64,000 nt of DNA, from positions 1-64,000 of the forward strand of contig CACBMD010000001.1 in NCBI GenBank assembly GCA_902539895.1. Reading direction: 5' to 3'. The position numbers were made by a program, and so were the translations under genes. Below are positions 1-64,000 of this stretch, piece after piece (position 1 is the stretch's first letter; every line of letters begins with the position of its first letter). The notes under the pieces were generated by a model. That model did no database searches. It was not told the DNA's origin and was given only the letters and a program-made list of their open reading frames with translations. The DNA is from an uncultured SAR116 cluster alpha proteobacterium (GTDB lineage Bacteria; Pseudomonadota; Alphaproteobacteria; Puniceispirillales; Marisalimonadaceae).

Positions 1-1
1 T

Positions 2-862
2 GTTCAAGGTGAAAATCCTGCTATGTCAGATCCAGATTTAATACATACTAGAAAAAGTTTAGCAAAGTTAGATCATTTAGTTGTTCAAGATATCTTTATG
101 ACTGAAACAGCTTGGTTCGCAGATGTTGTTTTACCAGCATCTGCTCATGCTGAAAAACTAGGTACTTACACTAATACAAATAGACAAGTACAAATAGGAC
201 GGAATGTGGTGGATCCTCCAAAAGGTGTTAAACAAGATTGGTGGATCATTCAAGAAATTGCAAAAAGAATTGGATTAGATTGGAATTATACTTCACCAAA
301 AGAAATTTTCAATGAAATGAAATTGATAATGCCTTCATTAAATAATATTTCATGGGAAAGATTAGAAAAAGAAAATTATGTGACTTACCCTGTTAGAAGT
401 AAAAATATTTCAGGTGAAGATATTATATTTTATGATGGTTTTCCCACATCAAACAATTTAGCTAAAATTATACCCGTTGATTTGATTAATCCAAATGATG
501 AATTAAATAGTGATTTCCCATTGATACTATCCACGGGTAGATTATTAGAACATTGGCATACTGGCACTATGACAAGAAAAGCTATAATTTTGAATGATCT
601 TGAGCCAGACCCAATAGTTTTTATAAATGAAATAGACAGCAAATTTTATAATATTGATATGACTAAAGAAGTTTCAATTGAAACAAGACGAGGAAAAATA
701 AAAATAAAAATTAGATATGATAACGACCTTCTTCCTGGAATGTTATTTTTACCTTTTTGTTTTAAGGAGGCTGCTGCCAATGTATTAACTAATTCAGAAC
801 TAGATCCAATTGGAAAAATTCCTGAGCTAAAATACAGTGCGGCTAGGATTTACCAAGTTTAA
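2..862 (+). CDS. Formate dehydrogenase alpha subunit, C-terminal part (5' truncated by window)
   Basis: Open from window start (VQGENPAMSDPD...); molybdopterin oxidoreductase motifs such as DIFMTETAWFADVVLPASAHAEKLGTYTNTNRQVQ and LSTGRLLEHWHTGTMTRK. Confidence 0.9.
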   Translation, partial: VQGENPAMSDPDLIHTRKSLAKLDHLVVQDIFMTETAWFADVVLPASAHAEKLGTYTNTNRQVQIGRNVVDPPKGVKQDWWIIQEIAKRIGLDWNYTSPKEIFNEMKLIMPSLNNISWERLEKENYVTYPVRSKNISGEDIIFYDGFPTSNNLAKIIPVDLINPNDELNSDFPLILSTGRLLEHWHTGTMTRKAIILNDLEPDPIVFINEIDSKFYNIDMTKEVSIETRRGKIKIKIRYDNDLLPGMLFLPFCFKEAAANVLTNSELDPIGKIPELKYSAARIYQV

Positions 863-902
863 ATTAATATACTTATTCTATGATATAATATTAAATAATA
901 AA

Positions 903-1406
903 ATGAGCTGGCAAGATAGAATTTATAATATATTAAAAAATGACGGAGTTAAATTATTTAGCTATGTTCCTGATGCTGGACATAGGATACTAATAGAAAA
1001 TGCAACAAAAGATAATTCAGTCATTGCAATTCCTCTAACATCAGAAGAAGAGGGCGTAGGCATCGCTGCTGGTTCATATCTTGGAGGAACTAAAGCTGTA
1101 TTGTTAATGCAAAGTAGTGGTGTTGGAAATTGTATTAATCAATTATCATTAATTAAACATGGTCAATTTCCTTTTTTTACTATTATAACAATGAGAGGTG
1201 AGTTTGGTGAAGGAAATCCTTGGCAATTTGCAATGGGTGAAGCAGTAATACCAACATTAAATTCAATGGGAGTAAATTGTATTAAAATTGAAAAAGAAGA
1301 AGATGTCGAAAGTACAATAAAAGCTGCTTTGACAATGGTATTTAAGTCAGAGAGATCTGTTGCTGTTTTACTTTCACAGAAATTAATCGGGGCTAAGATA
1401 TTTTAG
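903..1406 (+). CDS. TPP-dependent decarboxylase alpha-like subunit (sulfopyruvate/phosphonopyruvate decarboxylase type)
   Basis: LTSEEEGVGIAAGSYLGGTKAVLLMQSSGVGNCINQLSL; ATG at 903 preferred over GTG at 837, which overlaps the upstream gene. Confidence 0.8.
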   Translation: MSWQDRIYNILKNDGVKLFSYVPDAGHRILIENATKDNSVIAIPLTSEEEGVGIAAGSYLGGTKAVLLMQSSGVGNCINQLSLIKHGQFPFFTIITMRGEFGEGNPWQFAMGEAVIPTLNSMGVNCIKIEKEEDVESTIKAALTMVFKSERSVAVLLSQKLIGAKIF

Positions 1407-1421
1407 TAAAAATTATAAAAA

Positions 1422-1994
1422 ATGAATTTATTAGACAGAAAAAAAGCAATTCCTATTTTGATTGGTGATCATAAGAGATTTCTTATTATTTCAGGTTTGG
1501 CAGGGTCAGCAAAGGATATTGGTTTTTTGACTAAAGAAAGTCCAAATACATTTTTGTTTGGGGGTGCCATGGGAGGTGCGTTGCCAACTTCTCTTGGTCT
1601 TGCTCTATCAAGACCCAATGATAGAGTTCTTTGTGTTTCTGGTGATGGTGATATTTTAATGTCTATGGGTTGTCTGGCGACAACAGTAACTATTAAACCT
1701 AAGAATCTTATTATTATTTGTGTTGACAATGCGTTATATTTGGAAACAGGTGGGCAAACATCTCATACAGGTTTAGGCGTAAATTTAGAAATGATTGCAA
1801 AGGGGTGTGGCTTTTCTATTACCAAAACTATAATAACAGAGCAGGAATTATTAGAAGGAAAAAAAATTCTTGATAATTTTAGCGGACCAGCTTTCATACT
1901 ATTAAAGGTTAGTGAATCAAGTCCTCCTAAATATTCTAGAAATTGGAATGCTTCTGAAGAAAAATTTAAATTCAGAAAAAATTTAATAAACTAA
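1422..1994 (+). CDS. TPP-dependent decarboxylase beta-like subunit (TPP-binding domain)
   Basis: GAMGGALPTSLGLALSRPNDRVLCVSGDGDILMSMG contains a TPP-binding GDG motif; follows the alpha-like subunit. Confidence 0.8.
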   Translation: MNLLDRKKAIPILIGDHKRFLIISGLAGSAKDIGFLTKESPNTFLFGGAMGGALPTSLGLALSRPNDRVLCVSGDGDILMSMGCLATTVTIKPKNLIIICVDNALYLETGGQTSHTGLGVNLEMIAKGCGFSITKTIITEQELLEGKKILDNFSGPAFILLKVSESSPPKYSRNWNASEEKFKFRKNLIN

Positions 1995-2031
1995 ATATTT
2001 ATCTTTGATTAAATTAGTAAATATGTTAACT

Positions 2032-2055
2032 AAATAGTTTCCTAGTAAACTATTT
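2032..2055. promoter_or_regulatory. Perfect inverted repeat AAATAGTTT-CCTAGT-AAACTATTT, candidate MarR operator
   Basis: 9-bp perfect arms with 6-nt spacer, directly upstream of the marR-like gene at 2068. Confidence 0.6.
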
Positions 2056-2067
2056 TGTAGGTATTGT

Positions 2068-2502
2068 TTGAAAGAATCATTTGAAGATAATATAGGTTTG
2101 TTAATTCATGATGTAGCTCGATTACTTCGTGTTTTATATGATCGTCAAATGGCTTCTATAGGTCTAACTAGATCTCAATGGTGGCTCTTAACTTATTTAT
2201 ATTTTAAAGATGGCATAAAACAATCCGAACTTGCAATACTTATGGATATGGAAAAAGCACCATTAAGTAGACTTATAGACCGCATGGAATTAAAGGGATG
2301 GGTTGAAAGAAAAAGTGGAAGTAAAGATCGAAGAATAAAAAATATTTATTTATCTGAAAAAATTAAACCTCTTATTAATTCCATGAGGGACAAAGCGGCA
2401 ACTTATAGAAAAGATTCTTTATCAATATTAAATAATCAAGATCTCAACAAGTTAAGGGATTTACTACAGATTTTAAAAAAAGATTTATCTTCAAAAGTAT
2501 AA
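2068..2502 (+). CDS. MarR family transcriptional regulator
   Basis: wHTH protein: LTRSQWWLLTYLYFKDGIKQSELAILMDMEKAPLSRLIDRMELKGWVERKSGSKDRRIK. Confidence 0.9.
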   Translation: MKESFEDNIGLLIHDVARLLRVLYDRQMASIGLTRSQWWLLTYLYFKDGIKQSELAILMDMEKAPLSRLIDRMELKGWVERKSGSKDRRIKNIYLSEKIKPLINSMRDKAATYRKDSLSILNNQDLNKLRDLLQILKKDLSSKV

Positions 2503-2520
2503 TTTAAAGGAAAAGAGTTA

Positions 2521-3780
2521 ATGTCAAATAAAGTTGATAAAGAATTAAATCCTAGCAATAGAGTAGTTAGATTTTTATTATTAATTCTACTTCCCATTTT
2601 AGTTGTGCTCACCACTGTGGGTTATTTTTATTCTTTAGGTAGGTTTATATCAACTGAAAATGCATACATAAAAGCTCCTATTATTTCTGTTCAATCTGAG
2701 GTTTCTGGAAGAGTAGAAATGGTATTTATTAAAGATAATCAAAGGGTAAATAAGGGAGATAAACTTTTTAAAATTGATACCGAAAAACTTGAATTGGATT
2801 TAAGTGAACAAAAACAGAATCTTATAAATATAATTAAAGAAATTGAGAATAGAAAATCAAAATATAACGAGGCGAAAGAAGAAGTAAAATTAGCAAAAGA
2901 AGAAATTAAATTTTATTCTTCTGAAATTAAGAGAGTGAACTCTTTAGTGAGTGTTGAGATTAAGTTAGCGAAGGAAAAAGTTGAATATCAAAAATTAGAG
3001 CTTAATAGAATTAAAAATTTGGTTAAAAAAGGAGTTGGTCTTCAAAGTAAACTTGATGAAGCAAAATTTCTTTATAATTCTGCCATAGCTAATTTAAAAT
3101 ATGTAAATCTAAATAATGATTTAGAAAAAATTAAATATTCGTATTTGTCTTCAAAACAAAAACTAAAAATAAATCAAGATAAACTCAAAACAATACTGAC
3201 CACTTTAAATGGTAATGAAAAAATTTTGCCAAAAAAACATCCATTATACTTAAAACATAAAAGTAAATTAAATAAAATAAACTTTGATATTAAGCAGTCT
3301 ATTATATTTGCTAAACAAGATGGGATTGTTGCTAAATTGAATCTAGAAAAAGGAGAGTATATAGATGTTGGAAAAATTCTATTTGCAATAGTTGATGAAA
3401 AAAATTCTTGGTTAGAAGCTAATTTAAAAGAAACTGACTTAACCAATATAAAAGTTGGTCAATCAGCATATTTTATTCCTGATGCATATCCTGATACAAA
3501 ATGGAAAGCCCAAGTGCAAAGTATAAGTCCTGCCACAGGTGCTGAATTTTCAATTTTACCACCACAAAACTCTTCTGGTAATTGGGTGAAAGTTGTTCAA
3601 AGAATACCTGTAAGAATTTCAATTGGTGATCCGATTAATAAAAATAAAGATAATTTAAATGCTGATAAACAGCTTAGGGTAGGTATGTCTGTGTCGGTTA
3701 CGATAGACACTAAGTATGAGAGTGAAATTCCAATAATAATCCGACCTTTTGCTTTTATATTTAAATTACTAAGAGATTAA
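2521..3780 (+). CDS. HlyD/EmrA-family membrane fusion protein
   Basis: N-terminal TM, ENAYIKAPIISVQSEVSGRVEMVFIKDNQRVNKGDKLF, coiled coil, C-terminal barrel motifs. Confidence 0.9.
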   Translation: MSNKVDKELNPSNRVVRFLLLILLPILVVLTTVGYFYSLGRFISTENAYIKAPIISVQSEVSGRVEMVFIKDNQRVNKGDKLFKIDTEKLELDLSEQKQNLINIIKEIENRKSKYNEAKEEVKLAKEEIKFYSSEIKRVNSLVSVEIKLAKEKVEYQKLELNRIKNLVKKGVGLQSKLDEAKFLYNSAIANLKYVNLNNDLEKIKYSYLSSKQKLKINQDKLKTILTTLNGNEKILPKKHPLYLKHKSKLNKINFDIKQSIIFAKQDGIVAKLNLEKGEYIDVGKILFAIVDEKNSWLEANLKETDLTNIKVGQSAYFIPDAYPDTKWKAQVQSISPATGAEFSILPPQNSSGNWVKVVQRIPVRISIGDPINKNKDNLNADKQLRVGMSVSVTIDTKYESEIPIIIRPFAFIFKLLRD

Positions 3781-3781
3781 G

Positions 3782-5284
3782 TTGTCACCTCTAATATCTG
3801 AAACTAATACTTCTTTTAAATGGTTTATTTTAGCTACAGCAACATTTGTAACTATGCTTTATGCGATGAATGTAACAATAGCTTCAATTGCATTATCAGA
3901 CATGAGAGGAGCTATGGGAGCAACACAAGACCAGATTTCTTGGGTTGTAACTGGAAATATAGTTGCAACAGCAATCTTTACTCCTTTTGCTGGCTGGTTA
4001 TCTTCGAGAATACAAATTAGAACAATCCTTTTTTTTAGCGTAATAGGTTTTATAATTTCTTCCATTTTTTGTGGAATGTCAGATTCTTTAGAAGAAATTG
4101 TTATTGCAAGGGTAGCACAAGGCATTTTTGGAGCACCACTTCCGCCACTTTCACAAACGCTTGTTTTAGCAGTATTTCCAAAAAGACAAATTTCTGTGGC
4201 TATGGCGGTTTGGGGAATGGGTACAATTCTGGGTCCTGTGATTGCACCAACAATTGGAGGATATCTTGGTGAATTACTAAATTGGAGATGGATTTTTTAC
4301 ACCTTAGTACCATTTGGTTTTTGTGCTTTATTAGCTGTAATTGCCACAGTTCCAAAAAGACCAGTTGAAGGTGGAATGCATTTAGACTGGGTCGGTTTTT
4401 TAGCTCTTGCATGTAGTGTTGCTGCATTACAAATAATGTTCGATAGAGGAGAAAGAAATAGTTGGTTTGATAGCACAGAGACTATTACTGAGTGTGGAAT
4501 AGCTATTATTGGCTTTTATATCTTTATTACTCACAGCCTTACAACAAAAAAGCCTTTTATAAATTTAAGTATTTTTAAAGACAGAAATTACGCTGTAGGT
4601 CTTATTCTAATATTCTTCTTTGGCATGTTAAATTTTGTTCCAATGGTAATCTTTCCACCTCTACTACAAGAATTGAGAGGGTATCCTCAATCTATAATTG
4701 GATTAATATTAGGAATGAGGGGAATAGGAACGTTTGTTGGTTTTGCCATAATAGCTTTTACAAGCAGGATTGACCCAAGAATAATTATTTTTTTTGGCTT
4801 TGGGATACAAGCTATCTCAGGTCTTTACATGTCAACCTTCGATATAAATATGACCTTTTCTCATATAGCCTGGGCCAGCTTAGTTCAGGGTTTAGGTGTT
4901 GGTTTGACTTGGCCTCCAGTGAGTGTTATTTGCTTTGCAACCTTGTCAAATAAATTTCACGGAGAAGCCACAGCTATGTTTCATCTAATTAGAAATATTG
5001 GATCAAGTTTTTTTATTTCAGTAAGTGTTGCAGTTGTTCTTCATATGGGTCAAATTAACTATGAAGAAATTGGTTCTACAGTATCCTTATGGAACCAAGG
5101 GATTAACTTTTCAGGTGTCATTAATTCATTAGATGATTTGAATGTTACAAAGTTAACAAATGAATTAAATAGACAAAGTCTTATGGTTGGGTATATAGAT
5201 GCATTTAAATTATACTCATGGGTAGGTTTTTTATCTATACCATTAATTTTTTTAATAAAAATAAAAAAGACTCAAAATAATTAA
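3782..5284 (+). CDS. DHA2/EmrB-family MFS drug efflux transporter
   Basis: Multi-TM; LSDMRGAMGATQDQISWVVTGNIVATAIFTPFAGWLSSR and WGMGTILGPVIAPTIGGYLGELLNWRWIFY. Confidence 0.92.
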   Translation: MSPLISETNTSFKWFILATATFVTMLYAMNVTIASIALSDMRGAMGATQDQISWVVTGNIVATAIFTPFAGWLSSRIQIRTILFFSVIGFIISSIFCGMSDSLEEIVIARVAQGIFGAPLPPLSQTLVLAVFPKRQISVAMAVWGMGTILGPVIAPTIGGYLGELLNWRWIFYTLVPFGFCALLAVIATVPKRPVEGGMHLDWVGFLALACSVAALQIMFDRGERNSWFDSTETITECGIAIIGFYIFITHSLTTKKPFINLSIFKDRNYAVGLILIFFFGMLNFVPMVIFPPLLQELRGYPQSIIGLILGMRGIGTFVGFAIIAFTSRIDPRIIIFFGFGIQAISGLYMSTFDINMTFSHIAWASLVQGLGVGLTWPPVSVICFATLSNKFHGEATAMFHLIRNIGSSFFISVSVAVVLHMGQINYEEIGSTVSLWNQGINFSGVINSLDDLNVTKLTNELNRQSLMVGYIDAFKLYSWVGFLSIPLIFLIKIKKTQNN

Positions 5285-5305
5285 TTCTGATTTATAGGGA
5301 AATAC

Positions 5306-6193
5306 ATGGTTAATAATATAATTCTTGTTGATGGTGGTATGGGCCAAGAATTAATACATAGATCAAAAGTTAAACCAGATGGTCTCTGGTCAGCAAGAGT
5401 GATGCTTGATAACTATGATTTAGTTGTGGATTTGCACAGAGATTTTATAAAAGCTGGTGCAGAGGCAATAACATTAAATTCTTATAGTGTCACACCACAA
5501 AAGTTAAAAAGACATAATTTGGAAGAATTATTCATACCTCTTCAAAAAAGTGCAATTAAAGCGGCCATTGAGGCCAAAAAGTCATCGTCAGTTGAAACTG
5601 ATATAAAAATTATTGGCTGTTTGCCTCCACTAGTTATGAGTTATAAGACAAATATAGGCATGGATAAAAATGAAGCAAAAGATACGTATAAGAAAATAAT
5701 AGAAATTCAAGAACCACATGTAGAAATACTTTGTTGTGAGACAGTTTGTTCAATTGAAGAAGCTCATATAGCAACTGAAACTGCTTTAACTACTGATAAA
5801 AAAGTTTGGTTAAGTTTCTGTGTCAAGGAAGAAGACGGAACCTTATTACGATCTGGAGAGAGTTTAGAAGATGCTTTAAGAGAATTTAATAATTCAAAAA
5901 TTGATTCCTTTTTAATAAATTGTGCTCCACCTGAAGCTATTCATTCTTCAATTAATGTTATGAAAAATTTTTCCAAGCCATATGGTGCTTTACCTAATGC
6001 TTTTGTAACAGTAAATGACCTAGACATTCACAATGATGTATCAATTCTTAAAAAAAGATCTGATTTAAACATTAATAAATTTACAGGTGAAATATTGAGT
6101 TACATTAAAAATAATGCTTCTATAATTGGAGGATGTTGTGAGGTAGGTCCAAAATATATAGAAGCACTAAAAAACGAAATTTTTAATAAATAG
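5306..6193 (+). CDS. Homocysteine S-methyltransferase family protein
   Basis: VDGGMGQELIHR at N-terminus and C-terminal IIGGCCEVGPKYI zinc-binding GGCC motif. Confidence 0.88.
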   Translation: MVNNIILVDGGMGQELIHRSKVKPDGLWSARVMLDNYDLVVDLHRDFIKAGAEAITLNSYSVTPQKLKRHNLEELFIPLQKSAIKAAIEAKKSSSVETDIKIIGCLPPLVMSYKTNIGMDKNEAKDTYKKIIEIQEPHVEILCCETVCSIEEAHIATETALTTDKKVWLSFCVKEEDGTLLRSGESLEDALREFNNSKIDSFLINCAPPEAIHSSINVMKNFSKPYGALPNAFVTVNDLDIHNDVSILKKRSDLNINKFTGEILSYIKNNASIIGGCCEVGPKYIEALKNEIFNK

Positions 6194-6218
6194 ATCAAGT
6201 TTTTGGAGTTAATAAAGA

Positions 6219-7058
6219 ATGAAATTTAATGGAACTCAGAATTATATTTCAACTGAAGATTTGAACGTTGCAGTAAATGCAGCAATTTCACTTGAAAAAC
6301 CATTGTTAATTAAAGGTGAGCCGGGAACTGGAAAAACAGAATTGGCTAGACAAGTATCGGACAGCCTAGGATTAGGTATTATTGAATGGAATATAAAATC
6401 CACAACAAAAGCTCAGCAAGGATTATATGAATATGATGCTGTTAGTCGTCTCAGAGATAGCCAACTAGGCGATAAAAAGATAGAAAATATTGGAAATTAC
6501 ATAAAGAAAGGAAAGATTTGGAATGCTTTTGAATCTAAAGAAAGATCAGTACTATTAATTGATGAGATTGATAAAGCAGACATAGAATTTCCAAATGACC
6601 TACTTCAAGAGTTAGATAAAATGGAATTTTTTGTTTATGAAACTAGTGAAATTGTAAAAGCCAAAAAAAGACCCATAGTCATAATAACATCTAATAATGA
6701 AAAAGAACTTCCTGAGGCATTTTTAAGAAGATGTTTTTTTCACTACATTCAATTTCCTGAAATTGACACTTTAAAAAAGATTGTTCAAGTACACTTTCCT
6801 GAAATTAAAAAATCATTACTAGAAGCAGCACTAAATAGATTTTTTGAAGTTAGAGAAATTCCTGGATTAAAGAAAAAACCATCAACTTCAGAGGCCTTAG
6901 ATTGGATTAAACTTTTATTACTTGAAGATATTAATCCAATAGATTTAAAAAGTGATGGAAAGGATTTGTTACCTAAGTTACATGGCGCTCTAATTAAAAA
7001 TGAACAAGATATTCATTTGTTTGAGAGGTTAGCTTTTATGGCAAGAGGAAATAGATAA
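6219..7058 (+). CDS. MoxR-like AAA+ ATPase
   Basis: Walker A GEPGTGKTELA, Walker B VLLIDEIDKADIEFPNDLLQELD. Confidence 0.9.
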   Translation: MKFNGTQNYISTEDLNVAVNAAISLEKPLLIKGEPGTGKTELARQVSDSLGLGIIEWNIKSTTKAQQGLYEYDAVSRLRDSQLGDKKIENIGNYIKKGKIWNAFESKERSVLLIDEIDKADIEFPNDLLQELDKMEFFVYETSEIVKAKKRPIVIITSNNEKELPEAFLRRCFFHYIQFPEIDTLKKIVQVHFPEIKKSLLEAALNRFFEVREIPGLKKKPSTSEALDWIKLLLLEDINPIDLKSDGKDLLPKLHGALIKNEQDIHLFERLAFMARGNR

Positions 7059-7062
7059 GAGA

Positions 7063-8255
7063 ATGTTTCTAAATTTCTTTTTCAAATTAAAAGATGCCAG
7101 AATTCCAGTTACATTAAATGAATTTTTTACATTTTTACAATCAATTAAATTAGACTTCATTCAATTTAACACTGAAAATTTTTATTACATGGCTAGAGCA
7201 AGTCTAGTCAAAGATGAAAGATTAATCGATCGATTTGATGTTGTATTTGCTGAATATTTTAAGGGTATTGAAACCTTAAAATTAGAAGATGTACTTGAAC
7301 ATTTAAAAGTCCCAAAAGAATGGCTTCAAAAAATGTTGGATAAGCATTTTACTAAAGAAGAAATTGAGGAAATAAAATCTTTGGGTGGTTTTGATGAACT
7401 AATGAAAACACTTGAACAAAGACTAAAAGAACAAAAAAAAACGTCATCAAGGTGGTAATAAATGGATAGGTACAGCAGGCAAATCACCCTTTGGAGCTTA
7501 TGGATACAATCCAGAAGGAATTAGAATTGGACAACATGCAAGAGGGCAGGGAAAGGCTGTTAAAGTATGGGACAAAAGGGTATTTCGAGATTTTGATGAT
7601 ACAAGAGAATTAGATACACGAGGAATGCAAGTTGCATTAAAAAGATTAAGGCAATGGGCGAGAACTGGTATTGATGAAGAGTTAGATATAGATAATACAA
7701 TATCATATACTGCAAAAAAATGGTTATTTAGACATAAAAACTAGAAAAGAAAGAGAAAATGCAATTAAAATATTACTTTTTCTTGATGTAGGTGGTTCTA
7801 TGGATGACTATATCAAACAAGTAGAAAATTTATTTTCGGCTGCAAAAAATGTTTTCAAAAACCTTAACTTTTTTTACTTTCATAACTGTCTATATGAAGG
7901 TGTTTGGAAAAGTAACGTAAGACGATGGAAAGAACAATTTTCTACAACAGAAATTTTTAGGACATATGGAAAAGAATACAAATGTATCTTTGTTGGTGAT
8001 GCTTCAATGAGTCCATATGAAATTTTAGTAGAGGGTGGTGGTAATGAACATTTTAATCAAGAAACAGGACAAGTTTGGTTAGAAAGAGCTATTACCCAGT
8101 GGCCGTCAAATGTCTGGATTAATCCAACAAAACAGGAGCATTGGAATTATTCTCAGTCTACACATATCATTAAAGAAATATTTTCAAATAGAATGGTACC
8201 CCTAAGCATAAAAGGAATAGAAGAAGCAACCAAAATTTTATCCAAAACTAATTAA
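7063..8255 (+). pseudogene. CoxE-like VWA-domain protein, reading frame broken twice (+1 at 7433-7441 and +1 at 7714-7720)
   Basis: Three consecutive frames give a continuous family-like protein: ...LKEQKK / RHQGGNKWIGTAGKSPFGAYGYNPEGIRIGQ... / NGYLDIKTRKERENAIKILLFLDVGGSMDDYI... Confidence 0.85.
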
Positions 8256-8276
8256 AATAAATAGGTCATTTAATAA

Positions 8277-8780
8277 ATGAAAGAAAACAAAATTGGCGAT
8301 CAGAATTCAACTCCAATTATTCTTCCTGAACAGAAAGTTTTAAAAGAATGGTTGGATTATAATGGCCATATGAATGTTGCATACTATACATTAGCATTTG
8401 ATAAATCCTTAGATATATTTTTAGAAGATTTACTTGGAATAGGAGAAACTCATGCTTATGAAAATTCCCAGGGTCCGTTTGTTGTTCAAGCTCATTATCA
8501 TTATTTAAATGAGATGAAATTAAATGAAAAATTTAACGTACGCTTATTTGTAGTTGATTGTGATAAAAAAAAGATGCACTTATGTTTAGAAATTTTTTCA
8601 CAGCTTCAAGAAAAAGTAATCGCAGTTGTTGAACAAGTTTTAATAAATGTAAACTTAAAACTACGTAAGTCTGAACAATATCCGTCATGGGCTTTTGAAA
8701 AACTTCTCAAATTAAAAAATGCTCATAAAAATGCCTCACTACCATCTGCTTTTGGAAAATCCATAGGATTAAAAAAGTAG
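8277..8780 (+). CDS. Thioesterase (hotdog/4HBT) family protein
   Basis: LKEWLDYNGHMNVAYYTLAFDKS hotdog motif. Confidence 0.8.
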   Translation: MKENKIGDQNSTPIILPEQKVLKEWLDYNGHMNVAYYTLAFDKSLDIFLEDLLGIGETHAYENSQGPFVVQAHYHYLNEMKLNEKFNVRLFVVDCDKKKMHLCLEIFSQLQEKVIAVVEQVLINVNLKLRKSEQYPSWAFEKLLKLKNAHKNASLPSAFGKSIGLKK

Positions 8781-8785
8781 AAAAA

Positions 8786-10094
8786 ATGATATTAAAATTA
8801 ATTTTGACATGTTTTTGCTGGGTGGCTGTTTTGCCAATAATTTACGGTGCAAATTTAGGAGAAGAATATATTTTTTTAATAATTTTCATTTATTTTTTAT
8901 TATTGTCTTGGATGTTTATATTCTCAAAAAACTACTACTAAGATAATTATCACCTTATTATTTTTATTTACTTTTTTAATTTTAGATAATTTCCCATCAA
9001 AAGAAAATTTTCTTAAAGCTGGTAATTTTTTTATTATTTTTTCTGCTTTCCTTCCAAGTTTATGGCTTTTAAGGGCTACAGCTATTACAATGCCATCAGT
9101 TCAAAACACTCAATCGCTTCTATCAAAATTAAATGCAAAAAAAATACTTTCAGGGCTTCAAGTTACATCTCATTTTCTTGGAAGTGTAATTAACATTGGT
9201 TCTTTCCCGCTATTGTCGTCCGTGCTTCCAAAAAATTCAAAAATTAGTTTAAGACAGTCTGCTGGAGAAGCGTCAATTCGTGGGATGAATACTGCGGTTT
9301 TATGGTCACCTTTTTTTGTTAGTTTTGCTGTTGGACAAATTTATCTTCCTGAAATGTCAGCGTGGATGGGAATTGGATTTGGAATCATTATAGCAACTCT
9401 CTTTAATCTTATAACAATAAAATTCGTTATTGGAAAATTAACAATAAATTATCTTTTGGATGCTTTGTCATGTATTAAACCAATATTTTCAAGATTACTT
9501 ATTTTAGCAATATCTGTATTATTTGTTGGTCAAATTTTTAACAAAACTGCTTTGAATGCCATAATAATTGTAGTACCAATTTTAGTGTTTATTCAAATAT
9601 TTAGACGACCAGAAACATCAAACTTCATTTTCAAAAATTTAAAAAATTTGATACAAAATTCAGGAGATGAAATGTTACTAATTTCAGTATCTATGTTTTT
9701 AGGATCAATATTAACTAATTCCGTTGAAATTCAAAATTTTGTAAGTAGTAATGTAAGTGATTATTTCCCATTTTGGATGATGATCATTTCATTACCGCTT
9801 ATAGTTTGGTGTTTTAGTTTAATTGGTGTACATCCAATAATTACGTCAGCTCCGATTTTATCTATATTTGGTCCTTTATTATCTGTTTGGGAAGCAGCTT
9901 TTTTAATGCAAGCACATCTTATTGGTTGGTGTGCCGGAACAGCAATAAGTTTTACATCTCTTTCTGTCTTGACAAGTGCTGAAAATTTTAAAATATCAAT
10001 ATCAAAATTAGTATTTGGACCTAACTTTTTTGCTACAATTGGGCTCGTTTTTTTTGGAGCAATTACCTTAATCATATCAAATTATTTTTTGTAA
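8786..10094 (+). pseudogene. Multi-pass integral membrane protein of unknown family, apparent +1 frameshift at 8926-8931
   Basis: Frame from ATG 8786 ends at TAA 8939-8941; a second frame is open with no stop from 8931 through ORF 9090..10094; removing one A from the 6-A run joins them. Confidence 0.6.
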
Positions 10095-10991
10095 AGTTTT
10101 ATTTGAATTTATTTTATCTATTTTGTGTTCTTTGTAAGAAACATAGCAGACACACATCATTATTATTGTGCCTCCTAATATTACAAAAGGATCAAATTTT
10201 TCATCAAAGATGAATAAACCTACCATAGATGCCCATACAAGCTGTAAAAATAATATAGGTTGAGTTACAACCATTGGTGCTACTTTTATGGCTTTTGTCA
10301 TAGTTATATGTCCAATAGTTGCTATTATTGCAGTGACAGTTAGTATTAATAAAGCCTCAATTGAAAGTGATTCCCAACTATAAATTGCTGAAGGAATTAA
10401 AAATATTGTTGTAAAAATAGAGAGCATTGCAACAATTTCAGAAGAAGTTCTTTCTTTTGATACAACTTTAGCGATTAGATATGACATAGTGAAAACTACA
10501 GTTGCCAATAACATACTTATTTGGCCACTTTCAACTATCTTAAAACCTGGTCTTAAAATTATAAGAGCGCCAATAAAAGATATTATTATTGCGAATAACC
10601 TGTGTTTATGTAAAGTTTCCTTTAGAATATAACATGCTCCAAAGGACACAAAAATATATGTTAGAAAACCAATTGCTGTCACCTCTGCGACGGGCATAAC
10701 AGACATAGCATAAAACCATAAAGTAACACCAATAGAGTGAACAAATCCTCTTAAAATAAATTTTTTCATTAAAGGTTTATGAGGTCTGAATTTTGTTAAT
10801 GAAATCAATGAAGGAATTAATAGAATTGTCCCTATTGCATATCTTAAGAAAGCAGCTTGCGGAGCAGGTACTTCTCCCTCTAAATATCTTACTGTAGCTG
10901 TAACGCCAACAAACAAAATTGTAGTGATTACCATCCACAAAATACCAACCAAAGATTGATTCAAATCGAAATCCTTTATTTTATTTATCAT
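10077..10991 (-). CDS. EamA/DMT family transporter
   Basis: 10-TM-like protein; PAPQAAFLRYAIGTILLIPSL, GFVHSIGVTLWFYAMSVMPVAEVTAIGFLTYIFV. Confidence 0.88.
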   Translation of the reverse strand: MINKIKDFDLNQSLVGILWMVITTILFVGVTATVRYLEGEVPAPQAAFLRYAIGTILLIPSLISLTKFRPHKPLMKKFILRGFVHSIGVTLWFYAMSVMPVAEVTAIGFLTYIFVSFGACYILKETLHKHRLFAIIISFIGALIILRPGFKIVESGQISMLLATVVFTMSYLIAKVVSKERTSSEIVAMLSIFTTIFLIPSAIYSWESLSIEALLILTVTAIIATIGHITMTKAIKVAPMVVTQPILFLQLVWASMVGLFIFDEKFDPFVILGGTIIMMCVCYVSYKEHKIDKINSNKTLQKII

Positions 10992-11034
10992 GTTAATTAA
11001 ATAATTTAGTTAAGTCTAACTAATTGTTTTAAAA

Positions 11035-12660
11035 TTACATTCCTTGGTAATTCGGACCACCTCCACCTTGAGGTGTTACCCAATTAATATTTTGAGTTGG
11101 GTCTTTGATATCACATGTTTTACAGTGGACACAATTTTGTGCGTTGATTTGTAATTTTGGTTTATTATCATTTAAAATAATTTCATATACGCCTGCTGGA
11201 CAATATCTTGTCTCTGGATTGTCATACAATTCAAAATTAGTATTTATAGGTACTTTCTCGTCTTTTAATTGCAAATGGCAAGGTTGATTTTCTTCATGAT
11301 TTGTTCCTGAAAAAGAAACATTTGTAAGTCTGTCAAAGCTTATTACATTATCAGGTTTTGGATAATTTATTTCCTTGTAATCATGTTTGTTATCAAGACT
11401 TTCGTGATCGGTTCCATGGTGATCGATTGTCCAAGGTGCATTTCCACGAAAAATATAAGTATCAATAGCACTATAAAATATTGCTTTCCAGAAACCCCAT
11501 TTAAAAGAAGGTCTAATATTTCTTACTTTGTATAATTCTTTCCATAACCAACTTTTCTTAATAGAGCTTTCGTACTCTAATATTTCATCATTTTTATCTA
11601 TGTATTCAAAAATTGATTCTGCTGCAATCATGCCTGATTTCATTGCTAGATGGGTTCCTTTAATTTTGGGTACGTTAAGAAAACCAGCTTCACATCCTGA
11701 TAAAATTCCACCAGGAAAAGTCAGTTTTGGTAAAGACTGAACCCCACCTTCATTTAATGCTCTTGCACCGTAATTAATCCTTCTTCCACCCTCAAGTAGT
11801 TTCTTTATTGCAGGATGATGTTTGAAACGTTGAAATTCAAGATAGGGAGATAAATAAGGATTTTTATAATCTAAACCTATTACGAAGCCTATAGATACTT
11901 TATTATCATCCAAATGATATAAAAAAGATCCACCGTATGTATCATTATCTAGAGGCCATCCTGTAGTGTGCATAATACTCCCCGGTTTACTGTTTTCAGG
12001 AGTCACTTCCCATAATTCTTTTATTCCAATGCCGTAAGTTTGTGGAGAGTTGTCTGAATTAAGATTAAATTTTTCCATTAAAACTTTTCCTAAATGCCCT
12101 CTGCAACCCTCAGAAAATATTGTTTGTTTTGCTCTTAATTCTATACCTCTTTCAAAGTTAGGTCCCTCAGAACCATCCTTTAATCTTCCCATATCGCAAG
12201 TTGCTATACCCAAAACTTTATTATTTTCGTCAAAAAGTACTTCTGATGCGGCAAAACCTGGATAAATTTCTACTTCAAGTTCTTCAGCCTGTTGAGCTAA
12301 CCATTTAGTAAAATCGCTTAAACTAATTATGTAGTTACCTTTATTATGCATTTGCGGAGGGGTAGGTAGTTGATATGATTTAGTCTCTGTAAGATACAAA
12401 AATTTATCATCTTTTGCTTTAGTTTTTAATGGGCTATTTTTTGTTTTCCAGTCTGGTATAAGTTCGTCTAACGCCTTAGTTTCAATAACTGCACCAGACA
12501 CAATGTGTGCTCCAACCTCTGATCCTTTTTCAATCACACAAACTGATAACTCTTTATTAGCTTCTTTAGTCAGTTGTTTTATTTTTATAGCAGCACTTAG
12601 TCCAGAAGGCCCAGCTCCTACTACAACAACGTCATATTCCATTATCTCTCTGTCAGTCAT
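11035..12660 (-). CDS. Electron transfer flavoprotein-ubiquinone oxidoreductase
   Basis: FAD motif VVVVGAGPSGLSAAI, GCEAGFLNVPKIKGTHLAMKSGM, C-terminal 4Fe-4S NAQNCVHCKTCDIKDPTQNINWVTPQGGGGPNYQGM. Confidence 0.96.
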   Translation of the reverse strand: MTDREIMEYDVVVVGAGPSGLSAAIKIKQLTKEANKELSVCVIEKGSEVGAHIVSGAVIETKALDELIPDWKTKNSPLKTKAKDDKFLYLTETKSYQLPTPPQMHNKGNYIISLSDFTKWLAQQAEELEVEIYPGFAASEVLFDENNKVLGIATCDMGRLKDGSEGPNFERGIELRAKQTIFSEGCRGHLGKVLMEKFNLNSDNSPQTYGIGIKELWEVTPENSKPGSIMHTTGWPLDNDTYGGSFLYHLDDNKVSIGFVIGLDYKNPYLSPYLEFQRFKHHPAIKKLLEGGRRINYGARALNEGGVQSLPKLTFPGGILSGCEAGFLNVPKIKGTHLAMKSGMIAAESIFEYIDKNDEILEYESSIKKSWLWKELYKVRNIRPSFKWGFWKAIFYSAIDTYIFRGNAPWTIDHHGTDHESLDNKHDYKEINYPKPDNVISFDRLTNVSFSGTNHEENQPCHLQLKDEKVPINTNFELYDNPETRYCPAGVYEIILNDNKPKLQINAQNCVHCKTCDIKDPTQNINWVTPQGGGGPNYQGM

Positions 12661-12770
12661 TTATTTGCCTTATATATTGTTTGAAAAAATTATATTGTTA
12701 CTGGTAATTTTTACAATTTATTTTATATTACGTATTTAATGATTATTATATAAATTAAAAGGTTTAAAAA

Positions 12771-12869
12771 ATGAATCCTGATGTTGGCATTATATTATTA
12801 ATTCTTTATCCAATCGTCCTCGTTGGTGCAATTATTTGGTTTGGGAAACACTCTGTATCTCCTGATTGA
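12771..12869 (+). CDS. Candidate 32-aa single-TM microprotein (MNPDVGIILLILYPIVLVGAIIWFGKHSVSPD)
   Basis: Hand-translated ORF, upstream AAGG, hydrophobic helix; overlaps the 3' end of the opposite-strand sufU-like locus. Confidence 0.4.
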   Translation: MNPDVGIILLILYPIVLVGAIIWFGKHSVSPD

Positions 12870-13303
12870 TAGTTTGATTATATTTTATATCAACAGACTT
12901 ACAAGTTGCTTCAAACGGCATTGTTATACACTTGTGTCTATTTTTAATTTCTCTGATAGGTTCAAAAAACCTCCATTTCAATCGGCAATTGATCTGAGAA
13001 ACTTTTTTCAGTATTTTCAAGCCAACTTAAAAATTCATCTAAAAATTTTTCATCTGGAACATCTTTATTTTTAAATAATTCAACAACTAATCCAGCTGAA
13101 GCCTCACATAGTGCGCATCCTCTTACAACTGCTGAAATATCAATTATTTTAGTTTCAACTAATTTTAGTCGAACTTTTACTTCGTCCCCACACATAGGAT
13201 TACGCATTTCAAAAGATCTGTTAAAGTCTTTTAAAGCAATAACTTTTTTATTTTTCGCAGCAAGACTTAATATTTTTTCTTGATAAATTGATAGATTATT
13301 CAA
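12832..13303 (-). pseudogene. SufU/IscU-like Fe-S scaffold protein, apparent +1 frameshift at 12964-12969
   Basis: N-terminal ORF has MCGDEVKVRLK and RGCALCEASAG; the -frame continuation after MEVF gives EPIREIKNRHKCITMPFEA, the expected third-Cys region. Confidence 0.82.
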
Positions 13304-13435
13304 TTATTGATTAACCATTAATAAAACTACACTTGCAACGGCTATTGCATAAAATACATACAGTAAAATATGAGTGTTCTCGTAGACATTCTCTTCAGGA
13401 ACTCCGTTGGGTAAATCTTTTTTATTTTTCTTCAT
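13304..13435 (-). CDS. Candidate 43-aa small membrane protein (MKKNKKDLPNGVPEENVYENTHILLYVFYAIAVASVVLLMVNQ)
   Basis: Hand-translated; stop abuts the TTG start of the sufU-like gene on the same strand; one TM helix. Confidence 0.5.
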   Translation of the reverse strand: MKKNKKDLPNGVPEENVYENTHILLYVFYAIAVASVVLLMVNQ

Positions 13436-13486
13436 TTTTTCCTCAATATTATAAAGAAGAGTTTTTTAATTTAACTATTTTACAAT

Positions 13487-15196
13487 TTATAAATAAATTT
13501 TCCATACAAAGATGAAAATTAATAAAATTATAAAAAGTTGTATAACTATTAAAGTATCTTGACCAACTTCTCTATCAAAAACTTTGTTTTTTTTCATTAT
13601 ATTAGCAAAAAACTTTCTAATATTCATAAACATAAATCCAATTAATTGTTCAATTTTTTTATTGATATTATTAATAAGATTTAAAAGAGGTAATAAAACC
13701 CCTGGTATCATTTTTCTATAAATCCAATCGCTATTTAAAACAGTTGAGTTCAGCTCTGGAGGATAGATTTTGAAATGCCATAAACATATAAATGCAAATG
13801 CAGCAAATGTTAAAAGCTGCAACTGTCCAACAACGTGGCTAAAGTCATACGGTTGATATTGAATTTGATAGGGTAGAATTTCATAGAAATAAGAAGGAAA
13901 AACTCCAATTAATATACAAAGAGTAGATGCCGTAATCATTGCAATTATCATATTTAATGGAGCTTCTTTTGTTTTAATACCACTTTCATGAGCAAAAAAA
14001 GCAAAGAATGGGATTTTAATCCCAGAATGATGAAGTACACCAGCAGATGCAAATAAAAGCATAAAGTAGACAAAAACCAGTCCTTCTTTGCCAAGTGCTG
14101 ACATTATAAGTGATTTTGCAACAAACCCACTGAATAAAGGAAAAGCTGATATGGATATAGCACCAATGATAGTGCATATCGCAGTAATTGGCATGAATTT
14201 AAATAGCCCTCCTAATTCAGAAGCTTTACATGTTCCTACTCTATAAAGAACTGCTCCCATTCCCATGAATAGTAAACCTTTGTAAAGAATATGAGCAAAG
14301 GCATGAGCTACAGCCCCATTAATAGCTAATTCAGTACCAATTCCAATTGCAACTATCATAAAGCCAAGTTGGTTATTAAGGCTATATGTTAAAACTCTTC
14401 GTAGATCATTTTCAATAACTGCAAAGAAGATAGGATAAAAAGTCATAATTGCACCAATTATAATAAGTATTTCAGTACCTGCAAAAGATTTGGCAAAACA
14501 AAAAATAGCTAATTTAGTTGTAAATGTTGAAAGAGCAACTGTACCTATCTCTGAGGCTTCTGGATAAGAATCCTGTAACCAGCCATTTAACAATGGAAAA
14601 GCTGCTTTTATTCCAAAAGCTATGAAAATTAATTGTCCATAAAGGGAATCAATGTCAAAATTTTTAAATTCAGCACTACCAGTTTCAGACATTAATAAAA
14701 TTGCTCCTGCTAATAAAAACATGCCAGAACCAACTTGAATTAAAATGTATCTAAATGCTGATTTATAAGATCTTTCGGTTTTACTTACTAAAATAAGAAA
14801 AACTGAAGTAAATGCTGTTGCTTCCCACCATATAAATAACGTGAATAAGTCTCCAGCATGCACTGCTGCAATTGCAGCTCCACTGTAACTCATAATTGCT
14901 ACATGCTGATTCCAGTGTTTTTCGTGAGCGCCATAAATGACATTTAATATAGCTGCGATGTGAAATATTATTGCAAAGGGTAAGGTTAAGGTATCTGATT
15001 GAAATATTATGAATTCAATATCCATTACATTAATTTTAGAGTGTATACCAAAACCTAATGTTAATGCGTAGGCTGATACCAGAATTAGAACCATCATATA
15101 TATCTGTCTAATAATATGAGGTAAAAATGGGATTAATAATGCCCCAATCATCATTATTAAACCTGGAGGAAAGCTACTTATCATAATAATCCTCAT
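13487..15196 (-). CDS. Mrp/Mnh antiporter NuoL/M/N-like subunit (third copy)
   Basis: Proton-translocating antiporter family: FTLFIWWEATAFTSVFLILVSKTERSYKSAFRYILIQVGSGMFLLAG, LNGWLQDSYPEASEIGTVALSTFTTKLAIF. Confidence 0.85.
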   Translation of the reverse strand: MRIIMISSFPPGLIMMIGALLIPFLPHIIRQIYMMVLILVSAYALTLGFGIHSKINVMDIEFIIFQSDTLTLPFAIIFHIAAILNVIYGAHEKHWNQHVAIMSYSGAAIAAVHAGDLFTLFIWWEATAFTSVFLILVSKTERSYKSAFRYILIQVGSGMFLLAGAILLMSETGSAEFKNFDIDSLYGQLIFIAFGIKAAFPLLNGWLQDSYPEASEIGTVALSTFTTKLAIFCFAKSFAGTEILIIIGAIMTFYPIFFAVIENDLRRVLTYSLNNQLGFMIVAIGIGTELAINGAVAHAFAHILYKGLLFMGMGAVLYRVGTCKASELGGLFKFMPITAICTIIGAISISAFPLFSGFVAKSLIMSALGKEGLVFVYFMLLFASAGVLHHSGIKIPFFAFFAHESGIKTKEAPLNMIIAMITASTLCILIGVFPSYFYEILPYQIQYQPYDFSHVVGQLQLLTFAAFAFICLWHFKIYPPELNSTVLNSDWIYRKMIPGVLLPLLNLINNINKKIEQLIGFMFMNIRKFFANIMKKNKVFDREVGQDTLIVIQLFIILLIFIFVWKIYL

Positions 15197-15401
15197 CTTT
15201 CATAAGGAATGATCGTAAACTAACACCAATTTTAAAAATAACTATGCATGACACATATCCAAAAAAAGCTGGAAAGAATAAAATATCTTCTATTGATGTT
15301 TCTCCATGCCTATGTCCAATTAATTCTAAAATTAGAAAAATTATACAGAGAAAAAGCACTGAGGTATTTATTTTACCAAATTTTTCAATTAAATACTTCA
15401 T
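15174..15401 (-). CDS. Small membrane protein embedded in the Mrp/Mnh operon
   Basis: 75-aa ORF with two TM-like segments, overlapping both neighbours. Confidence 0.6.
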   Translation of the reverse strand: MKYLIEKFGKINTSVLFLCIIFLILELIGHRHGETSIEDILFFPAFFGYVSCIVIFKIGVSLRSFLMKDEDYYDK

Positions 15402-16855
15402 ATCCTACTCACAATCATAGAAGTTAGATTTTGAAATGGTTCTATAAAAAAGAATAATAAAATAGTTAAAAAAGAAGTTATTAAAGTTGGGATTAAAATA
15501 AGTTTTGGTATTTTTATATTGATTTCTCTTTCTTTTTTAAAAAAGAATGCTCTAGCAGGGATTTCCATCAAATAAAATGCATTAAGTATAGTAGATATGC
15601 AAAAAACACCAATAACAACTACATAACCACTGTCTGCTGCACCTAACATTAAAAAGAATTTACTCCAAGAACCTACCATTGGAGGAACTCCAATTATTGA
15701 GAGTGAACCAACAAAAAAAGCAAGAAAAATTAGTGGCGCGCTCATGCCATGACCATTCAAATCTGAAATTTTTGTAATTTTTGCTCCAACATACAAAGCT
15801 CCTGCTACAAAAAATAAAGTAATTTTACCAGCAGCGTGTGTAATTATGTGCAAAGCTGCGCCTTGTGTTGCCATTGAAGAAGCCAATGCTCCTCCTAACG
15901 TTATATAAGAAAGTTGACTAATAGTTGAATATGCCAGTCTTGCTTTTAAATCATCTTTGTAAATGGCTATTATACTTGTTGCTAGAAGAGTAAAAGATGC
16001 TAACCAGATTAGCCATTCTGATGCACCTGTCTTGGCTAAAAAATCTATTCCAAAAACATTTGTCAGCACTATTAACATTGTAAACACACCCGCTTTTACA
16101 ACTGCTACAGCATGTAAAAGGGCGGATACAGGTGTTGGTGCAACCATAGCAGCAGGTAGCCACTTATGAATTGGCATAAGTGCTGCCTTTCCAATTCCAA
16201 AAACAAACATTGCTAATAATAGTGGTGCATAGGCTGCATCTAATTTTCCTTCTAAAACGCCATTTTGGGACATTTCTAAAGAACCTGTAGCAACCCAAAC
16301 CCAAATGATTGCTGGAAGAAGTAATATAACAGAAGATCCAACTAATATGGACATATATAATCGACCAGCTTTTTGAGCTGTTTCATTTTGATTATGAGTA
16401 ACTAGAGGATATGTTGAAAATGTAAGAACTTCGTAAAAGATAAATAATGTTAATAAATCACTAGCATAAGCAATACATATAGCGGCATGAACAGCCATTG
16501 CATAAAATGCATAAAATCTTGTTTGATTTTTTTCTTTATTTCCCCTCATGTAGCCAATTGAATAGATAGCTGCAAAAATCCAGAGAAATGATGCAACCAG
16601 TCCAAAAATAGCACCTAAGGGTGTGACTTCAAAACCAATTGATACTCCTTCAGCTATCTTAACAATTTCTAGTGTGGTGTTTTGATTATTAAGTGCTGAG
16701 TTCATAATATTTAACGCACCCCAAGAACTAATAATACCGCCAATTGGTCCCAAGAAATCTCTCAAAATTGTATTTTTTGAAGTGAATGGAGTTAAAACAC
16801 AAACGATTAGAGGTGATAAAATTGTGATTAATATAAAATTTTCAATTGTTATCAT
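15398..16855 (-). CDS. Mrp/Mnh antiporter NuoL/M/N-like subunit (second copy)
   Basis: LLTLFIFYEVLTFSTYPLVTHNQNETAQKAGRLYM, GKAALMPIHKWLPAAMVAPTPVSALLHAVAVVKAGVF. Confidence 0.88.
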   Translation of the reverse strand: MITIENFILITILSPLIVCVLTPFTSKNTILRDFLGPIGGIISSWGALNIMNSALNNQNTTLEIVKIAEGVSIGFEVTPLGAIFGLVASFLWIFAAIYSIGYMRGNKEKNQTRFYAFYAMAVHAAICIAYASDLLTLFIFYEVLTFSTYPLVTHNQNETAQKAGRLYMSILVGSSVILLLPAIIWVWVATGSLEMSQNGVLEGKLDAAYAPLLLAMFVFGIGKAALMPIHKWLPAAMVAPTPVSALLHAVAVVKAGVFTMLIVLTNVFGIDFLAKTGASEWLIWLASFTLLATSIIAIYKDDLKARLAYSTISQLSYITLGGALASSMATQGAALHIITHAAGKITLFFVAGALYVGAKITKISDLNGHGMSAPLIFLAFFVGSLSIIGVPPMVGSWSKFFLMLGAADSGYVVVIGVFCISTILNAFYLMEIPARAFFFKKEREINIKIPKLILIPTLITSFLTILLFFFIEPFQNLTSMIVSRI

Positions 16856-18342
16856 TTTATATCCCCAATTAATTTATCAGCGGCTTCAAAACTTCCGTTA
16901 ACAACTAATGAAGCATCTAGACCAAAATAAATATTTAGAAAAGTTATAATGATAAGTGATATATAAATTGTTGGGTTTTCTTTTTTTACAATTTTTTTTC
17001 CCTCACGCATCCACATGACTTCTATTATTTTCCACAAATAAACAACTGATAATGCTGAACTAATTAATATGAGTACTGCTAACCATATACCATCTGAGCT
17101 GATAGATGCTTTAATTAAATATAATTTTGATATAAATCCAGCTGTAAGTGGCAGGCCAGCTAGGCTTAATGAACATAGAACAAAACAAAAAAAAGTGATA
17201 GGCATTTCTCTACCTAGACCAGATAAATTATTTACAGTAACTCTTTTATTAATGTAGAAAGCAATTGACGTTATAGCTATGAACAAACCACCTTTAATAA
17301 TCGCATGATTGAACATATGTATAAAACCAGCTGCTATACTCGCTTTTGTTCCAATAGCAAATGCTAGAGTTATATATCCTATTTGAGCAACTGAAGAGTG
17401 AGCTAGTAACCTTTTAATATCTTTCTCATATATAGCCATAATTGTGCCAGCAAACATAGCTAATAGTGAAAGTGGAAGTATAACAAACAATAAAGTGTTA
17501 TTTACCAAATCTTCTGAATTTTCAAAAATAGAAAATAATATCCGAGCTAATATATACAAAGAAGCTTTTGTTGCTGTTGCTGCCAGTAATACAGATACTG
17601 CAGATGGAGCATAAGCATATGCTCGTGGTAACCAAATATGTAATGGGAAAACAGCTGCTTTTACCATAATCCCAATTATCATAAAACCAAAACCTGCGAT
17701 TAATGCTCTGTTATTATTGATATCAGCAATTCTATTTGTTAGGTCAGCCATATTTAAAGTGCCAGTTACCCCGTATAGTAATCCTACACCTATTACATAT
17801 AACGTTGCCCCAACTGCGCCTATGATAAGGTAATTATAAGCGGCAACTAAAGCCTGTTTATCTTTATGAGCACCTATTGCCACAAGAGCAACAGAGGCTA
17901 AAGATGATATTTCTAAAAAAACAAAGAGGTTGAATGCATCGCCTGTAGTTACAAGACCTAGTAAGCCTGCTATAGCTAAAAGCCATAAACTATAAACTTT
18001 AGATATTGATTTCTTTTCTATTTCCTCAGGCATTATCTTATAAGCAAAGATAGTTGCTAAAAAACTTATACCTGAGATTATTATAATTGGAATTATTGCT
18101 ACCTTATCAATAATATATTCTATTCCTATTGGTGGCATCCATTTGCCTAAAGCATAAGAAATATGTGAATGAATTTGAATTTCTTGATATAATAAAATCG
18201 AAAATAAAAATGTTAAAAAAGTACTTAAAGTTGTCAAAGCCCATGAAAAAAATATATTAGGAATCAGCACAACTAATAAAGACATCATCAATGGACATAA
18301 AACTACAATAATTGGAAGATTTTTTATTAAAATGTCTATCAT
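16852..18342 (-). CDS. mnhD: Mrp/Mnh antiporter subunit D
   Basis: AFNLFVFLEISSLASVALVAIGAHKDKQALVAAYNYLIIGAVGATLYVIGVGLLYGVTGTLNM; KAAVFPLHIWLPRAYAYAPSAVSVLLAATATKASLY. Confidence 0.88.
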   Translation of the reverse strand: MIDILIKNLPIIVVLCPLMMSLLVVLIPNIFFSWALTTLSTFLTFLFSILLYQEIQIHSHISYALGKWMPPIGIEYIIDKVAIIPIIIISGISFLATIFAYKIMPEEIEKKSISKVYSLWLLAIAGLLGLVTTGDAFNLFVFLEISSLASVALVAIGAHKDKQALVAAYNYLIIGAVGATLYVIGVGLLYGVTGTLNMADLTNRIADINNNRALIAGFGFMIIGIMVKAAVFPLHIWLPRAYAYAPSAVSVLLAATATKASLYILARILFSIFENSEDLVNNTLLFVILPLSLLAMFAGTIMAIYEKDIKRLLAHSSVAQIGYITLAFAIGTKASIAAGFIHMFNHAIIKGGLFIAITSIAFYINKRVTVNNLSGLGREMPITFFCFVLCSLSLAGLPLTAGFISKLYLIKASISSDGIWLAVLILISSALSVVYLWKIIEVMWMREGKKIVKKENPTIYISLIIITFLNIYFGLDASLVVNGSFEAADKLIGDIK

Positions 18343-18752
18343 TTCTTAAACTTAAAATCGAAATTTTTGCCAGTTTCAATGTCATCGTGATAATCTACAA
18401 GATCTTGTGCAGATACATCATCTTCTTCAATACTGCCGTATTCTGAGTTAATTCTTAACACTAAAGATAATCCCAAAGCTGTTGTTGCCACACCAACAAC
18501 AATAGCAGTAAGTATCAAAACGTGAGGAAGAGGATTTGAATAAATAGTGTCAATAGATTCATTTAAAATTGGAGGTGTGCCTCCTTTGATTTTTCCAAAA
18601 GTTATATATAGTAGAAATACAGATGTTTGAAAGATAGCTAATCCAACAATTTTTTTTAAAAAATTTTTTCTCCCTATTACTAGAAACAAACCAATCATCA
18701 TTAGACAAAAAACTATCCAGTAATTCCAAATGCCAATTGTTGAAGAAATCAT
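18339..18752 (-). CDS. mnhC: Mrp/Mnh antiporter subunit C (NuoK-like)
   Basis: NPLPHVLILTAIVVGVATTALGLSLVLRINSEYGSIEEDD. Confidence 0.88.
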   Translation of the reverse strand: MISSTIGIWNYWIVFCLMMIGLFLVIGRKNFLKKIVGLAIFQTSVFLLYITFGKIKGGTPPILNESIDTIYSNPLPHVLILTAIVVGVATTALGLSLVLRINSEYGSIEEDDVSAQDLVDYHDDIETGKNFDFKFKK

Positions 18753-18753
18753 T

Positions 18754-19182
18754 TTATTTCTCTTTTACTTTATCGTAACTAGCGAAAGCGTTAAAAAGTG
18801 CAATCATTACGTTTGAAACTGTTAAACCAACACCAAATTCAACTAACAGTATACCAATGTGCTGACCTGATTGTGGGGAAGAACCAAGTATATTGTACGC
18901 TAAAAACTCATCTCCTAATATCATTGAAACAATGCCAACACCACCATAGACTATTCCGCCTAAAGCCAGTAATATCAAATTAACGTTTGTTGGAAACAGT
19001 TTTTTGCCTGCCTCAATACCAAATACAAGAGAATATAGGATAAATGCACTAGCTACAATTACTCCAGCTTGGAAGCCTCCTCCAGGACCAAAATCTCCAT
19101 GAAATTGTACATAAAGTCCAAAAAGTATGATAGGTGCAAAAAGTATTTTAGTAGAAATTCTCAAAATTGGATTATTATGCAT
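18754..19182 (-). CDS. mnhB: Mrp/Mnh antiporter subunit B
   Basis: KILFAPIILFGLYVQFHGDFGPGGGFQAGVIVASAFILYSLVFG; start MHNNPILRI preferred over the longer ORF. Confidence 0.88.
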   Translation of the reverse strand: MHNNPILRISTKILFAPIILFGLYVQFHGDFGPGGGFQAGVIVASAFILYSLVFGIEAGKKLFPTNVNLILLALGGIVYGGVGIVSMILGDEFLAYNILGSSPQSGQHIGILLVEFGVGLTVSNVMIALFNAFASYDKVKEK

Positions 19183-19753
19183 TTTTCTTAATCTTTTGTT
19201 TAGGTTGAGATTTATTCTTTTTAGTAGTGTTTTTCTTCTCCAGAAGGGCAAGCACAGCTACTCCTGCAGTAAAAACGACTATTGTTTCGCCAAAAGTATC
19301 GTAACCCCTATAACTTGCCAATACTGAAGTAACTATATTGGGAATACCAATATCCTCTTTAGATCCTTTAATATATTCAGGTGCAATATGTTGGTGTATT
19401 GGAGCTGTTAACTGTCCAATTTCAGGTAAATCAAAACTACACCAGATTAATATTCCTCCTAGGATTACACAAGAAAGTGCCGGAATAAATTCACTGCTAA
19501 TGCTCTTTTCTTCTTTTTTGGGCAAATAAGCCATAGCTGCTAAAAATAGTATAGTAGAGATTCCTGCGCCAACTGATGCTTCTGTAAAAGCAACGTCAAC
19601 TGCATCTAATGTTATAAACATTAATGCAGCTACAAGAGAATATGCACTTGTCAAAATTACGGTAAATATAACAGTTCTAGTTTTAATAAGAGCTATTGCG
19701 ATACTAAGCATAATTGTCACTAAAAAAGCATTAATTAATAGTTCAGAAATCAT
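19175..19753 (-). CDS. MnhA C-terminal/DUF4040-like (MbhD/E-like) subunit
   Basis: SAYSLVAALMFITLDAVDVAFTEASVGAGISTILFLAA; position between MnhG and MnhB. Confidence 0.8.
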   Translation of the reverse strand: MISELLINAFLVTIMLSIAIALIKTRTVIFTVILTSAYSLVAALMFITLDAVDVAFTEASVGAGISTILFLAAMAYLPKKEEKSISSEFIPALSCVILGGILIWCSFDLPEIGQLTAPIHQHIAPEYIKGSKEDIGIPNIVTSVLASYRGYDTFGETIVVFTAGVAVLALLEKKNTTKKNKSQPKQKIKKNA

Positions 19754-20070
19754 AAAATTTTCCCAATCTTCTTCCCTAGTGGAAGTATATTTTTTTGCCT
19801 TGCTAAATTTGCTGTTACATGACTTGTTACAGGACTAGTAAAAAAAATGAACACACCAATTAATATCAACTTAACGGTTATTAATGACCAACCAGTTTGA
19901 AAAATCATCCCTAAAATAAAAAACGCAGTACCGCCAGTATCAATCATACCAGCGGCATGAATTCTTGAAAATACATCTGGTAGCTTAATAAGTCCACAAG
20001 CGCCAATTATAATAGACAGAGAACCAATAAAAAAACAAATGCCTGAGAAAATATCTAATATCAATTCCAC
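19750..20070 (-). CDS. mnhG: Mrp/Mnh antiporter subunit G
   Basis: GACGLIKLPDVFSRIHAAGMIDTGGTAFFILGM; TSPVTSHVTANLA. Confidence 0.9.
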   Translation of the reverse strand: MELILDIFSGICFFIGSLSIIIGACGLIKLPDVFSRIHAAGMIDTGGTAFFILGMIFQTGWSLITVKLILIGVFIFFTSPVTSHVTANLARQKNILPLGKKIGKIL

Positions 20071-20072
20071 TT

Positions 20073-20336
20073 TTACTTATCTCCTCCCAAGGAGCCAGTG
20101 CTAAAAAGTTTTAAAACAGCAACTGTTCCAATAAAATTAATCAATGCATAAACAATTGCGATGTCTAAAAATTCTGGTCTACTTGAATAAAAACCATGAA
20201 GAGAAATCCCGATAACTATAACAGTGCCAAGACTATTAACTGCTAAAATTCTATCAAATGTAGTTTTGCCTAAAATAATTCTCACTAAAATGAGAATACC
20301 TGTAATTGCGCAGGCAATTAAACCAGCTAAAAACAT
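20073..20336 (-). CDS. mnhF: Mrp/Mnh antiporter subunit F
   Basis: RIILGKTTFDRILAVNSLGTVIVIGISLHG; ALINFIGTVAVLKLFS. Confidence 0.88.
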   Translation of the reverse strand: MFLAGLIACAITGILILVRIILGKTTFDRILAVNSLGTVIVIGISLHGFYSSRPEFLDIAIVYALINFIGTVAVLKLFSTGSLGGDK

Positions 20337-20803
20337 TATTTCTTACCCTCTAACCAAGTTACTTTGTTGTCCATTTCATTTGTTCGAACATCATTTCCAA
20401 AATCAGAATTTAATGCATGTACCTCAAAAACATCCTTCTGCATTTTTGTTGTAACTGTTCCTGGTGTAAGTGTTATCGAGTTAGCATATGTAACTTTTGC
20501 AACATCGGTGACCTGAGAAGCTTTGACGGTAAAGGTTTCAGGCTCAACTTTTCCGTTTATAATTACTTTTGCAGTGCTTAAATTTGATTTCAATATTTCC
20601 TTAAATAACCATATAATATAATTCAAAAGTCTTGGTATGAAAAATATTGGCAGACCTTCATCATCAATGAGCTTGCCACGTTTAGCAACAAAAACACAAA
20701 ATGCACATGAAAATATACCTAGACTTATTATGAGTATACTATAGTGTCCTGACATCAATAACCATAAAGTAAGTAGTATGAAAAAAAGGATTAATGATTT
20801 CAT
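20336..20803 (-). CDS. mnhE: Mrp/Mnh antiporter subunit E
   Basis: DVAKVTYANSITLTPGTVTTKMQKDVFEVHAL; first gene of the operon. Confidence 0.88.
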   Translation of the reverse strand: MKSLILFFILLTLWLLMSGHYSILIISLGIFSCAFCVFVAKRGKLIDDEGLPIFFIPRLLNYIIWLFKEILKSNLSTAKVIINGKVEPETFTVKASQVTDVAKVTYANSITLTPGTVTTKMQKDVFEVHALNSDFGNDVRTNEMDNKVTWLEGKK

Positions 20804-20879
20804 TAATTTAAACCTTCACTAAATTATTATTAATTTTTAACTAATGTTAGGTTTTATTTCAATAACAGTTTTGATAGCT

Positions 20880-21818
20880 TTATGGTTTTGCAAAAGTTTC
20901 TACTTTTGTGATCTTTTTTATAATTCCTTTTCTTTTAAGGAAATTACTAAAATTTGAATAAGTTTTTAAATCATGTGCTTGTGGTCTTAGAGCAAACCTA
21001 GATATAGTATCTTTGTAAGCTCTTTTATTTAATTCATCATTTAAACCTTTTCTAAAAGAAGAAAAGTCTTTCCATGTAGAAACTGGGTCATTTATAATTG
21101 TTAAAGTAGCTTTCTGGATTGCACTAAAAAACTTATCGAAAAGGGGGTTGTTTTTATTTTTTTTATTTGCAATGTATATTAGTTCTTCATAAGTAGGTAC
21201 GCCGTGCTCTTCAGGATAGAAAGCTCTACCTGGGTGATTAACAATGTCCATTTGATTGAGCTCAAAATTCCTAAAAGCTCCAATTACTGCGTCAACTTTC
21301 TTTGCAATTAATGAGGGTGATAATGAAAAGTTAATATTCACTAAATTTACATCAGACATATTTAGGTTATATTTTTGAAGCATTCCAGATAGTAGAGCCT
21401 CTTCAAATCCACCAACTGAAAATCCAACCTTTTTTCCTTTAAGATCTGAAATTGTTCTAATGGGCCCATTTTTTAAGACAACTAGGGAATTTAAAGGAAC
21501 ACTTACTAATGTTCCTACTCTTACAACTGGCAATCCTTGATCAACTTGAATATGTAGTTGTGGTTGATATGAAATTGCTAAGTCTAATTTACCAGCTGCT
21601 ACTAATTTTGGAGGATCATTTGGATCAGCTGGCTCGATCATCTCAACTTCAAGGTTAAGGTCTTTAAAAAAATTTCTTTTTTTAGCAATTATTATGGGAG
21701 CATGATCAGGGTTTATAAACCAATCAAGTCCTATGGTTAATTTTTCAGATGAAGCATTAACATTACTAGTGAAAGTTAATAGCAAGATACTTAAAAGTAT
21801 TTTTAAAATAATTTTCAT
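20880..21818 (-). CDS. thiY: Thiamine-precursor (HMP-type) ABC transporter substrate-binding protein, ThiY/NMT1-like
   Basis: Signal peptide, LTIGLDWFINPDHAPIIIAKKRNFFKDLNLEVEMIEPADPNDPPKLVAAGKLDLAISYQPQ; directly behind a TPP riboswitch. Confidence 0.85.
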   Translation of the reverse strand: MKIILKILLSILLLTFTSNVNASSEKLTIGLDWFINPDHAPIIIAKKRNFFKDLNLEVEMIEPADPNDPPKLVAAGKLDLAISYQPQLHIQVDQGLPVVRVGTLVSVPLNSLVVLKNGPIRTISDLKGKKVGFSVGGFEEALLSGMLQKYNLNMSDVNLVNINFSLSPSLIAKKVDAVIGAFRNFELNQMDIVNHPGRAFYPEEHGVPTYEELIYIANKKNKNNPLFDKFFSAIQKATLTIINDPVSTWKDFSSFRKGLNDELNKRAYKDTISRFALRPQAHDLKTYSNFSNFLKRKGIIKKITKVETFAKP

Positions 21819-21823
21819 TTGCT

Positions 21824-21898
21824 TCTCCCTCCGCTGGTTTTAACCAGATCAGGTTATAAGGGTTAATTTCTCAGCTAGACTAATGTCACGCACCCCTG
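21824..21898 (-). promoter_or_regulatory. TPP riboswitch (THI-box)
   Basis: Minus strand CCAGGGGTGCGTGACATTAGTCTAGCTGAGAAATTAACCCTTATAACCTGATCTGGTTAAAACCAGCGGAGGGAGA carries CTGAGA, ACCCT and AACCTGATCTGGTTAAAACCAGCGGAGGGA core blocks. Confidence 0.95.
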
Positions 21899-21944
21899 GC
21901 AGTTTAATTCTATTACAAATAATATAGAAAAAATCAATAATAAT

Positions 21945-22670
21945 TTATTTCCACCATACGTATTTACTTAGAACGTAATCTGTAATTTTATAAATGGTGA
22001 TGGTCATAAAAATAAGAATTAATAGAGCGGCAAACATGTTATCAGTTTGCAATCTTGCGTTACTGTATATCATAAAAGACCCAAGTCCTGTGCTTCCCCC
22101 AATCCATTCTCCAACAACTGCTCCAATTGGAGCAAAGCAAGCAGCAACTCTTAGCCCAGAACATAATCCAGGTAAAGAAGAGGGAATTTTGATCTTCCAA
22201 AACAATTGAATTTTGGAGAGGTTTAATGTTTTCCCAGCGTCAATTAGTTCTTGAGGAACTTTATTTAAGGCATCTGTGAAATTAGATGTTATTGGAAAAA
22301 AAACTATCAAAACACCTATTACTATTTTACTAATCATTCCGTATCCAAGCCACAAAATTAACAATGGAGCTAAAGCAAAAACAGGAATTGATTGGCTGGC
22401 AAGTAATATTGGCATTATCCATCTTTTTAATGTGACCGAAGAAGAAATTATCAAAGCTGTTGATATTCCAATTATAGAGCCAATTGCTATAGATGCCAAA
22501 ATTTCAATAAGTGTGTAGGATGCGTGAATTATGAGTTCATCCCAATTAACATAAATTGATACAAATATTTTTGATGGAGGAGGGAGCATAAAAACAGGTA
22601 GCTGAAAAAATAAACAGCTTATTTCCCATATCACAAAAATAGTTGTTGCAATTAATATTCCTCTTATCAT
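21945..22670 (-). CDS. thiX: ABC transporter permease, ThiX-like
   Basis: Inner-membrane component: ALAPLLILWLGYGMISKIVIGVLIVFFPITSNFTDALNKVPQELIDAGKTLNLSKIQLFWKIKIPSSLPGL. Confidence 0.85.
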   Translation of the reverse strand: MIRGILIATTIFVIWEISCLFFQLPVFMLPPPSKIFVSIYVNWDELIIHASYTLIEILASIAIGSIIGISTALIISSSVTLKRWIMPILLASQSIPVFALAPLLILWLGYGMISKIVIGVLIVFFPITSNFTDALNKVPQELIDAGKTLNLSKIQLFWKIKIPSSLPGLCSGLRVAACFAPIGAVVGEWIGGSTGLGSFMIYSNARLQTDNMFAALLILIFMTITIYKITDYVLSKYVWWK

Positions 22671-22722
22671 TGTAACCTTAGTAAGTAATTTTATATCAAT
22701 TATATATATTAAATATAAAAGA

Positions 22723-23850
22723 ATGCAGAATTTTTTATTTACAAGTGATATTTTTAGAGGCTCTAGATATGAAAAAGGTCATCCCCTCGACATGGATAGA
22801 GTATGGCCAAGTGTAGAGCTTATAAAACTTATGGGATGGGTAAAAGAAGATCAAATTATAAAAAACTCACCCGCGGATATTAGTGAATTAATTAAATTTC
22901 ATGATTTAGACTATGTAAAAGCATTAAAAAAGGCTGAAGAAGATCAAAATCTTCCAGACAATCTTAAGAAGAAATTTAATATTGGTATTGGAAATAATCC
23001 AATATTCAGAGAGGTTTTCTCAAGACCGGCAACTGCTGCTAAAGCCTCTATAAAAGCTGTTGAAATGATAGTGAACAAAAAAGCAAAAAAAATTTTAAAT
23101 ATATCTGGTGGAACTCATCACGGACGAAAGTCACAAGCTTTCGGCTTTTGTTTTCTAAATGACTGTGTTTTAGCGATTCTAAAAGCCTTAGAATTTAATT
23201 TAAAAAATATCGTTTATGTAGATCTTGATGCTCACCATTGTGACGGAGTGCAAGATGTTTTTTCTGAAAATGAGAATGTGTCAATTATATCGATTCATGA
23301 AAAAAATAGATGGCCTAAAACTGGTAAATTTGAGGATAACAAACTTTTCAACGTAATAAACTTTCCTGTCAATGAGGATTTTAATGATAATGAAATGGAC
23401 TATATAGTAACTAACGTTATTATTCCTTTTTTAAAAATCAAGAAAGCTGATCTTTTAATAATTCAAGCAGGTGCTGATATGTTAGATGGTGACCCTCAAT
23501 CAAGAATTAGTTTGAGCAACAATGCGTATTGGAAGGCAGTCAGAGATATTCAGTCTCTTAATGAAAATGTTATAATCTTGGGTGGTGGTGGCTATAATCC
23601 ATATTTAACGGCAAAGGCTTGGGCTGGTAACTGGGTTTTAATAAATGATAAAGAAGAATATTTAGACCAAGAGATGAAGCCGCAGTGTTATGATTTTCTT
23701 AAATCTCTTACTTGGCATAATAGACGAGTTAAGAACGGGATCCCAAATAAATGGATTAGTGCATGGAGAGACGAATATAAAAATGCTGCAGTAGGTGATG
23801 ATATTTTATTTCTTGTAGATAAAATGTTAAAAATTAAAAAAATATGCTAA
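22723..23850 (+). CDS. Histone deacetylase family protein
   Basis: NISGGTHHGRKSQAFGFCFLNDCVLAI, VYVDLDAHHCDGVQDVF, IIQAGADMLDGDPQSRISLS. Confidence 0.92.
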   Translation: MQNFLFTSDIFRGSRYEKGHPLDMDRVWPSVELIKLMGWVKEDQIIKNSPADISELIKFHDLDYVKALKKAEEDQNLPDNLKKKFNIGIGNNPIFREVFSRPATAAKASIKAVEMIVNKKAKKILNISGGTHHGRKSQAFGFCFLNDCVLAILKALEFNLKNIVYVDLDAHHCDGVQDVFSENENVSIISIHEKNRWPKTGKFEDNKLFNVINFPVNEDFNDNEMDYIVTNVIIPFLKIKKADLLIIQAGADMLDGDPQSRISLSNNAYWKAVRDIQSLNENVIILGGGGYNPYLTAKAWAGNWVLINDKEEYLDQEMKPQCYDFLKSLTWHNRRVKNGIPNKWISAWRDEYKNAAVGDDILFLVDKMLKIKKIC

Positions 23851-24311
23851 GCCAAATCATAATTTCTATGTTAGGAACTTTCCTAATAGCTTTTCCAAGT
23901 TCTTTATTTTCTGAAATTAATAGTCCAATATTCAAACAAATTGTTTGTAGTGTTAATTTTGGAAATAAAAATGCTAAAGAGTTATCATTAGAAATTGCTG
24001 ACAATGAACAAAAAAGATCCTATGGATTAATGAATAGAAAAGACATGAAATCTAATTCAGGAATGTTGTTTATTTGGAAAAATAGACAAATTCGGAATTT
24101 CTGGATGAAAAATACTCATTTTAATTTAGATTTGTTTTTTTTGAATAACCAAGGTGAAATAATTGAGATTTATAAAAATGCTAAAGCATTTGATGAAACT
24201 AACATTAAAAGTCAAAATGAAGTAAAATTTGTGGTCGAATTAAAATCTGGAGAGTATCCACTCCAAATAGGAGATAAATTTAACTGTCCATTTAAAGAAT
24301 TATTGAAATAA
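23844..24311 (+). CDS. DUF192 domain-containing protein
   Basis: EIADNEQKRSYGLMNRKDMKSNSGMLFIWKNRQIRNFWMKNTHFNLDLFFL. Confidence 0.9.
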   Translation: MLSQIIISMLGTFLIAFPSSLFSEINSPIFKQIVCSVNFGNKNAKELSLEIADNEQKRSYGLMNRKDMKSNSGMLFIWKNRQIRNFWMKNTHFNLDLFFLNNQGEIIEIYKNAKAFDETNIKSQNEVKFVVELKSGEYPLQIGDKFNCPFKELLK

Positions 24312-24372
24312 ATTGAATTTCTTTAAAGTAAAGCTTGATTTTGAAGATTTCTAAAGTATAAATCGAATTGTT

Positions 24373-24449
<77 letters not shown>

Positions 24450-24473
24450 AATTTTATTATTTATCTTCGATTT

Positions 24474-25340
24474 TTAGGCCATCATAGGTTCTTGGTCACC
24501 AACTAAGGTAACTCTATGCATAATCCTTTTGATAGTATTGTTATCAAAAGGTTCAACTGAATGCATTGTACATCTATTATCCCACATCACAATGTCATCA
24601 TTATTCCAAATATGTTTGTAAACATATTTAGATTGAATTGAATGTTCTATTAAGAAATCAAGCAATTCTCTTCCTGCACTATCATCATAATCAACAATTT
24701 TTACCATCGTATGTGGTGATAAAAAGAGACTAGATTTCTTATTTGAAGGATGTTTCCTTACCAAAGGATGAATAACAGGATCAAGTTTATCATAATTGCC
24801 TTTGTTTTTTCTTTTGCTAAGTTCGTCAGACAAACTTATTATAAAGTCGTTATCGTGTACTACATTTAAGCTTTTTATTTTCTGTTTCATCGACTCTTCT
24901 AGGTCATCATAAGCTTTATACATATTTGCAAATAGAGTGTTTCCTCCTTTATTTGTGGTAGAAATACCATGAAGAATAGATCCATTACTTGGTATTTTTC
25001 GAAATGAACTATCAGTATGCCAAAGCCAGGATTGTTTCAAATATTGCCAAGAAGTTTCTTTGTTAGTAATAATTTTACCATTTTCATCAACATTTGAAAC
25101 TCTATAAATTTCAGGATTTCTTGATGATCTATGAGATAAAGAAGGATGAATTTCTAGTTCACCAAATCTTTTCCCAAATTCAATATGAACTTCATCAGAA
25201 ATATTTTAATTGGGAAATACAATAACTAGATATTCAAGCCATAATTTTTTTATTTTTTGAAAAGTATCGTTATCTAAATTTGAAATTTTAATGCCTTCAA
25301 TTGAAACTCCTATATTCTCATGTAATTTTTTTACAATCAT
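24474..25340 (-). pseudogene. TauD/TfdA family dioxygenase with internal TAA at codon 45 (25206-25208)
   Basis: MIVKKLHENIGVSIEGIKISNLDND...YLVIVFPN*NISDEVHIEFGKRFGELEIHPSL... continues in the same frame into ORF 24474..25040. Confidence 0.88.
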
Positions 25341-25375
25341 AATAATAAACTCCTTTGATGTGATATTAAAATTTT

Positions 25376-26128
25376 TTATTTCAATTTAATTAGTAAATCT
25401 GCAGTACGTCTCTGGTTTGCTACAACACGTTCGCGATCTGCTTGTATGCGTTCACGTCGTTTAGCAATGTCATCACCAAGTTCTAAGATGCCTTTTGTGT
25501 CGTTCTCGACACGATTTACCAAATCATTAGCGTCTTTCTCTGCTATATTTGCTCTTTCTAGCAGTTTGTCTAATCGTTCGGTATTAGATTTTACAAATTG
25601 TGCATTTGCATTTGAAGTTGCCTTTCTCATTTGCTTAGCAATAGATCCATCAGCCCAGTCAGCATTTTCAGAAATCATGGTATCACCTTGTTCAACCACT
25701 GACTCATTTGCTTCAGTAATCAAACCGTTAACTGACTGCAACATCTGATTTACTTCAATCATTTTTGTAGCAATGTCACGTAGAGTATCATTGAGGTCAG
25801 TACGGTTTTCAAGTTGTTCAATCCTAACTTGATTTGACATTCTAACCTTGAAATTATTTTGAACATCAGATGTGGGTTCTAGTGCTTCAAGCATTGCCAT
25901 TCTACAGCCATACAGATCATTGACATTGTCAATTGCTATTGATCGGTTGCCCATAAAAGCAGAAGTAAAATTTCTTTGTAGCAACGAACGATTTTCCTCA
26001 ATATCAGCCAGTAAAAGCATGAGTTCAGCGTATGTCGTAGACACCTCTGCATCCAGCTCAAAAATCCTACGTCTGTTCTTACGAATATTCGTTTTATTTT
26101 CAGATATTAAATCAGTTTTTTTTGCCAT
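25376..26128 (-). CDS. Predicted coiled-coil protein of unknown function in PII/DUF1538 cassette
   Basis: 250 aa, charged and Leu-rich heptad-like, no TM; same strand and tightly spaced after the PII-like genes. Confidence 0.7.
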   Translation of the reverse strand: MAKKTDLISENKTNIRKNRRRIFELDAEVSTTYAELMLLLADIEENRSLLQRNFTSAFMGNRSIAIDNVNDLYGCRMAMLEALEPTSDVQNNFKVRMSNQVRIEQLENRTDLNDTLRDIATKMIEVNQMLQSVNGLITEANESVVEQGDTMISENADWADGSIAKQMRKATSNANAQFVKSNTERLDKLLERANIAEKDANDLVNRVENDTKGILELGDDIAKRRERIQADRERVVANQRRTADLLIKLK

Positions 26129-26139
26129 GGTTTCACCTA

Positions 26140-26526
26140 TTATTCTGTAATTTCCTCTAACTCTGTGTGATCATCATCCTGGAGTACATGTTTAGTGGAT
26201 TTCTTTAGTTTGTTCATATAGATTATTCCTTTATTTGGCTCTGATAAGTCGCAGAAGCGATAAATAAAATCAAATATATTCTCAGCTTGGTCAGCTGTTA
26301 CTACAGCATGAAATTGTTCTACATCAAAAGAACCTGAAACACCTGAAACAGTTTTCTGCCCGATCATTGTGCCAGCCACGTTGTAAAAGTAAACTTCATT
26401 TATATTACGTTTCATTAGCTCAGGGATTAACTTGTCTGTACCACCTTCATACAATATACCTGAAATTAACCAAGTATAATCAAGATAGTTTACCCTAGGA
26501 TCTGTTTTTATTTCAGAAAAGACCAT
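26140..26526 (-). CDS. PII-like (GlnB-fold) protein, second copy
   Basis: 128 aa; INEVYFYNVAGTMIGQKTVSGVSGSFDVEQFHAVVTADQAENIFDFIYRFCDL; located 1 bp after the first PII-like gene. Confidence 0.55.
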   Translation of the reverse strand: MVFSEIKTDPRVNYLDYTWLISGILYEGGTDKLIPELMKRNINEVYFYNVAGTMIGQKTVSGVSGSFDVEQFHAVVTADQAENIFDFIYRFCDLSEPNKGIIYMNKLKKSTKHVLQDDDHTELEEITE

Positions 26527-26527
26527 C

Positions 26528-26887
26528 TTACGAACCTACATATTTAGATAAAATGGAAGGTGGAACGTAGGTGGCAGCCTGCATTAGAGGAGTAGCGTAC
26601 ATGAAACCCATACCAGGCGTATCCAACTTTCCAGCTAAAAACATTCGTTCAAAAACTCTATCTACTTCATCACTTGAAACCATAACATTGACGACATCTC
26701 TTTCGGCATCAACAGCAACACCTAAAGCCCCTAATCTTTCGCGAATCCCGACACCCATTGCGCCATGCACGGTTGATCCTTGAATTCCTACCTCCAGTAA
26801 AGCGTCAGTAATGATTTCCCCATAACCATGTTGAACAACTGCAGTAATTAGTGTTGCTTCAGTTAAGGTGGTAAATGAACGTTTCAT
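26528..26887 (-). CDS. PII family (nitrogen regulatory-like) protein
   Basis: LITAVVQHGYGEIITDALLEVGIQGSTVHGAMGVGIRERLGALGVAVDAERDVVNVMVSSDEVDRVFERM; 4-bp overlap with the DUF1538 gene. Confidence 0.75.
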   Translation of the reverse strand: MKRSFTTLTEATLITAVVQHGYGEIITDALLEVGIQGSTVHGAMGVGIRERLGALGVAVDAERDVVNVMVSSDEVDRVFERMFLAGKLDTPGMGFMYATPLMQAATYVPPSILSKYVGS

Positions 26888-28674
26888 TTTGTTTCTCCTT
26901 CAAGAGCAAGCTCACGAGCAACGCGGCGCTCCTCACGTTTTACTTTAAATTGTACATAAATACCAAGTGTCAAAACTGCGACAATAGGGCAAATTGATGC
27001 TGCAGCCAAAATTCCAAATCCATCTGTTGAGCCAAGTGCATTTCCAAATCCTAGACCCATCGCAAGCACTAATGGAACAGTTACAGGCCCAGTAGTCACA
27101 CCTGCAGAGTCCCAACCAACATTGACGAATTCCTCAGTCGATAAAAGAGTTAATATTAATCCAAGGGTGTAGCCAGGTATTAAAATATACATTATATGAA
27201 ACCCATATATAAGCTTTAAAACACCTAGCATAATTCCAGTACCCACACCAAATGCGACAGCTATCATTAACATGGATTTTTTAAATGCACCGTTTGTTAA
27301 ATTTTGCACTGTCATCCCAAGGGCATTCAGAGCAGGCTCTGCAAGAGTGGCTGATAGACCAAGAACCCAAGCAAACAAACCTGCAATCCCGACACCTACA
27401 GTCATGCTATAAAGCGGACTTGCTGTGATTGCATCAATTGATGTAAAAGCACCTGCAATCAATCCGCCGGATTGATCTCCGAGTTTCGCTAAACCGTAGG
27501 TTAAACCGATATTAAAAATACACATTCCAACGACTGCTAGTATAATTCCATAGTAAGTTATGAAGGCATTTTTCAACTTTTCTCGCAAAATTACTAATAG
27601 CACCACTGCTAAGAAAATCACCAATGGTACAATGGCTCGTACACCTAAAATTACTTCTGTCCAAGGGGTAACTTCATACCATTGTGGCTGAGAGGTTGCA
27701 GTCTGAGCGGCTAATTTTATTTCAGCTGCCTTTTCGATAATCAGTTCAGCAGGAACTGTGTAAGCAGTATAAAAGCTTAGTATCAACACGCCCAGGATTG
27801 GGAACACTGATGCCAATGTCACAATACCAAACCCGGATAATGAAGAATCTGCACCTTTACCGGCTGCTGCAGCGACACCAATACCAAGTGCAAGGACTAA
27901 TGGTACTGTTACTGGACCAGTTGTAACTGCCCCACAATCCCAAGCTAAACCAACAATTTTAGTTAGTTCAGGGTCCATGAAAGCAATAATACTCAAAATT
28001 AAAGTAGGGGTAACGCTCATAAAAATCATTGGCTTTAAACTCCAGCCACGTAAGAACCTTACTGTCCCCAAAACTGCTGCTAAACCAACGCCAAGTCCAA
28101 CTAGTAAAACAGTCGCACCAGAACGATCATTTAGTAGTGTAAATAAATAAGGTGCTTGTTCTGGATTGACAATTGATCCAGCTACCTGCAATGCGCCAAT
28201 TGCTGGCTCGGCAAATGTTACACCTATCCCTAACAGGAATGCAATAAATAGTACGCCAGCCAATGGTAATTTACGAGGTAAAGTGTTTCCAATTATCTCA
28301 CCGAAAGGCATAAGTCCAAGCTTCAGGCCCTCCATAAACATCATCAAGCCAATCATAACAGCAAACAATCCGCCTGCAATTATACTTGCGTCCATAACAG
28401 GTGTTTGAAGAACTAAATATTGGAAAAGTGCCAAATAAATTGCCAGTGGAACAACTGCACGTGCCTGATCAATAAATCGTGTAGACAAATATGGTTGCAG
28501 AATTTTAAATATATCACCACCGCCCAATTTCATTTTTGGAACAGGTTGTGGATGTTCATTACCATGACGATCAAACAATGGCTCTGGCATTAATTCTTGG
28601 TATGGAATTTTTTGACTGTCGATTGACATTGCTTGGATGTAATCACCAAATCTTATGGTTTTGCGTCGTGCCAT
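26884..28674 (-). CDS. DUF1538 domain-containing multi-TM protein (two tandem DUF1538-like halves)
   Basis: Repeated motifs: WDCGAVTTGPVTVPLVLALGIG and WDSAGVTTGPVTVPLVLAMGLG; GVTFAEPAIGAL and SATLAEPALNAL. Confidence 0.88.
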   Translation of the reverse strand: MARRKTIRFGDYIQAMSIDSQKIPYQELMPEPLFDRHGNEHPQPVPKMKLGGGDIFKILQPYLSTRFIDQARAVVPLAIYLALFQYLVLQTPVMDASIIAGGLFAVMIGLMMFMEGLKLGLMPFGEIIGNTLPRKLPLAGVLFIAFLLGIGVTFAEPAIGALQVAGSIVNPEQAPYLFTLLNDRSGATVLLVGLGVGLAAVLGTVRFLRGWSLKPMIFMSVTPTLILSIIAFMDPELTKIVGLAWDCGAVTTGPVTVPLVLALGIGVAAAAGKGADSSLSGFGIVTLASVFPILGVLILSFYTAYTVPAELIIEKAAEIKLAAQTATSQPQWYEVTPWTEVILGVRAIVPLVIFLAVVLLVILREKLKNAFITYYGIILAVVGMCIFNIGLTYGLAKLGDQSGGLIAGAFTSIDAITASPLYSMTVGVGIAGLFAWVLGLSATLAEPALNALGMTVQNLTNGAFKKSMLMIAVAFGVGTGIMLGVLKLIYGFHIMYILIPGYTLGLILTLLSTEEFVNVGWDSAGVTTGPVTVPLVLAMGLGFGNALGSTDGFGILAAASICPIVAVLTLGIYVQFKVKREERRVARELALEGETK

Positions 28675-28844
28675 AATTAATCCTTACAATATATTAATAT
28701 CTATAAATAACTGTAATAAAGTACTAAATCAATAAATTTTATTTAAGAATGTATAAATATAAACTGTAAAACCTACAAATTTTAAATAAATGATTTTTAC
28801 TTTTATCTAATTAAATCAATTACTTACTAAATTTATGATAGATT

Positions 28845-29642
28845 TTATGTTTTCCATTTAGGTTCTCTTTTTTCCAAAAAGGCTTTCAAACCTTCCTGGG
28901 CATCTGGGGTTGTTGCAGCATTACAAAAATCTTCAACTGCATTAGCAACACCTCTTCTGTAATCAAGATCATTAGTTCTTAAAAAGGCTGCTCTTCCTAA
29001 ATTCATAGATATTGGTGATTTCTTTGATAAGTTTATTGCTATTTCATTAGCTTTTTCTCTAATTTCACTTGATAAAACTTTTCGACTAATTAACCCTAGC
29101 ATAAGCGCTTCATCAGAATAAAATGTTCTACCACTAAAAAGTAAGTCAAATGCTTTATATCTTCCGATAATTCTTGGAAGATGTGTGAAATGGATTGCAG
29201 GTAACAATCCTAAGTTTATTTCTGGATATCCAAATGAAGCTTTTTCTGAAGCAATAATTATATCACATGATATAGCTAGTGTCATGCCTCCACCTCTTGC
29301 AGCTCCGTTGATTGATGCTATTGTAGGCTTTCCCATGTTATATTGAATATCCCAAAGATCTATATAGAGGCGTTTTAAAAACTCTCTAATTTCTAATCCT
29401 GACTTATTTATTAAAAGATTTAAATCTAGACCTGCAGAAAATATCCCGTTGACGACACTTTCTAAAATGATAGCTCTTACTTCTTTATCTTTAGAGGCAA
29501 TTTTAAGTCTGTCTAAAATATCATTTAAAAAATCAATGCTAAATGCATTGGAAGGATTACGTTTCAGTGTTATCCATGCAATGTGATCTATAACTTTATA
29601 TTCAATTAATTTGTCCATATTGATATTTAAATTTAACTTCAC
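28845..29642 (-). CDS. Enoyl-CoA hydratase/isomerase family protein
   Basis: Crotonase fold: IFSAGLDLNLLI, KPTIASINGAARGGGMTLAISCDIIIASEKASFGYPEINLGLLP. Confidence 0.92.
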   Translation of the reverse strand: MKLNLNINMDKLIEYKVIDHIAWITLKRNPSNAFSIDFLNDILDRLKIASKDKEVRAIILESVVNGIFSAGLDLNLLINKSGLEIREFLKRLYIDLWDIQYNMGKPTIASINGAARGGGMTLAISCDIIIASEKASFGYPEINLGLLPAIHFTHLPRIIGRYKAFDLLFSGRTFYSDEALMLGLISRKVLSSEIREKANEIAINLSKKSPISMNLGRAAFLRTNDLDYRRGVANAVEDFCNAATTPDAQEGLKAFLEKREPKWKT

Positions 29643-29762
29643 CTAATTAATTGATTAAAATTTTGACATAAATGAAATTTAAATTGCAAAAATAAATAAC
29701 TAATAAAATTTATGATAATTTCATATATATATAATTAAATATCATTATTTATATTTTTAATC

Positions 29763-31595
29763 ATGCAACAATTAGATTATTTTGAAAAGATATTAAAAAA
29801 CATTGTTTCTGATAAAGATTTATTAAATTTATCTTTAAAAAATTCTAGTGATAGCTTTTCTAAGCTTTGTAGAGCTTTTATTTTTAAGTTTTACAATGAA
29901 AACAAAGATTTCAATGAATCTATGTCTTTATTAAATTCACTTAAGGATGAAACTTGCTTGAGCCTTTTTGATAAATTTTTTAATTCACAATCACAAAATA
30001 TTACATTTAATTATAATAGAAAATACAATGATCACATTTGGGATATTTTTTGTCCAGAGGCTCTTGAGTCTTATAATAAACCTGAAGAGATAAAGAATAA
30101 AATATTACGAAAAAGAAAACTGACTAATCTCAAAGAGAGTAAAAATCACCTTACAAACCCAGCTAAAGAGATACTTTTTTTAAGCAATGTTTTAATCACA
30201 ACACCAATAGATTATTTTTCACCAAACATACCAATTGAAATTAAAGATGAATTACAAAAATTTAAGAATGTAAGACAAAACTATTGGTATGATCATCCAA
30301 TACCTTTGGATGCGACAATTAATGAAAATGAAATAATTTATGGATTAAAAAATCTTGATGAAGCAATTGCTTACGAAGCACAAAGGAATAACTTAAAAAT
30401 TTCAGATAAAATCAAACTAGTTCTATCTGTTTCCGTCACACATAATGGTCTGGAAAAAATTGCGCTAGAATACGTTAAATTAATTATTAAGAAATCTTTA
30501 AATTTAAAATTTATTGAAGTTTATCTCTTTGATGAGGATATTTGTAGTAAAATTTACTCAACAATATTTCAACAGAATGATAAATTTAACAATTTATTAG
30601 GAGTCAATGGAAATTATGGTCGTCATTACACCTTTTTAAAATATATCTTATTAATTTATAATAAGGTAATTAACTCAGATTTTAGATATAGTTTTAAGAT
30701 TGATTTAGATCAAGTTTTTGATCAGAAGATGTTATTAAAAAATACTGGTTTTTCAATATTTGAAATTTTTAAAAATCAAAAATTTTGGGGAGGTACTGCA
30801 ACTGATTTCGAAGGAAGAAAAGTTGATTTAGGCATGCTGGCTGGAGCATTAGTAAATAAGAATGATATCTCCAAAGGTTTGTTTACACCAGATGTTCAAA
30901 GACCAAAGATAAAAGATTTTGCATCTGAATTATCATCAAAAAGAATTTTTTGTCCTGAATGGCCACAATCATTGTCAACAGAAGCAGAATTAATGTACAA
31001 ATCTAACGATATTCAAAGAATACATGTAACTGGTGGCACTACAGGAATAACAGTAGAAAGTTTAAAAAAATGGGCTCCATTTACGCCTAGTTTTGTTAAT
31101 AGAGCGGAAGATCAAGCTTTTGTTATTTCATCTATTAATAAAAACGAATATCTGAGTCATTGTCACGCCAAAAACTTGGTCATGAGACATGATAAACATG
31201 CGTTTGCTCAAAAAAGTATAGAAATGTCCAAGTTTGGAAAAGAAATAGGAAATTTAGAGAGAATATTAATATTTAGTAATTATTTTGAAGCGCATCAACT
31301 TGATTTTAAAATTTTAAAAGACCACTTCTGGCCATTTACATCAGTCTTTTCTACTAAGCATGCTGAATTCCTTGTAGGATTAATATTTTTAATTGATGGG
31401 TGTTTTAATGGTGAAAAATATGTAAGTTTGGGTGCAAAAAGGTTGTTGGATACTCAAAAATTTTGCAAAACAAAACTAAATGCTCAATACAAAACTGAAA
31501 AACGATTTTGGCGGGAGTTTGTAGATCGATTAGAATTTTTTGATGATAAAAATAATGTGTTAAAATCAATTATAAATTCAACTAAAATATTATGA
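29763..31595 (+). CDS. Large protein of unknown function, possibly glycosyltransferase-like
   Basis: 610 aa intact ORF; FKIDLDQVFDQ (DxD-like), FWGGTATDFEGRKVDLGMLAGALV, VNRAEDQAFVISSI. Confidence 0.6.
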   Translation: MQQLDYFEKILKNIVSDKDLLNLSLKNSSDSFSKLCRAFIFKFYNENKDFNESMSLLNSLKDETCLSLFDKFFNSQSQNITFNYNRKYNDHIWDIFCPEALESYNKPEEIKNKILRKRKLTNLKESKNHLTNPAKEILFLSNVLITTPIDYFSPNIPIEIKDELQKFKNVRQNYWYDHPIPLDATINENEIIYGLKNLDEAIAYEAQRNNLKISDKIKLVLSVSVTHNGLEKIALEYVKLIIKKSLNLKFIEVYLFDEDICSKIYSTIFQQNDKFNNLLGVNGNYGRHYTFLKYILLIYNKVINSDFRYSFKIDLDQVFDQKMLLKNTGFSIFEIFKNQKFWGGTATDFEGRKVDLGMLAGALVNKNDISKGLFTPDVQRPKIKDFASELSSKRIFCPEWPQSLSTEAELMYKSNDIQRIHVTGGTTGITVESLKKWAPFTPSFVNRAEDQAFVISSINKNEYLSHCHAKNLVMRHDKHAFAQKSIEMSKFGKEIGNLERILIFSNYFEAHQLDFKILKDHFWPFTSVFSTKHAEFLVGLIFLIDGCFNGEKYVSLGAKRLLDTQKFCKTKLNAQYKTEKRFWREFVDRLEFFDDKNNVLKSIINSTKIL

Positions 31596-31621
31596 TTTAT
31601 AATACTATTTTAAATTATACC

Positions 31622-32449
31622 TTAAATAGCAACGTATTTATATCCACTACCAAATTTATCTAAATATCCAAATTTTGGTTCTAGAATATGGCCTCCTGAA
31701 CAAATTATTCTATCATTACACACCATATCAAAAGCTTTTTTTCTTGATTTCAGTCCTTGCTCAACATCAATGTCAAATAGTACAGAAATATTTGGGTCTG
31801 ATAACTGTAAATTAGGTGTATGTAAAACATCGCCCATTTGAACAAAACTAATATTATCATCGTCTATTCTAAAGCCACTATGTCCAGGTGTGTGTCCTGG
31901 AAGTGGTACAGGGAATACTCCAGAAATTATTTCTTGATTAGTTTTTATTGTTTTTACTCTTTCACCATAGGCTTTGATAACAGATTTGTTTAAATCAGCC
32001 ATGTTTTTACCATTTACCTCAATATCTTCAAAATCATCCTTACTCCAAAAGTTTAATTCATCTTCTATAATGTTAACGGTTGCATTTGGAAAAATTGCCT
32101 TACCATCTTTGTTAATTGATCCTCCTACATGATCAGGATGTAAATGAGTAAAAAAAATGTCAGTTATATCTTCAGGTTTGACATTAGCTTTTGCAATTTC
32201 TTCATGAACAAATCCACAGGTTGGTCCAAATAAATCTCTACATCCTGAGTCAACTAATAGAATTTTTTCATTTTTGAATATTAGATAAGCATTAATTTGA
32301 CTGTTTGTGAGTTGATTATTTTCTTCAGAGAGTTTTTTTGTAGTTTCTTCATCTATATTAAGAAGTATTTCCTTAGGTAATGTTAACTCTCCATCCTTAA
32401 GAGCAACTACTCTTGTTGAACCAACCATTAGTTCTTGTAAATCTGACAT
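31622..32449 (-). CDS. MBL-fold metallo-hydrolase
   Basis: IFFTHLHPDHVGG zinc motif, PLPGHTPGHSGFRI. Confidence 0.92.
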   Translation of the reverse strand: MSDLQELMVGSTRVVALKDGELTLPKEILLNIDEETTKKLSEENNQLTNSQINAYLIFKNEKILLVDSGCRDLFGPTCGFVHEEIAKANVKPEDITDIFFTHLHPDHVGGSINKDGKAIFPNATVNIIEDELNFWSKDDFEDIEVNGKNMADLNKSVIKAYGERVKTIKTNQEIISGVFPVPLPGHTPGHSGFRIDDDNISFVQMGDVLHTPNLQLSDPNISVLFDIDVEQGLKSRKKAFDMVCNDRIICSGGHILEPKFGYLDKFGSGYKYVAI

Positions 32450-32530
32450 GTTTTACTCCTATAAAATAATCTACAATTAAATGTTAGAAAATAAAATTTT
32501 GTAATTCAACACAATTAATATAAAAAATTT

Positions 32531-34096
32531 TTACAAAAACTCTAATTTGAATTCACAAAGTTGTATCACTTCGCTCGTTGGCTTATCTTCTCTAAGCCTC
32601 TTAATTCTAGGAAATCTCAACGCAACTCCAGATTTATGTCTTGTGCTAGAGTTAACAGAGTCAAAAGCAACTTCAATGACGAAAGTTTTTTCTACTTCTC
32701 TAACAGGACCAAATTTTTTAATCGTGTTGTTACGAACAAATTTATCTAAAATTTTTAATTCATTATCATTGAATCCAAAATATGCTTTTCCAATCGGAGA
32801 AAGTTGGTTTCCATCCCATAAACCAAAAGTAAAGTCAGAATAATAAGAGCTTCTTTTGCCGTGACCTCTTACTGCATACATTAAAATTGCATCAACAGTT
32901 TTAGGGTCTTTTTTCCATTTATACCAATGTCCTTTTGGACGACCAGAAATATAAGGGCTAGACTTTCTTTTTATCATTAAGCCTTCGTGTTGTTCGTCTA
33001 TAATTTCATTTTTTCTAATTGCAGTTAAATTCTTCCAACTATTAAAATTAATTATTTTTGATAAATCAAAAAATTCATTTTTGTTTTTATAATACCAATT
33101 CTCAAGTAAATTTCGTCTTTCTTCCCAATTTTTTTCTCTTAAATCATTATTGTTTAAATACAAAATATCATACAGCTTTACAAAAGCAGGGAAGTCATCA
33201 ATGTGCTTCAAACTTACTTTTTTTCTATTCAATCTTTGTTGTAGTGAATTAAAATTCATAGGGATATAATTTCTTCCTACTAATAATTCTCCATCAAGTA
33301 TAACCATATCTTTTTCAAGACTTTTTATTTCAGGAAATGAAAGACTAATATCATCACCTGTACGAGAAAAAATTTTGATGTTAGAATCATTTATAATAAT
33401 TTGTACTCTTATCCCATCCCATTTCCATTCTGCAACAAATTTATTGTAATTAAGATTTATAAAATCTTTATCTTCTAATGGATTGGCAAGCATCATAGGG
33501 TTAAATGTATTTTTAAGATCAATCTCTGGGATAGGACCTGTATCACATAACCATTTAAATAAATTTTCATATGGTGGGTCAATTCCGTGCCATATTTTTT
33601 CTATATCATCTAATTTTTTTTCTCCAAATTTAGCTAATGCGGTTTTAGCTAGTCTTGATGAAACACCTATTCGCAAACCACCGCTAATTAATTTAATTAA
33701 GGCCCATCTTTCAGTTTCATTTGCAATGGAAAGAAAGCTATGAATTTTTCTTTTTAATTCATTTTTATTGATATTTTTTAAAATACCTATCATTTTTGAA
33801 ATTTGAGGAAGATTACCATTTTCTTTATTAGGCCAGATTAAAGAAATAGTCTCCGCTAGATCTCCAACATAATCGTATGATAACGCAAATAACTCTTCAT
33901 CGACGGTTTCTCGAACTATCTCTTTTATTTTTGAAATTGGAACATTTTTTATTTCTAGACTGTTAGTAATAATAGCAAGAGTAAAACCTCTATCTGGATC
34001 AGGAGTGTTTTTAAAATAATCACATAAAACATCAACTTTTCTATTCCTAGATGAAGTTAACAATAATTTATTAATTAATTCACTAAAACTTCTCAC
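32531..34096 (-). CDS. ATP-dependent DNA ligase (ligase-associated repair type)
   Basis: Nucleotidyl-transferase motif EWKWDGIRVQI, IFSRTGDDIS, LDGELLV, EGLMIKRKSSPYISGRPKGHWYKWKKD. Confidence 0.93.
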   Translation of the reverse strand: MRSFSELINKLLLTSSRNRKVDVLCDYFKNTPDPDRGFTLAIITNSLEIKNVPISKIKEIVRETVDEELFALSYDYVGDLAETISLIWPNKENGNLPQISKMIGILKNINKNELKRKIHSFLSIANETERWALIKLISGGLRIGVSSRLAKTALAKFGEKKLDDIEKIWHGIDPPYENLFKWLCDTGPIPEIDLKNTFNPMMLANPLEDKDFINLNYNKFVAEWKWDGIRVQIIINDSNIKIFSRTGDDISLSFPEIKSLEKDMVILDGELLVGRNYIPMNFNSLQQRLNRKKVSLKHIDDFPAFVKLYDILYLNNNDLREKNWEERRNLLENWYYKNKNEFFDLSKIINFNSWKNLTAIRKNEIIDEQHEGLMIKRKSSPYISGRPKGHWYKWKKDPKTVDAILMYAVRGHGKRSSYYSDFTFGLWDGNQLSPIGKAYFGFNDNELKILDKFVRNNTIKKFGPVREVEKTFVIEVAFDSVNSSTRHKSGVALRFPRIKRLREDKPTSEVIQLCEFKLEFL

Positions 34097-35082
34097 AAAT
34101 CCTCCTCATCTTCTCTTCCAGATAAGGATAGTGCTAATCCGTTGATCTGATTCATTTTGCACCAATGAACTATTGCTTCTTCTCTGCCGTGAGTGACATA
34201 AACATTTTCAGCGCCCGTTAATTTTATATAATGAGTCAACTCATTCCAATCTGCATGATCAGAAATTATAAGAGGAAGTTCAACTAGGCTTTGTTTAGCT
34301 CTTTGTTTGATTGACATCCATCCAGATGCTTGACAAATAATTGGATCTTCGAATTTTCTAGACCATACATTTTTAATTGCAGATGGTGGAGCAAGAATAA
34401 TTTCTCCTTGATACTCCTTTTTATCTTTGAGGTTTGTCTTTAAAAATTTTCCTAAAAAAATTTTTTCTTCTACATAATAATTACATAATTTTTCTAATGC
34501 TCCATGTATAAAAATTTCTTTATCATATCTTTGTTGTCTTAATAAGCCTATTATTCTTTGTGCCTTTCCAAGAGCATAAACTCCAACTAGATGTGGTCTT
34601 TTTGAAAATAATTCAAGTGATCTTAAGAGTTTTTTTATTTCATTATGTTCATTTGGATGTTGAAAAACAGGCAGTCCAAAAGTAGCTTCAGTAACTAAAG
34701 TGTGACATTTTACAGGTTCAAAATTTTCACAAGTTTTATCCTTTTTAGTTTTGTAATCACCTGTAAAATTTATTCTTTCGCCCTTATACTCTGCTAATAC
34801 TTGAACACTTCCTAATATATGTCCAGCTGGATAAAAGGTGATTTTAACATCATCAATTTTTAAAGTTTTATTTAATGTTAACTCTTGAAAATTTTGTGCA
34901 CAATTTTCACCATACCTTATTTTCATAATATTTATTGTCTCTTTTGTTGCTAAGACATTTTTATGACCTGGTTTGGCATGATCAGCATGTCCATGGGTTA
35001 TAATTGCATTTTCCACTGGCTTAGAAGGATCAATATATGTATTGATTGGAGATATATATAAATTTTCATTAATCCATTTCAT
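34093..35082 (-). CDS. Ligase-associated MBL/beta-CASP-like DNA exonuclease
   Basis: AIITHGHADHAKPGH, INFTGDYKTKKDKTCENFEPVKCHTLVTEATFGLPVF; overlaps the ligase start by 4 bp. Confidence 0.9.
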   Translation of the reverse strand: MKWINENLYISPINTYIDPSKPVENAIITHGHADHAKPGHKNVLATKETINIMKIRYGENCAQNFQELTLNKTLKIDDVKITFYPAGHILGSVQVLAEYKGERINFTGDYKTKKDKTCENFEPVKCHTLVTEATFGLPVFQHPNEHNEIKKLLRSLELFSKRPHLVGVYALGKAQRIIGLLRQQRYDKEIFIHGALEKLCNYYVEEKIFLGKFLKTNLKDKKEYQGEIILAPPSAIKNVWSRKFEDPIICQASGWMSIKQRAKQSLVELPLIISDHADWNELTHYIKLTGAENVYVTHGREEAIVHWCKMNQINGLALSLSGREDEEDL

Positions 35083-35099
35083 TATAGTAATATATAATA

Positions 35100-37523
35100 A
35101 TGTCAGATATTTTAAAGATTGAACCTATCGATAATTGGTTGAAAAAAAATAATTGGTCCTTTTACAATCATCAAGTTGAAACCGTAAAATTATCTGAAAA
35201 TGGTTTTGATGTTTTACTTGTTGCACCTACTGGAGGTGGTAAAACTCTAGCTGGTTTTTTACCATCACTAAAAGACTTAATTAATAATAAATCAGAAAAA
35301 AATAAGCTGCATACACTATATATATCTCCCCTCAAAGCACTTACAATCGATGTTCATAGAAATTTAACTAGTCCTATCGAAGATCAGGGTTTGGATATAA
35401 GAGTTGAAACAAGAACAGGTGATACTTCAGCTTACAAAAAAAATAGGCAAAAGATTTTACCTCCTCATATGCTTATGACTACCCCTGAATCATTAGCTTT
35501 GTTATTGTCAAATAAGGAATCAAAAGATTATTTTAAGGATCTAAAATATGTAATTATTGATGAAATACATGTTTTAGTTAATTCAAAACGAGGTGATTTA
35601 CTATCACTAAATTTATCTAGAATTCATTCAATTAGTCCAGATTGCAAAAGAATAGGTTTGTCTGCAACTGTTAAAAATAAAGAAACTGTATTAAAATTTT
35701 TAACTTCAAAAAATAAGGCAAAAATTTTAAACGTTAAAGAAACATCTTTTCCCAAAATAGAAATTTTAGAAACAAAAACTAGGGTTCCATGGTCTGGTCA
35801 TATGGCAAGTTATGCAATTGAGGATATATATCAAAAAATACAAAAATCGTCATTAACGATTGTTTTTGTTAACACAAGAGCGCAAGCAGAATTAGTTTTT
35901 AATAAACTATGGCAAGAGAATGATAATAATTTAAGAATTGCTATCCATCATGGAAGTTTAGAAAAAGAGATTAGAAGAAAAGTAGAAAACTTAATGTCTC
36001 TTGGAAAAATCGACTGTGTAGTAGCAACAAGTTCTCTAGATCTTGGAATTGATTGGGGAGATGTTGATTTAGTTATTCAAATTGGTTCACCAAAAGGGAT
36101 TTCAAGATTTTTACAACGTATAGGAAGGAGCAATCATAAATTTGATGAACCTTCAAACGCAATTTTAGTGCCATCAAATAGATTTGAATATTTAGAATGT
36201 TTATCTGCAATACATTCAATTCAAAATAAGTTATTAGATGAAACAAGAGAAAAAAAAGGAAGTTTAGATGTACTTGCCCAGCATGTTTTAGGTGTTGCAT
36301 GTAGTGAACCATTTGAAGTTGATGATTTGTATAATCAAGTCATAAATGCATGGCCATATAGAAATTTAACAAAAACAAAGTTTCTTGAAGTTGTCGAGTT
36401 TGTTAAAAATGGTGGGTATTCTCTAAAACATTATGAACAATATTCTAAGATAGGACTTAATAAAGATAAACTCTACGCAATTAACAATAAAAGTGTACGA
36501 AATAGATATAAATTAAATGTAGGTACTATTGTTGAATCTTATATGCTTAATGTTAAATTAGGAAATAAAACTCTAGGTCAAGTAGAAGAATGGTTTATAG
36601 AAGGATTGAATGAAGGAGATACTTTTTTATTTGGTGGTAGAGTTTTAGAATATCAAAGTATTTCAAATAATAATATAATTGTAAAATCTACAAGTCATAC
36701 ACATCCAAAAATTCCTTCTTATGCTGGAGGAAGATTACCTCTAAGTACAGAACTTTCAATTGAAGTAAGAAAATTATTGAGTAAAAAACAATTTTGGAAA
36801 AATTTCCCAAATCAAATTAATGAATGGTTAAAATTACAATCTAAATTTTCAAATTTACCATCTTTAAATGGGCTTTTAGTTGAAACTTTTCCTCGTTTAA
36901 TGAGTGGTAAAAAAAGATTTTTTTTGATTTGTTATACTTTCGAGGGAAGGAACGCTAATCAAACACTTGGTTTTTTAATGTCAAAAAAAATGTTACGTAT
37001 CGGTTATAAACCTATAAGTTTTGTTGCCACAGATTATGCTTTAGCAATATGGTCAATGAATGAGGTAAAAGAAGTAAACAGTGTTCTAAATGAAGATCTT
37101 ATGTTAGATGATTTATATGAATGGTTAGAAGAAACACCATTATTGAAGAAAAATTTTAGAGATGCCGCTATTATTTCAGGATTGATAGAACGATCAATAC
37201 CTGGGCTGAAAAAAACTGGTAAACAGGTTTTATTTAACTCTGATTTAATTTTCAATGTTCTTAAAAAACATGAGCCAAAACATCTTTTATTAGAAGTTGC
37301 AAGAGAAGATTCTTATCGAGGGCTAATAGATTTAGATAGATTAAGTGAATTTTTGAAAAGAATTGAAAAAAATATTACTCATAAAAAACTTGATAGAATT
37401 TCACCATTAGCAGTTCCACTAATTTTAGAAATAAACAGACAAACTATTGATAAATCTGAAATGGAAGAATACTTCCTTGAAGAACTTGAAAATGAAATGT
37501 TAAGTGAAGTTGGTTTGAATTGA
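35100..37523 (+). CDS. Ligase-associated DEAD/DEAH-box helicase (Lhr-Core-like)
   Basis: LLVAPTGGGKTLAGFLPSL, VIIDEIHVLVNSKRGDLL, GLSATV, VATSSLDLGIDWGDVDLVIQIGSPKGISRFLQRIGRSNH. Confidence 0.93.
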   Translation: MSDILKIEPIDNWLKKNNWSFYNHQVETVKLSENGFDVLLVAPTGGGKTLAGFLPSLKDLINNKSEKNKLHTLYISPLKALTIDVHRNLTSPIEDQGLDIRVETRTGDTSAYKKNRQKILPPHMLMTTPESLALLLSNKESKDYFKDLKYVIIDEIHVLVNSKRGDLLSLNLSRIHSISPDCKRIGLSATVKNKETVLKFLTSKNKAKILNVKETSFPKIEILETKTRVPWSGHMASYAIEDIYQKIQKSSLTIVFVNTRAQAELVFNKLWQENDNNLRIAIHHGSLEKEIRRKVENLMSLGKIDCVVATSSLDLGIDWGDVDLVIQIGSPKGISRFLQRIGRSNHKFDEPSNAILVPSNRFEYLECLSAIHSIQNKLLDETREKKGSLDVLAQHVLGVACSEPFEVDDLYNQVINAWPYRNLTKTKFLEVVEFVKNGGYSLKHYEQYSKIGLNKDKLYAINNKSVRNRYKLNVGTIVESYMLNVKLGNKTLGQVEEWFIEGLNEGDTFLFGGRVLEYQSISNNNIIVKSTSHTHPKIPSYAGGRLPLSTELSIEVRKLLSKKQFWKNFPNQINEWLKLQSKFSNLPSLNGLLVETFPRLMSGKKRFFLICYTFEGRNANQTLGFLMSKKMLRIGYKPISFVATDYALAIWSMNEVKEVNSVLNEDLMLDDLYEWLEETPLLKKNFRDAAIISGLIERSIPGLKKTGKQVLFNSDLIFNVLKKHEPKHLLLEVAREDSYRGLIDLDRLSEFLKRIEKNITHKKLDRISPLAVPLILEINRQTIDKSEMEEYFLEELENEMLSEVGLN

Positions 37524-38185
37524 AGGTAATAAATTTCAATAATCATAAATTTCAAATTAGTAAAGAGGGCATCTTATTTTGGTTTGATAAACAAATTGCA
37601 ATAATTGCAGATTTACACCTTGAAAAAGGAAGTAGTTTTGGTCCTTCTGGTCAATTTTTACCACCTTATGATAGCGAAGAAACTCTAAAAAAAATATTAA
37701 ATACAATTAAAGACCATAATATAAAAAAAATTATCCTTCTAGGTGACACTTTTCATGATAAGAATGCAATCAGTAGAATGTCCAAAAAAGTAATTATTCT
37801 TTTTAGGTCACTTATAGAAAAATACGAAGTTATTTTTATTCTTGGCAATCATGAAAGTAAGTTTGAAATTGGCCAAATAAATTTTTTAAATGAATACGTT
37901 ATTGATGACATACACTTCATTCATGAAGCTTTACAAACAAGTGTATTTCAAATATCTGGACATTTTCATCCAGTAGCTACTGTAAAATCAAATATTAAAA
38001 AAATTACAGCGAAATGTTTGTTACATACAAATAACCACATTATTTTGCCCTCATTTGGTCAATACACTGGTGGTTTAAATATAACTAATCCGGTCTTGAA
38101 ACCGTTTTTAAATAATGAAACTAAAATTTATATGCTTACAAAAAAATCTATTTACAAATTTACAAGTAAAGAAATTGAAATGTAG
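37520..38185 (+). CDS. pdeM: Ligase-associated phosphoesterase/endonuclease PdeM
   Basis: AIIADLHLEKGSSFG, ILLGDTFHD, FILGNHE, ISGHFHPVA; 4-bp overlap with helicase gene. Confidence 0.9.
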   Translation: MKVINFNNHKFQISKEGILFWFDKQIAIIADLHLEKGSSFGPSGQFLPPYDSEETLKKILNTIKDHNIKKIILLGDTFHDKNAISRMSKKVIILFRSLIEKYEVIFILGNHESKFEIGQINFLNEYVIDDIHFIHEALQTSVFQISGHFHPVATVKSNIKKITAKCLLHTNNHIILPSFGQYTGGLNITNPVLKPFLNNETKIYMLTKKSIYKFTSKEIEM

Positions 38186-38246
38186 TATTTATGACTTTGG
38201 TATCTTTTTTGCATTTTGATATTTAATTTTTTTATGGAGATTTAAA

Positions 38247-38477
38247 ATGTATGGTATCAAGATCTGGTCCTCTGAAAAAGATAATGATTGGTATTTATTA
38301 AGAGATATGAATGACGGCATTGTTCATGTTTGGGACAAAAAAGAAGAAGTTGAAAGAGTGCAAAACAATTTAAGTTGTAAGAGGTCAGCTATTACTAAAA
38401 TTATGTCAAGCGTGATAATTGACAGAGCTTTAAATAAACGTAAAGAGAAAGAAAATTTAAAATACTTTTTAAAATAA
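38247..38477 (+). CDS. Small protein of unknown function
   Basis: 76 aa ORF preceded by GGAGA ribosome binding site. Confidence 0.55.
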   Translation: MYGIKIWSSEKDNDWYLLRDMNDGIVHVWDKKEEVERVQNNLSCKRSAITKIMSSVIIDRALNKRKEKENLKYFLK

Positions 38478-38525
38478 TAATTTAATTTTTCTGTATTAGA
38501 GTGTTTTTGTGTTAAATATTCTAGC

Positions 38526-39566
38526 ATGAATATTATTAAGCAAAATATAGTAGGCGTTATTACAATCTCTAGCCTTGTTTTTTTTTCTACTTTATTAAGT
38601 CATTTTTTATCTTCCAAAAATATATTAATTTCATCTGCCTTCTTATGTATTTTTTTTGGTTTAATAGTAGGAAATATTTTTTCTTTCAAAATGATTGAAC
38701 CATTCGCGAATTTTTGTTTAAAAAAACTTCTAAGAATTGGAATAGCTTTTCTTGGTTTAAGTTTAAGCTTAAATGAGCTTTTTAATTATGGCTTAACAGC
38801 TTTTTTGTTAGTCATCATAAACATTATAATAGCATTTTTGATTATAAAATATCTGTGTAATATTTTAAAAATACCTAATGTTTTGGGTTACTTAATTACT
38901 ATGGGAACTTGTATTTGTGGTGTGACTGCTGTTATAGCCACCTCTTCAATAATAAAGGCTGATAAAGACCAAACTAGCTACTCAGTTGGTGTTGTTACAT
39001 TGTTTGGAATTATTGCTGTGTTTTTTTATCCTTACATTGCAAATCATTACTTTCATTTATCACCAGATCTCGCAGGTATTTTTCTTGGTACAGCAATTCA
39101 TGATACTGCGCAAGTTACTGCTGCAAGTGTAATTTATTCTGATATGTTTAATAGTGAAGAAGCTCTCAATTCTGCTATGACTACAAAACTATTAAGGAAT
39201 TCATTTTTAATAATTTTAATTCCTTTGATTGCTTATCTTTATAAAAAAGAAAAACAAGTAGATGTGAAAAGTTCAGTAAAAGAATTTTTTCCATTTTTTG
39301 TTCTTGGATTTATAATATTATGTTTCTTAAGAACAATAGGAGATCGTTTATTTCTTGATAATGATATGTTGTATTACTGGAAATATTCATTATTTTTATT
39401 CAAAGAAATGTCAATTTGTTGTATACTGTATTCAATGGTTGCCATTGGTCTGCAAACTAATCTGAAAGGGATGATGTCATTAGGAATAAAACCAATGGTC
39501 ATAGGTTTTTTTGCGGCAACTATCGTAGGTTTGATAAGTGTTTTTTATCTTTTAATACTCTTGTAA
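38526..39566 (+). CDS. YeiH family putative sulfate exporter
   Basis: LLRIGIAFLGLSLSLNELF, MGTCICGVTAVIATSSIIKA, FLGTAIHDTAQVTAASVIYSD. Confidence 0.9.
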   Translation: MNIIKQNIVGVITISSLVFFSTLLSHFLSSKNILISSAFLCIFFGLIVGNIFSFKMIEPFANFCLKKLLRIGIAFLGLSLSLNELFNYGLTAFLLVIINIIIAFLIIKYLCNILKIPNVLGYLITMGTCICGVTAVIATSSIIKADKDQTSYSVGVVTLFGIIAVFFYPYIANHYFHLSPDLAGIFLGTAIHDTAQVTAASVIYSDMFNSEEALNSAMTTKLLRNSFLIILIPLIAYLYKKEKQVDVKSSVKEFFPFFVLGFIILCFLRTIGDRLFLDNDMLYYWKYSLFLFKEMSICCILYSMVAIGLQTNLKGMMSLGIKPMVIGFFAATIVGLISVFYLLILL

Positions 39567-39608
39567 TTAGAATATGATAAAATCAATCAACATATCCAGA
39601 ACTCACAA

Positions 39609-40247
39609 ATGACTATATTTAAACCAAAAAATGAACAATGTTTCTTAGCCCCTTTCGGACCTACGATGGGCTATTTTAAAATGCCAAATGAAATGGTAGA
39701 TTACCTTAATAGTAGTATAGACAAAAAATTAGATGATTTTTCTGACTATCTAGTTGGGAAAGTAAGTCAAGAGCTTCATTTTGATAAAGAAATTAGACAG
39801 TATGTTTCAAATGAATTAATAAATTTTATTGTTGATTACCATGATTTCACTAAAAATAGAAACTCGATGGGTGAATTAAGTTTAGATAAGAATAAAACAC
39901 CTAACCTTGATATCATTGCTGCTTGGTTTGTAAGACAATTTGAAAATGAATATAACCCTATACATGTTCATACAAATTGTACTCTATCATGTGTCGGTTA
40001 CTTAAAACTACCTGAAGGTATTGATGAAGAGTGGGAAGAAGATTACAAAGATCATTATCCAGCAAATGGACACATCAATTTTATTTATGGGTCTGAGGGA
40101 TTGTATACTAACTCAAACTTTTTAGTAAAGCCACAGGTTGGTGATTTTTATATTTTTCCTAGTTACTTATTTCATGGTGTTTATCCGTTTTATACTAAGG
40201 GTGAAAGAAGGTCTTTTAGTATGAATATGATTTTTAATATGTCTTAA
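39609..40247 (+). CDS. 2OG-Fe(II) oxygenase-like protein (TIGR02466-like)
   Basis: NPIHVHTNCTLSCVGYLKLPEG ... GDFYIFPSYLFHGVYPFYTKGERRSFSMN. Confidence 0.75.
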   Translation: MTIFKPKNEQCFLAPFGPTMGYFKMPNEMVDYLNSSIDKKLDDFSDYLVGKVSQELHFDKEIRQYVSNELINFIVDYHDFTKNRNSMGELSLDKNKTPNLDIIAAWFVRQFENEYNPIHVHTNCTLSCVGYLKLPEGIDEEWEEDYKDHYPANGHINFIYGSEGLYTNSNFLVKPQVGDFYIFPSYLFHGVYPFYTKGERRSFSMNMIFNMS

Positions 40248-40279
40248 TAATTTCATCTTATTTTGTTAGTTGAACTAAA

Positions 40280-41875
40280 TTAATATGAAATAAGTCTAAT
40301 TTTTTTAACGATGTAAGTTATTAAAATTGGAATTATTAAAGTTAATAAACATACAGCTATAAGCAAAATGCCAAGTTCAGAATAATCAGCAGGCACTTTT
40401 ATTTCTCCATTCTCATTTTTAACTTCACGAGTAATTACAAATAATTGATTTAAGTACTTTGTACCTAAATTACTCGCTGAGAGGGCTAAATTAGTAAAGC
40501 TAGCTAAAACAGCAAAGAATGTAGCTTTTAAATGATTAGGTGCTGACTGAGCTATCCAAGCGAGAATAGGTATCATTGATACTTGACCTAGTGGACTCTC
40601 CAACGCAGTATTAAAAATAGCGATAAAACGAGCATCTACCAAACCATTTGTAAGTTTAGATGTGAACTCATGAAACTCATAAAACATTGCAATTGATGGT
40701 AAAATAAAGAAAGAGCCAGCAATAGAAAGTATAACTATTAATCTTGTCATTGAAGACTTTTCCATTAACGGTCTTAAAACAAAAATACCTAAAATAGTAA
40801 GGAAAGACGCTATTAATCCAAGTAATGATAAAAACTCTTGATCAAAACCTAAAATATCTATTTCAAACCAGCTTCCTCCTTGACCAACACCTGGCATTGC
40901 TCTGAACACAAATATAATTATAGCAGTTCCAATTAACATTTTTTTTGCATTGGCATCTAATTCATTTGATAACTTAAAAAGTAAAAACAAAATTATCATA
41001 AATGAACCAATGAAAACGATTTCTTGCGAAAAAACCATTTTTGAAGTTCCAACAACTAGAGTAAATATTACAAAAAATATGGAGCCTATTATAATTAATA
41101 AATTGGGCTTAGTTACTTCTGGAATATTAAATATGATATTTGCAGCTTTTTTAGGATTAATACCATTGCTAATGAGTAATTTATATCTTTTTTGCTGATT
41201 AAAATATGATAAAAATATACCTGAAACTGATATAATAGGTACTACTAGGGAGTATAAGTAAATATTTCCATATGCCGTGACTTTTTCTAATTCGGTCATA
41301 TCTGATGAGTTTGAAAAAACAAATAAATTTATCATTGATACAAGCAATGTTCCAAAAATGATAGACACTCTTCCAAGAAGTTGCATTGAAACATTCATTG
41401 ATTTCAACTCATTAAAACTTATCTCATTTCCTTTTTCATCAGTTTTAGGTACAGCCTCCACTGTCATTGCATCAGCAACAACGTCTTGCAAAACAAATCC
41501 AATAGGTGCAAGTAAAGTTGAAATGACAAACCATGTTTCTGCATTAAAAATAGCAATCATTTCAGATTTATATTGAATTAGGAAAAACATAATTATGCTA
41601 CTAGCTGCCATTACAAGAGCACCCAATATCACAAGAATTGACTTAAACTTCCAAAGTATATCAACTAAATGTCCCAAAGGCATTTTTAACACCCATGGAA
41701 GACCAGCCCAAAACCCTAATCCAGCAAGAAAAACTGCAGATAGATCTAAATACTCTTTCACAAAAAACAGACCAACTATATTTGTAATTCCTGAAACACC
41801 TGCAGCTAAATAAATCATTAAAGGCGGAATAAATGAAAATTTAAAAGAACCAAAAATTTTATAAAAATTTTTCAT
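40280..41875 (-). CDS. BT1/folate-biopterin-like or MFS transporter
   Basis: Many TM segments; PIGFVLQDVVADAMTVEAVP. Confidence 0.65.
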   Translation of the reverse strand: MKNFYKIFGSFKFSFIPPLMIYLAAGVSGITNIVGLFFVKEYLDLSAVFLAGLGFWAGLPWVLKMPLGHLVDILWKFKSILVILGALVMAASSIIMFFLIQYKSEMIAIFNAETWFVISTLLAPIGFVLQDVVADAMTVEAVPKTDEKGNEISFNELKSMNVSMQLLGRVSIIFGTLLVSMINLFVFSNSSDMTELEKVTAYGNIYLYSLVVPIISVSGIFLSYFNQQKRYKLLISNGINPKKAANIIFNIPEVTKPNLLIIIGSIFFVIFTLVVGTSKMVFSQEIVFIGSFMIILFLLFKLSNELDANAKKMLIGTAIIIFVFRAMPGVGQGGSWFEIDILGFDQEFLSLLGLIASFLTILGIFVLRPLMEKSSMTRLIVILSIAGSFFILPSIAMFYEFHEFTSKLTNGLVDARFIAIFNTALESPLGQVSMIPILAWIAQSAPNHLKATFFAVLASFTNLALSASNLGTKYLNQLFVITREVKNENGEIKVPADYSELGILLIAVCLLTLIIPILITYIVKKIRLISY

Positions 41876-41968
41876 TTAATCATCCTTAAAACTTTGTATC
41901 ATTTCAAGATAAGTGTAATTATATTTATATATTAAGTATACTATTAGAATAATTGGGGTCCCCTAAAA

Positions 41969-43822
41969 ATGTCAAACGAAGAAATTAACCGAAAGATAGC
42001 AGTAATATTTGCCACAGATTTAGTTGGCTACAGCAAACACATGGAAAAAGATGAGAATGCTACTCTGCTCGGTCTAAGACAATGTAACAAGATCATTGAA
42101 CCTCTTATTAAAAAACAAAAAGGCCGTATATTCAATACAGGAGGGGATTCTGTGTTTGCTGAGTTTCCAAGCGCTGTTGCTGCCGTAGATACGGCTGTAG
42201 AGTTTCAGAAACAGATTAAAGCCCGTAATGATAAAGACACAACTAAAGTTAAATTAGAATACCGTATAGGTATCAATATGGGTGATGTTGTAAAAGAAGA
42301 TGGTAATTTATTAGGTGATGGAGTAAATATTGCTGCTAGATTAGAAGCGTTGGCCCAACCAGGCGGAATAACAATATCCAAGAATGTATATGATCTTGTT
42401 GCTAATAAGACGAAATACGAGTTCAATGATCTTGGTACGCAAAAGGTAAAACAAAACCAGTTTCATGCCTATGACTTACTCTTAGATCCATCACAAAAGA
42501 GAAAGCTTAAGACACAATCATCTAATGCCAAGATAATAGCTATGATAGGAGGTACCATAGCTGCCGTATTCATAGGACTGTTCTTTTCGGGTGTGTTGGA
42601 TACACAAAATAAATTAGATAAAGATAGTGCTGTTTCATCATTATCTATTCCTACTATTTTAGTTTATCCATTCGAAGATTTGTCAAATACAGAAAATACT
42701 AAAGGTATTAGTCCTGCTTTAACAGAAAGCATGATCTCAAGCCTTTCTAAATATATTGGTATAAGAGTTTTGTCTGGGACGACTAGTCAACATGCAAAAA
42801 AAAATAATTATTCAGAAACACAATTTAGAGATGAATATAACGCCGATTATGTAATCAAAGGATCTATACAAACTATAGTTAATCAATCTCGTATAAATCT
42901 TCAATTAGTCGATTTAAAGCAGAATAAAGTAGTGTGGTCTGACAAAGAAGAATTTGATTTAAAAGATATTTTCAAAGTTCAAGATAACATAGGGAATAAA
43001 ATACTAAAACACCTTCAAATAAAAGTAGTTACAGGATCAACTGGTGATTTATATTCTAAAAGATTTAAAAATATTGAAAATTTAACTTTAGTTTTGAACT
43101 CACGTGCTGAGTGGAGAAAATATACCATTGACGGTCACAAAAAATATGTTGAATATCAAGAACAATTAAGAAAAAATTTAGGACCAAAATCACCAGCCAT
43201 ATATAACGGTATGGCATGGGAAATTTATCAAAGAATAAGGCTTGGTTTATCAAAAGATAAAAAAAGCGATATAAAAAAATTAGTACAATATGCTGAAGCT
43301 GATGTTGCTGCTTACAAAGATGCATCAGCATATGCATTAAGAGCTTTGGTTGAATTTCGTTATGTTTCGAAAGATTGTGAAAAAACTAAATCATTCGTTA
43401 AGAAAGCTATCGATGCAGGTGGCTCAGTAGATACTTTTTCAATTGCTGGTTCAATATACAAAAGATGTTCTGATTTAAAATCAGCAATTTCTTTTTACAA
43501 AAATGCATTACAATTGGCTCCAAATGACAATGGATTTTTTATTACTAAAAGTTTACTTGCGGCTTATTATCAAAATAATGACTTAGATTCAATTGAACGT
43601 ACTATAGTACCAAAATTAAATGTAAAAGATATCGATCCGGTAATGTTAGGTTTTTATTCGTATGTTCTTTTAACGAAAGGAAAAGATGAAGATGCCCAAA
43701 AATTTTTTTTGAAAGCAAAAGAAAAAGGTTTGACAAGAAAACGTTTAAGTCTATTTGTTAATTATAAAAAAGTATTAGATGAATTTATTGAAAAGTTAAA
43801 ACCGCTAGGAAGTTTAGACTAA
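41969..43822 (+). CDS. Class III adenylate/guanylate cyclase-domain protein with TM, TolB-like and TPR-like C-terminal region
   Basis: VIFATDLVGYSKHMEKDE, FNTGGDSVFAEFPS, YRIGINMGDVVKEDGNLLGDGVNIAARLEALAQPGGI. Confidence 0.92.
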   Translation: MSNEEINRKIAVIFATDLVGYSKHMEKDENATLLGLRQCNKIIEPLIKKQKGRIFNTGGDSVFAEFPSAVAAVDTAVEFQKQIKARNDKDTTKVKLEYRIGINMGDVVKEDGNLLGDGVNIAARLEALAQPGGITISKNVYDLVANKTKYEFNDLGTQKVKQNQFHAYDLLLDPSQKRKLKTQSSNAKIIAMIGGTIAAVFIGLFFSGVLDTQNKLDKDSAVSSLSIPTILVYPFEDLSNTENTKGISPALTESMISSLSKYIGIRVLSGTTSQHAKKNNYSETQFRDEYNADYVIKGSIQTIVNQSRINLQLVDLKQNKVVWSDKEEFDLKDIFKVQDNIGNKILKHLQIKVVTGSTGDLYSKRFKNIENLTLVLNSRAEWRKYTIDGHKKYVEYQEQLRKNLGPKSPAIYNGMAWEIYQRIRLGLSKDKKSDIKKLVQYAEADVAAYKDASAYALRALVEFRYVSKDCEKTKSFVKKAIDAGGSVDTFSIAGSIYKRCSDLKSAISFYKNALQLAPNDNGFFITKSLLAAYYQNNDLDSIERTIVPKLNVKDIDPVMLGFYSYVLLTKGKDEDAQKFFLKAKEKGLTRKRLSLFVNYKKVLDEFIEKLKPLGSLD

Positions 43823-43826
43823 TTAC

Positions 43827-45596
43827 TTAATCACCAATAGCTATTCCCTCTCTTCTATGGTCAGATCCTCCGTATAATTTATTATTAATATGGATTATAT
43901 TTAAACCAGACGAAAAATTTCTTAACTTAACTCTATATTTCATATCCTCTAATGAGGGCAACAGCTTGCTCATAATGGTATTTTTCTCTAAATAATAAGT
44001 TCCAAATTTATTTATTCCATGATCTACCGATGCAGCTTCCTGGGCATTTTTCTCCCAATCAATCATTGAAATTATAGCATTTACAACATATCCAATAATA
44101 TTACTTCCTCCAGGACTTCCCAAAATATAAACAGGTTTATTATTTTTTAAGATTATAGTAGGGGCCATAGATGATCTCGGCCTTTTACTTGGTTCAATAC
44201 TATTAGCTACTTTTTTTCCATTTTTAAATGATGTAAATGAGAAATCAGTTAACTCATTATTCAGCAAAAAACCACCATTTGTCATTAATCTAGAACCAAA
44301 TCCATTTTCAATCGTAGTAGTCATTGATAATGCATTTCCATACTGATCTACTATTGAAATATGCGATGTTGATGGGAGCTCTATTGAATTATCTGCACTC
44401 CATTTTATTGATAAATTAGTTGTTAACTTGCCAGGTTTAATTTTCTTAAGTTTAATTTTTCTGTCTAATAATTTTGAGCGATCTTTCAAGTAGTTATTGT
44501 CTAATAACTTTTTAACTGGGACATCTATAAAATCACTATCAGCTATATAGATAGATCTATCCGCAAAAGCTAATCTTGAGGCATCTCCTATTATTCTCCA
44601 AGTCTCAGGATTTTTAGGTCCAAGTTTTGAAATATCAAAATTTTCAATTATTCCTAGAATTTGAGCAATTGTTATAGCTCCTGATGAAGGAGGCCCCATT
44701 CCACATACTTGATATCCTCTATAATTTGAACAAATGGGCTTTCTTTCTATAACCTTATAATTAATCATATCCATAATAGATAAAATTCCAGGATTATGAC
44801 TGGCATTATTCACAGTTGAGACAATATCATTTGCAATATAACCATTATAAAAAACTTCCGATCTATTTTTTTCAAAAGCTTTAAGAGTATTTGCATAATT
44901 TTTATTAAAATGAATGTCACCGGGTTCTAGTGGCATATCATTGGGTAAAAAATAGGATTTAGTTTTCAAAAACTTATTCAATGATTTCCTACTTTTTTTT
45001 ATAGAAGAGCTAAGTTTATTTGAAATTACAAAACCATTATTTGATAAATTAATCGCATCATCGAATAATAAAGACCATTTAGTTTTACCCCATTTTTTAT
45101 ACGCCATTTCAAGTAAAGCTGGAGTACCAGGTGTGCCAACTGATTTTCCTCCTACAACGGCATCAAAAAACTTTAATGGGTTCCCGTTAATATCTTGAAA
45201 TACATTTTCATTAATTAGTAATGGCGCTGTTTCACGACCATCAAGAGTTGTGACTTTTTTAGTTTTATTATCAAAATAAACTAGAAATGCGCCACCACCA
45301 AGACCAGAGGATTCAGGTTCAACTAAACCTAAAACCAATTGAGCTGAAATCATTGCATCTACAGCTGTACCTCCATTTTTAAGTATTTTAGCAGCAGCCT
45401 CAGAAGCTTGGGTATTTGCTGTGACAACCATCCATTTATCAGAAATTACTGGTTTACCTTCTTTTTTGAATTTCAGATATTTATTTCCAGAGTTTAAATT
45501 GTAATTTTCTGATTTGTTTAGATCAGATTTTTGATTCCCAGACGCTAAAATTGGTATAAATAAAAATAAAATAGTTAAAATTTTAATAAAATACAT
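43827..45596 (-). CDS. ggt: Gamma-glutamyltransferase
   Basis: Signal peptide; VEPESSGLGGGAFLVYFD, LPSTSHISIVDQYGNALSMTTTIENGFGSRL, GSPGGSNIIGYVVNAI. Confidence 0.95.
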   Translation of the reverse strand: MYFIKILTILFLFIPILASGNQKSDLNKSENYNLNSGNKYLKFKKEGKPVISDKWMVVTANTQASEAAAKILKNGGTAVDAMISAQLVLGLVEPESSGLGGGAFLVYFDNKTKKVTTLDGRETAPLLINENVFQDINGNPLKFFDAVVGGKSVGTPGTPALLEMAYKKWGKTKWSLLFDDAINLSNNGFVISNKLSSSIKKSRKSLNKFLKTKSYFLPNDMPLEPGDIHFNKNYANTLKAFEKNRSEVFYNGYIANDIVSTVNNASHNPGILSIMDMINYKVIERKPICSNYRGYQVCGMGPPSSGAITIAQILGIIENFDISKLGPKNPETWRIIGDASRLAFADRSIYIADSDFIDVPVKKLLDNNYLKDRSKLLDRKIKLKKIKPGKLTTNLSIKWSADNSIELPSTSHISIVDQYGNALSMTTTIENGFGSRLMTNGGFLLNNELTDFSFTSFKNGKKVANSIEPSKRPRSSMAPTIILKNNKPVYILGSPGGSNIIGYVVNAIISMIDWEKNAQEAASVDHGINKFGTYYLEKNTIMSKLLPSLEDMKYRVKLRNFSSGLNIIHINNKLYGGSDHRREGIAIGD

Positions 45597-45606
45597 AATT
45601 AATTTT

Positions 45607-46458
45607 CTAATTATTCAAATCTAAGAATCTTTGTTTTTCTATCCATTTTTGCATAATGAAGCCAATTACAACCATTCGTATAACCTTGTCTTTTTCGTAC
45701 ACGTAACTTTTAATTACAGAATAAGCCCTTGAAGATAAATCATTTTTAAAATTAACTTTTGCTTCTATTAACAAACCTCTGTCTTGTAAATATTTTTGAG
45801 TTTTAAACAGTAATGATTGAAGAACTCTTTCCTCAGATAACTTACTTAGTTTTATATACATTATTTCAAGAAAAAAAGGCCAATGGGCCAAGTGTCTCCA
45901 TAAAGTTGCTACATGAGAATTTTTTCCATTTGGCGCGCATATACTGTTAACATTACATACTAGCTGCCAAATATTGGGTTTTATTTCTTCTTTTTTTTGG
46001 AGTTTTCGTAGTACAGGCCAAATTATTTTTTTTTTGTTATTTTTTGGGATTTCTAAGCATCTTGGAAAATTTTGTTTGATAATTGAGTGCAATACAACCA
46101 TATTCATACCATTTGAACGGTTATAAGCTTTTAAAATAATCAAAATTTCTTCCCAATCTTTAGGGGTAAGTCTGCATTTTGAAACCTCTTCATCTGTAAA
46201 TTTTGGCAGTAAAGGAAGTTTAATTTCTTCAATAATTTCTTTTAGTTTTTTTTCAGGATTCTCTGTTTCATATATTGGTCTAGCAATAGTCCAAATTTTT
46301 TCTAAACTATCGTCTATCTCTGCTAAACCTCTCCAAATAGATGTTATGAGTGGAATGTTCATAGTCTCTCTAATATCTTTGAAAATTTTTGCAGTTTCTC
46401 CAATAGCTTCTTTTTCATCTATAACTGAAACTGGGTCATAAGAAATATCAGAATTCAT
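45607..46458 (-). CDS. DehI-like (group I haloacid dehalogenase family) protein
   Basis: EAIGETAKIFKDIRETMNIPLITSIWRGLAEIDDSLEKIWTIARPIYE resembles the DehI repeat. Confidence 0.55.
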   Translation of the reverse strand: MNSDISYDPVSVIDEKEAIGETAKIFKDIRETMNIPLITSIWRGLAEIDDSLEKIWTIARPIYETENPEKKLKEIIEEIKLPLLPKFTDEEVSKCRLTPKDWEEILIILKAYNRSNGMNMVVLHSIIKQNFPRCLEIPKNNKKKIIWPVLRKLQKKEEIKPNIWQLVCNVNSICAPNGKNSHVATLWRHLAHWPFFLEIMYIKLSKLSEERVLQSLLFKTQKYLQDRGLLIEAKVNFKNDLSSRAYSVIKSYVYEKDKVIRMVVIGFIMQKWIEKQRFLDLNN

Positions 46459-46479
46459 TTTAAATCATACAATTTAATT

Positions 46480-47385
46480 TTAATTATTATTTAATCTTAC
46501 TTCATTTGAAAATGGACCAAGAACAGGAACTTCTCCTTCAACAGTTCCCCTAATCATTGCTCTTCTATATTTAGCGTAATCATAGGGAATTACCCTATGT
46601 AACAACACTCTATTATCCCACATGATAAGATCATTTTTTTGCCACTTATGGGTATAACAAAATTTAGGCTGGCTAATATAATTAACAAGCCATTTATGTA
46701 ACTCCTTACCTTGTTCCAGGCTCATTCCACCAATTTCAAGGCTTGTATTTGAGGTAAAATAAAGAGATCTTTTAAAGTTTCTATCAGGATGAACTCTTAT
46801 GATAGGATGAGTGACAGGTGGAAAGTTTGATTTCTCTTTATAAGTAAGTTCTGGAAGGCCAGGTTCTAATCTTCTAATATCATTGTAAGAGTGAACTTGG
46901 TGTAGTGGTTCAAAAAGAATTTTTTTATCCTCAGGCAAATGATCATATGCTAACAACATATTTGAAAACTGAGTTTGCCCCCCTTCTGCTTTAGGAGGTA
47001 AAGTTTCTTGACCATATAGGATAGAAAAAATAGATGGTAAATATCTGTAAGAGCTATCTGTATGCCACCTTGAATTATTTTTTTGGAGAATAACTCTTTG
47101 GTCATCAGGATCTAAATGTTCACCATCTTCAGAAACATTAGAAACATTAAATATTTCTATTTTCCCCTTTGTTTTATCTCTTTCTGGATAGGCCTCTAAT
47201 TTACCAAAGTTTTTTGTAAAAGTAGCAAGTGTATCCCCATCTAATTTTTGATTTTTAAAGCATATGAAATGTCTATCTTGAATAGTTTTTTTTAATAAAT
47301 TTAATTCGTCATAACCAATTTTTTTTGAGCAATCAAAATTTCTAACTTCTACACCAAAATCATCAGTTAAGTTTTTAATATCCAT
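46480..47385 (-). CDS. TauD/TfdA family dioxygenase (intact)
   Basis: SRWHTDSSYRYLPSIFSILYGQETLPPKAEGGQTQFSNM (HxD) and NDLIMWDNRVLLHRVIPYD (distal His). Confidence 0.93.
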   Translation of the reverse strand: MDIKNLTDDFGVEVRNFDCSKKIGYDELNLLKKTIQDRHFICFKNQKLDGDTLATFTKNFGKLEAYPERDKTKGKIEIFNVSNVSEDGEHLDPDDQRVILQKNNSRWHTDSSYRYLPSIFSILYGQETLPPKAEGGQTQFSNMLLAYDHLPEDKKILFEPLHQVHSYNDIRRLEPGLPELTYKEKSNFPPVTHPIIRVHPDRNFKRSLYFTSNTSLEIGGMSLEQGKELHKWLVNYISQPKFCYTHKWQKNDLIMWDNRVLLHRVIPYDYAKYRRAMIRGTVEGEVPVLGPFSNEVRLNNN

Positions 47386-47450
47386 TGTGAATTTTCCCTG
47401 TACAAAAATTCATTATTTAACTTTATTGAAATTGTTCTTTTTGTAAACAT

Positions 47451-47465
47451 TTGTTACGTTAACAA
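47451..47465. promoter_or_regulatory. Palindrome TTGTTA-CGT-TAACAA in divergent promoter
   Basis: 6-bp perfect arms with 3-nt spacer, between tauD-like (-) and VOC (+) genes. Confidence 0.4.
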
Positions 47466-47505
47466 TTTAATATTCAAAATTATTAATAAAAAATAAGGAT
47501 AATAG

Positions 47506-48339
47506 ATGAATTGGACAATTTTGAATGTCTCCATTCCTGTTTACAATTTACAAAAATCAAAACAATTTTATGATATGCTTATTGGTTATAATGAAAATCA
47601 AAAATTACTTTACCAATCCTTATATAAAAATGAAGAAAGTATTTTTTTTGGTGATAAGGGGTTTGGATTAAGATTATTCAAACCAATTCCAGATTTATCA
47701 ATTTCAAATCATATACAAAGTAGAAGAAGTTATATTACATTATTGGTAGATAATCTTGAAAATATCAAAGAAAAATTAGAACTCAAAGATATAAAGTTTA
47801 TTTATAAAAAATCAGACAATGAGTTATTTAAGAGTCTATATGTTCAAGAGCCTTCATTAAATTTAATACATTTAGTTGAAAACACTTCTGGTTTTGAAGA
47901 TCATGTAAATGGTTGGTCTATGGGTTTGGATTGGGGAATTCATCACATGAATTTAGAATCTTTGAATGTTAGAGAGTCTATTCATTTTTTTTGTGATTTG
48001 TTGGGTATGAAAGAAGGGCAATGGGTTGCACCGGTTAATAAGGGTGATTTTAGTATTGATCCATCTGAATTAGCAATATTACCATTATCTAATAATAATA
48101 GAGGATTACATGTTATAAAGCCTGACGATGGATTTGGTTATAGAAATAATTTTGCACATAATCCATCAATTGCAGGGCATCCAGCATTCACAATTAAAAA
48201 TTTATCGAATTTAACGGCTAAACTTGATGAAGAAAAAATTTTATACTCTGATGCCAAAGTATACGCAATGCCTGGGTTTCATCAGATTTATCTTTATGAC
48301 AATAATGCTAACATGTTAGAAATTAATCAGGCAGTCTAG
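47506..48339 (+). CDS. VOC family (glyoxalase/extradiol dioxygenase fold) protein
   Basis: Two vicinal-oxygen-chelate-like modules: ILNVSIPVYNLQKSKQFYDMLIGY and IHHMNLESLNVRESIHFFCDLLGMKEG ... YLYDNNANMLEINQ. Confidence 0.85.
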   Translation: MNWTILNVSIPVYNLQKSKQFYDMLIGYNENQKLLYQSLYKNEESIFFGDKGFGLRLFKPIPDLSISNHIQSRRSYITLLVDNLENIKEKLELKDIKFIYKKSDNELFKSLYVQEPSLNLIHLVENTSGFEDHVNGWSMGLDWGIHHMNLESLNVRESIHFFCDLLGMKEGQWVAPVNKGDFSIDPSELAILPLSNNNRGLHVIKPDDGFGYRNNFAHNPSIAGHPAFTIKNLSNLTAKLDEEKILYSDAKVYAMPGFHQIYLYDNNANMLEINQAV

Positions 48340-48353
48340 TTTAAATTGAAAAA

Positions 48354-49139
48354 ATGATAAATAGGATTTTTAAAAATGTATGTGTTACTGGAGCTGGAAG
48401 TGGCATCGGGAAAGCTATTGCAATTGCAATGAGCAATCAGGGATATAACGTAACTTGTGCAGATATAAACTTAAAACAAGCTAACGAAACTCTTGAAATA
48501 ATATTAAATAGTAATGGATCGGGTGTTTCAATTGAAACTGATGTTACCAAAATTAATGATATAGAAAACATGATCCTAAAAACTGTAAAGCAATTTGGTA
48601 CAATTGATATTTTAGTAAATAATGCAGGAGTAACTAGAACATCGAATATTATGGATTTAACTGAAAAAGATTGGGATTGGATACATAATGTTAATGCGAA
48701 AGGAACATTCTTTTGTTTACAGATAGCGGCTGACCAAATGATAAAGCAAAACAAAGGAGGAAGAATTATTAACATGGCCTCTGTAGGTGGGAAAGGCTTT
48801 GTAGATGTGTCTAATGCTATTTATGCCGCCAGCAAAGGTGCTGTAATTAGTTTGACAAAAACAGCGGCTCAAGAACTCGCAAAATACGAAATAACTGTAA
48901 ATTCAATTTGCCCAGGTATTACATATACAAATATACTTTCAGATATAGTAAAGAAGAGAGCTTCAGAACAAAATAAAACTGAAGAAGAAATAATGAAACA
49001 TTATGTAAGAGATATTCCTTTAAAGAGACCAAATAATCCAGAAGATATTGCATCAATGGTAGTTTTTTTGTCCTCTGAAGGTGCTAGAAATATTTCTGGT
49101 CAATCATATAATGTTGATGGTGGATTAATTCCAAGTTAA
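48354..49139 (+). CDS. SDR family oxidoreductase
   Basis: VTGAGSGIGKAIA, DILVNNAGVTR, YAASKGAVISLTKTAAQELAKYEITVNSICPG. Confidence 0.95.
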   Translation: MINRIFKNVCVTGAGSGIGKAIAIAMSNQGYNVTCADINLKQANETLEIILNSNGSGVSIETDVTKINDIENMILKTVKQFGTIDILVNNAGVTRTSNIMDLTEKDWDWIHNVNAKGTFFCLQIAADQMIKQNKGGRIINMASVGGKGFVDVSNAIYAASKGAVISLTKTAAQELAKYEITVNSICPGITYTNILSDIVKKRASEQNKTEEEIMKHYVRDIPLKRPNNPEDIASMVVFLSSEGARNISGQSYNVDGGLIPS

Positions 49140-49164
49140 TTTAAGTTAAAGTTAGGATTTTAAT

Positions 49165-49368
49165 TTGAAAAGATGGCGTCATTTAATTGTAGTAATTGGA
49201 ATAATCCCTTCATTAATTATTTATGTAGCATTTTTTATGTATATTTTTGATTATATAACAGGCTATCACTGGTCAATAGACTGGTTGATATACATTTTAG
49301 CAGGTTTCCTGTGGTTATACCCTGCTACTAAAGTTATAAAATGGTTGGCAGATAACGAAGCTCATTAA
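49165..49368 (+). CDS. Small membrane protein (DUF2842-like)
   Basis: 67 aa, two TM helices, YILAGFLWLYPATKVIKWLADNE. Confidence 0.6.
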   Translation: MKRWRHLIVVIGIIPSLIIYVAFFMYIFDYITGYHWSIDWLIYILAGFLWLYPATKVIKWLADNEAH

Positions 49369-49385
49369 AATATAATAGGTTAAAT

Positions 49386-50483
49386 ATGAAAATAACTAAT
49401 TTAGAGGTTTACGAATTAAAAATACCATTTTCAATAGGCATAAAATCATCCTCAGCTGACTTTTTGAAACAAGATGGAATGGATTTTTGTGTTATCAAAA
49501 TTGAAACAGATAACGGTATTACTGGTTGGGGTGACGCATTTTCATTTAATTGTAGAAGAGCTGTTTCAGAAGTAATTCTAAATATGGTTAAACCACACCT
49601 AATTGGAAAAAACCCACTAGATGTTCAGAATATAAATTTTGAATTACAAAAAAAGCTCCATCTTTTTGGACGTTATGGGATTACAATGTTTGCAATCAGT
49701 GGAGTAGATATAGCTCTGTGGGACATTGTAGCCAAAAATAGTAATTTACCATTGTGCAATGTTTTAGGATCAGCGGGTATTAAAAAGATACCCGCATATG
49801 CAAGTTTATGGCGCTATGAAAATAAGGAGGCAGTTAAAGATAGATGTTCATATGCCAAAAATTTGGGATATAATTATATAAAATTACATGAAGTGTTTAC
49901 ATCCGAAGTTAGAGCAGCTAGGGAAGTGCTTGGTGAAGAGATCCCAATTATGGTTGATACAAATTGTCCATGGACAAAAGATGAAGCAAGACAAATACTA
50001 AATAGTTGGGAAGAATTTAATTTATATTGGGTTGAAGAACCTATAAATCCACCAGAAGATTTTGAAAGTTTGTCTAATATTAGATCTGAATCACTTATTC
50101 CATTAGCAGCAGGAGAAAATGCTTGTACTTCATTTGAATTTAAAAAAATGTTTGAAGCTGAAGCTGTTGATTATGCCCAACCAAGTGTAACAAAAGTTGG
50201 TGGTATCACTGAATTTAATAAAGTTGTTTCAATATCTCAAAGTTATGGAGTACAGGTAATGCCGCATTCTCCTTATTTTGGGCCAGGGTTTTTAGCCACA
50301 TTGCATCTTGCTCAATCAATGCCTAATCCAGGACTTTTAGAGAGGTTTTTTATTGACCTTGAGGCTTATCTATATCCTGAAGATATTTTTACTCCGAGAG
50401 ATGGTTTTTTTAAAATTAATGGTGGTATAGGATTGGGATATGAACCTGATGTAAATGTATTAAAAGACTACATTGTAAAATAA
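49386..50483 (+). CDS. Mandelate racemase/muconate lactonizing enzyme family protein
   Basis: Enolase-superfamily motifs: YIKLHE, IMVDTNCPW, YWVEEPINPPED, AAGENACTSFEF, VMPHSPYFGPGF. Confidence 0.9.
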   Translation: MKITNLEVYELKIPFSIGIKSSSADFLKQDGMDFCVIKIETDNGITGWGDAFSFNCRRAVSEVILNMVKPHLIGKNPLDVQNINFELQKKLHLFGRYGITMFAISGVDIALWDIVAKNSNLPLCNVLGSAGIKKIPAYASLWRYENKEAVKDRCSYAKNLGYNYIKLHEVFTSEVRAAREVLGEEIPIMVDTNCPWTKDEARQILNSWEEFNLYWVEEPINPPEDFESLSNIRSESLIPLAAGENACTSFEFKKMFEAEAVDYAQPSVTKVGGITEFNKVVSISQSYGVQVMPHSPYFGPGFLATLHLAQSMPNPGLLERFFIDLEAYLYPEDIFTPRDGFFKINGGIGLGYEPDVNVLKDYIVK

Positions 50484-50484
50484 A

Positions 50485-51105
50485 TTAATATCCTGCTCCA
50501 GATTTGGAAGTTTCACTTTCTGGAACATAAGTTTCAAAAGCCATTGATTTCAATCTTTCCCAACATTTATCGTTAAGATTAGTTACTTCTTTATTTTTTT
50601 TGAAACTAGTAAATTTAGTATTTTTTTCCTCTATATAATCATAAGTTTTTAAGTAAGAATAACTTGTAACTTTAGTATCTAGATTTGAATTAACATATAT
50701 TTTTTTTTCTTTTGTAAATGCAATTATCTCTTTTTGCTCATTTTCTAATATCAAATTAATTTGTTGTTCTTCTGCAATTATTCCCATAGCTGCAAGTAAA
50801 AATTTTGAGTTATCTATATAGCCCTCCCAAGTAATTTTGTTTGCAGAAACATATTCTACTAGAAGCAGTCCTATTAAAGCAGAAGCTAATGGTTTTTTAT
50901 TTGTGTTTTCATTAATTGAAATAGTTATTTCTTTTTTTTGATAAAGGTCTGCTGTTTTTAAAATTGATCCAAGAAAATTTTGACCGTGTTGTACTAACCA
51001 TTTTGCTTTGTTTGCAGAGTCTTTAGCTAAACTCCATTCAATATTAACACTTCGTAATGCTTTGTAAGTTTCTGAGTATATCTCATTCAAAGAAACACTA
51101 ATCAT
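50485..51105 (-). CDS. DUF3726-like protein
   Basis: MISVSLNEIYSETYKALRSVNIEWSLAKDSANKAKWLVQHGQNFLGSIL; ATG at 51105. Confidence 0.6.
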   Translation of the reverse strand: MISVSLNEIYSETYKALRSVNIEWSLAKDSANKAKWLVQHGQNFLGSILKTADLYQKKEITISINENTNKKPLASALIGLLLVEYVSANKITWEGYIDNSKFLLAAMGIIAEEQQINLILENEQKEIIAFTKEKKIYVNSNLDTKVTSYSYLKTYDYIEEKNTKFTSFKKNKEVTNLNDKCWERLKSMAFETYVPESETSKSGAGY

Positions 51106-51107
51106 AA

Positions 51108-52811
51108 TTATACATTTGATAAATTTGGAAATAGCCAATCATTTATGTTCTTTTTCCATAATTCATTAGGTAGTGGGGCTCCTTGAAAAAGAGTTATTCT
51201 TGTCCATAAATTAGATTTAGGATCAAATTTTGAGGCTCCAAAAAAACTTAATTTACACCTCAAAATATCAATCGGCCTCATATCCTTACCAATTAAATTA
51301 TTTTGTATCTCGCTGTATGGCATTGATTTATTAATGATAACTCTCTTAATTATATTCCTTAATTCTGGGTGATTTATCATTACTTCAGCAGCAGTCATAT
51401 TAGAAGGTAATTTATTTAATGTATTTACTGCTTGTTTTATCTGATGAGCAATATCAAAAGGTAGTTGTTTTTCTATTCCAGCATCTTTTTTTGTAATACC
51501 AAGACGTGGTTCTAATTTTGTTTGAGAAGTATACCAGAAACAATAATTTTCTTCAGGTTTTGAAGTGTCTATTTTAATAGCCCAATTAAAATTATCTTTA
51601 ATAATGTCTAGTATATCGTTAACTGTATAACTTATAAAAACAGATTTTTTTTCTTCTGCTCCCATATTATTTATTAAATCCTCTAATAACTCAGGAAAAG
51701 GTTCAATAAAGATAGAGTTTAGCATTTCTTGTGTTTCTAAAGTGATATCATCTTTAAAGAAATTAAAAAATCTTTTAATAGGATAATCAAAATTCAAAAG
51801 CTTCGTCAGTTCTTCATTTTGTAAAATTTTTTTTAGGTCTGAGTTTAGCTTCTCAATTTTTTTTGACTGTAATTTATCATCAACTTTCCATTGTAAGCTG
51901 TATTTAAATGCTTGATGGATATAATTTATAATTTTATTTTGTGTTTTTTTATTTAGTCGTTTAATTGAAAAAACTCTCGATATAGCTGTTTCTCTATTAT
52001 AAATCCATTGATGAATTAACTCTTGATGGTTTACCAAAAATGGAGCCATACCTAAACCCGTAGCATTGCCCACTCCTAAATGTTTTGTAAGGTGTTTGGA
52101 TAGAATTACAGATTTTTTACCTCCTTTTTTTTTAGCAAGAAAATTAATTAATTCTATTGAAAAATATCTAACAAGATACACAGTCAACATTTCTGCCTGA
52201 AAAGGTTTTTGTAAAAAGATATGTCCGTTGGTTTTAGAAAAATCTTCTATCCCAAATTTACCATTGCCATATACAGCAGTAGTTCTAACAAGGTAACCTA
52301 CATCATTAATAAGTTTTTCAGATGGCTGTTTTCCAATTGATAAATCATTTAATACTTTTTCAAATATTCTTTGAGACTTGTTAGCTCTACTTAAAGTTAA
52401 CTGTTTTGAATTATGTCTTCCTGATTCCTGTATTATCAGATTTTTGGATAATTGATTTAATTCATTTTTATTTGGGATACCCTTAAAAAGTGAGAAAGTC
52501 ATATCCCATTTCTCAGCTATAACTCTATCAGTTCTCTCTTCATCATTTATAGAATGGCAAAAGATTACTAGTGATAAAGTTTCTTTTTTTAAAGCTAATT
52601 TAATAATAGCACTTCCAATTCCACTATTATCAATATCCCATTGGTAAATTTCTATTTTACTTTTTTGATACTTAAGATCATCAATAAGACGCCTTGTGAA
52701 AGATAGACGTGATTGATGAAAGCTTCCTAATCTATCAAGTTTCATAACTGTTGAGGGTGATCTTATAGGATGATTATAGTCCAAATTACTTGTAGTGTTT
52801 TGAAAGCTCAT
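51108..52811 (-). CDS. Conserved-looking protein of unknown function in operon with DUF3726-like and M19 genes
   Basis: 567 aa intact ORF; 3 bp spacing to each neighbour. Confidence 0.6.
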   Translation of the reverse strand: MSFQNTTSNLDYNHPIRSPSTVMKLDRLGSFHQSRLSFTRRLIDDLKYQKSKIEIYQWDIDNSGIGSAIIKLALKKETLSLVIFCHSINDEERTDRVIAEKWDMTFSLFKGIPNKNELNQLSKNLIIQESGRHNSKQLTLSRANKSQRIFEKVLNDLSIGKQPSEKLINDVGYLVRTTAVYGNGKFGIEDFSKTNGHIFLQKPFQAEMLTVYLVRYFSIELINFLAKKKGGKKSVILSKHLTKHLGVGNATGLGMAPFLVNHQELIHQWIYNRETAISRVFSIKRLNKKTQNKIINYIHQAFKYSLQWKVDDKLQSKKIEKLNSDLKKILQNEELTKLLNFDYPIKRFFNFFKDDITLETQEMLNSIFIEPFPELLEDLINNMGAEEKKSVFISYTVNDILDIIKDNFNWAIKIDTSKPEENYCFWYTSQTKLEPRLGITKKDAGIEKQLPFDIAHQIKQAVNTLNKLPSNMTAAEVMINHPELRNIIKRVIINKSMPYSEIQNNLIGKDMRPIDILRCKLSFFGASKFDPKSNLWTRITLFQGAPLPNELWKKNINDWLFPNLSNV

Positions 52812-52814
52812 CTT

Positions 52815-53786
52815 TTAAACTGACCTAAATGAATTCTTGAAAAAATTTAACCAATTTTTACCTTTAATTTTATCAACTTCTTCTTCATTAAAACCAATAT
52901 CTTTTAACCCAGTTATAATATTATTCCAGTCTCTATTATCTCTAAACCAAGTTGGCATATTAGGAAAACCTGGGTTAGAAGCAGAGCCCTCACCATAGTC
53001 AATATTTTTGGTCCACTTACCCACTCTCATCCATTCTACAATACTATCAGGTTGATCTTGGCATAAATCTGATCCGAAACCTATATGATTAATTCCCATA
53101 ATATCGACTGTTTTTGCTATCATTGAACAAAAATCCTCTAACGTACAACTGCTTCTATTATTTAGATGATGTGGGTAAAGTGAAAATCCTAAAATGCCAT
53201 TACTTTCTGCTAGTTTGGATAAAATATTATTAGATTTATTTCTTTTAGCTGAATACCAAAAAGATGGATTGGCATGACTTATAACAATTGGTCTTTCGGA
53301 TACTTCAATAGCTTGCAGAGTTGATTTCTCAGAAGAATGAGACATATCAACAACCATTCCCACTCTATTCATTTCTTTTATTACTTCTTTACCCATTCTA
53401 GTAATACCTGGGTCATTTTCTTCGTAACAACCGGTCGCTAATAATGATTGATTATTATATGAAAGTTGCATAAACCGTCCACCAAGTCTGTGAAGAATTT
53501 CAACCAAACCGATGTCATTTTCAATAGGTGATGGATTTTGAAATCCAAAAATTATTGCTGTTTTATTTAGTTTTTTTGCTTGCTCGACATCCTCCGCAAA
53601 ATATGCTGGCATTATAAGTGAAGGATATTGTTCAAACCATTTATTCCATTGTTCAAAATTTGAAACTGTTTCTCTGAATTGTTCATGATAAGAAATTGTT
53701 ACGTGTATAGCGGTGACATTAGAATATCTTAACTCACGGAATATTTTTTCAGACCAATTACAATATTGTAAACCATCAATAAGCAT
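52815..53786 (-). CDS. Peptidase M19 (renal dipeptidase family)
   Basis: VDMSHSSEKSTLQAIEVSERPIVISHANP, HIGFGSDLCQD, GKNWLNFF. Confidence 0.92.
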   Translation of the reverse strand: MLIDGLQYCNWSEKIFRELRYSNVTAIHVTISYHEQFRETVSNFEQWNKWFEQYPSLIMPAYFAEDVEQAKKLNKTAIIFGFQNPSPIENDIGLVEILHRLGGRFMQLSYNNQSLLATGCYEENDPGITRMGKEVIKEMNRVGMVVDMSHSSEKSTLQAIEVSERPIVISHANPSFWYSAKRNKSNNILSKLAESNGILGFSLYPHHLNNRSSCTLEDFCSMIAKTVDIMGINHIGFGSDLCQDQPDSIVEWMRVGKWTKNIDYGEGSASNPGFPNMPTWFRDNRDWNNIITGLKDIGFNEEEVDKIKGKNWLNFFKNSFRSV

Positions 53787-53925
53787 TTAAAACAATTATC
53801 ATATTTATGAATTATGGTGAATTATTAAATTTTTCTAGTTTTTTTAATAGATTTACTTGTTATTGCCTGAATTTTTTATTATTCAGTAGATTTAAAATAG
53901 ATTGTTTTATAAGTGAGAAATTTAA

Positions 53926-54972
53926 TTGAATTATAAATATTTAGGCAATTCGGACTTAAAGGTATCAACTTATTGCCTTGGTACAATGACATTTGGAGAA
54001 ACAACTTCAGAAGAGGATGGTCATTATCAATTAGATGAGTCATTAGCATCAGGAATTAATTTTATTGATACAGCTGAAATGTATCCAACATGTCCATTAA
54101 GACCTGAAACCACTGGTGATACTGAAATTATAGTTGGAAATTGGATTTCAAAAAATAAATCTAAAAGATCCTCGATAGTCCTTGCAACTAAAGTTTCTGG
54201 TAAAGGCTACATGGCAGTAAGAAATGGCGAGGGCATAAATGCCGAAACTGTAAAAATTGCAGTTGAAGGAAGTTTAAAAAAACTTCAAACTGATTATATT
54301 GATCTCTATCAATTACATTGGCCAAATAGGGGATCTTATCATTTTAGACAAAATTGGAATTATGATCCAACCAAACAAAATAATGAAGAAGTTAAGGAAA
54401 ATCTTCGAGGTGTTATAAATTCTTTATCTGAACTTCAAAAAGAAGGAAAATTTAGATATCTTGGACTATCAAACGAAACCTGTTGGGGTACATTACAATT
54501 TATTAAATTTTTAAAAGACTTTCCAAATCTAAAGTTAGTCTCCACTCAAAATGAGTATAGCTTGCTGTGCAGATTATACGACCTAGATATGGCTGAAATG
54601 TCTCACCATGAAAATATAAGTTTATTAGCTTATTCACCACTCGCAGGTGGATTTTTAACAGGCAAGTACATGAATGATAATGTACCTAATAATTCAAGAT
54701 TATCTAGAGTACCTAGTTTGTTTGGACGAATTAATGAAAATTCTACCTTAGCAGTCTCTGAGTATGTGTCATTAGCTAATAAATATCAAATTGATCCAGT
54801 GCACATGGCTATAGCTTTTTGTAATAAGAGACCTTTTATGGGGTCAGTTATTTTTGGTGCAACTGATAAAGCACAATTTAAAAATATTTTAAAAGGTGTA
54901 GATGTTGTACTTTCTGAAGAAATGATGTTGGAAATTAATCAATTATATAAAAAATTTCCAATTACTTTTTAG
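53926..54972 (+). CDS. Aldo/keto reductase (Tas-like)
   Basis: LGNSDLKVSTYCLGTMTFGETTSEEDGHYQLDESLASGINFIDTAEMYP, YIDLYQLHWPNRG. Confidence 0.93.
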   Translation: MNYKYLGNSDLKVSTYCLGTMTFGETTSEEDGHYQLDESLASGINFIDTAEMYPTCPLRPETTGDTEIIVGNWISKNKSKRSSIVLATKVSGKGYMAVRNGEGINAETVKIAVEGSLKKLQTDYIDLYQLHWPNRGSYHFRQNWNYDPTKQNNEEVKENLRGVINSLSELQKEGKFRYLGLSNETCWGTLQFIKFLKDFPNLKLVSTQNEYSLLCRLYDLDMAEMSHHENISLLAYSPLAGGFLTGKYMNDNVPNNSRLSRVPSLFGRINENSTLAVSEYVSLANKYQIDPVHMAIAFCNKRPFMGSVIFGATDKAQFKNILKGVDVVLSEEMMLEINQLYKKFPITF

Positions 54973-56178
54973 TTACTCTAAAGCATTTCCAATTTCTTTA
55001 AAAACAGAGAACATCAACTCTTCTGTTTTTATATTAATTGGATCAGATGCTGATGACATTCTAATTATTGTAAGTTCTTTTTTAGGGTTAATCCAAATAT
55101 TTTGACCATGTATACCTATTGCACAGAATTCATTTTCTTCAAAACCTGTTTGATACCATTTTGATCTATAATTTCCATTAGGAAATCTTTTTAAATCATC
55201 TTGATTTAAGTAACATGAGTTATCTTCATAATTCTTAATATCATTTATCCAGTTTTCTGGAACTATTTGCCCATTTTTGTTTGCGCCATTTGTACGTACC
55301 ATTTCTGAAATTAATAATAAGTCGTATGGTGATATACTAATTCCGCCTGCTGATCTAGTTGCACCAAATCTATCTAGTGTTACATTGGCATCATTTATTA
55401 TTCCTGAGGGTTTGAATAATAAATCAGATATAATTTTAGAATACTTATCTCCTGAGACTCTCTCAATTATCCAACCCAACAAATCACTATGTGGAGAGCA
55501 ATAATGATATTTTTTTCCATGTAGATGCATAGATTTTGGCAAATTTGAAAGAAATTCATGTAAACCACTTAAATGTGTCATATCATTATTCGATGGTATA
55601 TCCCATCCTGTGGAGGATCTATATTTTTGAAATATTTCAGCTTTTCCTGAATAATCTTCTATAAAATTAGATGCTACATTCATATCAAGAACATTTCTTA
55701 TAGTCGCATCTTCATAAGCTGAACCAATTGTTTCTGGTAAAATTTTAGATACGGTAGTATTCACGTCAATTAATTTTTTATCTACTAAAATACCTGTCAA
55801 CAAACTAGTAAGTGATTTGGAAATTGAAAATATAATGTGAGGTGTTTCATAAGTTGTAAAATTATTAAAAAATTCAAAAACTAATTTTCCTTTGTGCATT
55901 ACAAGGAGACTGTCAGTATTACAATCAACTAAAATATCTTTCAATTTTTTTTTAGTATTATTATGAGAAATTTTTATTTCATCGAGGTTTGTTAACTTTT
56001 TAATAAAATCAATTTTTTGTTTTGCTTCAAACTTAATTGAAGAAGTAGGAATAATATTTCTTACATTTACAAATGCCCAAATATTATATGGATATTTTCG
56101 CCAATTTTCTAATGTTACTTGATATTCCAAAGGTGGCGGACTTCCTTTCATAATTTTATTCGCATCTAATTTTATCAT
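54973..56178 (-). CDS. Serine hydrolase (class C beta-lactamase family)
   Basis: FSISKSLTSLLTGILVDK (SxxK), YHYCSPHSDLLGWIIERVSG (YxS/N-like), GIHGQNIWINP. Confidence 0.9.
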   Translation of the reverse strand: MIKLDANKIMKGSPPPLEYQVTLENWRKYPYNIWAFVNVRNIIPTSSIKFEAKQKIDFIKKLTNLDEIKISHNNTKKKLKDILVDCNTDSLLVMHKGKLVFEFFNNFTTYETPHIIFSISKSLTSLLTGILVDKKLIDVNTTVSKILPETIGSAYEDATIRNVLDMNVASNFIEDYSGKAEIFQKYRSSTGWDIPSNNDMTHLSGLHEFLSNLPKSMHLHGKKYHYCSPHSDLLGWIIERVSGDKYSKIISDLLFKPSGIINDANVTLDRFGATRSAGGISISPYDLLLISEMVRTNGANKNGQIVPENWINDIKNYEDNSCYLNQDDLKRFPNGNYRSKWYQTGFEENEFCAIGIHGQNIWINPKKELTIIRMSSASDPINIKTEELMFSVFKEIGNALE

Positions 56179-56278
56179 TTACTATCTTTATATAACTTGG
56201 TTAAAAAATATAATTACATTTGACAAATATCTAATTTAAACATACCCCATTATAATCTTAATCAGTAAAGAGATACTA

Positions 56279-57490
56279 ATGAATTTAACATTTAATGATA
56301 TTACAAACGTTCACAAAAAAATAAAAGATAATGTCAAATGGACTGAAACTACTTTCACATCTTCTATTTCAGAAAAATTAGGTATAGATACGTTCTTGAA
56401 GTTAGAAAATAGACAGCATACTGGTGCTTTTAAAATACGAGGCTCCTATTCAAAATTATTATCTTTGTCAGCTGCAGAAAAAAAAGCAGGTGTGGTTGCT
56501 ATGTCAGCCGGCAATCATGCGCAGGGTTTGGCTTATATTTCCAATAAAATGAATATTAAATCAAACATTGTTATGCCTGAAGGCACTCCATTTACAAAAA
56601 TTAGAAGGACACAAAATTTTGGTGGAAATGTAATTATTAAAGGTCAGGATTTAAATGAATCATATCAACATGTTCAAGACTTAATTTTAAATAATGGTTT
56701 TGTAGAGATACATCCATACAATGATCTTAATGTAATTTTAGGGCAAGGCACAATTTCATATGAAATGATTACAGATTGCAATGAAATAGATGTTTTATTA
56801 GTTCCTGTTGGTGGAGGAGGGTTAATTGCCGGTTGCTCAATAGCAGCTAAACACATGAAAAAAGACATTGAAGTTATAGGTGTAGAATCTGATCTTTACC
56901 CATCATTGTCTAACAAAATGTTTAATAAGAAATCAAAGTGTAAAGGTTCAACTTTAGCAGAAGGTATTGCAGTAGCAGAAATAGGTGATATTCCTTTTTC
57001 AATATTAAAGGATTTTGTTGATGATGTTTTAACTGTTTCTGATAAATCGATTGAAAGAGCTATTGCAATGTTAGCAGAGCATGAAAAAATAGTTGTTGAA
57101 GGAGCTGGTGCTACAGGTTTAGCAGCTTTATTGCAACATGGAACTAAGTTTAAAAATAAAAAAGTTGGAATTGTCATCTGTGGGGGTAATATCGATTCTA
57201 AAGTATTGTCCTCAATTTTAATGAGAGATCTAGTGAGATCAGGTCAGGTGACAACTTTGGGTATTACTATGCCTGACAAACCAGGACAATTGCAGATAAT
57301 TTCAAAAATATGCGCTGTGAATGGAGCAAACGTCTTGCAAGTTGAGCACAGTAGGTTTGCAATGGATCTTTCGGCTAGTTTAGCAAAATTAAATATAACT
57401 ATTGAAACACAGAATGCTTCTCATCTAAAAAAAATTATAAAGGAAATTGAGATCAACGATTTGCCAGTTAATATAGAAGGTATAATTTAA
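56279..57490 (+). CDS. ilvA: Threonine ammonia-lyase (PLP-dependent, ACT domain)
   Basis: KLENRQHTGAFKIRGSYSKL PLP lysine, VVAMSAGNHAQGLAY, PVGGGGLIAG, C-terminal ACT-like TMPDKPGQLQ. Confidence 0.92.
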   Translation: MNLTFNDITNVHKKIKDNVKWTETTFTSSISEKLGIDTFLKLENRQHTGAFKIRGSYSKLLSLSAAEKKAGVVAMSAGNHAQGLAYISNKMNIKSNIVMPEGTPFTKIRRTQNFGGNVIIKGQDLNESYQHVQDLILNNGFVEIHPYNDLNVILGQGTISYEMITDCNEIDVLLVPVGGGGLIAGCSIAAKHMKKDIEVIGVESDLYPSLSNKMFNKKSKCKGSTLAEGIAVAEIGDIPFSILKDFVDDVLTVSDKSIERAIAMLAEHEKIVVEGAGATGLAALLQHGTKFKNKKVGIVICGGNIDSKVLSSILMRDLVRSGQVTTLGITMPDKPGQLQIISKICAVNGANVLQVEHSRFAMDLSASLAKLNITIETQNASHLKKIIKEIEINDLPVNIEGII

Positions 57491-57491
57491 T

Positions 57492-58547
57492 TTATATTTT
57501 ACCTAATTTTAGATGTATAATTTCATTTTTTGAACCAAGTCTTATTTTTGGTCCCCAGCATGCTGCACCTGAACTTACGTATAGGTTTGAGTTATTCATA
57601 CTATATAAACCATAGATAAATTTGAATTTCAATTTAACTATAAAGTTAAAAGGAAATATTTGTCCATTGTGAGTATGACCTGATAACATAAGATGATTTT
57701 TGCAATTTAATTTTTGCCAAATATCCGGTTTATGACAGACAACCAAATTGAATAAATTATCATCACAAAGCTTGTTTGCAAAATCAATTTTTGATTTTTC
57801 AGTCTGGTTATCATCAATTCCAATCAGATTAATATCTTCAATTTGTATCTTTGTGTTTCTTAAATGTTTAATATTAAAGGATGAAAGTTGACTCATTTTA
57901 TTTTGAAAATCTTTTAAGTAATATTCATGATTACCACTAACAAAATATATTGGTTTGTTAATTTCATTTAGAATATTTAGATCTTTAAAATTAAAAGAAC
58001 TAGAGTCGATCAAATCTCCACCGACCAATAAAAAATCAAAATTAATTTTTTTAATTTTTTTAATAATTTTTACTAAGTGGTTTGTGTTGTTACTTCCTAG
58101 ATGAACATCACTTATAAATAATACTTGATAGTTTTTTAATAAATTTGGTGATTTTATATCTATTTTTTTGATATTTATGGTTCTTGCATTATATGAACCA
58201 AACAAATAAATCAAAATTATTAATATTAGGGAAATTATTCCGATAAAGAATGTGTTGAATTGTAAAATATAATTAAAAGAAACACATATTGATACTACCA
58301 TAAAACTAATAAAACCAATTCCTAAACCTTCATAAACAAAAAATTTTAATGGTTTAAAACTATTATTTGATCTTAAATAGTACAAAATTAAAATATAAAA
58401 AATTATAGTATTTATTAAAGAATATTGAAATGATTGTGTTTGATTAAACAGTAATTCATTTAATGTTTCGAATGGGAAAATATAAAATAGATACGTAATT
58501 ATAAATAAAATAAAATAAAATAAAAACCTGTAGATATTTTTATTCAT
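57492..58547 (-). CDS. Membrane-anchored metallophosphoesterase
   Basis: N-terminal TM segments, LFISDVHLGS, LVGGDLID, FVSGNHEYY, LMLSGHTHNGQIFP; start MNKNIYRF. Confidence 0.9.
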   Translation of the reverse strand: MNKNIYRFLFYFILFIITYLFYIFPFETLNELLFNQTQSFQYSLINTIIFYILILYYLRSNNSFKPLKFFVYEGLGIGFISFMVVSICVSFNYILQFNTFFIGIISLILIILIYLFGSYNARTINIKKIDIKSPNLLKNYQVLFISDVHLGSNNTNHLVKIIKKIKKINFDFLLVGGDLIDSSSFNFKDLNILNEINKPIYFVSGNHEYYLKDFQNKMSQLSSFNIKHLRNTKIQIEDINLIGIDDNQTEKSKIDFANKLCDDNLFNLVVCHKPDIWQKLNCKNHLMLSGHTHNGQIFPFNFIVKLKFKFIYGLYSMNNSNLYVSSGAACWGPKIRLGSKNEIIHLKLGKI

Positions 58548-58548
58548 T

Positions 58549-59991
58549 TTAAGGTTGTTTGGTTTTTGCAAACGCGTCCAAAGCAGTTTGTCTTGAACTT
58601 TTAATTTCCACAATAGGTTTTGGATAATTTTTACCTAGTTCAACTCCTGCTTTTTCCAAAATTCCATAGGGTGCCTCCCATGGATTAAACAAGTATTTGT
58701 TTGGAACTAATTTCAACTCTGGCACATATTTTCTAGTATATTCGCCAATAGGGTCAAATTTAATACCTTGTGTGACAGGATTAAAAATTCTAAAATATGG
58801 TGCAGCATCAGCACCACACCCAGCTACCCATTGCCAACTTGCACTATTGCTTGCTAAATCAGCATCAACTAAACAATCCCAAAACCATCTTTCACCTTCA
58901 TGCCAATGTATAAGTAAATTTTTCACTAAAAAAGAACCAACTATCATTCTAAGTCGATTATGCATATATCCGGTAGACCACAGCTCTCTCATTCCTGCAT
59001 CCACGATAGGATACCCAGTTTGCCCAGTTTTCCATGCTAAAAGATGTTCTGAGTTATCAATCCAAGGAAAATTGTCAAACTTTGTTTGTAAATTTTTTTT
59101 TGGTAATTCTGGGTAATAATACAATAAGTAATTTGAAAATTCTCTCCATCCTATTTCAGATAAAAAAACATCCGTATCTTGTTGATGTTTTAATCCCATT
59201 TGATTTAGGTCTTTAACGGCGTGCCACACTGTGTTTGGAGAAATTTCGCCCCAATGTAAATGTGGAGAAAGTCTAGATACATTTTTCTTATTTGGAAAAT
59301 TTCTACCTTCCTTGTATCCATCTAATTCATGATTAATAAATTGATTTAATCTGTTAGTTGCAGCCTTTTCTCCGATAGACCAACTTTCCATTATTTTATT
59401 TTTCCAATTATGTTTTGGTAGTAAGTCTAATTCATCAATTTTTAAGCTTTTAAAATTTTTAACCTCGACGTAATCAATAATTTTTGGTTTTTCAAAAGGT
59501 CTTCTTGGTTCTGTTGAGTTTAAACAACCCCTTCTAAAATAAGGAGTAAAAACTTTATAATTTGTTTTATCATCTTTAAGTATATCCCATGGTTCCCATA
59601 GGAGTGAACTATTATAAGAGTATGTATCTATTTTTAATTTTTTTAAATTTGTTTTTATTTTTTTATCTCTAGAAATAACCCACGGTTCATAAACTCTGTT
59701 CCAATAAATTTTTTTTATTGATTCTAATTGACATATCTTGACTAAAATTTCTTCTGGATTACCTTTAGCAAATATCAATTTATTCTGAAATTCTTTATCA
59801 AGCTCTTTTAATGATTGGTGAAGCCAAACTCTTCCGGCTTGTCCAATTTTATGATCGTCAGAGTTAACATCATCAAGAATATATATTGGAATTATTGGAC
59901 CATTTTTTACGGATTCAATTAATGCAGGATTATCGTGTAATCTTAAATCTTGTCTTATCCAATATAAACTAACGTTTTCATTCATTATCAT
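58549..59991 (-). CDS. phrB: Deoxyribodipyrimidine photolyase
   Basis: LYWIRQDLRLHDNPAL, WKTGQTGYPIVDAGMRELWSTGYMHNRLRMIVGSFL, WQWVAGCGADAAPYFRIFNPVTQG. Confidence 0.96.
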   Translation of the reverse strand: MIMNENVSLYWIRQDLRLHDNPALIESVKNGPIIPIYILDDVNSDDHKIGQAGRVWLHQSLKELDKEFQNKLIFAKGNPEEILVKICQLESIKKIYWNRVYEPWVISRDKKIKTNLKKLKIDTYSYNSSLLWEPWDILKDDKTNYKVFTPYFRRGCLNSTEPRRPFEKPKIIDYVEVKNFKSLKIDELDLLPKHNWKNKIMESWSIGEKAATNRLNQFINHELDGYKEGRNFPNKKNVSRLSPHLHWGEISPNTVWHAVKDLNQMGLKHQQDTDVFLSEIGWREFSNYLLYYYPELPKKNLQTKFDNFPWIDNSEHLLAWKTGQTGYPIVDAGMRELWSTGYMHNRLRMIVGSFLVKNLLIHWHEGERWFWDCLVDADLASNSASWQWVAGCGADAAPYFRIFNPVTQGIKFDPIGEYTRKYVPELKLVPNKYLFNPWEAPYGILEKAGVELGKNYPKPIVEIKSSRQTALDAFAKTKQP

Positions 59992-60130
59992 CTAGTTCTT
60001 GAAATTGTAAGATATAATTTGTCTTATTGATAAATTAAATTAATGATTTGGTTTGTAATTAAATATTTGGTGTTTTTTTTACAATTTATCAATAGATTAA
60101 TATTAATAATTTTGTTTAGAGAGAAATTCC

Positions 60131-61312
60131 ATGTCATATCAAAAACCATTTAAAGGTCTTAAAGTTATTGATTTTTCTCAAGGCGTAGCCGGTCCATATT
60201 GCGGCATGCTTTTAGCTCAACATGGAGCAGAGGTAATTAAGGTAGAGCCCAAAGAAGGTGATTGGGCAAGAAATCTTGGACAAGAGTATGGTGAGCATTC
60301 TGCTTTTTCAGTAGCTGCAAATTTAGGTAAAAAGAGCATTATAGTTGATTTAAAGAATACAAAAAGTCAACCTATTTTAGATACAATTATTAAACAATCC
60401 GATATTTTTATTGAAGGTTTCAGACCAGGTGTAATTAAACGACTTGGCTATGATTATGATAGGTTAAAAAAAATAAATCCAAAGTTGATTTATTTGTCTA
60501 TATCAGGCTTTGGACAAAATGGCCCTATGAGTTACAAACCTGCTATGGACCCAGTCCTTCAGGCTTTTACAGGTTTTATGGCAGAAAACAAAGGCCCAGA
60601 TAATATTCCTCATAGAACACCTGTTATAATATTTGATATGACTACAGCCTTATATGCAACTCAGTTAATATCTACATCATTATATGCGAGAATTAATGAA
60701 AAGTTTGGAAGAAAGATAGAAATAAGTCTAATGGAAGCTGCAGCAGCCATACAATCAATAAGACTTATGAGTGGTTATATGGAAGGGCCTTATACTCATG
60801 CTTCATCTCCATCAGGTACATTCAAAACAAAGGATGGTTGGATACAAATTATAGTTGTAAAAAATCATGAATTTATTAAATTTTGTAATGCTATCGGTTG
60901 GAAAAAATTCATCAAAGATAAGCGTTTTGTAAATAATTCTGAAAGAAGAAAACATGAAGCAATTCTTTCAAGAGAAGTTCAGAAACTATTTATTAAAGAA
61001 AACACAGATTATTGGAAAAATTTACTTAATAAGTATGAAGTTCAAAATGAAAAGGTTCAAGACTACAAAGATTTCATAGAAAGTGATCAAACAAAAGCAA
61101 TAGACTTAATTTCTTGGTTAAAGCAACCAACAACTGAACAAATATGGCCAGTTCCAAACATCCCTGGTATGCCAAGATTTGTAGATAATGACATACTATC
61201 TAAGGCACCAACTTTAGGGCAACATACAGAAGAAATACTGATATCTTTAGGTTATTCAAATAATCAAATAGAAGAACTGATTAATGAAGGAGTGATAAGG
61301 AAATCTATATAA
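60131..61312 (+). CDS. CaiB/BaiF family CoA transferase
   Basis: VIDFSQGVAGPYCGMLLAQHGAEVIKVEPKEGDWAR, ISGFGQNGPMSYKPAMDPVLQAFTGFM. Confidence 0.95.
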   Translation: MSYQKPFKGLKVIDFSQGVAGPYCGMLLAQHGAEVIKVEPKEGDWARNLGQEYGEHSAFSVAANLGKKSIIVDLKNTKSQPILDTIIKQSDIFIEGFRPGVIKRLGYDYDRLKKINPKLIYLSISGFGQNGPMSYKPAMDPVLQAFTGFMAENKGPDNIPHRTPVIIFDMTTALYATQLISTSLYARINEKFGRKIEISLMEAAAAIQSIRLMSGYMEGPYTHASSPSGTFKTKDGWIQIIVVKNHEFIKFCNAIGWKKFIKDKRFVNNSERRKHEAILSREVQKLFIKENTDYWKNLLNKYEVQNEKVQDYKDFIESDQTKAIDLISWLKQPTTEQIWPVPNIPGMPRFVDNDILSKAPTLGQHTEEILISLGYSNNQIEELINEGVIRKSI

Positions 61313-61409
61313 TGCCAGTAATAGTAAATAGCAGTGGAAAGAAAAGAATTACCGCTAGTATGGTCTCTGATTTTAAACTTTCAGTAAATGTGTATTCGTC
61401 TTTACTCAT
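61305..61409 (-). CDS. Candidate 34-aa single-TM microprotein (MSKDEYTFTESLKSETILAVILFFPLLFTITGII)
   Basis: Hand-translated; preceded by AGAGGA ribosome-binding-like motif; convergent 8-bp overlap with the CoA transferase end. Confidence 0.45.
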   Translation of the reverse strand: MSKDEYTFTESLKSETILAVILFFPLLFTITGII

Positions 61410-61504
61410 AAAATGTCCTCTTTTTTTTTATACTTTATTTTTTTTTTAATAGAATTCAAGTATTTTTAAATTTATTATAAAAAAATTTATAATAGGGGAT
61501 AATA

Positions 61505-61627
61505 ATGACTTTTATATTTGGAATAATAATTGCTGCTCTAGTTTTTTTCTTTTCAAATGAAATTCAAGAAATTATGATCTCCACCGGTTTAAGAGATTAT
61601 TTGGTAGATTGGCTTCAGTCTTGGTGA
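61505..61627 (+). CDS. Candidate 40-aa membrane microprotein (MTFIFGIIIAALVFFFSNEIQEIMISTGLRDYLVDWLQSW)
   Basis: Hand-translated; preceded by AGGGGATA; one TM helix plus amphipathic tail. Confidence 0.5.
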   Translation: MTFIFGIIIAALVFFFSNEIQEIMISTGLRDYLVDWLQSW

Positions 61628-61718
61628 TTAGATAACACTTTTCTAATTGTATAAAATTTAGCTTTAACTATTATCAAGTAATAAACATAACTTAAATTTT
61701 CTAATTTGGGTAACTTTA

Positions 61719-63359
61719 ATGGCAGATAATTTTGATTACATTATAGTTGGTGCAGGATCTTCTGGTTGCGTTTTGGCAAATAGGCTGAGTGCAAATCGTA
61801 AAAATTCAGTATGTGTATTGGAAGCAGGTCCGACTGACTGGAATCCATTTATACATATACCTGCAGGTTTTATGAAAACTCTTGTTAATCCAAATGTAAA
61901 TTGGTTATTTAAATCTGAACCTAGTTGGGGTACAGATGGAAGAGTAATAGACATTCCAAGAGGTAAAACATTAGGCGGATCAAGTTCAATAAATGGTATG
62001 GTTTTCAATAGAGGACAAAACCTAGATTTTGATGTTTGGGCTCAAAAGGGTAATAAAGGTTGGAGTTATTCAGATTTACTTCCATATTTTAAAAAATATG
62101 AAAAAAGACTGGGTGAATTTGATGACGTTTATCGAGGAACACAAGGCGAATTGCCAATCACAGATCTTGAATACAGAGATCCTTTATGTGAAGCATTTAT
62201 CAAAAGTGCTATAGAACAAGGTATTCCACTTAATAAAGATTACAATGGGAAATTGCAAGAAGGTGTTTCTTACGTACAACGTACCACTAGAGGTAGATTT
62301 AGAGTAAGTGCTGCAAAAGCATTTTTGAAACCAGCCAAGTCCAGAAAAAATCTCCAAATAATAACCAACGCATTCGTTACAAAAATTAACTTTAATAATA
62401 AAACAGCAATTGGTGTTGAATATTTAATAGGAGGAAGAGGAGGAAAAAAGATTAACCTTAGAGCAAATAAGGAAATAATATTATCATCTGGTGTTATAAA
62501 ATCACCTCATATTCTACATATGTCGGGTGTTGGTCCCGTTGAAGATCTTAAAAAACTTGGAATAGATGTCATTCATGATCTTAAAGGTGTAGGAATGAAC
62601 TTAAGAGACCATTTTGCTCCTAGATTAACTGCAAGAGCTAAAAATGTTGAAACAGTAAATGAAAAATCTAGAGGGTTTAAACTTCTAAAAGAAATTGGAA
62701 AATATATAATTGGTAAACAATCTATAGTAAATTTAAGTCCTACGTTAGTATATTGTTTCTGGCATTCTAATGAAGAAATAAGAAATCACGATCTTCAAAT
62801 GACTTTTACTCCAGCATCGTATAAAGAAGGTGTTCAATCGACCTTAGATACTGAACCTGGATTTACGGTTACTGCGTGGCAACAAAGACCTGAATCACTT
62901 GGTTGGATAAAATCAAAAACAAATGACCCATTCGACGCTCCATTAATTCAACCTAATTACTTGGATGCTGAAGAAGATAAGAGGGTAGTTGTTGCGGGAT
63001 TAAAACTATCTAGAAGACTAATGCATTCTAAAGCTCTTTCACATTACTTTGATTATGAAGTTTATCCTGGAATTGAAAAACAATCAGATGAAGAATTACT
63101 TCAAGTTGCAAGAGAAAGAGGAACTACAACCTATCATCAGATGGGAACATGTAGAATGGGTCCAAAAACTGACCCAACTGCAGTTGTTGATGATAATCTT
63201 AAAGTTTATGGTTTAAACAATCTTAGAGTTATTGACGCGTCGATTATGCCAACAATGTTATCTGCAAATTTACACTCTGGCGCTACATTAATAGGAGAAA
63301 AAGGTTCTGATTTAGTACTTGGAAAAGAACCAATTGATCCAATAGTTTTAAATTATTAA
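61719..63359 (+). CDS. GMC family oxidoreductase (choline dehydrogenase-like)
   Basis: FDYIIVGAGSSGCVLANRLS, GGSSSINGMVFNRG, TTYHQMGTCRMG, LRVIDASIMPTMLSANLHSGATLIGEKGSDL. Confidence 0.95.
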   Translation: MADNFDYIIVGAGSSGCVLANRLSANRKNSVCVLEAGPTDWNPFIHIPAGFMKTLVNPNVNWLFKSEPSWGTDGRVIDIPRGKTLGGSSSINGMVFNRGQNLDFDVWAQKGNKGWSYSDLLPYFKKYEKRLGEFDDVYRGTQGELPITDLEYRDPLCEAFIKSAIEQGIPLNKDYNGKLQEGVSYVQRTTRGRFRVSAAKAFLKPAKSRKNLQIITNAFVTKINFNNKTAIGVEYLIGGRGGKKINLRANKEIILSSGVIKSPHILHMSGVGPVEDLKKLGIDVIHDLKGVGMNLRDHFAPRLTARAKNVETVNEKSRGFKLLKEIGKYIIGKQSIVNLSPTLVYCFWHSNEEIRNHDLQMTFTPASYKEGVQSTLDTEPGFTVTAWQQRPESLGWIKSKTNDPFDAPLIQPNYLDAEEDKRVVVAGLKLSRRLMHSKALSHYFDYEVYPGIEKQSDEELLQVARERGTTTYHQMGTCRMGPKTDPTAVVDDNLKVYGLNNLRVIDASIMPTMLSANLHSGATLIGEKGSDLVLGKEPIDPIVLNY

Positions 63360-63384
63360 TTTAAATTTTTTTAAAAGGGAAAAA

Positions 63385-64000
63385 GTGGCAAAATCAGAAA
63401 AATATGTACCTCCAAAAAAATGGGAGTGGGACAAAGATAATGGTGGTAAATTCGCCAACATTAACAGGCCAATCTCAGGTAATACTCATGTAAAAGATCT
63501 TCCAGTTGGGAAACATCCTTTTCAATTATATTCTCAAGGTACGCCAAATGGTGTTAAAATAACCATTATGCTTGAGGAATTACTTGATTTAGGAATTAAG
63601 GAAGCAGAATATGATGCATGGTTAATAAGAATAGGAAATGGAGATCAGTTTAGTTCTGGCTTTGTAGAAATTAATCCTAATTCTAAAATACCTAGTCTTT
63701 TAGATAAATCTCGAGATCACCCAGTGAGGATTTTTGAATCTGGGTCAATTTTATTATATTTAGCAGAAAAATTTGATATTTTTATTCCTAAAAAATTTGA
63801 AGATAGAACAGAATGTCTCAACTGGTTGTTTTGGCAAATGGCAAGTGCACCTTATTTAGGAGGTGGCTTTGGCCATTTTTATGCTTATGCTCCAGAAAAA
63901 TATGAATATCCAATAAATCGATTTGCTATGGAAGTTAAAAGACAATTAGATGTCTTAGATAAGTTATTATCTGATAAAAATTTTATTTGTTGTGAAGAAT
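63385..64000 (+). CDS. yghU: Glutathione S-transferase family, YghU-like (3' truncated by window)
   Basis: GTG start; MAKSEKYVPPKKWEWDKDNGGKFANINRPISGNTHVKDLPVGKHPFQLYSQGTPNGVKITIMLEELL...NPNSKIPSLLD...ESGSILLYLAEKF. Confidence 0.9.
   Translation, partial: MAKSEKYVPPKKWEWDKDNGGKFANINRPISGNTHVKDLPVGKHPFQLYSQGTPNGVKITIMLEELLDLGIKEAEYDAWLIRIGNGDQFSSGFVEINPNSKIPSLLDKSRDHPVRIFESGSILLYLAEKFDIFIPKKFEDRTECLNWLFWQMASAPYLGGGFGHFYAYAPEKYEYPINRFAMEVKRQLDVLDKLLSDKNFICCEE

Follow-up and report, generated by a model that had tools for sequence, protein, structure and literature searches.

The locus lies within a window of 64,000 nucleotides, by which we mean the whole stretch of DNA analysed here, from an uncultured SAR116 cluster alphaproteobacterium, and it comprises the following four genes.

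25376-26128, minus strand: CC, a soluble all-helical coiled-coil protein of 250 aa, with no family over cut-off
26140-26526, minus strand: PII2, a diverged PII-superfamily protein of 128 aa, assigned by family-profile homology only
26528-26887, minus strand: PII1, a PII-superfamily protein of 119 aa, with Pfam P-II over cut-off
26884-28674, minus strand: a fused double-DUF1538 (UmpA-UmpB-like) membrane protein of 596 aa, with two DUF1538 domains

The open reading frames were recovered just as the first-pass annotation, which was made from the letters alone, had described them, namely as four same-strand genes packed end to end, with a 4-bp overlap between the DUF1538 gene and PII1 and a 1-bp gap between PII1 and PII2; the gap between PII2 and CC is 11 bp. 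The anatomy is operon-like, and a promoter and terminator scan of the locus returned signals near the level of shuffled sequence. Near-identical loci, with 97-100% identity in DUF1538, come from uncultured SAR116 cluster alphaproteobacteria. The window's own genome is represented by an assembly of 1.44 Mb that is 69% complete, and DUF1538 was found in nine of 37 mostly incomplete genomes of its genus, eight of which carry the four-gene set and the ninth of which (G305) carries a diverged three-gene form.

The cassette occupies a variable spot on the chromosome. In same-genus genomes without it (L189-L195), the flanks, HDAC-DUF192 and ECH-610 aa protein (at 23844-24311 and 28845-29642 in the window), are retained at this site and enclose other genes. 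When the window was compared with more distant SAR116 members (L076-L079), third-position identity was 69-77% in the four cassette genes and 47-50% in the flanks, which suggests that the cassette has been exchanged as a unit. Against gammaproteobacterial loci (L087, L090, and L094), third positions were about 38% identical, which is near saturation, and the DUF1538 and PII1 proteins of the same loci were 87-92% identical, indicating that purifying selection on PII1 has been as strong as that on the transporter.

Regarding the fused membrane protein, Pfam placed DUF1538 on it twice (E 3.7e-99, 330.7 bits, over cut-off), and the two halves are 31% identical to each other. Among NCBIfam models, the N-terminal half is nearest to UmpA (216.7 bits) and the C-terminal half to UmpB (166.5 bits), both scores being below the equivalog cut-offs of 490 and 500, respectively; by these scores, the protein is assigned as a relative of UmpA and UmpB and not as their equivalog. 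Identity between the fused branch and the split branch, in which UmpA and UmpB are encoded by separate genes, is only about 30-36%. The conserved motifs FAEPA and WDxxGxTTGPVTVPL, of which FAEPA and WDxxGxTTGP are acidic, are present in both halves, and the AF2 model, which is of moderate quality (pLDDT 76, pTM 0.75), appears on our reading of its helix list to break its helices near these motifs in both halves. A sequence search of the PDB returned no DUF1538 relative, and a comparison of the model with PDB folds returned no solved relative (best E 0.019, TM 0.13), so that no mechanism can be borrowed from a known fold. The description of DUF1538 proteins as uncharacterised, with which the locus was originally annotated, is out of date, because UmpAB of Halomonas zhaodongensis has been reported to be a pH-dependent Na+(Li+,K+)/H+ antiporter that acts as a heterodimer (PMC5484666). 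Furthermore, a machine-learning study placed DUF1538, alongside MnhB and MrpF, in its list of the 20 top genes for pH (PMC13255231). Since the tested family member is an antiporter, antiport is the best hypothesis for the fused protein, which is thus a probable monovalent cation/proton antiporter by analogy with UmpAB.

The two smaller proteins downstream of the transporter gene both belong, on profile evidence, to the PII superfamily. PII1 matched Pfam P-II at 27.3 bits (cut-off 25), and its family profile matched many solved PII structures (best E 1.2e-7). PII2 alone had no match in Pfam, and Pfam P-II was matched by five of 47 members of its family; the PII2 family profile aligned with solved PII structures at E 3.8e-5 for the best match and 2e-4 for another, PDB entry 9p1x being the closest, and with the PII1 profile at a probability of 97.7%. 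The earlier suggestion of two diverged PII-like proteins of the GlnB-fold kind is accordingly supported by the sequence profiles (E 1.2e-7 and 3.8e-5). As regards the accompanying idea that they sense nucleotides, the canonical ATP/2-oxoglutarate signature is not kept. In an alignment to E. coli GlnB that is of low confidence in detail, PII1 and PII2 are without the phosphate ligands K90, R101, and R103, and the T-loop of PII1 is shorter and does not contain Tyr51; neither protein therefore has the residues by which canonical GlnB and GlnK are recognized (K90, R101, R103, and the T-loop Tyr51), and classical nucleotide sensing cannot be assumed. Two higher-scoring PII proteins, canonical by score, are encoded elsewhere in the window's genome. 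Cyclic di-AMP is an unlikely ligand here because diadenylate cyclase (PF02457) was found in none of 40 genus genomes, against 11 positives among 14 controls, the window's own genome being 69% complete. The ligand of these proteins is thus probably neither canonical ATP/2-oxoglutarate nor c-di-AMP. A search of viral contigs returned no relative of PII2.

The association of these genes recurs far beyond the window. An alignment of the fused protein was used to scan GTDB species genomes and yielded 445 relatives; the best 80 loci were taken, and seven loci from a further genome search brought the set to 87 (L064, one of the seven, and L096 represent a single IMCC14465 locus). In this set of the best 80 of 445 plus seven, both PII genes lie directly downstream in 83 of 83 testable fused loci, the contigs of the other four (L109, L124, L133, and L144) ending before the downstream genes, and a CC gene lies directly 3' of PII2 in 41 of the 87. 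The carriers include SAR116, Planktomarina, Rhodobacteraceae IMCC1909, IMCC14465, gammaproteobacteria (LSUCC0096 among them), Burkholderiales, Nitrospinota, Bdellovibrionota, and Campylobacterota, with the reservation that the taxon names of metagenome-assembled carriers may be unreliable. In the split branch, UmpA-UmpB is followed by one PII gene in 30 of 30 loci sampled at phylum level, with one family heavily represented, and in most of those sampled at class level. Chance co-location of DUF1538 and PII genes was rejected on the basis of these 83 fused and 30 split loci, and the recurrent neighbourhood that the first-pass annotation had proposed as a check was found in both branches, with both PII genes in the fused loci and one in the split loci. 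Two PII proteins are thus a property of the whole fused subfamily, and CC is an accessory of one clade.

DUF1538 was matched in 125 of 399 genomes of an uneven Pseudomonadota sample, and the family also occurs in Bacillota and Nitrospinota. Plasmid records with an annotated P-II neighbour of DUF1538 were found for Chelativorans, Methylocystis, Peptoclostridium, Vescimonas, and Paraclostridium; on the Peptoclostridium plasmid (Bacillota), a tandem two-domain PII-PII protein (L151:4099-4767, plus strand) is encoded beside a fused DUF1538 protein, and the PII genes at that spot in Vescimonas and Paraclostridium match it in size. The DUF1538-PII linkage is near-invariant in proteobacteria, and the same pairing is found on Bacillota plasmids. 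In one genome (G228), UmpB and PII form a single open reading frame of 384 aa (L066:6008-7162, plus strand) with DUF1538 at residues 21-244 and P-II at 272-371. This fusion may reflect a lost stop codon or an assembly error because it is a single case from one metagenome-assembled genome and the PII start codon is kept at the junction; no further DUF1538-PII fusion was detected among the loci examined or in two other genomes of that order. In four split loci that were inspected (L065, L066, L068, and L069), UmpA-UmpB-PII is followed by a gene for a tandem-CBS protein. This protein, which may be another nucleotide sensor, occupies the position that PII2 has in fused loci.

The AF2 model of CC consists of three long helices (residues 2-82, 88-159, and 172-249) with a mean pLDDT of 94. 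It gave no family match over cut-off, and a fold search with Foldseek returned generic helical bundles only; V-ATPase subunit G and ERp29 were dismissed as merely weak coiled-coil matches. The 41 loci with CC form one clade of the DUF1538 tree (SH-aLRT 99), with the exception of one row in which the contig ends early, and this clade spans alpha-, beta-, and gammaproteobacteria. The inclusion of the coiled-coil protein in the originally proposed set is therefore borne out by its linkage to the cassette at these loci, while its confinement to one clade narrows the claim. CC is the least conserved of the four proteins, at 46-61% where DUF1538 is at 85-90%, and its distances correlate best with those of PII2 (r 0.96). 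Among conserved columns, those specific to the CC clade amounted to 33% in PII2, 5% in DUF1538, and 7% in PII1; however, a control with other clades also gave high values for PII2 (18% in a gammaproteobacterial clade and 40% in another clade), and co-evolution of PII2 with CC on the basis of clade-specific columns was dropped because PII2 runs high in general. CC is thus a clade-specific add-on that may serve as a rod-like adaptor of the complex.

Taken together, these results point, with a probability of roughly 0.6, to the whole locus being a fused UmpAB-type monovalent cation/proton antiporter with its own PII-based unit for post-translational control. By analogy with UmpAB, the single-chain antiporter would exchange cytosolic Na+, K+, or Li+ for H+, and PII1, and probably PII2, would bind as trimers to its cytosolic face, as in the GlnK-AmtB and SbtB-SbtA pairs, and restrain transport by way of their T-loops in response to a small ligand that signals the state of the cell; CC may act as the rod-like adaptor of this transporter-PII complex. 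Insertion of a PII T-loop into a transporter has a precedent in the structure of SbtA-SbtB, the report of which also cites AmtB-GlnK (PMC8352866), and the location of a PII-type gene next to that of a proton-coupled cation pump has one in PII-NG beside CzcABC (PMC7726332). The earlier view of a ligand-gated channel or transporter has consequently been sharpened: the view that a transporter and two diverged PII-like partners make up one conserved unit is supported, and the open choice between channel and transporter gives way to antiport as the leading hypothesis. A more specific proposal is put forward tentatively, and we consider it more likely to be wrong than right: the system would be an undescribed class of PII-controlled cation/proton antiporters in which a fused antiporter receives two signals, each through its own PII trimer, with the CC rod bridging PII2 to the complex, so that the energy or metabolite state would be linked directly to ion and pH homeostasis in many bacterial phyla.

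Other readings of the same genes were considered. The fused protein may move a different solute, such as bicarbonate, ammonium, or an organic ion, under gating by the PII proteins, with cation antiport restricted to the split branch. Bicarbonate and ammonium are the substrates of the known PII-gated transporters (PMC8352866), and the low identity between the two branches, together with the scores below the UmpA and UmpB cut-offs, would fit this reading; nevertheless, the sole tested members of the family are cation/proton antiporters (PMC5484666), the acidic motifs are common to both halves, and the family is associated with growth pH (PMC13255231), and we regard a different solute as unlikely. 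It is still less probable that the PII proteins are not gates at all and instead have other targets or are structural, obligate subunits of the assembly, their linkage being a matter of operon inheritance. The absence of the canonical ligand residues would fit this reading, but the linkage has persisted across phyla, whether DUF1538 is fused or split, with one UmpB-PII fusion, and umpA and umpB alone suffice for antiport without a cloned PII gene (PMC5484666) in E. coli, a host that has its own PII. Because UmpAB alone is active in E. coli, PII is better regarded as a modulator than as a subunit of transport.

A further question is whether CC belongs to the antiporter unit or is a neighbouring gene that travels with the cassette. 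Its absence from half of the sampled fused loci, its low conservation, and the unspecific nature of the changes in PII2 that seemed to follow its arrival would suit a passenger. On the other hand, all 41 CC genes lie directly after PII2 and fall in one clade that has kept the gene in three proteobacterial classes, its distances track those of PII2, and the 398 other sampled Pseudomonadota genomes held no convincing copy. We therefore consider a passenger role doubtful, if deserving of some weight, and retain the adaptor within the preferred reading of a PII-controlled antiporter.

Compared with UmpAB (NCBIfam NF041627/NF041628), the present system shares the DUF1538 family and its two homologous halves, with the N-terminal half near UmpA and the C-terminal half near UmpB, but has one fused chain, scores under the equivalog cut-offs, and two PII genes plus CC in place of the one PII of the sampled split loci. 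SbtA-SbtB likewise places a transporter gene beside a PII-like gene, and the same gating by a T-loop at the cytosolic face is proposed (PMC8352866); however, DUF1538 showed no relation to SbtA in sequence or fold searches, and two PII proteins plus CC are present here. With GlnK-AmtB it shares a PII-superfamily gene adjoining a transporter gene, a genetic linkage seen in 83/83 fused and 30/30 split loci, whereas DUF1538 is not Amt and the PII proteins here are without Tyr51 and K90/R101/R103. PII-NG with CzcABC is also a PII-type protein beside a proton-coupled cation exporter, CzcABC being a divalent-metal RND pump unrelated to DUF1538 (PMC7726332). The PII-like fold is further shared with PstA/DarA, the c-di-AMP-binding PII-like proteins, but diadenylate cyclase was found in 0/40 genomes here. 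Cyclic di-AMP is tied to potassium homeostasis.

PII proteins rank with the most widespread of signal proteins, yet to our knowledge, few transporters are known as their targets. Should DUF1538 antiporters prove to be under PII control, the sensing of metabolites would bear directly on Na+/K+/H+ homeostasis, and a near-invariant third gene would be added to the published two-component picture of UmpAB. A search of that report for PII terms found none (PMC5484666), and a search of the literature outside subscription papers for PII proteins encoded next to antiporters brought up nothing about DUF1538. The adjacency itself is visible in public records, in which NCBI annotates the neighbours as 'P-II family nitrogen regulator'. 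As far as our tools show, a PII-antiporter unit with two PII proteins and a helical rod is undescribed, and its parts are of known kinds.

Two further features of the window were observed. A complete-looking Mrp/Mnh-type Na+/H+ antiporter operon lies at 13487-20803 on the minus strand, about 4.6 kb from the cassette, and encodes MnhE, F, G, MbhD/E, MnhB, a C-like protein, and three Proton_antipo_M subunits. Downstream of the cassette, a TauD-family dioxygenase gene (24477-25340, minus strand) has an in-frame stop at codon 45; the copies in sister genomes are intact at 288 aa, and the gene in the window is probably a recent pseudogene or the product of a sequencing error.
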